From contig NC_136010.1 in NCBI RefSeq assembly GCF_048128805.1, forward strand, positions 24,754,980-24,818,979: a stretch of 64,000 bases of DNA. The letters run 5' to 3'. Shown one piece after another: positions 1 through 64,000 of the stretch (positions are counted from its first letter, which is position 1; each line of letters starts with the position of its first letter). Made by a program: the position numbers and the translations under genes. The notes below the pieces were generated by a model. That model had not been told where the DNA came from and searched no databases. It saw only the letters and a list, made by a program, of their open reading frames with translations. The DNA is from Centroberyx gerrardi (taxonomy: Eukaryota > Chordata > Actinopteri > Beryciformes > Berycidae).

Positions 1-1257
1 GGAGGAGGATGGAGATGGGATGCATGGCTGGACCTCTTGTCTGGATTTGACTCTGTTGCTGTGGATGAGGCGTAATACAAGAATGGCAAAAAAAAAAGTG
101 TTTTTAAGTTCATACATATTTCATCAACTCCCTTCTCCTAGGTTCATGCATTCAGTGTATTCCTAAAGACAATCTGCTGCATCTAGAAGTATACAGCAAC
201 GCAGCCAATCATTGCTCCAGATATAATTTCACTTCATCTGCACTGTACACAAAAGCAAAATGCAGTCCAAAAAACCTATTTGCAGCCATTGGCAAAGTCC
301 TCCTTCATTTCAGTGATATGTATCCCTGCCTTGTATATGGTTATTTGCATAACGCAGGCTCAAAATTTGGGACATGATCTATCTTCATGGCACTGCCTTT
401 TCTCACTCTAAAAGCCCGTCTCCTTCCCCCCGTCAATTAAGTGGTTTGAATTGAAATGCTGTGAAATGATGGAGTGGGAAGACGATGCGGTCTGAACACC
501 ATGACATCTGTTCTCGTAACTTTGTTCCCTCAGTTCAGAGACACATTTCACCCTTTACTTATTTCAATTTGAACATCTTACATTAGGGAACAGATTAGAA
601 TAGATCCAGAAGTAGGAAATTGTGTTTGAAGACATGGATTGTGCCTTATTTTTAGTCTATTTGTCAGTTCATGCAGAACACTTGTTTCTAGTTAACTGGT
701 GAAAAATCAACTAAAACTGTGATGACATGAGAGCAAATGAGAGCATATTCTTCTCTGTTGAGCTGAGGATCCCTGTGTGTGCCACGTGTTGTGAATGGCT
801 TGCCCTCCTTCTGTTCTCCGTCGCCAGGGAGAAACGCCCACACCCTTTACCACAGCAAGGCCCATAGGAAGCCACAAAACTGGCCTCTCTCATAGAGGAG
901 TTTTATATAGAACAACTCCAAAGCCATCTTGGTCACTCCTTTCCAAAGCAGTCAGCACAGGGTCAAGGCTCATATGCATTAAGTCTCTGGAAGTCAGAGA
1001 TTCACGGAGGATCACGGCCCTCCAATGTCATATTTATTAGGATCTGGGAGCCAAAACAAATCCTTTATTTGCAGGACAAGTGTCAGCCTTGATTTCTTCA
1101 AAAACTTAAACAAGTGGCTTAGGTTGGTGAAATTAACTCTATACTGTTCACATGTTGCTTTTCAACTGTCTGCAGTCTTTTTCTTTCTTTTTTTTTTTTT
1201 TTTATCTCTGAGCATCACTGAACCTAATGAAGCCTCCCCCTACCCTCCCACTCCCAA

Positions 1258-1258
<1 letters not shown>

Positions 1259-1305
<47 letters not shown>
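1259..1305. repeat. (CA)n microsatellite
   Basis: About 23 near-perfect CA dinucleotides following a C-rich stretch. Confidence 0.95.
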
Positions 1306-1306
<1 letters not shown>

Positions 1307-1814
1307 CAATAACACAAAATAACACAAAAGTTAGTTCATTAACTTTGCAGTCAGTATATGTGATGCCAATGTGTTAAATTTTCACTTCACATTCAATCCG
1401 GAATTTAAGCAGGGTGACAAACAGCATGTAGTATCATTAAACACATAAAGTTTTGTTTTAAACGCTGGTTGTGCCAAATAGCTGTTTGTCATGATAGGTT
1501 GAAGTATCGATGTCAAAGACCTAAAAAACCTACATCACTGGATCAAATTTGTCTCTTTGAACTATCACTCATCAATAATGCAAACAACTAAATAGTAGTT
1601 TAAGCATGGAAGTGAAAAGGCTTTGAAATATACATACCGATTCAGCTTTAGACAAATGAGGCAAGTCCTCCTAAATCCAAAAGATTACTCACTAATGGAC
1701 AGGTTGTACTGGAAAACACCCGCTTTACTTTTTCATCTTATTGGCTGAGGTGAACGCTGTCTTCCAGCAGAGAGAGAGAAGAGCTCTGCACAGTATGTGC
1801 TGCAAAGACTGACC

Positions 1815-1816
<2 letters not shown>

Positions 1817-1870
<54 letters not shown>

Positions 1871-1874
1871 GAGA

Positions 1875-1923
<49 letters not shown>

Positions 1924-2007
1924 AGAGAGAGGGAGAGAGAGAGAGCAGAACTATTTTAAATCGTGACCAAAAGTTGGCCAAGTCGCTTTGTCTCTGATGG
2001 GTTGTGC

Positions 2008-2046
<39 letters not shown>
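1817..2046. repeat. Two (GA)n arrays separated by ~65 bp of unique DNA
   Basis: Purine-only GA runs with GGGA interruptions at about 1817-1945 and a pure GA run at about 2011-2046. The opposite strand reads as a spurious SLSLSL ORF. Confidence 0.95.
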
Positions 2047-2049
<3 letters not shown>

Positions 2050-2601
2050 ATATCACCGTGCTAACTACTTTACTTGACTTTTTTATTGCTTGTCTTCATA
2101 TCACAGGAGTCATTTTCAGGATTGAATCACTCCATAATCTTCACCAACCAATAGGAAAATAGAAGCTTGTGTGTGTAGGTTTAGGATCATTATGTTGCAA
2201 TAGAATAGGGACAAAGAAAACACACATACAGAAATATGTCTTGCAAAAAAAAATAATCTGAGCAAGATTAAGTTTAAGTACACAACAATAAACATAGACT
2301 GGAATAATTCCCTTTCATTCAGACATGGCCCAAACAAACACCAGATTCAAGGAAATAAGTGAGTTTATATCCACACAAATATTTATATATTAATGGGATA
2401 TTAGCATATTCCATTGACATTAACCCAAGCGCTCTTACGGAATGTCAATTATGAGAGACATGGGATACAGCAATATTGATCAGAATCCATTGGCAAATAT
2501 ACACCTTAGCCTGTTTACAGTTGGTTTCTGCAGACTTTGCAAGCTCAGTTTCCATGATAATATACAAAATGTTCTGCCTGTCTGAGGTCTAGAATCTAGG
2601 A

Positions 2602-2932
2602 CAGTGGTTCTCAACATGGGGTCTGGGGACCACCAGGGGTCCTTGGGGGCATTCCAGGGGGTCCCCAACAAATTGATCAATTGTTAAACTTCATTATTTC
2701 ATTTACAAGAACAATTATAGAATGTAGAAGAGGGACTATTTTGACCATAGTTTCACTGTTATCTCTGTACCTACAATACAGAGAGTCATAGAATTCTGGA
2801 CAAAATCATATCTAACAATAAAAATATTCTCAGATTTGGGTCAGAGAGAAAAAATCTCATCAAATGGAGGTCCGAGGCCCTAATGTGTAATAAATGAAGG
2901 AGCCTTGATATGAAAAAGTTTGAGAACCACTG
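2602..2932. mobile_element. hAT-type MITE with perfect 8-bp target-site duplication
   Basis: The 331-bp element starts CAGTGGTTCTCAAC and ends with the inverted form GAGAACCACTG. It is flanked by identical 8-bp copies of ATCTAGGA at 2594-2601 and 2933-2940. The CAGTGGTTCTCAA terminus and 8-bp duplication are typical of hAT (Charlie-like) non-autonomous elements. There is no transposase ORF. Confidence 0.9.
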
Positions 2933-3237
2933 ATCTAGGATATGAAGATGTAAAGAGCTTATCTGGGATTTGAGCACTTATCCATATTACTGTGCACATG
3001 TAAAGACACTCTGTGACACATCAGACCGCACAAGCAGCCTGACTGAGAACAAATAACACATATGTTCATACAATTCTCAAAATAAGTCATAAGAAAAAAG
3101 TCCCACCTCACTGTTTCTTTCCATTTCATCCTCTCTCATCTGTTTATTCCTACGGCTATCATAGGATGGTAAAATACAATAATGGTGTGCAGAACCACAA
3201 TTTAAAAAAATAAATGGGTAATTTGGTAATTGGAGTT

Positions 3238-3243
3238 TTTATT
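3238..3243 (-). terminator. Candidate polyadenylation signal of the ecm2-like gene
   Basis: AATAAA on the minus strand, about 295 bp past the ecm2 stop codon. It is the first canonical hexamer I see downstream; usage is inferred. Confidence 0.4.
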
Positions 3244-3537
3244 TGAGCTGACTTTTGAGCATGCCATGTAACTTCAAACTGCTCCAGGCAACAAAGAAAT
3301 CTCAACTGTCTTCAAGCCGCTGAATTCAAACCTTCACAGTCTCACATGCAGCTTGAGTGCTGCACGGCTGGCTGCTCGTTTTCATACACACAACGGGATA
3401 AAGTGAGATGAATGGACAGTGAATGGGACACGGCTTCAGGGAGGGAGGCACCACTGAGCGTTACAATGCTGTTATTAATACTGTCACGGAAACAACAGGA
3501 TCGCTGGGGAGCTGGAGGAAGATGGGAGGAGAGCAGA

Positions 3538-16513
<12,976 letters not shown>

Positions 16514-18920
16514 CGTCAGCTAGGCTTCTTTCAGGCAAGTGTGAGGAATCCAGACTCAGTGAAGGGCTCTCTTATAGCCGCAAAGCCTCTTGGACTGAAA
16601 AAAAAAAGCCAAAGGTGAAAAGAAGGAGAGAGGAGGAGGAGGAAGGCCTTGAGAGAGGAAGCAGGGAGGAGGCTGGCAGGAGGGGAACCAAGAAAAAGGA
16701 AAACATTTTTTGAGGCAATGGGGACAAAGGCCCTCATTCATGCATCTTAGGGTAACCACCTACAGCTCTACACCCCCTACACACACACACACACACACAG
16801 TCAGTTTTTAAATTGGTCATATGCAAAAATCCCTACTAATCGAGGTATGACATATTTGATTTTGAGTGAGATCAACGACAAAATTTAGTGGAATATTGTG
16901 AAACAGTAAAGGTCTCTACATACACACACATACACACACACACACACATCCCACACTCTACTCCACCATCCCTGGGTCCAAACAAACCGACCCCAAAAAG
17001 GAGGTTGAGTCCTCAAATACATATTGCAGGCTAAATAATAACTATTACTCACATTTCCTCTTGTTACTAAAATGAGTAGCTGTTGTAAGTATTGAGGATT
17101 TTTGACTCTAATATTACTTTTACTTAAGTATGTTTTCACTTAAATATTGTACTTCACACACATTACAGAGTACATACTGTAGGTTCTCCACAAGCATTGC
17201 ATCAAAAACTAGCATTCCTATAGGATATATAGGCATGTATAGATAGACATGTAGATTTTGCTTTGTTTATGCACTTATTTTGGGATTTCTTTGTAATTAA
17301 AAGAATTTAGCTTGTCTGTCCTCTCATCCCTTTAGCACTGCATGGAAAATATCAGAACATACAGTAATAATGTTCTCTTTCGTAAAAAAAGTAGCTCACC
17401 AACTTTTAGTTTTTTAGTACATATCGAATAAGCTGAATAAGCTTGAATAAGCTATGAGGACCACAGTGGAAATAAGTCTTTTTGATTTCATTGTGTGTTA
17501 AATTCCTCGACAATTTTACTATATGTGTGTGGTTGTGGCGTAAGGGCTATCAACCTTATGTATATTTTAAAATCTGTCAAATAAAATCAATCAATACACC
17601 AGTAATTTTACTTCTTCTAAAGTAAAATTTCAGTACAGTAACAGCATGTTTTAGTACTGTGTCCAACCCTGTGACGTCAAACCACTATATGACCCCTCCT
17701 TCTGTCCCTCCCACTTTCTGCCTCAGACAGACAGCTCATCTGCCAGCAGTAGTGAACTGTAACTGTAACTGAGGCCGAGCGCTCCAATAGAAACTCTGCT
17801 CGCATGAAAGGCCGCTTTGTGGCCAAGCCTCATGATTGGGACTCAGCAGCCACACTCCTGAGAAATTCTTCAAGTGTTTTGAGACTCTGCTTGACCGCAT
17901 ACGTTTTCCCTGTTTACTGTCATTGTTGACCCTTCCTCTCCTGTGTTAACACAGCACGCATCTATATATGTGTGTGTGTCATCATCTACACTTGTGGCTA
18001 ATGTTTTCGTATCCGGTCATGTAGTCCACCCACTTATAGGAAAGTTTACCTTACATGAAGTTTTATTCTGGAGGTGGGATGGAGGAGTAGACCAGTATAT
18101 GGGTTTAGAAATATACAGAATTAGCCTTTAATTACAAATCTAGTCAGTGTTGTCCACCTCTGATATGATGGATATGATACAGTTCCATTGATTACGTATT
18201 TAGTGTAGAATTAATCAATACTCCACTGGTTGTCTATGGGAAGCCCTTAACTTGCACTGATTCTAATGTGATCTAATCTTGATCAGATTCAACACAAGTG
18301 TGCATGAATGTGGTTTTATTATTATTGCTGTTATTTTTCTTTTTCATATTCTGGCTTTCAATGCAGAGTAGTATTCAGAAACACTGAATACTTGTATTTT
18401 TTGGAATTGTTTGGCATAAAAATGGTGAGCTCCTTCAATCCAAAAATATGAGTACAGGTATTCACCTCCAAAAAGCCAATATTGATCGAACCTACAGTAT
18501 ATCAGTTTCCGAATTTCCTTATATGCCATGTCCGGGATACTAATTGTACAATTTATTTTTCACACACCGCTTTCAAACCATGCCACCAACAAACCGTCCC
18601 ACTCGTTGCCACTGTGGTCTCTGCATCCTGTTTGTGAGGTCTAAAAGAACATAAACTGCTCAGGAGCAAATATTAACAACTCCTTCAGCCTTCCTGCTTT
18701 GGACAGACAGCTGTGGTCCAGCTGTCTGCGGGTCATTTTGACGTGAACTACTACAATGTTATGTTCCTGTAGATGCCGTAGATTATGCAAGAGGTTGACC
18801 TCAATTGACCCCTGGCATTTAAACAAAATGTTGGGGCTTCCACATAGTTACTTACCCTATCTAATTCACCGCTGGTCACTGCTACTCTTTTGGATTTACC
18901 AGTTTAAACTGTTCAGCTTT

Positions 18921-19060
18921 CCACCCAGTGCATGCTGGGATAGGCTCCAGACCCCATGACCCTGAATAAGAATAAGAAACTGAATGAATGAATGAATGAA
19001 TGAATGAATGAATGAATGAATGAACAAACAAATGATTGAATGAACGAATGAATGAATGAG
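18921..19060 (-). repeat. Partial copy of the common fish repeat, ending in a (GAAT)n array
   Basis: Contains the inverse of GGAGCCTATCCCAGCATGCA, then a (TGAA)n/(GAAT)n tetranucleotide array at 18979-19060. The array grows out of the CATTCATT terminus of the element. Compare 6793-7055. Confidence 0.75.
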
Positions 19061-20447
19061 TCTTGGATTGCAAAAAGTGAACAATGTGTGATAACTAAAA
19101 ATTCCAAACTTGAAATCATTCAAAATCCTAAAAGGTATTTCTCTAGATCCCTACCCACACACCTAATCCAGTGCCTCAAAACAACATTAACCAAATACAG
19201 CTCAGAGCATTTCCATCCAAACCTCACAGCTTTTTTTCTGCTTATGGAGGTATGGCCATAGTGAAATATGACGTTTTAATATGCGCACAACTGTCATATC
19301 ACTTTTTGCCGAAGTCATAAAAAATAGAACAATGTCCATCCTGGATTTCTAGAGACAGATGATTACCTAAATCATTGTGCAGAAGTAAGTTGATTTATCT
19401 ATTATTGATAGTAGTGACATTATTTGAAAAGATCCGTGCTGACAGACTCCCATTTGCCTGTAGGGTTCCAAGTCAGCCTTGAAGCCATCTGAGAGCTTGT
19501 CGAGGTGCAGTTTGCTGTCGCTTTTGCCGATAGATTAGCAACATTTCTCACTGTTCGCCCGTACTGGCCGGGTCCAAAATCAGAAGTCTGACCTTTGACC
19601 TCTGAACTGCACTACAGCTGCTCACACAATGGCAGGTGCTGTCTGTCTGTCCCACATAGTGTTAGTGTTAGCTTTAGAACAAAGATTTATCACCATACCC
19701 CCCCCCCCCCCCCCCCCCAACCCCGTCCCACCTCTACCCCCCCACCCACCACCATGTTGGTAGAGGCCTACTATTTCCAGTCAAGGACGCAACGCATTCA
19801 AAATAGCCCTATCTGTGTACGTATTGTCATAAAGACATTTGGCTCTTACTCCGTACCCGGGCCACATTAAATCGTTAAATAAGGGGAAATTATGCATACA
19901 TAAGGAAACTAAACATGCAAGAGCCTATAGTGCGATCTCACTATGGCGTCTGTCCTTCAAATTGGTCCAATATGGAAAGCTTATGTGTTTATGGTGAAAT
20001 CGATACCGGTGACCTAACAAGCATTCCCTGTGATGCCATCCGAACTGTTGACAGGGTTTCCACTGACACACACACATCCCTCACTTTGTGCTGTAGAGAC
20101 CATGTTAGATCAGTGTTTGCTTGACATCTTCATATTACAATGCAGAAATGAAGATGCAGGACAAATACAACTAATATCACACCATTATTGAGGATAAAGG
20201 ACCTGTTTTTGCAATATAGGCCAATTTCCGAGAACAATTAAATTCCATTCAAAAAAAGTATGACAGGAGTATTATCAGAAAAAGGGGTATCCGGTCATAT
20301 CTTCCTTCGCTGAACAGAGAGATCGGCTTCAACTCGACTCCTGCCGGGTTTCCTATTCACTCTAGAGGCTGGAGCAAAGAGACAATGTCGCCAATTTAGG
20401 TGCTGCTGTCAATGCTCCGCTATTGTTGGACGATCTCTGTTCTTCCT

Positions 20448-20457
20448 CTATTTATAG
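20448..20457 (+). promoter_or_regulatory. MEF2-type A/T-rich element upstream of tnnc1
   Basis: CTATTTATAG matches the MEF2 consensus CTA(A/T)4TAG exactly, about 203 bp before the tnnc1 start codon. MEF2 is an established activator of cardiac/slow troponin C transcription. It could alternatively act as a TATA-like element. Confidence 0.5.
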
Positions 20458-20659
20458 ATATCTCTCTCTCTTTCTCTCTCCCTCTCCCCCCCCTCCATCA
20501 CAGTGGGATTATGCGGGGTGTGTCAAGGGTTTTTTTTAGTGCCACACTCCTCCAGCAATAAAGACAGAGGCAGGTATTGCTTCAAGTCTTTGTCCTGTAT
20601 CTGAGTGCAGTAGCAGCAGTGTGTGTGTGTGTGTGTGTTTCTGAGACGGACCAGCAGCC

Positions 20660-23600
20660 ATGGATGATGTATATAAAGCAGCGGTGAGTACAGACAAGGC
20701 GTTGTCCAAAGTCCCAAGTTTGATGTGTTGTTTTAATTTCTCTGCCAGGTGATAATTGGCTTTGAAGTGACGGCATAAACTTGCATGCAGTGATCAGAGA
20801 GGCTGGGAACAAGTGGGTGTATTTGGACTGATGACCTATGTGGCCTGGGCTTGTATAAGGAAGACAGCAGCATATAACCAAATGACATAGGTGGTTTCTG
20901 TTGGCTACACAGGTATCTGATACAGTCTGGAATATGTGAAAATAACAAGGCATCAGGACAGACGTGTTAACTTTAACACTGCTCCTATAATGCCCATCAT
21001 ACAGACAGGCCGTACATTTGTTGGGCACAAGCCAGAGGTCAGCACAGGTTCACTGATAACCAGAGTAAAATCATTTATACTGGCCACAGGTAGACGGTCA
21101 TAGATGATGTGAGGATGATGCTTCAGGAAGAACGTAGCCATTGTAAAAATGACAAAGCATCTCCATATAGCTTGTAAAGGGAAGGTTTTTTTCCATGCAC
21201 ATGGACATGACCTCAACTTAACTTTGACAGGTCAAAAAAACATTGAGTGTGTGAAGAGTCCACTAAACATGGTCCTACACTGAGTTCATGTGTCATTGAA
21301 CACCAATGAGATTATAGTTCTCCTATGGTTCCTTGCAGTCCCTAAGATAATAGCTTTGCTGTTGCAGTACATAGTAGACAATATAGTACTTTAGTAGACT
21401 ATTTTTTTTTTTTTGCTTGAGATGTGATTCATGCTCATAAATGTTTATAATAAATAATATACAATGTATAATACAACATTGTTAAAAATGGCTGAATTAT
21501 TTTCAAATGTAATTATTCAAGAAAAGCAAAGAGAATTTGAAAGTTTAAGAACTATAACCTATAACTATAACTATAACTATAAACTATAAATAACTATAAC
21601 TATAACAGAATAGATTTACCATGTTTTTAGGCTGACATCTTTATGATGTAAATTCATAGTGTAATATCAAACTGTTGTAGGTTATATGAAGATCGGGTCC
21701 TTCAATGGGAAAATTAAGTTTATGCTTTTCTGAAAATATAATTGATTTTTATTTCTATTGATGGTGTCTTGCCTTTTGATGATCACTGGAGGTCACAGTT
21801 TGCCCTGCTTTTAATTAGCCCTACTTCTCAAATCATTATTTGCACACAACACACAACAGCACAGTTCAAAGGCAAGTTCAGTCTCTCCGTGTTCCCTCTA
21901 CTAATGTGATATTCCTCTGACAACTCAAGACAATGCACATAGTGACAGTGGGGGTTTCTGAACAGCGGAGAGTGACGTCTGCTGAGGTTAGTTCAGCTTT
22001 CTGGCATCTCTCTGCCTGACAACAATAGAACAAAGGACAGTTGGACAGTTAAGGAGGAAGAAGAGGAGGGACAGCTGACAGCTCAAACAAATGGCCAACA
22101 GCAGCAATGGTGTCAGAAATACCCCCCCACCCCCCACCCACCCCACCCCACCCCAACCCTCCCAATCTACTCTGCTACACGACAAGAATAGTAGGTGAAG
22201 AAAGCAGCATGACATTTTAGTCATACTGCGGCGAGGGCTGCAAGGGCTGGAAGTGGTTGAGGTGCTGGATGCAACAGCTTCTGGGCAGAGGAGTTCAAGG
22301 ACAGAGACTGACTGACTGACTGACTGACTGACTGACTGACTGGCTGACTGACTGACTGACTGACTGACTGACTGACTGGCTGACTGACTGACTGACTGAC
22401 TGACTGGCTGACTGACTGACTGACTGACTGACTGACTGACTGACTGACTGACTGACTGACTGGCTGACTGACTGACTGACTGACTGACTGACTGACTGAC
22501 TGACTGACTGGCTGACTGACTGACTGACTGACTGACTGACTGGCTGGCTGACTGACTGACTGACTGACTGGCTGGCTGGCTGGCTGACTGACTGACTGAC
22601 TGACTGACTGACTGACTGACTGACTGACTGACTGACTGGCTGACTGGCTGACTGACTGACTGGCTGGCTGGCTGGCTGACTGACTGACTGACTGACTGAC
22701 TGACTGACTGACTGACTGACTGGCTGACTGGCTGACTGGCTGACTGACTGACGGAAGGCTGACTGACTGACTAAATGACTGACTGAGGCCACATCCACAC
22801 TAATACGTTTTCGTTTTAAAACGCATAACTTTTGCTACGTTTACGCCTAGCATCCACACTACTCCGGCATTTTCGGACCCCTAAAACGGAGACTTTTGAA
22901 AACGCTGCTGACCCCGTTTTAGTTCGAAAACTCCAGGATTGCGTTTTAGTCTGGACGGGCGGAAACAGAGACTTTTGAAAACGATGACGCAGACACCTAC
23001 GTTCGCTTCCTGATGGGTCTTATCAGTCACGACGTCCGCCTTGACTGCCTTATACTCGTGTGTTACTTTCAGTAACAGTTCCACCTCGTCGTCGGTCCAA
23101 GCAAAGGAATCTCTGGTCGTACTTTTCGCCATTGCTGTTCTTCCTCCGTAGTATTTTCTGCAACTAAGCAACCAACCGCAGAGTAGACAATCTGCTTCCC
23201 GTTTACACCGGCATGCGCATGCCTAGTGTACGTGAATGGTCATGTGATATGCGTTTTCAGGCGTGTTAGTATGGACGGAGATTATTTCTGAAACGCTCGT
23301 GTGGACGGAGATCGTTTTCGCTTTAAAACGCCGTTTTAAAACGAAAACGTATTAGTGTGGATGTGGCCTGACTGACTGACTGACTGACTGAATGACTGAC
23401 TGACTGACTGACTGACTGACTGACTGACTGAATGACTGACTGACTGACTGACTGACTGACTGACTGAATGACTGACTGACTGACTGACTGACTGACTGAC
23501 TGAATGAATGACTGACTGACTGACTGACTGAGTGACTGACTGACTGACTGACTGGCTGACTGAATGAATGACTAAATGACTGACTGACTGACTGACTGAC

Positions 23601-23990
23601 TGACTGAATGACTGACTGGCTGACTGAATGAATGACTAAATGACTGACTGACTGACTGACTGACTGACTATCTGACTGACTGACTGACTGAATGACTAAA
23701 TGACTGACTGACAGACAGACACACTATGAGATGTGAGAAAACACAATCATGAAGCAAGATACTGAAAAAAATAAGCCAGTTTAATCAATCATTACACTTG
23801 CTGGAATTAAATATAAGTGCAAATATAATGTGGTAAAAATAAATGGGCGATTGAAAAAATACAGTAATGCTTTACCTAATTTCTTCTCCCTTTCCTTCAG
23901 GTTGAGAACTTAACAGAGGAGCAGAAAAATGGTGAGAATCAGGAATCAATATGATCTCTGGTGACATGTAATGCTACTACTACTACTACA

Positions 23991-24024
<34 letters not shown>

Positions 24025-26442
24025 TAATGAGTACTCCTGCTATTACTATTACTACATTTACTATTATTTACTACCACTATTACTTCTACTGCATTTCGGT
24101 ACTATTTCTATTTAGGCCTTTACTTCTTTTGCGAAAAGCTAAGGGATCGGTCCATTCCCAGTCAAATGCAACTGACTGTAAAATCATGATAGTAGTAATC
24201 AATCCACTTGAATTTCTACAGGTTGGTCAGAAACATCATTTTATAGAGATCCAAGCCACTTGTTGATATGTTGAGATATGAAGAAAATACAGCTATTTGA
24301 ACTTCTGTTGTGTTGTGATACTAACAAAGACTCTAATACCCACAATGCCTTGTGAGGCAATCAGGAAACTCAGTGTATTCCTTGTCACGCTGTGGTAACC
24401 TGTTCCTGCTAGCGGCCATATTTCTATTTTCCATTACTATTTCAAAAATACTAATCTTCAACAATAATAATAATAATAATAAATCCTCAATAATGTTACT
24501 GTTTTTAAATAAATGTTTTGAGATAGTTGGTAGCTTGAATAGCATTCCATAATGAGTTTTACCATCATGTCAGCAATCGTTTTGTGAGAGTCGGCGTTAC
24601 ATTTTTGACATGGATATCTAATTTTGGAAAGAACGTCTTAATTTGGATTTAGTTATGAGGAACTTCAACACTTATGTCCCTCTCAGAAGTTAATATTTGC
24701 CGATGGTTGTTCCCCCCTCAGAGTTCAAGGCTGCATTTGACATCTTCATCCAGGATGCAGAGGACGGCTGCATCAGCACCAAAGAGTTGGGGAAGGTGAT
24801 GAGGATGCTGGGGCAGAACCCCACCCCAGAGGAGTTACAGGAGATGATAGATGAGGTGGATGAGGATGGTAAGCTTGTCGCATCGCTGCACTGCATGCCT
24901 CAGAGTGACTCATCATATATTTGTTTCCATCACTATGCAGTTACTTTTGGCCATGATCACGTCTAAGACATCAATATGAGACTTTTAGAATCAAAGCTGC
25001 ACTAGGCAACTTCGCACATTGGCGGCTCCAAATAGCAGCGAGAGGTAACTGTTTGAAAAATGTGAACTTCAAAACCCAGAAATCATGTAAGGTGATGATA
25101 CCAAAGTGACAACGTTAGGACAAGATCTAAAGTTGGTGAGTCCAGCTTTCTCTGGACAGAGCGCTCACTCGTTGCTTGTTGACACTTTTGGATTTCACTC
25201 TGTTTCATTTTGATGTGTCACTTTGAATTTGAAAATTTCCCACCATTGATCACACTGACACCAGAATTTAATTTGGGCAAATAGGATGAATCTACAGCGT
25301 CTCTATTAGTGGGGATGTTGCAGCCCCAACTTTAGGCTAAGACGGATGGATTTTTACATAGAAATAGTGCTTAGTGCAGCTTTAAATGATGTCACATACT
25401 GTACGAACCACAATAGTGAATTGTTCCTCTAAGATTTCATGGTGTGTGTTTGCAGGCAGCGGAACGGTAGACTTCGATGAGTTCCTAGTTATGATGGTCC
25501 GCTGCATGAAGGAGGAGAGCAAAGGAAAATCGGAGGAGGAGTTAGCCGAACTCTTCCGCATGTTTGACAAGTAATTTTCTTACTGAATTTCCCCATCACG
25601 CTACATAGAGTCACTTCAGAACACAAAGGGACATCTACTAACTTCATATGATGAGAGAAAATAGTACTGAATAATGCCGGTAGACTGACAGACTGTCCTT
25701 TTGATATCACTGAAGCCAAACTGAGCTGTCTTAGTACCTTGGATCATTACCCAGAACTTCACTAGAATGGCCCACATCAGAAAGAAATGCTCTGGTTCAG
25801 CACAGCGCAGCTCAGAATGGCAGTTCAGTGTGAAAAGGGTTCAACTAAGCAGACGTTCCAGATGTGCTAAGGTATGACTGATTCTTTTCATGTTGTGTTG
25901 AGGAACGGAGACGGCTACATCGACTTAGAAGAGCTTAAGGCCATGCTGGAGTCCACCGGAGAGGCGATCACCGAAGACGACATCGAGGAGCTGATGAAGG
26001 ACGGAGACAAAAACAACGATGGCAAAATCGACTATGACGGTGCGGAAGTGGGCCCAGTAGTGACACACTTCAGTAATCCACATATAGAGTATTCCCAAGT
26101 AGGGCAGCTGAACATTTGGAATCAGACGGTTCACGAAATCCTGTGGTACGATGTAGGTTAGCACTCCTGATCGGTTAAGAATCATACATATGGAGTAGTA
26201 AGCATAAAACAGTAGGGATGGGATGATCTGCTTATCTCACAATACGATTTGATACGCGATATGGGGTTCACGAAAATGTACCGAATATCGCGATTCATTT
26301 TTCTGCCCCGCGATACATATTGTCACATTTTTGTATTGAATTCCGATATATATCGTCACAGACTTTCATGGCAGAGAAATGTGTCTCACTTTGTACCTTC
26401 TCTCCGACAGAGTTCCTGGAGTTCATGAAGGGTGTTGAATAA
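20660..26442 (+). CDS. tnnc1: Troponin C, slow skeletal/cardiac type (161 aa, 6 coding exons)
   Basis: Calcium sensor of the thin filament; it binds troponin I and T and switches on contraction in heart and slow muscle. Exons: 20660-20683 (MDDVYKAA), 23901-23931, 24722-24868, 25456-25570, 25903-26039, 26411-26442 (TAA). All junctions are GT-AG and the sum is 486 nt, giving exactly the 161 aa of vertebrate TNNC1. It has four EF-hands. The first loop (residues 28-40, [11 protein letters not shown]) lacks the normal Ca ligands, the hallmark of the cardiac/slow isoform. Loops II ([12 protein letters not shown]), III ([12 protein letters not shown]) and IV ([12 protein letters not shown]) are intact. 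The C-terminus is FLEFMKGVE. Teleosts usually have two copies (tnnc1a/b); I cannot say which this is. Intron 1 is 3.2 kb and carries large CTGA arrays. Confidence 0.97.
21548..21608. repeat. (TATAAC)n short tandem repeat in tnnc1 intron 1
   Basis: Roughly nine imperfect hexamer units of ACTATA. Confidence 0.8.
22301..22786. repeat. (CTGA)n tetranucleotide array, left part
   Basis: About 480 bp of CTGA units with many CTGG variants. Its reverse strand is an open frame of SQSVSQSV, a repeat artefact. The array continues after the inserted transposon at 22787-23368. Confidence 0.95.
22787..23368. mobile_element. 582-bp DNA transposon with 37-bp perfect terminal inverted repeats, inserted in the CTGA array
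   Basis: The ends are perfect inverted repeats of 37 bp (GGCCACATCCACACTAATAC... and its complement). The minus strand holds a remnant ORF (roughly 22960-23135) reading [18 protein letters not shown]..., then [14 protein letters not shown]. This resembles the Myb/SANT-like DNA-binding domain of the second protein encoded by Harbinger/ISL2EU-type transposons. There is no transposase. The target duplication cannot be read because the flank is itself CTGA repeat; TGA is possible. Confidence 0.85.
23369..23711. repeat. (CTGA)n tetranucleotide array, right part
   Basis: Continuation of the array, but here the variant units are AATGA/ACTAAATGA rather than CTGG. Confidence 0.95.
23968..24023. repeat. 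(ACT)n trinucleotide repeat in tnnc1 intron 2
   Basis: About 18 near-perfect ACT units, 37 bp after tnnc1 exon 2. Confidence 0.9.
24995..25381. mobile_element. MITE family A, copy 1 (387 bp) in tnnc1 intron 3
   Basis: Inverted termini AGCTGCACTAGGCAACTT / AGTGCTTAGTGCAGCT. The right flank is TTAA (25382-25385) and the left flank is a mutated TCAA. A second, inverted copy at 41098-42756 aligns over most of its length, which fixes the boundaries. Confidence 0.8.
26208..26385. repeat. Interspersed repeat in the last tnnc1 intron
   Basis: The 'gggatgggatgatctgctta' and 'cgatatatatcgtcacag' type sequence is a recognisable fish repeat rich in CGATA palindromes. It ends ~25 bp before the acceptor of the last exon. 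Confidence 0.5.
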
Positions 26443-26703
26443 AGGATTCGGGTCGTACAGCAGCATCTTAACGCTTCCTCCTAGCTGCAACACCATCTGA
26501 TGTCATTCCCGATCACACGCCCCCACCTCCTGTACGGTTGGAACTCTGCACACAAACAGATCTGTCCTCAACTTGTCCCGTCACTTATATACTCAAGAAA
26601 CCTCCATGAGACACTCAGAGGTTCGCTGGACTGCAAATTTCTTTATCTCTGATAATGATGGCTAAATGAAAGTGTCATGCATTTTAAGAAAACGTATATT
26701 TTC

Positions 26704-26709
26704 AATAAA
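26704..26709 (+). terminator. Polyadenylation signal of tnnc1
   Basis: AATAAA about 262 bp after the tnnc1 stop codon; the first canonical hexamer downstream. Confidence 0.65.
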
Positions 26710-29700
26710 GAGAGAATTTCAGTATTAAATATTTTGTGTTTTGTAATGTGTGATGGAATGTGTTAGTTACAAGGAATTCAGCAGTGTAGGCTACTTGTAA
26801 GATGTGACTTCATTACCAGGAAAGAGAGTTTGTACATTTTGATGAAGAATTCACTGATTACCAGAAGAGTTGTGTTTAGAATACAGTGATTTTCTAACTG
26901 TAGTGGCCAAGTCAACGCATTCATTCAATTCTGAATGAAATTATTTGTTTAGTGATTCTCTTAGTACCAACAACACTGTTCTACCACAGCAATTTGGTGT
27001 TAACAGGTGGAGTTTTTAAGGTCAAGGCAGCTTCACTAACTCAAGTCATGCATTAATATCTCACAACCTTTGGTGCCAAGAGACGGGCCCGGTCCAGCAG
27101 CAGACTTCAGGACACCTCCGACCCCTCCCACCTCCAAATGCAGTCACGCGGTGAAACCTGAAACTCCGAGGACAGCACACATGCAGACAGTTAAGACAGA
27201 AGCAAGGAAGCGGTCATGTGTCTGGTAGAGAATCTGCCAGTACAGGCTGTTAGTCAGATATGCTGTTTGCTCCCATCCTGCGACCTTGGCTCCACCCAGA
27301 TGTCCATGGCTAATAATGTCTTGCCAATTTATGACACTGTGGACGTAAATCTGATTGTGTGACGATTGCGTTTAACTTGTGGGACTTGTGAGAAGTCTTA
27401 AGTGTTGGCCACAAGTCACATGGTCTGCATAAAACAATGTCAGATCTTCAAGTTATCATCTTAAAAACCCATGTGCATAGCTAGAATTGAAAACTCCCTT
27501 GAACATAAAAAATATGGTTAGGGTTAGTCAAGGATAGGTCTTTCAATTGCTTGTTGTTTGTCTTTTATGGCTTTTTTGAAGGATTTTAAATGATTTTCAT
27601 AAAGGCAGCCCACACAGAGATTTGACTGTTTTCAATTTTTAGGCTATAATATTTCCCTTCTTGTTAGATTTTTCCTGGCCATACTGTAGCAATTTAATTT
27701 CCTTTAAGGCTAATGTGTGTTAAGTAACCATTAATACTTTAATTTGAAAGCAGTTTTAGTTATTAGTTATTATAATCATTTAATACGAACTAATAATTTA
27801 AACTGATTTTAGTACAAGATAAAGCAATTTACAAACCTCAAGCAGGACTGTCTTCAGTAACCAAGCAGTAACGTCTTTTCGGCACCAGGTGTCGCTAGTT
27901 GATTTGATTAGAAATCAACAAAATGGACCGGACATGTTGACTGAAACAGCGGTCTGTAGTTCAGAGATAACGGGCCTCAGAATGCCTTCATTGGCCAATC
28001 AGAATCGAGTATTCAAAAAGCTGTGTAATCCCAATGTGTTTGACTGTGTGGAGGTCCTGTATTGTATAACCGAATGGAGTTTACAATGCGAATTCTGACT
28101 GTTTTGCCATAATCTGGAAATGGAGTAGGGACATTTTGTGAACTTCATTTGATTAAGGAAACCGGTGAACTGATTATTCACCTTTAGCATGAAACATGCT
28201 CCATATCATGTTTTACTTTTGAAAAATATGAATTCTTAGATAGATGGCTAGGCCCAAAATGAGGAGTTAGGAAATAAGTGTATTCTTTGGTATTTTATGT
28301 TTCATAGTTGTTAGGCTACTATGTTAGATACTATGTTAATAGAGTCTATCAATTTTAAAGCATACATGGCAATTTTCCCGCGTTTTCTACAGATTTCTTG
28401 AAAAAGGAGACATTACTATTGAACAGGCTAAGTTCACTACTAGGTGTTATGGAAGGGAGAGTTTCAGGCTGAGTCATCTGAAATCGTGAGTGGAGACATT
28501 TCGTGAATTTAATGTGATGAAAGTAAGCACTTAGTTTTAGTATAGGCTACAACAAATGCTCTGAACCATGTTTTAGTCTTAAAAAATATAGCCTACTTGC
28601 TAGCTAGACCCTCATTGCCTAGCTACAAAAGAATCATATTTTCTATTTTACATTCTGTAATTGTTAGTATGTTAGTATTGCAAGTACAATATGAGTCTAT
28701 TGTTTAATGTTTTACATTGTAATGTATGGAGCTGAAGGCAGTGTTAGGTTAAGTATACAGGTCTACATGAACTTTGTTAGGAAGCTTAGCTACAAAATGA
28801 CAATAGAACGTTTCAGGAATGCATGTCCAAGACCTGCATTTTCTCTCAGGAAAAAGTGAGCCAATAAATTACTTCTCATTACCTTCAGCCTTCTAGCCTG
28901 AAGACACTACACACATTACATAGATTTGCTGATGTAGACTGCAATGCTTTGACTGGGCTAGAGTATTATGGCTGAAGTGTTGTGTTTTAAGATTTATTGG
29001 TGTGGTTAGTGAGAACCTTGCTGAATGGGGAACAGGTGTGAGCAGCCTGCATATAGTGGAAATACTAACTGCACTATAAATATCCTTCAGACTGGTTGTA
29101 CGCCTCTTTTAGCTTATAGCTCCTCAGGTGTTAGAAAGTGTTAGAAACCCTTATCTCTACTCTATGCATTCATGTGTATTTTCATTGGGATGTGTGCTGT
29201 AAGATCACAGGTAAATGTAAGTGTTGTAAATATTTGAATAAGATTGGATTGGGAGTGAATGGACAGGCAATGTGCAAAAAGTTTACTCCCTTCTCTAATA
29301 TTATCGTCTGGCACGGTCAGTAAATGTATGGACATCTGTCAGAGAAACAACCACTGAGTCTTGAATTTATTTTAGACCGATGTCCTTATTCATTTATTCA
29401 CAACCACAGCTGTCATTCTTACTATTGTGTGTAGTACAACGACAATTGTAAATGGACAGTGAACCAGACTGGACCTAGAGATGTTTAAAGTAGCTAAAAT
29501 GCCTACGATGAAGATGAGATTAGCCTCAAGCTCATTAAGGCACAGCTTCCAGATATTGGTTGGACTGTCCCAGACCAGGAATAACAACAGAAACAACAGA
29601 ATCAAAATAAAATCAAACACGTTCCTGTTGCAACTCCAGTTTCAGTTTTCTTTTTCATATTTCTGCTTCAAACCCACAAAAATACATTGAACAAATTGTC

Positions 29701-32542
29701 AGACAGCATACTTAAACATTTTGACATAACAATTCAGTGACTTATTGTCCCCAACTTAAGACAAGTTGAAAAGATATTCCTTGCTTCAAGTTCACATTAT
29801 CATGAACTATTCAAGTACAATCCAATCAGACTGTAGTTATGATCAGAATAAATTAACTTCTTAATTAAGGCACACTCAGTAGTTGACAAACACCAAAGGA
29901 ATTGATCTGATAAAGCCCTTAACGTAATATGAAAACTGAACTGTATACAAAAGTGGTGAATCAGTAAGCACATGTAAAGCACACTTCACACAAGAGCTGC
30001 AAAACACATCTACATGACCTGGAAAATCAACAATAATCAGGCTCCACTGACAGAAAATGGATTTTTAAACTATTTGCAGCTTATTGAGTAGAATGTTACA
30101 TCAAAAACTCACTTCATCTGTGGGAGTAAAAATGTATAGAATCAAAAAAATATATATCAGAGCCAAGAGGAGCGGAATGGCCAATGATTGTACAGAGTAT
30201 GTGGCCATACTGTAGACTTAGCCTAATTTCTTTAGATTTAAATTTAAATGACTGTTCATAGTGGACAGAGTTAGTCAATATGCAGATGAAATACATGCAA
30301 CTTGAATCATGTCAGAGAGCTTATTAAAAAGCATTTTGGTTAAGCACAGACAGCGTTTAGATGGAAGATGTGTAGCAATGCAGTGAGCTATACTGACCTC
30401 TCTTGGCCAATCATGCTCAGTTTAGCATTTTAGAGGAAGGTGGCCCTGCTAAAGTGAAAAAATCGATTTGCCTTGACAACCATTCCTCTAACATGATGAC
30501 TTTCTCATGGAATACAGGGTAACATGCTAAAAAGGAGGGAACACTGCCTTTCTGTGTCCAAACATCACTGAAATCTGCTTTGTTGTACACTGTAATTATG
30601 TTCACTAGTCTTAATCAGGACTAATAGAGATGTTATGGAACTAAATGGCCAACAGTGGGGTGGTACCCAAAATATATGGGTTCAATCTGTGGTTATGATG
30701 ATTACTTGGAAAATCAACTAAAACATGTGTCATTCAGCCATTTAATTCACCTGTTGGAAATTTTAAAAATCAAGCACGTCCATATTGCCCAGCGACTGAA
30801 TTAGCAAGCAGATGACTCCTTTCATTCATGTCCATACTTCAACCTGGAAAGTGTTTCCATGTTGACTCTAGCAGTGCAAAGGTATCTCTCTATCCATAAT
30901 GGATGACATTCCTTCAAAGAGCAGAGTCATCCTGTAAAAAATGAATAGAATCAGCGTGAGCAGTGGCAGATCATTGGCCAGAGGGCAGACAAGCGGGGGT
31001 CACTTGGGTTCAGCACCAACGCGCTAATGTTAAACTGTCCCGTGCTGTCAAAGCTCAAAGAGAACCACTACCAAATAATGAGCGTGTGAATCGCACAGAC
31101 GTAATATTCATGCAGCGTCCCTGGCGTCATGGCAGCCTTCCTCACTTTTGCTGGCGACCTGGTAAAGTCAGAGGGGAAGGTTAGAGCTGCTAGAATACAG
31201 ACTACCGCTCCCCAACCCATCCAGAACGGCTTCCACAAGCAAAGGAAAAATGTCACAGAGTTACGCTACTGTAAGCATGGAATATTTGTGAATGAGGCGC
31301 AGCAAGATTTGATAGGTCAACAGTAAAGAGGCAAGGAGTTCTTGTTAATTTAATCAAGAGTGATTCAATATAAAACATCATCAAAAACACAAACAAGGGA
31401 ATAGCAGAAAAAGATTCCAGGCAAAGTTAGCACACAGTCCAAGCTGATCGGAAACAACCATTTAGCCTACAGCAGATGCTTCTCCCAAGTGTCCAGCGTC
31501 TCACCATCACCTCATACTGTAAGGAAACCTGAAGACAAGTAGCCGTTTTACATGACAACAGACAGGACGCAAAGACATTTTGTACATTCTGGACTCGTTA
31601 GTGCCACCTTACTGCTGTAGGTTAATGTCAAATTTAGGCTCCTCATTTAATGTTGAATTAAATTTTTGCTGCGTATCAATCCGTCAAATTCTTCATCCCA
31701 CTGATATATCAGTATGAAGAATGCCTAGCCATGGTTTAAAAAAAAACAGACCAATAAATGCTTTTATAAGATGGCATTAACTTCCAGGTAGGCAAACAAG
31801 AGAAATATTGCGGGACAAAAACCTCTTATAACTGAGTGTCGTACTTGAAGGCACCAGGAAATACTGAATTGAGTGTCAACTAACATTTGACAAAACAGAA
31901 CAAAGCCTTCCTATTTTACAGGACAGGCTTACTGAAGAAATAAATCTGAGCTATTCTTATTTAGTCAAGATCAACAAATGCTATACATTCGAGAATACAC
32001 ATGAAGTGCAGTGAAAGCAGGTGGTTTGCTAAAATGTCTCCCTACACATCATAGCTGCATCAGTGAATTTTAAGAGGACGATTGGAGTAAAGATTTCATG
32101 GTCTACGATCATGAATACGAGCTACTCTTCTACTGTTTTCAATGGAAATCAAATTCTTTATTCTTCAAAGTACCATAGAAGAAAACAATTGCAGTTAAAA
32201 AGCTTGTGCCTTACTTACATAGCTAACTGTGAATTTGTTTTCATCAAACTGCCGTTCTTATCAATTCCTTACACACATAGAAGAAAACTGCAGAGTCATC
32301 TTGTTTAAGAGGGAAAAGGGCAAGGTGCGTCTATTATACCAACCCACTCCGAACATGACCCACATGTAATGGGGGGGGGGGGGAAGTCCACTCACAGGGA
32401 AAGCAGACAAAGTGAAAACTGAGAAATCAACCCACAAAGAGAGGATTGGTAGAGAAAGAGGAAATCTTTGCCACCACACACAAAAGTCAAAAACAGAGCA
32501 GAGAAGGTCATTTTGCAGTTTTTTCTTTCCAGTTCAAAGCGT
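26710..32542. other. Gene-poor region between the convergent tnnc1 and KIAA2013 genes
   Basis: AT-rich DNA without supported exons. It includes a diverged tandem duplication (28112-28710). I looked for natriuretic-peptide (CFG...DRI) exons expected near this locus in other vertebrates and saw none. Confidence 0.55.
28112..28710. repeat. Diverged tandem duplication (~365-bp period)
   Basis: Copy 1 (28112-28352) and copy 2 (28477-28700) share in order: GACATTTTGTGAA/GACATTTCGTGAA, CATGTTTTA with following AAAAATAT, GCTAG, TTTCTATTTTA-like and TGAGTCTAT/AGAGTCTAT. Not attributable to a known element. Confidence 0.65.
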
Positions 32543-32548
32543 TTTATT
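32543..32548 (-). terminator. Polyadenylation hexamer immediately after the KIAA2013 stop
   Basis: AATAAA on the minus strand starts 8 nt past the stop codon (last base 32556). Other hexamers exist further on (near 32156), so whether this one is used is unknown. Confidence 0.35.
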
Positions 32549-32555
32549 TGTGAGT

Positions 32556-34958
32556 TTATACCTTGCTCCTGAAGAGGGGTTTAGCACCGGGGCCGCAGTA
32601 CTCATTGTAGATGAGCTTGAAGAGGAAAAGGTGGAACAGGGTGATCAGCGAGGCCACGCTGAACCAGAAGAGGAAGGGCAGACCCGGGTACCTGTTCGCC
32701 ATGTGCTCCTCGTGGGCCAGGATGGCCTTGAGGTGCAGCGTGTGGCGCAGGTCCTGCAGGTGGCGCAGGTCCGTGGAGATGTAAAGCAGTGGCGTGATGG
32801 GTTGTGTCACCATCACGGGGAAGGTGTGCCCTTTGACCTCGGACGTCAGCTCCACCGGCTCGTTGAGGCAGCCGGCCTCGCAGGCGTACAGCTGCACCGG
32901 CTTCTCCTGCGGCTTCACCGACACATGAAGGAAAGGCTTTCCCTCCACATCCAGCAGCACCGCCAAGTTAATGAGGTCCTGATTGTAGTGGATTCCTCTC
33001 AGCGCGTAGCTGTTGTGCAGCACGTCCGGATCGGCCTGGAACTGAAGGTGATTCTCGGTGAACTGAAGGCCGCCGAAGCTCAGCACCATGCCCTGCATGA
33101 CGCCGTGGGCTCCGGCCGCCACCAGGACCTTGCAGCCTCTCTTCTGGAGAGTCAGAGTCCACAGCGTGACGAGCTGGAGGATCTGCGCGGCGCTGCTGAC
33201 CCGCTCGGGCCACAGGTTCTCCGCGTGCATGGTGGCGTGGCCGCTGAAGCAATGGTCGGCATAGTTGAGGCTGGACTCCAGGTGGGCGTGCTCCTCACTG
33301 CTCAGCCTCCGGTCCAGCAGGGGAGCTGTGGAGGAGGAGAGGATGTAGTAGAGGGTGGTGTTCACTGTGTAGCTTGATGGGGTGTGGGAGTCGGTGATCT
33401 TCCTCATCTCCACACCTAGAAGAATAAAGAGAAAAGCCATGGTGAAAACAGATTTCTAGGAGCCTCTAGAACAGCTCTCATTAACAGCTTCTCATATTAA
33501 CCATTCTTTCACTCATTTTCTCTACCCACTTAATCCTTTTTAGTGTGGCAGGGGGCTGGAGCCTATCCCAGCATGCACAGGGAGGCAGGGAGACCCTGGA
33601 CAGGCCACGGCTCATATTAACCAAGGATAGGCTAAAGCAACAACTAAGACAGCACTAAAGATTTACTGTCTGTTCTGAAAGAAAAACAAAGAGCACTAAC
33701 TGTGTGAGTAGTGATAGTGAAAAAATGACTTCAAAGTGTAAATCACCTGTCCTGACAAATGTACTGCTGTTACAGAAGCAGAATATAATTTATGGGTATA
33801 ATTTTAGTTGGTATGAAATCTAAACCTTAATTATGACCTTTGACCTTTAAAACAAACAAAAAGTAGTTGCTGATGTTTTCATTTGGAGGGCAGAGTTACT
33901 GAATAACCATCACCTGCCAGTTAAATATCACACATCGCTTTATTGCAAAGAAGAGCGTAACGCTTGTCAAATGAAGGTGATCTGAGCTTTGACAACTCAC
34001 CAGAAATAAAGAGATCCATCCAAGCCTTCTGGTGATCCAGAACCAGTTCGTCCACGCTCGCCCTCAGCAACTCCCCAAGCTCCTTCTTGGCTCCGTCCCG
34101 CAGGGTGGCGAAGGTTTCCTCCAGCTTGGAGGGGTCGATGGGCTCCGAGGTCCACACCACCGACAGAACGTTGTCCGTGTAATCCGACTTGGCCAGGACC
34201 TGGATCCTACTGTTCAGTTTCTTGGTGGCCACCACCACCAACACAATACGATTGTTCTCCACGAGCACTCGGCCAGAGGAGAGCACGAACTCTCTGTCCT
34301 CCACTTTCTCCACACTGGCGGAGAACTTACTCCCGAACGAGGGAGTTTCAGAGGAAACTTCCAGCATGGCAATTCTGTCAGACGGGTTGTTGATGTGGAT
34401 TCGCTGCAGGTAGACGTTAGGCCGGCTGCGGTGGGCGATGAACTCCTCCCTGATGGTGACGCAGTCCCGGGCCGACTGCGAGGCGGCTGGTAAAACACAG
34501 CGGACCGAGAGCACGGACCCTTTGCGGAACCACAGCATGGTGGCCTGAGCCTCCACTCGCTTCCCTGGAAGATGGACACCCACTATCGGGGAGTATTCGG
34601 TCTGGTGGACCGGAGCTGAGCCAGGCTGGGAAGATGAAGCTACCCACAGTTTGTTAGAGTCAATGTCAACCAGGATATGGCCATTACCTGAAACAAAAGG
34701 TGTGTCTACCTTCTCCTGAGGTGTGCTGTAGACACCCTCTCCTCTGTCTACCAGAGACTTCCACCTGTAGATTTCAGCCTGTAGACACTGTCCAGCCACT
34801 CCCCCAGACATGACCGAGCCGCTGAAAAACCTCAGCCTGCGGTCTGCACCCAGGTACCAGTAGAAGATGAGGAAAAGCAACAGTCCTATGAGGAGTCTCC
34901 TCGCCCAACTGCTTGACAACAAGCCTGGTAGACCCTTTAGTCTTTGCTGCAGCCACAT
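32556..34958 (-). CDS. kiaa2013: KIAA2013 orthologue, DUF2152-family membrane protein (605 aa, 2 coding exons)
   Basis: Uncharacterised vertebrate transmembrane protein of the DUF2152 family. Exons 34958-34001 and 33415-32556; the donor is CTG|GTGAGT, the acceptor CTAG|GTGTGG, and the phase-1 junction rebuilds ...MDLFIS-GVEMRKITD.... I start at the ATG of MWLQQRLKGLPGLLSS, which matches the family N-terminus as I recall it; the frame is open further upstream but has no ATG. One membrane segment lies at about residues 21-38 (LLIGLLLFLIFYWYLG) and a second at about 566-588 (FLFWFSVASLITLFHLFLF) close to the C-terminus, so most of the protein is probably a lumenal/extracellular domain. Human KIAA2013 is ~634 aa. 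It is divergent from plod1, and molecular function is unknown. Confidence 0.93.
33508..33606 (+). repeat. Partial copy of the common fish repeat in the KIAA2013 intron
   Basis: CACTCATTTTCTCTACCCAC followed by GGGGGCTGGAGCCTATCCCA and GACCCTGGACAGG; same family as 6793-7055. Confidence 0.75.
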
Positions 34959-36192
34959 TTTGTATTTAAAATGAAGGAAGCTCAGCTTGGAATCGGTATC
35001 CAAAGACTTTACTGAGATGTTTTAAGTTGAAAATTTAACAAGTCAGGCGCATCGCTATCAAAACAACATAATGGAAAAGTTGCTAATCATGTTCGCCAGT
35101 AAGCTGTGTTGGATGAAAGCTGACAAACTGGCTTCGCTACTGGCTAAATTAGGTTAGCTAACGTTAGCTAGCGCCGTGAACGATATCGCTCGAAAATTTG
35201 CTCTTGTTTCTCACATCATGGCTGCTGTCACACTTTTCATTGCACGTACATGCCCGTCACCATTCGCTTGCTTCCATCGACTGTCACATCTCAGGTATTT
35301 TCAGGTTTTTGCCTTGTGGGAAAATCACTTGTTTCCAAACAACTCGGCAGCCGCTGACACTTCTGGTTTGCCACAACTGTCGTAAAGTAGTGCGGAAATG
35401 CAGTGACCGGAAATGTCGTGATGACAATTGAGTTGTTACGACCCAGTAAATGTAACGTTGGATTCATTTTCAGATTATAAATAAGAAAGATGATTATAGT
35501 GTGTCTTCTAACATAAATCACACTTTGCGTTGCGTAGTAGTTCGTTTGAAGCATATGATATGTGTTAATATGACATATTTAGTTTGATATAGCCACGACA
35601 CGATGTGAGACACATCTAATATTAATCAATGTACTTTATTCATACGGATAGAATCATAACAGCCTCTCTATGCTGGTGGTTGTATTCTTAAAATGCATTA
35701 CGATATGTAGATAGTCCGTGCCAGTGGTCAGGTAAACTACCCATAATAGATCTAGATCATTCTGTAACACCCAGTTTTTCTTTTCCTTTCTTGGAAGGGG
35801 GCGTTATGTAAATTGCATACAGACAGTTCATACCGCATGGAAAAAAATCAAATCCATTACATATGAACAGACAGATCATTATTCGAGTCTGTAGTCTACC
35901 TGGAACAGACTGCATTTTGGCAACTCATTTTGGGGGGGGGCAGAGAGAGGGGGGCAGAGAGAGGGAGGGAGGGAGGGAGGGAGGGAGAGAGCGGGGGGGG
36001 GGAGAGAGAGAGCAGGAGAGGGGGCGAGAGAGAGGGGGAGAGAGAGAGAGAGACGCAGATGGTACTGGTCTGGAAGAATCAACAAAGTCGGGCAAAGTTG
36101 TCTATCGGAATCTGCTGTAAAAGTGCACATACCGGTCTACATCAGACCAAACGCATTGAAGACTGGTGGAGGGATTTTACAACCAGGCAAAA
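34959..36192. promoter_or_regulatory. Bidirectional promoter interval, KIAA2013 / plod1
   Basis: 1.23 kb separates the two divergent start codons. It contains ETS-type cores (CGGAAAT at 35392, ACCGGAAAT at 35406-35414), a 12-bp palindrome GCTAACGTTAGC at 35157-35168, and a G-run plus GA/GGGA purine tract at 35931-36052 just before plod1. No TATA box is obvious. Which elements are used is inferred. Confidence 0.5.
35931..36052. repeat. Purine tract (G-run and GGGA/GA repeats) upstream of plod1
   Basis: About 120 bp of almost pure purine on the plus strand, including runs of 8-10 G; ends ~140 bp before the plod1 ATG. Confidence 0.9.
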
Positions 36193-39100
36193 ATGAGAGC
36201 TTCGTCCCTGCTGCTGTGTTTTGGGATTTTCTTCCATGTACTTCTCCCTCTGACAAGCTCTAAGGAGCAGCAAACTCCCAAAGGTAGGCATGCTGACCGA
36301 ACAGACCATGTCTGCATCCCAGACACACACCTTGTAGTTCTGTAATGGCGTTGGATAAACTCACACACTGAAGTTTAGGAAACCCAAAACTTGTTATCGG
36401 CTGCTGTAGAGGCTTCCTAGCTCCGATAGCGCTGTTCTCTCTTGTATGGATAACTTCACGCCAAACTCTAATGTGGCCTTGCTTTCCCACAAACGTAAAT
36501 ACCTGGTAGAACATGACTAAAGACCTTTTCTGAATCGAGAGGATTCAGTGGTAAAGTCGGCATATAGATTATCCACCAAGCAGCACTAAATTCCAATAAA
36601 ATCTCAGTTTTTATTAGTCGCTCACACTGCTCGCTCCCACCCTCCACTGTGTAACGTTATTTTGTGTGGGAATAACAGGCCAACCAGTTGTAAAGGCTGA
36701 AATTTCATTGAGTAAGTGCTGCTATCTGCATTGGAGGTATGCCGAATTGAAAAGTGGTTCCTCACAATTCATAAAAGATCTTAAGTTACCTTGTAACGTG
36801 TATTTAACTTTGCCGATAAACAAGGCAGTATTACATTTCCAGACTATTGAATGGAGTTTGGTGTAACTGTCTCTCCATACGAGAGAACGGCACGTCGGGG
36901 CTGAAGGCTTCCATGCCGCTGACGTGGACGTGACTAGTATCCCTGCAGTTGGTGGGCTTTTCACCGCTGCCCTTACCTATATTGTATTAATTTTAACATA
37001 TTTAGCCTAAAAGAATGGTATAATTACATGCAGCAATAGAAGTAACCAAGATGCTGTTGAATGAAGTCTACTGAAACACAACTTTTCACAAAGTTGGGAA
37101 AGTATCACTCCATAGCCATCTGATGCAAACTTCCTTGCATCCCTGAAATACACTTTAATCAAAATGACATTTAATTTATCAAGGTAGACCTTTTTTGCTT
37201 TGTTGCAATGAAGTTTGTAATTTTATGTTACCTATTTGCCACATTCATCATGCACTTAATTTGGATGGACTAACCTAACCTTTTATGAGTCATGTATGGC
37301 ACACTACAAGCAGCAGGCTTAGACCATGCTGTATAGACCTCAGGAATACTTAATTTTAGCAAGACAAGCAATGTAACTATGATATTGGTGTACTACTTAC
37401 ACTGATGGTTGGACTGAGATGAGGTTTTTCCACATGGCCATCAATTGACAAGGTGTGGTACTGGCCATAACTTAACCTAGGTGAGTCCAAATTTAGTCTT
37501 GTAGTTTTGTCATTATAATGGAAAGTAAAGAAGGGAAGAAAAAATCATCACAAATCTATTTGGAAAACCTATCTAAAAAAAATACCACCAGGGAGCATTC
37601 AGGACCAATGTTCCCTCTAAACTGATAGTTTGGTGACCTACGATTGATCATTTATCACATTGACCAAATAATAACTTGTCTGTCATCAGTCAGAAATGTA
37701 GTAAATATCAGCAGGTTTCTAAGTCTTGGTGGTAAATGACATTAGATGCAGGGACTTTGTCATAGTTTAGGGTTTGGTCAGTCGATAGCCCTGCTTTTTA
37801 ATCTTAGTTGTGCTTGGTAATGTTACAGTAGTGTATGATAAGAATCCTACTGATGTCCTATTGTTACAGAATCCTAAATATCACTGAAAGTGTCAGTTGT
37901 GGCAGCTGTGTTAGCCTGTTTCCCTGCAAAATGACTGTACTGCTACAGTTCTCACTACCTTGCATGTGGCTGATGAAATCGTCTATCCCTTAGGTGGATT
38001 AAAGATAAGTACAAGACGGTACAAAACAAAACCACTACTGTCTCCCTGCATTCCTCTGCAAATGTTGTGTCTTCCAGAAAAGCTTCTAGTTGTGACTGTT
38101 GCAACTGAAGAGACTGATGGCTTCAGGCGTTTCTTGAGGTCGGCGAAGCACTTCAACTACACTGTCAAGGTAGGAAAAACGGCAACAAGGTCGACATCTT
38201 GGTCAAAGTTCCTTTCCTGAAGCCATGACAGCCTCTCTGTCTGCGTCTGGTGCTAGCAGACAGAAAGCACACACCTATTGTTGCTCTGAAGTGAAAGAGT
38301 GTGTGCGCTGTGTGTGTTGTGCGGTGTGAAGGTGCTCGGTCGAGGGCAGAAATGGAGCGGAGGCGACTACATGACGGCTCCAGGAGGAGGCCAGAAAGTA
38401 CGGCTCCTCAAAGCGGCTCTGGAGGCGATGAAGGATGAGGAGAAGATCATCCTCTTCATCGACAGGTAGAGTGCCTCCGTCACAGAATCAAATATTCTGA
38501 TTGAACACGGATTGAAACATTTATGTTATAACCCTTTTCCACAATTCCACAATTTTCAAAAATTCACCATTTGGAGTTAAAGATATTCCCATGGTCCAAG
38601 TTTATATTTTATAGTTTCCTAATAAGCCCTTCAGAACCCTTTAATGAGGTTTAGTTTATTAGGTAGAGGCACCACGCTATTTAATTGTGGGTTTTCAGTT
38701 CATGCCTTTTTATGTAAGCTGCACATCATACACCCATACACTCCCTCACCCACCTTCATACATGCCCATATGGTCTACTGCTGCCACACAGCTTTTCTAA
38801 AGGCCCAAATTAACAGAGCTCAGGTCACATCCCTTCAGTACCAGCTAATCTACATGCAGCCTGAAGAGAGAGGGTCAAACCTGTCACACATGATGTTTAT
38901 TGGTCAGAACCCTGGTTGTTAACATACTGAAACATATACAGATACTGGATGCATGCAGGAGAGCGTGTAATGCATTTGGCATTCAAGCTGTTTCTTTTAA
39001 TCAAGTAAACACACCACACCACAGGCAACTTCACTTCTCACACAAAGAACACAGGCATCCTATAAGGGAAACCCCGTCATTCCTTTCAAACGTGCAACTG

Positions 39101-42100
39101 GCTTCACACTGCTGAGCAACACGGCTCAATAAAGTTTTCTATTTTCTCTCCTTGTTATACGCAGCTATGATGTGGTTTTTGCCTCGGGCCCCAAAGAGCT
39201 GCTGAAGAAGTTCCAGCAGGCCAGGCACAAGGTGGTGTTCTCCTCCGAGAGCCTGATCTGGCCTGACAGGCACCTGGAGGACAAGCACCCCCATGTCAGG
39301 GAGGGCAACAGGTTCCTGGGCTCGGGGGGTAGGTGCACCATGCCTGTCAGTCAGGCAGCTGTTGCAAGCCAGATGGCAGTAGTGAAAAGAAAGCGTCATC
39401 GTTTTTTGGAATTGTGCATGCTTTTACACACATTCTAACCAAATATCGAAATATCTACATTTTTATGTTTTATTTGCATGAATGGAAGCGACGTATGTAT
39501 GTGTAAATGCTGCCAGAAACATAGCTTTGCGTTTTTTAATGATATGCTTCATGTTTGTTGGAAGGAGTTTCACAGAGTCTCCTTATAGCAGGGAAATAAC
39601 AGGCCTTTAGTGAAGGCAGGCAGCGCTGGGCTGAAGCCATAAAAGCTGGGCATGACTTCACCTGGCAGTGTCAGCAGTTGTTTTATTGTGAAGCTTTCAG
39701 TCTTACTCAATGCAGTTAGTGTTTGAATGTGGACAGAGCGTGGCACACAGCGGTGCAGACAGCCATACATGAATATGGAAATTTCATGAAGTGGCCTATT
39801 GTATAAGCCTCCTGCCATTTTCTCACTTCCTGCCTTTTTTTCTGGGTTTATTTCTGTCCTCAGGTTTCATTGGCTACCTCCCCAACATCAAAGAGATGGT
39901 TGCCGACTGGACAGGAGAAAACAATGACAGTGATCAGCTCTTCTTCACCAAGACTTATATCAACCCAGAAAAAAGAGTAGGAATACTATCACTGCAGTGT
40001 TAAATTTATGGCTCTCTGTCACACAATTATGCACATATTTGGTATTTTTTTTATTAATTTCATGTCAGTTTTGCATTTAAGTAATGTATCTTAATATGTA
40101 TTAGATATGACTGCAACTTGTACAGTGAAAACAGTGTATTTTCCCCTTTCAGAAATCCATAAATATCACATTGGACAACAAATGCAGATTGTTCCAGAAT
40201 CTTCACGGAGCACTCGGTGAGTGCTTTGAATTCTGCTTTTTTGGCCCAGCCAATTTAAATGAAAAGACACTGTAACAACTAAAGTATACATATTACATTC
40301 AATGGTATAAAGTTTGCTCGCTCAGCAGGAAAGTTTCCTTCCCCAGTAACTGAGCCATTTGAAGTTGCGTTGTGTATTTTGCAACATCTAAGGCAACTAG
40401 GGCTTTACTGCTTGCTGACATCAGCTTCTTCTCCACCTCCTTTTGCATCTGGAAAAATCAAAGTTGTTTCAGTTTATTGCCTTCCTGCTTGCTACAGTCG
40501 AGTCTGCATCTTGAGTGTAAAGATGAAAGCGGAGAGACCACCCCCTGCTTTCACTCGTTTATAGGGCTGCTAATGGTAAGAGAGGGAACACTTTACTTGA
40601 AGTGGTGCTCATAAGGCATTATAAGGTATCATAAGCACTGATGTTTGTCTGATTATATAAATTTATCTCTGCTTCTAATGGGATTATAATCTGCTGGTAA
40701 CCTTCTAGTAAAGTGTTACCAATTGAGGAAAACAGAAAGGTTTTCAGCGGTGTGAAGGATTAACGTTGAAAGTTGCTGCACGTTTGAGCCAAACTCCGAG
40801 CAGTTTCTGTCCGTCTGTTGTAACATTTCTTTCCTCTGGCTGTGGAAGGAATTTCTGAGTTAGCTGTGAGAGGGATGTGTCTGAGCTCACGTAGCTCAGC
40901 CGGGGAGGAGGGAGGGAGGGAGGGAGGGAGGGAAGCTTTTCCCAAACACTGAGGACACGACAGTTTAAAGTGAAACACAGCTGTGTTCCCTCGGGTAGGA
41001 TCTACTGTTCAGCCACGAAAATCTCTCTGTATGTAGATTTCTTAGAGATCTTTTCTGAAAGAAATGACACAACCAGAGTTTGAGTTCAGGTGTTTAAATC
41101 TGCACAAGGCAATATTTTAATGTAAAAATCCAGCCTTTTTATCAGCCTAAATCACAAAGTGGGGCTTCAACAGAGAAGAGAGTCTGATCCCCACTAATGG
41201 AGACGCTGTAGATTCAGACTATTTGCCCAAATGAACGTCTGGTGTCAGTATGGTCTTTGGTGGGAGATCTTCCCCACGCAGGAAGTGATGAATCAGAACT
41301 TTAGAGTGGAATCCAAAAGCGTCTCCCAAACAGCAGTGAGCAAAGGCTCCGTGAAAGCTCACCAAGAATGACTGAACCTCTCCACCAGCTCCACCCCCAC
41401 TAGACACTAAGAAGACATTTAGGGTGCGATCACACCTCCAGTTGGTTTTCTTTGGTCTGAACCAGAGTGGAAAAGTTGACGTGGTTGCATTTTTGTACTT
41501 GGTGCATTTAGGTTCACACTGCCCAATTATAAGCAAACCAGGACTTGTAAACAAAAGTCAAATGACTCACAAGTAGCTCATTAATTGGACAAAATTTTGG
41601 TAACCTGTCATCCCGCCAGGTTAAAGGATAAGGCCGGTGTTTTTTAATGCATTGCTTACCGTCAACAAATCCTATGAAAATAATAAAATCAGCAATGATT
41701 TTGTTTTGCCAGCAAATCTCGTCCATGTAGCCGGTGCCCAATGAAGCCATGTCCCAGCAGCCATAGAACTCCATTGTATTAAAAAAAACAATTAAAAACA
41801 CGTCAAAGAGCCATGCCGTTGCTCTGGGCAGCATATTTCATCATCACGATGCACCGGGCCAGCCGACTTTTTCCTCAAACAACTTCAACAAGCCGCCCGT
41901 AAACACGTTTGCAATCTCAGGAAAGTAGTTCCGTAGCACCGAAAATAGTCCCCGGCGTAATGAAGAATTTGTTCCCATTTGAATTTGATTTGGTAATAAC
42001 TACAACAGCCTGACTTTTCGTGGTAACAGTTAGCGATTTTTAAAATTGAAACTATGTCTTTGTGAGCTGTATTTAAAGGTTTTTAGCTTACAATTGGAGC

Positions 42101-45100
42101 CAATGACTTCTGGGTTGACGGCTAAAAACGGTACGTGGGAAGTCAGAAAGTAACGGGAGTAGAGCAAATGCATTGTTGATTTTGTTATTTTCATAGGATT
42201 TGTTGACAGTAAGCAATGCATTAAAAAACACCGGCCTTGTGCGTTAAAGAGTTTGGTGGCAGAGGGTTGGACAAAAGAAATCAGATTCCAGTCGCTGTAA
42301 CTCTAGCAAAGAATGGTGGACTTGTCTGCACTCTGGTTTGCCCTCACTTCATTTGTTATGCTAGGCTTTCCAAGCATGAGTAACTGCTGGTTATTTGAGG
42401 TCAGCATCTGTCTCCTAATAACCCTTGCGTTTTGGGGTCGTTTCCTGTAGATGATTCAGATTCTGTTCTCACTCCTAACAAACCGCACCGCAGTTCTCTT
42501 GGAAGAGGACAGAGACTCGCATTTTCATACATCTCAGTGTGGTAATTTGGTGCCACCCGAGTTTTAATGGCATTGTTCTCATCTGGCCAAACGAACCAAA
42601 CTAAAAGAGAAAACGCTCCAGATTTCAAATAAACCGCTCCAAGCATGCTTGGTGTGAACGCACCCTAAATTACTGATGACACGTTACAGGATTTCTGGAT
42701 ATTGAAATCACACTCCCATTTGCAGCCACCAAAGTGTAAAGTTGCTTAGAGCAGCTTTAATGCCAGGAGTTTCGTCTATGAAAAGCCCGCACAGACGGAG
42801 TCTCTGGTCTCTTTGAGTACTGACCTTTCCACCCTGTTAGTATTTGTGAAGACCAGTTACCAGACGTCTGGTTTCTCAGCTAGATGTATGTCTTGTTTTG
42901 ACAGTGTGGAAGCAGTGCAAATGCCAAGCATGGTGGAAGAAAACCTCTTGTAAATACGTCAAAAAGTTCAGCATGTACAAATGTCATACATGATACAGAT
43001 ATAATTCTGACTGCACTTATTTTGAACTCTCTATCAGTACTTCTCACACAAATGGGCTTTCTGTATATAACTATGGACTTAAAGTGATGTCACCTGAAAT
43101 ATTCAAGTTAAATCAGTTATTTACTGCTTTTTACAGTGGTTTAAATGCAACACTGACCACATATCACGTCATAACAAATATGATTAATCTGCAGCTCTAA
43201 TGGTGTGTGTGTGTGTTTCCAGATGAGGTGGTGCTCAAGTTTGAGAATGGGCGGGTGCGAGCCAGAAATGTGCTGTATGATACCCTTCCTGTCATCATCC
43301 ATGGGAATGGACCAACCAAGGTAGCTGTTAACCTGTCACACTGACCAATCAAATGCTAAACAGCTGCCTGATGAAACCAAACAGTCTATGAAAACATTAA
43401 AGGAAGATACCCCTTAATTTAAGGATTTCCATGTGCTATTCCTGTAACCTGACATTTCACTTAAGCTTACGTCACACTAGCCAATTTCAATGCTGATTCT
43501 AAGCCATACTCATACTGCTTACATATTCCCCTATTTCTGTATGTAATATATACAGTATTTAAATGTAATAAGCTACTAGAAAATAAAAACACTCTGTATG
43601 TTTTCCAGCTCCAGATCAACTATCTGGGTAACTATATCCCCAAAGTGTGGACGTTTGAAACCGGCTGCACGGTGTGTCATGAGGATCTACGGCCCCTCAC
43701 AGCTCTCAAGGTCTGTTCACAATCTGTCTGGGTGATCCACTACATCTTCTTTATAATCAGTTTGATAAGCTGCCCTGGGGGAGGTGTTACAGAATCCCCA
43801 AAACCAAACATTATTCAAATTTAAGATTATTATAACAATTCAAGCGGTCTTTTATCCCATATTCTATCATCTTCTTGAATTCTCTTTTTGCACTTTTTTG
43901 TGGTGTTTGATTAGGTATTAGTTTTATATTGTCTTATTTTAATTCCAACTCAGTGTAGGCAATTTTTGGAAAGTTGAGTGAACACTCCTATCTTGATTCA
44001 AACATCACTGCCAATCTATTGTAAACAAAAGTGCAAGGGAATGATTAGGGAAATGGAAAACATGTGTTCCCTACTCCTTTGATATGAATGGGTCCCAACC
44101 ACACAATTTTCTAAATCATTATGTACAGTATGTGAAACTGCTAAAATAGGACATTAACTGGTTAGGTGTGTTATGACTTAGTTAAAGACCCCAGGACTAC
44201 TAATTGTCAAATAGCAATAACCACTTCCTTCCTGGACTTGAGCATTTGTCTGTTTTTTTTCCCCTACAGGAGAGCAAATATCCGCTGGTGGTGATTGGCA
44301 TCTTCATTCAGCAGCCAACCCCCTTTGTCACGGTGTTCTTCGATCGCCTGCTGAAACTCCAGTACCCCAAGAATAGGCTCAAACTCTTAATTTACAACCA
44401 GGTAATAGGAGCATGTTTAATACCTTTATTGTTACCCCTCTGTTGAAGTACCACAGAAAACTGTTAAAATGGCAACATGAAAACGCATAAGTATAGACTT
44501 TCAGCTCTTGGGCAAACAGTGGCTGAACACTTGATTACATTTCTAAACGTACGACTTGGCCGTCTCAGCAGAATTGAATAGACATTGTTCATTTCTGTGC
44601 TGTTTTGGACTGGGAATTGATAATTTCCCCATTGATACATCTGATAGATTGTGTTTAGATAATGTCAGCTTGTTAGCGATAGCTAGCATAAAAAGACAAA
44701 GCAGCCGAGGTGTGTGCCTCTACTGAGCCGGTGTAGACAGCAGCATTCATTAAAACAAAAGCTTCTCTGGTCCGAGAGATGGACGACTTCTGGTGTAGAC
44801 TAGGCTTTACGTTTTCTAAAACTCCTGTAATGTATGCCAGGCATTATTTTTATATGTCCAGCAACTGAAACACTAACAATTTGCAGTAACTCTCTGTATT
44901 GTAATATAATGGTTGATTGTATGTCACCAGTTCACTAAGAATGGCATGGGACCTAGACAAAAACTGGGTTTTATTTATTCAGAGATGTGGTAACACTTGC
45001 AGTTTTTTGCCATTTATGAAATTAGATTTGCCAAAGAACTGTCACTTGGAGATCTATTGTGGGCCAAATACTTTATGGTAATGTGTGAATAGACAAGTTG

Positions 45101-48100
45101 CTGGTGCAATCTTTAACCTCCAGAATGGTTCCCCTCTATTTTTCCCTCCACATGTGCTTACTTGTCGCTGTTTCTAGTTACAAATGACCAGGAATGTGAC
45201 AGCTCTTGGCAGGAGACCAGGAGCCCATAGACTAGCTGTTAGGGAGCGTGTAAAAACATGCATTGTGTCATGCTACAAAAGAGAATGTGGCAGCGAGCTA
45301 AATGACCACTTATGATAAAAATGACCAGATGTGATCAACACTATTTGTACAGAGTCCCATTTCACTCCAACTTTTAAGCCCCATAAAAATTAAATTAAAA
45401 TGAATCACTCAAAATACACGATGGCCTGTTTTATTTTTGCTTAACCCCATTTTAATTCTTTGTTTGACACTTTTATTGTTAATTTTTTGCCTTTTATTAA
45501 GAGCTGTGCTCTGTTTGTTGGTCAGTGCTGGTGGAGTCTGTGGGTGTGTCCATGAGGATGTATCACAGGATTAGCCCCAATGAGACGCTAGATGGTGTTG
45601 TTGTTGGACATGAGAGCATGTGTATATTTACTGCTGCTCTATGCCACTCTAATGCAGACCTCCTGAGCACCTAAAAACCACTGGCCCACTTGCTATTTTA
45701 TTGTCTCTGAAGCTCTTGTAACTGTGTTTTGAAAGGTGCAATGCAAACTAACACTACTAGTAATACTACTACTACATCTCTTCCTTCAGGAGCCTCATCA
45801 TGAGCAGCACGTCAGCTCTTTCCTGCAGGGTCATGGAAGTCTGTATCAGGATGTGAAAGTCATCGGGCCTGAGGAGGAGATGGACGGCGCTGCCTCACGC
45901 AATCACGGCCTGTGAGTTGACCAGGAGCTTTACTTCATGTCCAGACCACTGGCGGCCAAATTACCAAGCTACCGTCCACTGGACAGTTTGAGCTAGCTGA
46001 CTTGCTAACTGTTGCTCCAATGGTATTGGTATATGGCATGGCAATATTGCTATGCTGTGTTCTACTTTACCCCACTGACAAAGGAAACAATCATGACAAC
46101 ATCAGTCGACAGTGTGAACACATAAATAGACCTCATCACGTCAAGTGGCGAGGCGCACGATATCAATGTTGACATTGATATGCAAGATATGTATGATCTC
46201 AATATCGCTCTTTCATTTCATAAAACATGTTGATTTTTTTTAATGCTTCTTTTTCTTCTTTTCAGCGATATGTGTCGGCAGGACAAGGATTGTGAATATT
46301 TCTTCAGCTTGGACATTCAAGTGGTCCTAAAGAATGAGGACACACTCAAAATTGCCATTGAGCAAAATCTGTAAGTATAGTAGTATCACTAATAATGTTT
46401 TGTTAGTTCATTGCTTTGGGCTGCTGCAGTACACCACACATACTGGATGGATCTGTTAATTTTCTCTATAACATGTTTTGTTTAAACAAGTTAAGGTGTT
46501 ATAAAACAGTAGTTGGCCATATGTAGATAAATAATAGTAACACTTCCCTAAATCTCTCCCTCAGGCCTATCATTGCACCTATGATAACTCGGGCTGGCCG
46601 GCTATGGAGCAACTTCTGGGGAGCCCTCAGTGCAGAGGGCTACTATGCCCGGTCTGAGGACTATGTGGATATAGTTCAAGGACGCAGGCTGTAAGTTGAC
46701 AAAACATTGTTCTCCAAGACTGTAAAGGGGCATTAAGTGATCTATGACTTTTATCAGCCTGTGTCGGTGACCAAGGAATTGCAACAACAGAGAAGTAAGC
46801 TAGCTAATTAGAGCAGAGTCCCAACAGAGACGTCTAGTGAAGAGGTAATATATCACCATGTAGAATACTAATACACATTACATGTGTATTAAAGGCAATA
46901 GGAATACACCAATACCTTTTTACCTGACCACTAGGAGGTTGATGTTACTGTTACAAAACAATATAGATGTAGACAATTAATTTTAACACCGATACCCTAT
47001 TTTAGCACAGTATCTGCCTGATATCTGATGCTAGTGTTGGTACTGGGATGTGAAGCGTCTAAGAGGCTGTGTCCACCAAAGACTCTCTGTCTTGTTTGCA
47101 GGGGTGTGTGGAACGTCCCATATGTGTCCAGTGTGTTCTTGGTGAAGGCCAGCCTCCTTCGATCGGAGCTGTTAGACTACGAGCTTTTCAACTCACACAT
47201 CCTGGACCCTGACATGGCTTTCTGCCACAATGTTCGCAACAAGGTCAGTGACTGATCAAGAACAAGGAAAGATTGGTTTTGTGTCAAGGACTTCATCAAT
47301 TCGACGTTTGAAACACCCCATTTGATGTACAATACAGTAGACATATTGTACATATACATACATATAGGGGGTGGACAAAATAAGTGAAACACTTAAAGGA
47401 TGATTCTGGTTATTCTAAACCTGGGCCTTATTTTCCTAGTTTTTGCCATTGTGCCAAACAGTTCTGATCAAAATTTCATCAATTACTTCATAGAGCTACG
47501 TACTTCAGTTTGCAGGGAGCGCTATATTCTTTGTCCGTTATAAAAGCATGCAGAGCAATCATCAGACTGAATGACTCCCAGTAGATGGCGCCATGCCATT
47601 ACAGATCCACCACTATGTGCAACAGGTGGCAACAGAACATGTAGCTAGAGGGCATTTTTAAATCCATCTGGATGGAGTAAAAAGGCTGAAAGAAAACTCA
47701 TCAGACCAGTTTTTTTCCATTGCTCAGGGCTCCAGGTTCTGTGCACTGGCCTTGGATACAAGCTGTTCTGACTTTTGGCTCGCATAAACCATTAGTAGAA
47801 CCAGGCCTTTGTTGAAAGTTGGACACTAACCTGCTACATGCTACATACTCAAGTGATGATTCAGTATGCTATTGCCAGCAGACTGTTCAGATTGCAGTAT
47901 ATTCAAACAGCACATCACATGACCAAGCTAATGATCAGTCGGTCATGCTGTTGTAGATCTGTTATCAGGAATTATTCTGTGTTTCCCAGTGTCACTGTTG
48001 TTTGGTTACACTGTGTCCATTCTTCTCAAACAGTAGCAACATTGTCATTGCTCAGGAAATATGGATCGACAATCATATTTACAATGTATACTAAGGCCCA

Positions 48101-51100
48101 ACCACAGACTTTTGAATGTGATACTGATAAATGGGGAAGAAAAATACTGATTTTCTGTTATATGTGCCAATAACTTACCAATGCATATGCTGACATTTAG
48201 TAATCTGTGAAAGGCTGATAGCTAAAATATTGGCCCACTAGTGTATCAGTGGAGCTTTAGTATGTACAGCTGGGAATGTAAAATTTCAGCAAATGTCAGC
48301 TTTAATATTTTATCTGTGGTGAACTCTCTCTCAGGGCGTCTTCATGTATGTGACCAACATGCACACCTTTGGTCGCATCCTGTCAACAGAAAACTACCAG
48401 ACCAGCCATCTTCATAACGACCTCTGGCAGATCTTTGAAAACCCAGTGGTGAGAACCAACATGCATTTTATCTTGTAAAGCACTTTGTAACTCTCTTTTA
48501 AAATTATTATTAGTAGAAGTAGTAGCAGTAGCAGTAGTATTGTTCATCACAGTACAAACCTCTTGTATTCAGTAACTGGTTTAAAAAGTTTGCCCAGAAT
48601 ACTTTTTAGACATGCTCTGTAACTACATGGTGTTTGTTTCCTTCAGGACTGGGAGGAGCGCTACATCCATGAGAATTACTCCCACATATTGAAAGGCAAG
48701 CTGATGGAAACTGTGAGTCGCAACACTAAACTTGAAGTCGACTGTTACTGTGCTCTGGGTCCATATGTAGTTAGGTGTTTGGATTTGCCAGACAGGTTCC
48801 TTGCTCATTTGTTGATGCATCACACTGATGTTTTAGAAAGAAAAGCCCATTCACAAAAATCATATGACAGACTTGAAAAGTAGTTAAAGGGTATATATTT
48901 GTAATATTATATATTTTTAAAGCATAACATTGGATGCTAATGAATGTTTGATATACCTTTTTGTCATATGGTGAAAGTCCTGGTGTGTGTTTTGTGTCTC
49001 CCAGCCTTGTCCCGATGTGTACTGGTTCCCAATCTTCAGCGATGTTGCTTGTAACCATATTGTCGAAGAAATGGAACACTTTGGAAAGTGGTCCGGTGGC
49101 GGTAATGTGGTACGTTTTCATTCTCTTTCAGCAAAACTGATTGCTGTGTTTGCTTGTGTTTGTTTCCCATAAAGATCCCCATGAAGTGAAAAATGGCTTT
49201 TGAGTCAGTTTTGTCAGTAAACAATCTAATTATATTGATCATATGATATCTTGAATCGTTTCTCTCAGGACAAAAGAATCCAAGGTGGCTATGAGAATGT
49301 CCCCACCATCGACATCCACATGAATCAAGTCGGCTATGAGAAAGAATGGCACAAACTCTTACTGGATTACATAGCGCCAATAACAGAGAAAATGTATCCT
49401 GGTTACTACACTAAGGTAAGATCTATGACTTCTCTGGGCGAGTGGGGGATTTCTTGCATTTTTCATTGACATAGATTTATAGTGTCAAGGTGTCGTATCC
49501 CTTCTGTAATACAGGGAAAAGGAATATGTTTAAAGTACAAGTTACTACTAGTACCATTATAATGTTCACTGCTGAGAACAGATTGGCTGCAAAACTGGTA
49601 CCCTGTCATTAACGTTCAGATGAGTTTTGTTTTCAGCCTGTTAACTCTGCCAAAACCACCATATAACTTTGGAAGTGTGTTTCGTTATGGCCTAGTTAAA
49701 AATTATTGCCCTGGTGAAAGTGGTGAAAGTCTGAATCCATGAGATTCCACTTGTTCCACAGTGTTGAGTGTTTCTCAACTTGGTAGATTGTTCTGACAGT
49801 GGGACTCACAGATGCACCAAAAAATATGGAAGAAAATGGAAGTGTGGAGAAAAATATATGTATTCCAGGACTGTGTAGTCACATATTAGTAAGGGGCATT
49901 TTTCTGGCATATTTTTGCTTTTATCAAGAAGTGGCTCTAATCATATCACTACAGAACAGTAATACACACATACGGTTTGTCATCAATTTGTTTTTGTCGC
50001 TTAATATACTATGTGAATGTCATTAATCACAAAAAATAACTGTCTTTGTTGAAAATGTAAAATCTGTACTGTAATTTAATGCTTCTTCATATCCATTTTG
50101 AGAGAATGGCACAACATTGAGTATTTGTGGCACATTCTTGACCCAAGTATGAGATGAGATGAAACTTAAATGATTCTCGTTGTGATTTCCATGTCTCATA
50201 CTAACATCTAAATAACAAATAAGTTGATTAATGTAATATATCACTTTGGTTGAATACTAGTAGAATAAGAAGGAAATTTTTCCTCCTGAAAAGTATGATC
50301 CAGGACACGGAATTAAATTTTATTACTTGGATCTAGTTTTCCCTGTTTGTGATTTGTTGGAGACTGATCATTCATAAACTCCTACAGATGAATGTGCACT
50401 ACAAAATGACCGCCCTCTGCCCAAGTGAAATATCATGTTAAAGTGGTAATCCGTGTAATTTTCTTCCCTAGCAAGAAAGAGGCAAAGACACACCACAAGG
50501 GGAAACATATTTTAGTGGAAACAAATTTTGACACAACACCTGGAAACAGCTGTGACACCAGGTGTTCAGAAGAGCAAATGTGAAAGCTTTCATGAACTGG
50601 CTATAGATTGAATCACTATTGTGTAATATCAATTGGCGATAAAGAGAAGCAAAACAGACAGCTGCTTATATAAATGTCACGGATTACTACTTTAAGTCCG
50701 TCTACCTTTCCTTGGCTCCTCTGCCTCTCCCCATGTGCCCTGCTGACCCCCCATGCCTTTTCTCATCAGTGTTCCTCTCCCCTGAACTTCGTGGTAAGGT
50801 ACAAGCCTGACGAGCAGCCCCTGCTCGCCCCTCACCACGATGCCTCCACATTCACTATTAACGTAGCTCTCAACAGCAAAGACGTTGACTACCAGGTAAA
50901 TGATGGTGACCTGGCAGGTACTAGAGGCTAGGGGGACATGATGCAGGTGACCCGTCCTTCTGTCTCTGCTTCTCTGCTCCGTCTGTGGGAGTGAATGCTG
51001 AACCAGGAGGCAGAGCTAATGCTTTTCTTTATTGAGCAGGAGTTCCAGGGGGCATCTGTGTACACTCTCTCTCTCTCTCTCTCTGGCCAGACTGGCAGTT

Positions 51101-53154
51101 TCTATGCGAAAGCTTGCATGACTCATTTCTGTCTGTCTGTTTGCAGGCTCAGTTTGAATTGGCCTTTGTAGTTAGGTATAAGCCTGATGAGCAGCCTTTT
51201 TTAAGGCCACACCATGACGCCTCCACATTCACTATAAACATTGCACTCAATGAAGGCGGCCTTGATTACCAGGTGAGTGTGTTTGAGAGTTGGTATTAAT
51301 GCTGCGTTCCATTCAAAGTCGGAAGTCACAAACTCCCAGGTTGCATTTCATAACTACAACCTCCTGCGTTCCACTGGTCCAGCTTGTAAAAAGCAGGGGA
51401 GAAACAAGGATGCAGATTTCCTAAGCCCAAAGTAAAATCCTGTTGCCCAGCAACAGCTAATGTTAGCTCACTAGTTAGCATAGGACATTAGCAACTGTAA
51501 GAGCAACTTCACATTTCAAATTTGTAAGTTTTACCATTTACCACACAGGTGTTTTGATAGATTTAAGGTCATGTGATGTTGAGAATGGAACTCAAGTGTG
51601 TTAAAAGTAATGCTGTGTAGCATTTCCAGTCTACGTCACCATGTTGATGTGACATCAGATAAGTGCATGTCAGGGTTGAGAAATCTTTCCATAGTTTAAT
51701 TCCAACTTGAAGGGCCTTTCCACTGCATTTGTCCTAGTAGGAAGTCAGTATTTCCGACTTTCCGACATCCCTGGAGTGCAGCCTAAGTCACTATAGGAAT
51801 CCAATTTCACCAGAGCTTGACGTTAATGCCTGAAGCCGATGGGTCATTCAGGCCTAATATAGTTGAAGGAAACCATTGTTCACAAAATGTTGGGCTTAAT
51901 TTGGGTTTGGGCTGAGAAGACTTTTACCCCTCAGGGTTGATTAAGGCTTGGACAGAAATTTTAGGGTTCAGATCAGACCAAGCTTTGAATTTTCAGGCCC
52001 AAGCTCTTAATTTAAATAGGTTCAGAGTAAGGACACAGAATACATATACCTGTGAATAATCAACCAATCAATCAATCGGTGTCCAGTGGGTAGCAAACCA
52101 ATGGGTAATGAAAACGCTATTAGTCAATTAGTCCAATGTTTAAGTTAAAATGCAATATAAGATCTAAATATAACTCTTGCAAAGCATTTTAACAATTCAG
52201 TAGTGCAGTATATACTTCAAATGTCATATTACAAAACTAATAATTCAATAGTCCATTAAATATAACAAGACACTTATTCAAATGCATTTGCCATAATATA
52301 TTTTCAAAAATACATCCGCAAAATACATGAAGATATAAATACGTCATAGGAGGTTGACTCCACCCACACAATGTTCCAGGCAGACCGAATTGAGCACACC
52401 CCTTAGGTATTTTTGGGATCAAAACTGACATAAGTATTCCTCAGATATACAGCAGTCTGAGAAGGCATGATATTGAAATCATAATCACATTATTTCAGCG
52501 TGGAATGCCTTCATATTCTTGGCATGCACATCTACATCCCTGGTGTTTTCAATACATCTTGAATGTTTGTTAGCATAACTTTGCATTGGAGTCATTTCCA
52601 TGTTTCTGATTCTATCTTCTTTGCATGCTTTAGAAACTTAATGCTAGGAGCCTTGTTTTTGTAGCTGCATCCATGTCATTGCCCTGCATCCTCAATACAT
52701 GGACAAAAGAATAGCTGTTATTTCTCAGTATTGGTCTATATTATCTGAATTGTGATAACTGCGAACAACTGCTGAACATTGTTACCAATATTTATAATTT
52801 CTAAAGCTGTAATACATTATCGTATATAGAAAGTACATTGTGTTACAAGGATTTCCGACTATTAAAGCTAATATTCAGATGTATTTGAATATCAGATGCA
52901 CAAAAAAAAAATGAAAACGGTTATAACGAACATGATCTCTGGTATTTCAGCTTGATTTTGTGTCATCATGACGTCTGACAGTTGTGTTGTGACTGCAGGG
53001 CGGCGGATGCAGGTTCCTTCGCTACAACTGCTCCGTTGAGGCTCCTCGTAAAGGCTGGGCCCTCATGCACCCCGGCCGCCTCACCCACTACCACGAGGGC
53101 CTGCCCACCACCGCCGGCGTCAGATACATCGCAGTTTCATTCGTGGATCCCTGA
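36193..53154 (+). CDS. plod1: Procollagen-lysine 2-oxoglutarate 5-dioxygenase 1 (lysyl hydroxylase 1), 732 aa
   Basis: ER-lumenal enzyme that hydroxylates collagen lysines using Fe(II), 2-oxoglutarate, O2 and ascorbate. Exons: 36193-36283, 38078-38169, 38332-38465, 39165-39328, 39864-39976, 40153-40216, 43223-43320, 43609-43710, 44270-44401, 45790-45911, 46266-46370, 46565-46690, 47102-47243, 48335-48448, 48647-48712, 49005-49109, 49269-49415, 51147-51272 (or 50770-50895), 52999-53154 (TGA). This gives 2199 nt, 732 aa, 19 exons; human PLOD1 is 727 aa with 19 exons. Residues 1-23 are a signal peptide. The N-terminal glycosyltransferase-like domain has DSYD at 105-108. The C-terminal 2OG-Fe domain has H661-x-D663 and H713 as iron ligands and R723 for 2-oxoglutarate. 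The C-terminus is [11 protein letters not shown] favour PLOD1 over PLOD2/3 from exon 18b ([17 protein letters not shown]) and the KIAA2013 neighbour. Confidence 0.95.
36284..38077. other. plod1 intron 1
   Basis: 1.8 kb of AT-rich DNA after the signal-peptide exon. No repeat or additional exon is recognised. Confidence 0.5.
41419..42668. mobile_element. MITE family B inserted in family A (middle element)
   Basis: Termini TTAGGGTGCGATCACACC and GGTGTGAACGCACCCTAA, inverted with one mismatch. The flanking dinucleotide is AT on both sides (41417-41418, 42669-42670), fitting a 2-bp duplication as in ISL2EU-type elements. About 627 bp without the inner insert. Confidence 0.8.
41625..42243. mobile_element. 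MITE family C inserted in family B (innermost element)
   Basis: 619 bp flanked by TTAA (41621-41624 and 42244-42247). Long inverted repeats of ~75 bp start at AAGGCCGGTGTTTTTTAATG and contain few mismatches. The TTAA target suggests a piggyBac/Kolobok-type origin. No transposase ORF is present. Confidence 0.85.
46722..46868. repeat. Interspersed repeat, copy 2 (copy 1 at 5158-5390)
   Basis: TAAAGGGGCATTAAGTGATC through CGTCTAGTGAAGAGGTAATA, in the same orientation as copy 1 and internally deleted; in plod1 intron 12. Confidence 0.75.
50442..50691. mobile_element. TTAA-flanked MITE 75 bp upstream of plod1 exon 18a
   Basis: Termini AGTGGTAATCCGTG and CACGGATTACTACT (one mismatch), flanked by TTAA at 50438-50441 and 50692-50695. 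The internal sequence (GTGATTCA...CAGTTCATGAAAGCTTT in inverse) is shared with a partial copy at ~13498-13610 in ecm2 intron 3. Confidence 0.8.
50770..50895 (+). CDS. plod1: plod1 alternative exon 18a (duplicate of catalytic exon)
   Basis: 126 nt, phase 0 at both ends, acceptor CTCATCAG|TGT, donor CAG|GTAAAT. Encodes 42 aa including [11 protein letters not shown] and [15 protein letters not shown], so the HxD iron ligands are preserved. It is 30/42 identical to exon 18b downstream. The differences sit at the first six residues (CSSPLN versus AQFELA), just before the ligands (LLA versus FLR) and in the loop after NxALN (SKDV versus EGGL). The LNFVVRY...NVALN flavour is closer to PLOD2/PLOD3 than to PLOD1. 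It has no stop codon and is apparently functional. Confidence 0.85.
51147..51272 (+). CDS. plod1: plod1 canonical exon 18b
   Basis: 126 nt, phase 0/0, acceptor TTTGCAG|GCT, donor CAG|GTGAGT. Encodes [17 protein letters not shown]... with [19 protein letters not shown], the PLOD1-type version. It follows exon 18a after an intron of only 251 bp. Confidence 0.92.
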
Positions 53155-54925
53155 ACTCCCGCCGCTAGCACGCTGCAGCGGCTAGTCCAGGCCAAATGGG
53201 ACCGAGGCAGGCCGGATCCTTCAGATTTGCGCAAAAGCACCTACATGTACACATTTGATGCCCTGAAAATGTTCAGAATTGGAGCCGTCGCTAAAATGGC
53301 ACTGATCGGCCGTGGAGGACATGATGTCACAAGCCCTGTTTGGATGGGATTAGTTTGAGTTGAGACTTTAGGTTTGATCTGAGTTTGAGGTGAATGCCAC
53401 TTTTGAAGTGCAGTTTGAGCAGATGGTCCACAATCATACAGTAAGAGTCCTTTCCCAAACAAAATCACACAATATTCACCAACAATCTCAGGGATGTCAA
53501 TTCGAACAGGACAAGTTTTTTTTTGCCTTTATTACATAGTTGAAAGTGAAGAGAGATGGGAAAGACTGGGAGAGAGAGAGAGGCGGATGACATGCGACAA
53601 AGGTCCTGGTCCAGGTTCAAACCCAGGACATTGTGCCCTAAACCACTAAGCCACCAGGACGCTCCCAGGACGAGTTTTACCTGAGGTTCTTTTTACTGGC
53701 AAGGTAAATATGCTGGTAATGGAGGAAAGCAAATGGCTGCCACAGCTGATCACTACCATTTTTGCAGTGGCTCCACTTCTAGGCAGGTTCTAGGCATCAA
53801 ACTGTACATATATAACAATTTTGGTGCAGATTTTTGCATAAGTCTGAAGGATTCGTGTAGATTTGGCTTGGACTATGTGGTAAAGTCTGGATCAGCTCTG
53901 TGTTTTTCAGTTCTGGGAGTGAACATTGTTTGTGGAGGGGAAAGTCTAGCTGTAGTTGAAATCCAGTAGAAATCCAGTTTCCTATTGTGCCTTGAGCTGG
54001 ACTTCTCTCAGGAAAACTCCAGGAGTTCAGCTTAGACTTTTTTTTAAAGAATAAAAAAATGGCAGTTTCTAAGAATTTCTTTCAGTTTTTTAGATTTTGG
54101 AATTTTAGCTTGAAAATGAGCGAGAAAACAGTTTTTTAAAGACCAACGTGCCTTTTTTCAGTATTACAACCAATTATTTTCTAACTCAAGTGTTACAGCT
54201 TCTTGAATTCAGACACTCCAAAACTACAAAGCCTAATTAATGTTCAGTCTGTCCTATTTATTTGTATGTTTTATTTGAATAAATCCCAAAGATCCATGTT
54301 GTTTTCATGAACGTGCAATATCAGACTCCCTCTGTAAGATTTCATGTTGAAATCAGAGCTCACCTTTTAAAGTTCCACTGAATTTAACAAAGTACAAGTA
54401 TTCTCAAATTGTAATTTCTTGCTGTTACATAACATAGTTGTACTTTTCCCCAGTTGTTAATAAAACAGTGAACCTAAACAAAATATATCCAGTCATTTTT
54501 TCTCTATTTTAATTTTGCTCTATTTTCGTGAATCAATGGTGCACAACCTAGCCTAGCTTCAGTCATGACCAATCAAATCACCTCTTTTCCTTCCCTTTAA
54601 AGGCAATGTGCTCTGGTCAAACAGAATAAAGAAATGCACTGTTCAGGGGAGAAGATGCATGAGCACAGGTCCAAGTATGACCAGATATGACGAGGCATAT
54701 GAAGACATCATGTATAAATAATGAAAGCATGTATAGCCTCAAACTGCTGTAAGCTGTGAATAGTTTCATTGAAACATTATCTAATACCATAGTGCATTAT
54801 AGCTGTCTCAGATGGGTCAATGTGCTAAAGTCCATTAAGTCTCCTCACACCATTGTGGCTTCAGATCCAGCTTACAGACTTGTTACTAGGTTTTCTTGAA
54901 GTGTTTATACCTCAGCTTTGTGCAG
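53155..54925. other. 3' interval between convergent plod1 and kinase genes
   Basis: 1.77 kb without a supported ORF; it must hold both 3' UTRs. It includes 'gacatgcgacaaaggtcctg' near 53588, which resembles a degraded dispersed repeat containing a tRNA-like stretch ('aaccactaagccaccaggacg'). Confidence 0.5.
54459..54464 (+). terminator. Candidate polyadenylation signal of plod1
   Basis: AATAAA 1.3 kb after the stop. Another hexamer lies at 54278-54283. The convergent kinase gene's stop lies at 54926. Confidence 0.45.
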
Positions 54926-57836
54926 TCAGACTCCCAGAGAGGTCAAAGATCCAGAGCTGCCGATCTTCTTCAGTCTGTTGGCTGCTGTTATTGCAATGTA
55001 GTTTTTCTGGCAAAAACAAACAAACCAAATAAGATCCTCACAGCATGTAGCTATGTTAACATCTCAAGTATTTACAGTATTTAACATTTATCTTGGTACA
55101 GGATGTCAATAGAGATGTTAATTGTGTTAATTGTGTGTATCTGTTAGTGATGCACTGCCGGACCACCAAATCTGATTCAAATCCATTGCTTTTTCTGAAC
55201 AATATACAGTTACACCAAGTGCTTAAAGTCGAGATGAAACGGCATTTCGAGAGTATCTAACTTCCGTATCGTGACGTATTTCCGAGTGAAACAGGAAAGA
55301 CAGGCGGGACATAACGTTGGGAGGAATTTGATTTGAACGTTGAAAAGTGGGTGTGTCATAACACCCGAAGACACACCGAAGTGCCGTGCTGTTGCTAGCT
55401 AGCTAACTAATGAATCTTAGCCTCTTAGCTCTGTGCGCTAAAAGTTGAAGATTGATTGATGGGTGGATGTCATGATATTATTGGTTGAAATTAGTTACGG
55501 GCATGCTTACGTAAGCACACGGCATATTTTGTTTTACAGGAAGAAAACATGATTGAATTTTGATATAAGAATACAATGAAATTGATTTTTGGTATTTTTT
55601 TTGGCATATATTGTTAAATAGGTGCACAGTATGACCGGGGATGTGATCTAAAAGGGTTAAAAGGGCATTTTTCATTTCATCTCGTCTTTAAGGTCAATGG
55701 GCAAATATGAGACATCTTTCTAGGCTGCAGCTTCCAAGTCTCTGCTTAAAGAAGATGGAACTAAACAGTGCTTTATCCCCATGCTCACATCAAGACTGAA
55801 CAACCATGCTGTTCAGCTCATGTTACTCAAAGCCCTTAGTACTAGTGAATTTTAATAGGCTTAAAGGGTGCAAACTGACCTTCCATAGCCTCTTGGCCAT
55901 GTATTTCTTCAGCAACACCTGGGACTTGAGCACTATGTTGTTATGCTTCGCCTTCTCTGAAATGTTGTTGAGCCACGGGTGTCTGAGGCACTGGGCAGCG
56001 CTCAGCCGGCCTCTGGACACAGCGGGGAGAGGGGGGATGAAAGACAGAAAAACAAAGTGGAATAGGCAATGAACGATTCCTATTCTCACACTTGCCTATG
56101 CCTGTATCATCTAAAGGTATGGTTATTTTGGAATCCTGGTCATTCTCAAATAGGGGATGAAAGTTCCTTGTCTCTTACCCCCTCTCTCTGATCAGCAGGT
56201 TGGCGATGAAGTCTCTTGCTTCAGCTGAAACATGCTCGAAGGCTTCCTCGTCGAAGTACCAGTTGACGGCCAGCACGTTATTGAGCGTCTGGCTGTCGTC
56301 GTCACCCAGGAAGGGCGACATTCCGCTCACGCTGCACCGTACCAACACACACACACACTCATTCAAGCTTATTTTTTTAACCCTTAACATTCTCTAAGGC
56401 GTGACAACCGGTTTCCTCTACTTTATGGCTACTTTGGATGGTAGTGAATATCAACTAACACGGAAAATGATGCGGTAAAACCCTTTAAACTCCTGCGTCT
56501 TTAGTTTGGGAAAGACTGTCACTTCTTATGGACTTACAGCATGTAAGTGACGACACCAAGAGTCCACATGTCTGTGGGGAAGGAGACGGAGTCAAAGTTC
56601 ACCACCTCAGGAGCCAGAAACTCCGGAGTCCCGAAGTTCACCTGCAGCTTCTCCCGCGGTCTGTATCTGTTCAGCAACACAACATCAAAATGACCTGAGA
56701 TTCACACATTTTACATGTTAGACGTCTAGCCAGATCTCATCTAGAGCAACTTGTGATGAGGTCAACAGTAGAATAGGCTTCGGTTGCTAAATTGCCAACA
56801 TTACAAGCAACCAGTAGTAAGGAGGTGAAGGGTCAGATGTCACTGCACCCAAACAATACATGGAACAAATATTCCTGTGAGTCTAGAATGACAGATGATA
56901 GAGAAGTATCTTACCTTCTGGCCAGTCCAAAATCAATAATCTTCACCTGGTGACTGGTGCGATTCACACAAAGGATATTCTCTGGCTAGACATCAGGGAA
57001 GAATGCAAACCAAATTGAAAACAGTCTTAATATTGTGTATCGGACCAAAATGTAGTACACTATTTCTAATAAGGAAAATCACTGTCATGAAGTGTGTGAG
57101 AGAGACGAAGTAAGAGACAGTCTGAGGGAGAGAATATGTATATAGAAAGGTTTACAAAATCAAAATTCCGCAATAACAAGACCAAATACCAAAAGCCATA
57201 ATTAAGTGGTTTTCTGCTTTTTTCATACATACAAGGATATTATGCAAGGATTATATCTCACTCATATTTGTCTAATGTTCCCAAACTAATGGTCCAACAT
57301 GTTAAACAACTGCAATGGATTGTTGACCGATACTGAGAGTTTAGTAGTTGCAATCAGTATGTCAGTGATAAAGTGGGTTGGCTGCATCTCTATGGAACTA
57401 AATTTCACTCTAAAGTATTCTAAGTATACTCAGAAGTATTGTAACTGAGAGACAATGATCGTAACTGTATTTACATGTATTTTAAATGAAAGAGAACAGG
57501 CTGTGAGTGTTTGCATACATTATTGGCAGATTTGAATTCCTTTTATTTTCGTCTCAACAAGTGTGTGTAAGTTGTATGCTCATGTAAACACCAGGTTGTT
57601 TTCTGTCAGTTACAATACGTCTGAGTACAGTTACAGTACTTTAGAGTGAAGTGTAGCTCCGTACCGTGTGTGTGTGTGTGGTGCTGTCTGACCTTCAGGT
57701 CCAGGTGCAGCACGTACATCTGGTGCATGTAGTGGAGGCCTTCGCAGATCTGCTTCACAAACACCATGGCGTCCACCTCCGTCAGCGGAGCGCTCTCATC
57801 CACAATCCTGTCGAACAGCTCGCCTCCCTCCACGCT

Positions 57837-57878
<42 letters not shown>

Positions 57879-60520
57879 TGTACGGCATCCAGGAGAAGGC
57901 TTTATGCATCTCCTGTGGTTGTATTTATTCAAATCTATGTGTCAACGCTCCTCACTCCTCTCTATTTTAAATTTACTTGTATGTGCGTCACATCCAGTCT
58001 ATGTGAAATCCTATTCAAAGTAGAAGAGAGAGCAATAGAGCAGTAGAGCTGAGCAGAGTAAAGTAGAACAGAGTAGAGTACAGTGCAGTACAGTGTAACA
58101 GTGCAGTAGAAGAGAATAGAGAATAGTACAGTAGAGCAGAGTAGAAAGGAACAGATTAGAGTAGAACAGAGTAGAGTAGAGCAAAACAGAATAGAGTAGA
58201 ATAGACCATAGTACAGTAGAACAGAGCAGAATGGAGTAGAAAAGAACAGAATAGAGTACAGTAGAACAGAGTAGAGTTGAGTATATCAGACTAGAGTACA
58301 GCAGAACAGAGTAGAGTAGAATGAAATACAGTTGAACAGATCAGAGGATAACAGAACGGAGTAGAATACAGTAGAGTACAGTAGAACAGAGTAGAGTTTA
58401 GTAAAACAGAGTACAGTAGAACAGAGTAGAGTTTAGTAAAACAGAGTAGAGTAGAAGAGTAGAGTTTAGTAAAACAGAGTAGAGTAGAAGAGTAGAGTTT
58501 AGTAAAACAAAGTAGAGTAGAAGAGTAGAGTTTAGTAAAACAGAGTAGAGTAGAAGAGTAGAGTTTAGTAAAACAAAGTAGAGTAGAACAGTAGAGTTTA
58601 GTAAAACAGAGTAGAGTAGAAGAGTAGAGTTTAGTAAAACAGAGTAGAGTAGAACAGTAGAGTTTAGTAAAACAGAGTACAGTAGAACAGAGTAGAGTTT
58701 AGTAAAACAGAGTAGAGTAGAACAGTAGAGTTTAGTAAAACAGAGTAGAGTAGAAGAGTAGAGTTTAGTAAAACAAAGTAGAGTAGAACAGTAGAGTTTA
58801 GTAAAACAGAGTAGAGTAGAAGAGTAGAGTTTAGTAAAACAGAGTAGAGTAGAACAGTAGAGTTTAGTAAAACAGAGTAGAGTAGAAGAGTAGAGTTTAG
58901 TAAAACAGAGTAGAGTAGAAGAGTAGAGTTTAGTAAAACAGAGTAGAGTAGAAGAGTAGAGTTTAGTAAAACAGAGTAGAGTAGAACAGTAGAGTTTAGT
59001 AAAACAGAGTAGAGTAGAAGAGTAGAGTTTAGTAAAACAGTAGAGTAGAACAGTAGAGTTTAGTAAAACAGAGTAGAGTAGAAGAGTAGAGTTTAGTAAA
59101 ACAGAGTAGAGTAGAACAGTAGAGTTTAGTAAAACAGAGTACAGTAGAACAGAGTAGAGTTTAGTAAAACAGAGTAGAGTAGAACAGTAGAGTTTAGTAA
59201 AACAGAGTACAGTAGAACAGAGTAGAGTTTAGTAAAACAGAGTAGAGTAGAACAGTAGAGTTTAGTAAAACAGAGTAGAGTAGAAGAGTAGAGTTTAGTA
59301 AAACAGAGTAGAGTAGAACAGAGTAGAGTTTAGTAAAACAGAGTAGAGTAGAACAGTAGAGTTTAGTAAAACACAGTAGAGTAGAACAGAGTAGAGTTCA
59401 TACTATTCCAGGATCAGCACCACTTGGGTCCTGGTCTCGAAGGCGTCGTACAGCTGCAGGATGTTAGCATGACTCAGCTGGTTCATCACCTGCACCTCAT
59501 TCAACGCCATCTCCTGACACACACACACACACACACACAGAGTGCCTTTAAATCTCCTGCTTATTTTAATTTTTTCTTATTCCCAGTAAATTTGTGCTCT
59601 CTCTCTCTCTCTCTCTCTCACTTTTTCCTTGCCGTTGCGAGTGTTGATGATCTTGGCCGCCAGCCTCAGTCCAGATGATCTCTCTGTGCAGCCATGCACC
59701 TTCCCAAAGCGCCCACTGGAGGAAACACACAGAAAACACTTGATCCACACACACCGCTGCTCTCCTGCTCATGCATTCACTAAATGAATGAATGGATGGA
59801 TGAATGGATTGGGGGGGGGGACTGGGATCACGGGCCTCACCCTCCCAGGACGTCCTGGTGGATGATGAAGGTGTCGGAGGCCGAGGAGTAACAAAGAGAA
59901 ACACTCCGATGGAGGAATGGAGCTGGCTGGGGAGGAACATCATCTGGCGGGGGGGGGGGCATAATTCAGTATTAATTAAAGGTATAAAACAGCCTAAAAA
60001 GTTGAGTATTTTCTTGACTGATGCTGAATATGGGTGGAGGCAAAACTATTTACAAATATAAGTGATTTTGATCTTAACTTTTAAAGGGATAGTTTGGTTT
60101 TGGGTAATTTGGAAGTCTAGGGGGTCAATTTTTTTTTTATGTGTATTTTCAATTCGCCTCTTGTAGAAGTGAGGTCCAAAATGAACTAAATTTACAAAAA
60201 TCTCCTCATTCTGAAGGTCTAAAACTCTCAACTGGTTGTCACAAGGATACAAGTAGAACACACACACACACACACGCTCTCTCTCTGTCCATGTCCTCTT
60301 ACCGATGACTTTGTGGCAGATTTGTGGCAATGAGGTGCTTCTGGTTGTGTCGGACGTAGCGGAGACCACTCGGATCTGGATCCCGCATTCTGGACCAGGA
60401 CCAAGGGTTGAACCCCTCACAGCGGCGCAGCCTGGATCCGCCGGCCCCGAGCCCTGCAGCCTGCAACCACAGTCCATATCAACAGTTATAAGATATTCAC
60501 CATTTGGAAAGATTACTTAC

Positions 60521-60563
<43 letters not shown>

Positions 60564-61813
60564 TGACCTCTGAAGAGACTCTGGACAGCTGGAAACGTGT
60601 CTGAGGGAGGGGCTCTCCATCGTCACCATGGGAACAGCCAGTCTGCAGGGCTTTTGAGGTTCCGCTGCTTTACGTCCAATCACGCTCTGGCTCTTTGGGT
60701 CGACGGCTGCCGATTGGACGGCTGCGGCAGCCTCCGCTCTCTCGAATACTTCCAGCTTCGCTTGCATGGGTTGACCTTTGACCTTTTCGGGGTTTCCACT
60801 AATCACATGAGCTCCTTTTGCTGTTCCCTCCTGTCTCTTGGATTTAGTGTGGACAGTGGCTTGTTTGGGATCCAATGCTTCACTGTGAGTGTGGCTCTGA
60901 AAAAAAGCATTTCATACATTTCTGCATACAGGCAGAGAAAGGTAGGATGTTTCAGGCTATGGATCATACTTTTTCCATCAAGGGGACATATTAAAAGCCA
61001 GAAAATAGAAAACCTTTTCAGTAGCCAGTGTGCTCTTGCTGTATTGACTGACAGGTACTGATGGGGCAGCTTTTGGTTCGACTGCTGACTTTACCACTGG
61101 CTGAGGCTGAGGCTGATCCACTTTAGTCCCTCCTCCAGTGGGCTTTGGGCCTGTCACAACCCTTTCCCGATCTCTCTGCCCTGCCCCAGTACCTAGAGAA
61201 AAAGACATTTGTACTATACAGTTGCATGCAAATCAGTCATTCAAATCATCATGCCAGGACACATTAAAAATCAGGTAAAGATGCACAAAGTCAGCGTTTG
61301 CTCACACTGCTATCAGATCGTTCAGCCTTGATTTGGAGATGGATAATTTTACTGAAAGTCTACAGAATCTGATCGCAATCCAGTCCAACAATCCAGACCA
61401 CACCTGGTCCATGTCTAGTGGGTAAAGGGGCTTTGGAGCAATAGTGAGTACTAAACCTCAGGGATCAAGATCCTAAATTTAGTCTGTGTCCTGTGGTATT
61501 CTTTTCCTAGACTACATACGTTTCAAGATCCAGTTCAAAAGACACTGCACCAACCTTTCACCACCCCATCGAGGCTCTTCTGGATCTCCCCGATTTTCCT
61601 CTCCAGCTTGTCCAGCAGCCTGGACTGAGCTGCCAGTTGTCTCTGCGTTGCCTCATGCTGGTGAAGGTGCACGCTGCAGGTCAGGCACACGGGACAGCCA
61701 CCATGTCCCGTGCCCAGGAGCAACTCCAGTTTGTAAGCCAGGCTGTCTATCTTGGCCTCTAACGTAGCCGAGCCTGTCGAGGGGGTTGGCACCTGGCCCC
61801 GCTCCGAACCCAT
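54926..61813 (-). CDS. Myosin light chain kinase, MYLK2-type kinase with coiled-coil N-terminus (646 aa, 13 coding exons)
   Basis: Ca2+/calmodulin-dependent kinase of myosin regulatory light chain, probably in striated muscle. Exons in order: 61813-61555, 61192-61014, 60896-60568, 60460-60303, 59943-59841, 59715-59622, 59513-59404, 57834-57693, 56985-56915, 56666-56538, 56331-56179, 56012-55880, 55006-54926 (TGA); GT-AG throughout and the phases close. Residues 1-86 are helical/coiled coil with a C40/C43/C46-H49/H51/H53 cluster; ~87-310 is low-complexity. The kinase domain has GGGRFGKV (342-349), K364, HLDLK with D456, DFG 476-478 and TPEFLAPE 495-502. The autoinhibitory/calmodulin region at 616-639 (KRLWKKNYIAITAANRLKKI) and the end GSSGSLTSLGV closely follow skeletal MLCK (MYLK2). 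The N-terminus recalls MYLK3. Fish databases use mylk2, mylk3 or mylk5 for such genes, and I cannot choose between them. Confidence 0.93.
55227..55687. mobile_element. TTAA-flanked MITE in the last kinase intron
   Basis: 461 bp with termini AGTCGAGATGAAA and TTTCATCTCGTCT (one mismatch), flanked by TTAA at 55223-55226 and 55688-55691. Confidence 0.8.
57838..57874. repeat. (CA)n microsatellite forming the acceptor tract of kinase exon 8
   Basis: On the sense (minus) strand this is (TG)n directly followed by TCAG|CGTGGAGG; it replaces a normal pyrimidine tract. Confidence 0.9.
58041..59397. repeat. Minisatellite in kinase intron 7 (~30 ordered units of 33-35 bp plus degenerate left part)
   Basis: The ordered part (about 58390-59397) has 30 occurrences of TTTAGTAAAA, each followed by CAGAGTAGAGTAGAA- or CAGAGTACAGTAGAA-type blocks. 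The left part (58041-58390) is a degenerate GTAGA/ACAGA mixture. The array ends within about 5 bp of the donor of exon 7 (GT at 59402-59403). On the sense strand each unit reads GTTTTACTAAACTCTACT followed by TCT/ACT pyrimidine-rich sequence. Confidence 0.95.
59517..59539. repeat. (CA)n forming the acceptor tract of kinase exon 7
   Basis: The sense strand is (GT)n then GTCAG|GAGATGG. Confidence 0.9.
59599..59619. repeat. (CT)n directly after the donor of kinase exon 6
   Basis: The sense strand is AAA|GTGAGAGAGAGAG, i.e. the donor merges into a GA repeat. Confidence 0.9.
60522..60562. repeat. (GT)n directly after the donor of kinase exon 3
   Basis: The sense strand is CAGAG|GTCACTACACACAC, i.e. 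the donor is followed at once by a (CA)n run. Confidence 0.9.
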
Positions 61814-64000
61814 ATTGTCCTAAAGTCCTAAAGTGCTAAAGAAGCCTCCAGAAGCTGCACACTGGAAATGCCAATGAGAGATTCAGCCATATGAACTCTC
61901 AACAAACTAGAGACACAAAACCATAAACACACCAGCGTCACACATTTTCAGCTCCTTGGTTTCCATACCTGCTGAGTCAGGAGCTGTCCATGAAAGTAGA
62001 CTAGGAGAAATCTGCAAAGTCCATAGGAAGGTGGAAAGCCAGTACGGTTGGTTCTGCTGCAAGAGAACAGAGAGGGTCCAGTCCACCGGTCGATCTGTTT
62101 CCTTTCTTGCCCCAGGTCCAGAAATAGCCGGGCGTGAGTTAAGGGGAAACAACAGGGGCTGGGATGGCTAGAGAGTAGCACCAGATAAGCAAGGTATGCC
62201 AAGCAGGCTGGACAGACCCACAGCCATTTCATGCAGAAAACACATCAGAGCAATTCAATGATTTGATCCATAAACAATACATTCATTTTGGAAGATTAAT
62301 ATATTGTTATATAGTGATATTCATTTTCATTCCAGCAATCATTTTTATCAGACTTAGTGTAACATTTTGGAGATGTTCAGTCTATTTTTAGTATAAGCCT
62401 TGGGAAACATTGTATTTTATCTAGACCAATCCCAACCCAAGGGAATGATAGAGGATGAGAAAGTTGATTATTAGAATGTTATGGACTGTTTTGACCAACA
62501 CTTTGCAGGAACACAAGAAATCAAGGTTTTATGTGCACCAAAGAGCCATGGGAAATGGCTGACAGTATAAACTTGCTAAACACTGTCAGTTTGGTTCTCT
62601 AAGAACTGATCCATGATTAGGTTGTTGCAGGAATTAGAGACATTTGGAGGTTACAGTTGGACCCAGCTTTAACATTAGCCAAATCCATAGATCAAGTCAG
62701 GCAGTGTAAAACAGTAAAGCAGGAATAGGTGATGCTGCACAGTGGCACTGATGCAAAAACAGGCACTAGTTAGGAAATAAATGCCGTATCACAAAGTCAC
62801 TGAAGGACACTCTTAGGGGAAGAGTGAAGGAGGAGCTGGGGTCATTTCTAGATAGAAATGCTGTTGGATGGAGTATTGGGGTGATCTGTTATGCAGATGA
62901 TAATCTCATACACGGGCAGGATAGGGCACAGCATGATGAACAAGTCACAGAAGTGTTGGCATGGGCAGCCTGACACCAAGTGACCCCCAGAAACATTGAG
63001 TTTAAAACACTGTTGGAAAGAGAATTTAAGCTTTCTGGTGATACCAATGTTACCTTTGCACTCCAAATACTGAGTGAGATACACCCCTTTGTCTTGACTG
63101 TTACCAAACTGTTTTTGAGAAAAGGGGCCAAAACAAAATCCCCAAATTCTGCAGTTCAAAGTTTGGAGTTTCTAGTTTAAAGTAGGCAGACAAACTGAGC
63201 AGAATAAGTGGAGGAACAATAGTGTGCTCACCTACAACAAGCACACTAATAGGCAATGGCAGGGCTCACTTATTTTTAGTTTGTGGTTGACACTGCAATG
63301 TTTTGTTTGCTGTAAAAGATAATTGAGAGCGGTTAAGTAGGATAGCAGTACAGTTAATACACATCCGGCAGCTTGCTTGTATGTTATGCTCTGGTATGAC
63401 CCTCTGGCCATTGCTTCAGTTAGGATTCTTTCTCCTACTGTTGGTAGAGGAAGGAGAAAGGCCACATGAACGGTTGTAATGATGGCAATGCTAGTGATCG
63501 ATTTTATGAAACTCAAAAAATAAAGGCATTTGTTGTACCTGTCAGTGTTGTTTTCATGTAATGTTTCTAATATGGTCAAACCAACTGCTGGATTCTGCTC
63601 TGCTGAAGCCCTTCAGTCCTATAGTATATAGCTGGTTAAACTGTATGTTGGGACAGTACAACAAGCAGACATTGCATATTCCAGAGACTGTATGCATGAC
63701 TGGTATATTGAATGGTATATTGAATGGCCCTCTCAGGTCAGGAGAGCACACCCAAAAAAAAAAAAAAAAAAAAAAAAAAAACCAAGCTTTAACCCATAGA
63801 CTTCTTACATATTGGCCGTCCGTTCATTCTGTACTCATCCTCATTTAAAGAGATACTTAAATTACAACGCATATAATCATTGCTGAATTTTATATACACT
63901 TTATTAAAAAGAATAGAGGAAGAACCATCTTCACAAAGGACAATATCAATCAAGGAGGCTAAAACATGTCAACAACATGGTAACAGAAACGGTTGGAGAA
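61814..64000. other. Flank upstream of the kinase start codon
   Basis: Holds the kinase promoter/5' UTR and about 1.7 kb of unassigned DNA. There is a poly(A) run at 63755-63781 that may be the tail of a retroposed sequence. No supported coding exon. Confidence 0.5.

Follow-up and report, generated by a model that had tools for sequence, protein, structure and literature searches.

Two intact versions of the iron-binding exon, placed in tandem, in a fish plod1 gene

How collagen is cross-linked depends on the choice of lysines for hydroxylation and, in the literature covered here (in part as selected passages), exon 13A of PLOD2 is the sole splice switch of the lysyl hydroxylase family that has been tied to substrate choice. 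The locus described here raises the question of what a plod1 gene (encoding lysyl hydroxylase 1, LH1) does with two successive copies, 18a and 18b, of the exon that encodes its iron-binding core. The DNA itself shows a pair of intact exons under selection, each with plausible splice sites; from these we infer their expression, their mutual exclusivity, a regulating factor and a biochemical effect of the swap. We regard it as very likely that the pair originated by an old tandem exon duplication within plod1, that both copies have been kept by selection, and that they are used as alternatives, with 18b as the default.

The window, that is, the whole stretch of 64,000 nucleotides that was analysed, lies on contig C14 of a genome of 779 Mb in 278 contigs, all of which was searched. 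In protein comparisons (blastp), 13 upstream plod1 exon blocks are followed in order by 18a, 18b and exon 19 (Table 1), and the 13 upstream blocks are matched, also in order, by reading frames of a gene on contig C22. A stretch of contig C23 matched exons 17, 18a, 18b and 19 and one intron stretch only. We take these two genes to be plod2 and plod3, respectively, and the exon numbers used here are presumed to follow those of the 19-exon human gene. The plod1 gene is distinct from both of these further lysyl hydroxylase genes, each of which holds one copy of exon 18. Only one plod1 exon was matched at two places in tandem, namely the pair 18a/18b; another second match, at 49003-49122, corresponds to the same exon in another frame. 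Upstream of plod1, two large reading frames lie on the opposite strand (Table 1); the DUF2152 match of the larger one agrees with the plod1 assignment, and we take KIAA2013 adjoining PLOD1 to be the vertebrate gene order.

Table 1. Features of the plod1 locus, in positions of the window
Feature	Position	Strand	Basis
Two large reading frames	32556-35021	-	larger frame: 304 bits to DUF2152
plod1 (lysyl hydroxylase 1) gene	~39.86 kb or before to 53154	+	matches to plod2/plod3 frames
plod1 exon 17, constant and upstream of the pair, 49 codons; donor AAG/GTAAGA	49269..49415	+	blastp to plod2/plod3 frames, splice sites
plod1 exon 18a, 42 codons, phase 0/0, P-H-H-D, ligands His/Asp at exon positions 22/24	50770..50895	+	
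Intron between 18a and 18b, 251 nt	50896..51146	+	
CT tract, PTB-like; may be a plain microsatellite	51065..51084	+	
TGCATG, RBFOX-type site	51115..51120	+	motif scan
plod1 exon 18b, 42 codons, phase 0/0, donor CAG/GTGAGT	51147..51272	+	
plod1 exon 19 with stop codon, remainder of the catalytic domain	52999..53154	+	

The preliminary description of this DNA had reported a duplicated catalytic exon, and its structural claims hold. Two 126-nt exons lie head to tail at the coordinates given there, in phase 0/0 and with AG/GT borders; both are open across 42 codons, without stops; their proteins are identical at 30 of 42 residues (71%); the HxD iron ligands (His22 and Asp24) are intact in both copies; and the flanking junctions fall where they had been placed, at the end of exon 17 (49415) and the start of exon 19 (52999). 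The many synonymous differences claimed were also found (19.2 over 27.7 sites, with 22.8 nonsynonymous differences over 98.3 sites). In plod3 and plod2, where this exon is single, its borders and its length of 126 nt are the same. Being adjacent, of the same length and phase, and 251 nt apart, 18a and 18b are tandem homologous exons.

When 18a was used as a query against the 779-Mb genome, 18b was recovered with E values of 3.3e-10 (DNA) and 6.0e-14 (protein), a resemblance beyond what chance would give. The clear DNA homology between the two copies runs from nucleotide 18 of the exon to 7 nt past its end, which fits an old duplication. In protein searches of the genome with E values up to 10, 18b gave four matches (two in plod1, one each in plod3 and plod2) and 18a gave five, the same genes plus a weak match on contig C12 (6083169-6083267, minus strand; 45% over 33 amino acids, E 0.65) located in a 228-codon open frame. 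As to the catalytic residues, His667 and Asp669 of human LH3 are presumed to be the first two iron ligands. The exon 18 segment corresponds to residues 646-687 of this protein, with P-H-H-D at 666-669 in PDB chain 8zgc. In the Pfam comparison, 18a scores 17.3 bits, under the curated cut-off of 23, and 18b scores 27.3.

That both exons are under purifying selection had been proposed together with a check, dN/dS between the two copies, and this check bears the proposal out (dS 1.93, dN 0.278, dN/dS 0.14), with codon bootstrap intervals that lie apart (pS 0.47-0.92, pN 0.12-0.35). Constraint is not uniform, since in the last seven codons alone pN (0.43) is about equal to pS (0.41), so that selection there appears to be either weak or diversifying. 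The pS of 0.69 between 18a and 18b falls within the range of 0.53-0.87 obtained among plod1 (with 18a or 18b), plod2 and plod3 over exons 17-19, and the pair is therefore dated as old and nothing finer; its dS of about 1.9 is near saturation. Exon 18a keeps 22 of the 24 columns that are invariant in 18b, plod2 and plod3, and all 17 that stay invariant once human LH3 and mimivirus L230 are added. Its two departures occur in relatives: Ala at position 20 (before P-H-H-D) in L230 and Val at position 32 in LH3. The first four residues of 18a are wholly unlike those of 18b, with states absent from all the relatives compared.

A control pair was sought in the same genome with PF00224, whose 18 matches fall in three pyruvate kinase-like genes; one stretch of each was searched. 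Tandem similar frames were found in one of the three, on contig C1 (57 residues, 68% identical, 0.8 kb apart), together with one weak 17-residue match; we take the 57-residue pair to be the M1/M2 exons of PKM. This control, a single pair picked because it is well known and compared as matching frames instead of delimited exons, shows 66.7% nucleotide identity, dS 1.68, dN 0.260 and a median pN/pS of 0.33, beside 66.7%, 1.93, 0.278 and 0.33 for the plod1 pair. Given these near-identical values, the plod1 pair has the numbers of an established pair of this kind. PKM and plod1 are thus alike in holding tandem homologous exons of an enzyme at nearly the same divergence in the same genome; however, the M1/M2 exons affect regulation and assembly, while the plod1 exons belong to the catalytic core.

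Good splice sites had been claimed for both copies. Scores were computed with vertebrate splice-site matrices, and for some blocks the top-scoring site may not be the one used. On this scale, 18a (donor 8.8, acceptor 8.7) lies inside the range of the top sites near the 13 upstream plod1 blocks (donors 2.8-10.8, acceptors 5.4-16.1), in agreement with the claim; 18b scores 12.5 and 9.3, and the acceptor of exon 19 scores 4.7. The donor of 18b is the highest of those scored, and that of 18a (GTAAAT) lacks the G at +5. Both copies look spliceable, 18b being the stronger. Primers given for qPCR of zebrafish plod1a in the available passages of a 2026 report (PMC13322528) point in the same direction: in frame, they read R-P-H-H-D-A and D-F-Q/G-G-G. 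The forward primer agrees with 18b in 17 of 20 positions and with 18a in 13 of 20, and the reverse primer does not discriminate (14/20 for 18b and 15/20 for 18a). The zebrafish transcript from which these primers were designed seems to run into exon 19 from an exon of the 18b type, with R ahead of P-H-H-D, and is silent on a zebrafish 18a. Plod1a protein is reported from zebrafish fin regenerates (PMC6787175). The stronger donor, the slightly stronger acceptor and the type of the zebrafish primer are the reasons why 18b is taken as the default.

Mutually exclusive use of 18a and 18b is likely from the sequence, and the means by which it could be imposed were sought in the introns. In OGDH, exons 4a and 4b are mutually exclusive enzyme exons from an ancient exon duplication, and in human their exclusion is enforced by distant branch points, which lie at 25-41 nt from the donor, as described in the available passages of PMC7969005. 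No convincing counterpart of this device was seen in plod1. A consensus scan of the full 251-nt intron gave no support for exclusion by a distant branch point, at less than ~50 nt from the first donor: the branch-site candidates of 18b are CTCAT at -22 and ATGAC at -26 (230 and 226 nt beyond the 18a donor). Measured from this donor, further candidates lie at 124 and 136 nt, and a weaker pair at 14 and 55 nt. The candidate at 14 nt is an unlikely branch point, since 17 AGs intervene between it and the acceptor AG of 18b. A U2/U12 mismatch is likewise without support, as both donors (GTAAAT and GTGAGT) look U2-type when set against the U12 consensus. Eight imperfect inverted repeats were found in 49416-53000, and in none of them did we see a docking arm for which two partners, next to 18a and next to 18b, would compete. 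With candidates at -22/-26, nothing mechanical seems to block the joining of 18a to 18b, and every combination of the two exons keeps the reading frame. The lack of crowding, the U2-type donors and the frame that is always kept indicate that, if use of the two exons is exclusive, the choice should be regulated.

Two elements of the middle intron are candidates for such a switch, although unproven. The TGCATG of Table 1 begins 220 nt after the 18a donor and lies directly before the candidate branch sites of 18b at -26/-22; it is seen once, with 0.08 expected. The 20-nt CT tract contains eight overlapping CTCTCT, again with 0.08 expected. These expectations come from mononucleotide shuffles, ten short patterns having been tried. 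TGCATG is also present at 51664 and 52622, in the intron after 18b (two observed, 0.29 expected), and the two outer introns are somewhat rich in YCAY-type motifs (31 vs 18.6 and 33 vs 25.2); TCTT, of PTB type, shows no excess in the middle intron (1 vs 1.68). TGCATG is presumably read by proteins of the RBFOX family, and CT tracts by PTB-type proteins.

According to these elements, it can be proposed that 18b is included by default and that 18a would be taken instead in some cells, where an RBFOX-family protein bound to the TGCATG at 51115 would cover the branch region of 18b and, from its position downstream of 18a, would promote use of that exon; the CT tract may contribute by binding a repressor of PTB type. 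With either exon, the double-stranded beta-helix domain would be complete and its iron ligands unchanged. The copies differ at 12 exon positions, namely 1-4 and 6, 18 and 20 just ahead of the ligands, 32 and the stretch 36-39, with positions 22 and 24 kept, so that the two enzymes would be unlike in peptide preference or activity, not in chemistry. A functional swap near the ligands is therefore plausible on the predicted proteins, and by analogy with the prolyl 4-hydroxylases altered substrate handling would be its likeliest effect.

Other readings of the pair have to be weighed against alternative use. One of them, which we consider improbable, is that 18a is a retired exon, formerly coding and now skipped everywhere, whose death is too recent for decay to be seen. 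The donor without a G at +5 and the four initial residues that match no relative compared would fit such an exon, but it still has its open frame, its splice dinucleotides, its ligands and every one of the 17 columns that are invariant across the family. Neutral evolution was simulated from 18b, with 20,000 runs per distance. At 0.05, 0.1 and 0.15 substitutions per site, the 22 kept columns plus the open frame survived in 7.8%, 0.5% and 0.06% of the runs, respectively, and at 0.2 or more in none. Relaxed evolution of 18a beyond ~0.1 substitutions per site is thus very unlikely: taken with the kept columns, the simulation indicates that 18a has been constrained for nearly its whole history, and that very recent disuse is possible. 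Strong acceleration is not seen either, given that the six of 12 differing sites that plod2 and plod3 polarise changed four times in 18a and twice in 18b. It is also unlikely, to a similar degree or slightly more so, that 18a and 18b are independent cassettes, and that proteins with both segments (42 residues longer) or with neither are produced in real amounts. Such use is favoured by the fact that all combinations are in frame, and by the introns, which offer neither a convincing distant branch point nor a U12-type donor; nevertheless, the fold would be expected to break if the beta-helix received a further HxD segment or lost the one it has, and the available passages of PMC9741552 describe mutual exclusion for the 236 homologous exon substitutions of human.

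An artefact of assembly or gene conversion, or an insertion from plod2 or plod3, is hardly credible. At 66.7% nucleotide identity, 18a and 18b are not a doubled read, and the pair occupies its normal place between plod1 exons 17 and 19. Residues 6 and 37 of 18a are common to plod2 and plod3, and residue 38 to plod2, which could be read as a trace of insertion, but 18a is equally far from plod3 (67.5%), plod2 (65.1%) and 18b. Exon trees, built from four DNA sequences or six peptides and for which the program warned of too few replicates, are compatible with a grouping of 18a with plod2 and plod3 without deciding for it. With DNA, (18a,18b) was best and both rivals stayed acceptable, with p-AU values of 0.21-0.22 on all positions and of 0.12 and 0.29 on codon positions 1+2. 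With peptides, 18a with plod2, plod3 and LH3 was best, and neither 18a with 18b (p-AU 0.32) nor 18b with plod2, plod3 and LH3 (0.31) was rejected. The sole rejected tree of the four peptide trees joins 18a to plod3 and LH3, and 18b to plod2 (p-AU 0.024).

The same comparisons bear on a further claim, that the 18a version resembles PLOD2/3 and the 18b version PLOD1, which does not stand over the whole exon. Out of 42 residues, 18a and 18b share 29 and 32 with plod3, 25 and 24 with plod2, and 28 and 29 with human LH3, respectively. At single positions where the copies differ, 18a has the residue of both plod2 and plod3 at 6 and 37, that of plod2 alone at 38, and that of LH3, not fish plod3, at 32. 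Residue 6, which is Asn in 18a, plod2, plod3 and LH3, was considered as an argument for great age and given little weight because L230 shares the Ala of 18b. Scans for relatives gave no confirmed ones, either in a collection of genome contigs (32 stretches with the exon alignment and 508 with exon 19) or in a collection of viral contigs (32 stretches).

The closest known systems are those of the prolyl 4-hydroxylases. P4HA1, with homologous exons 9 and 10 (the number 9 being presumed), and P4HA2, with exon 12b, encode, like plod1, collagen hydroxylases of the 2-oxoglutarate/iron beta-helix class. There, the splice choice changes loops near the active site (a hairpin loop in P4HA1, and in P4HA2 the betaII-betaIII loop, which changes in both sequence and length), as stated in the available passages of PMC9676403, whose reference list includes a 1994 title with the words 'two homologous exons'. 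These genes belong to another family and, as far as those passages describe them, their swap alters substrate loops, whereas the exon swapped in plod1 carries two of the three iron ligands; it is this content of two metal ligands that sets the plod1 pair apart. Within the lysyl hydroxylases, exon 13A of PLOD2 (the LH2 long form) has been tied, through its alternative splicing, to telopeptide lysine hydroxylation in the passages available of PMC13322528. It resembles the plod1 pair in being a case of alternative splicing in a lysyl hydroxylase, but it is an extra 63-nt exon, in or out, in another gene, and not a swap of homologous exons. A PLOD1 exon is skipped in a TDP-43-dependent manner in mouse mutants and human cells (PMC5983119, available in part); that case is the loss of an exon, in contrast to the homologous pair 18a/18b.

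The pair was not found reported in the portions covered of the open-licence literature on plod or lysyl hydroxylase splicing and on homologous exons, with supplements outside this scope. The passages on plod1 seen in PMC13322528, PMC7538616, PMC7352703, PMC5983119, PMC5450241, PMC6787175 and PMC11761190 do not contain it, and the string 'plod' has no occurrence in the main texts of PMC9741552, PMC5740500 and PMC12159805. The plod1 pair is probably a new member of the tandem homologous exons, close to that of P4HA1. If alternative use is true, a swap of the iron-binding exon of LH1 would yield two catalytic cores from one gene, beside the exon pairs of the prolyl 4-hydroxylases. A bolder extension, possible but doubtful, is that 18a represents an ancient second catalytic core of LH1, at least as old as the teleost-tetrapod split and lost in mammals, so that fish would hold two LH1 enzymes of differing choice of collagen lysines under an RBFOX/PTB-type switch, comparable to exon 13A of LH2.

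Some minor observations concern the surroundings of these exons. In the intron after 18b, window positions 51482-51598 match a frame elsewhere in the plod3 stretch (59% over 39 amino acids), probably as a shared interspersed repeat. The intron directly upstream of 18a contains a 24-nt inverted repeat, 88% complementary (50438-50461/50672-50695), whose arms may derive from the termini of an old mobile element. The introns of plod3 (C23:404700-407816, minus strand) are full of CA/CT-type simple repeats, and a 544-codon open frame around the plod3 exon is mostly repeat read-through and not a retrogene. Downstream of plod1, a protein kinase domain fragment is found on the minus strand (57606-57941), adjoined by long repetitive frames at 58291-59228. 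Upstream, also on the minus strand, leucine-rich repeats and a VWC domain are encoded at 6826-7443 and 15380-15829, in frames that we presume to belong possibly to an ECM2-like gene.
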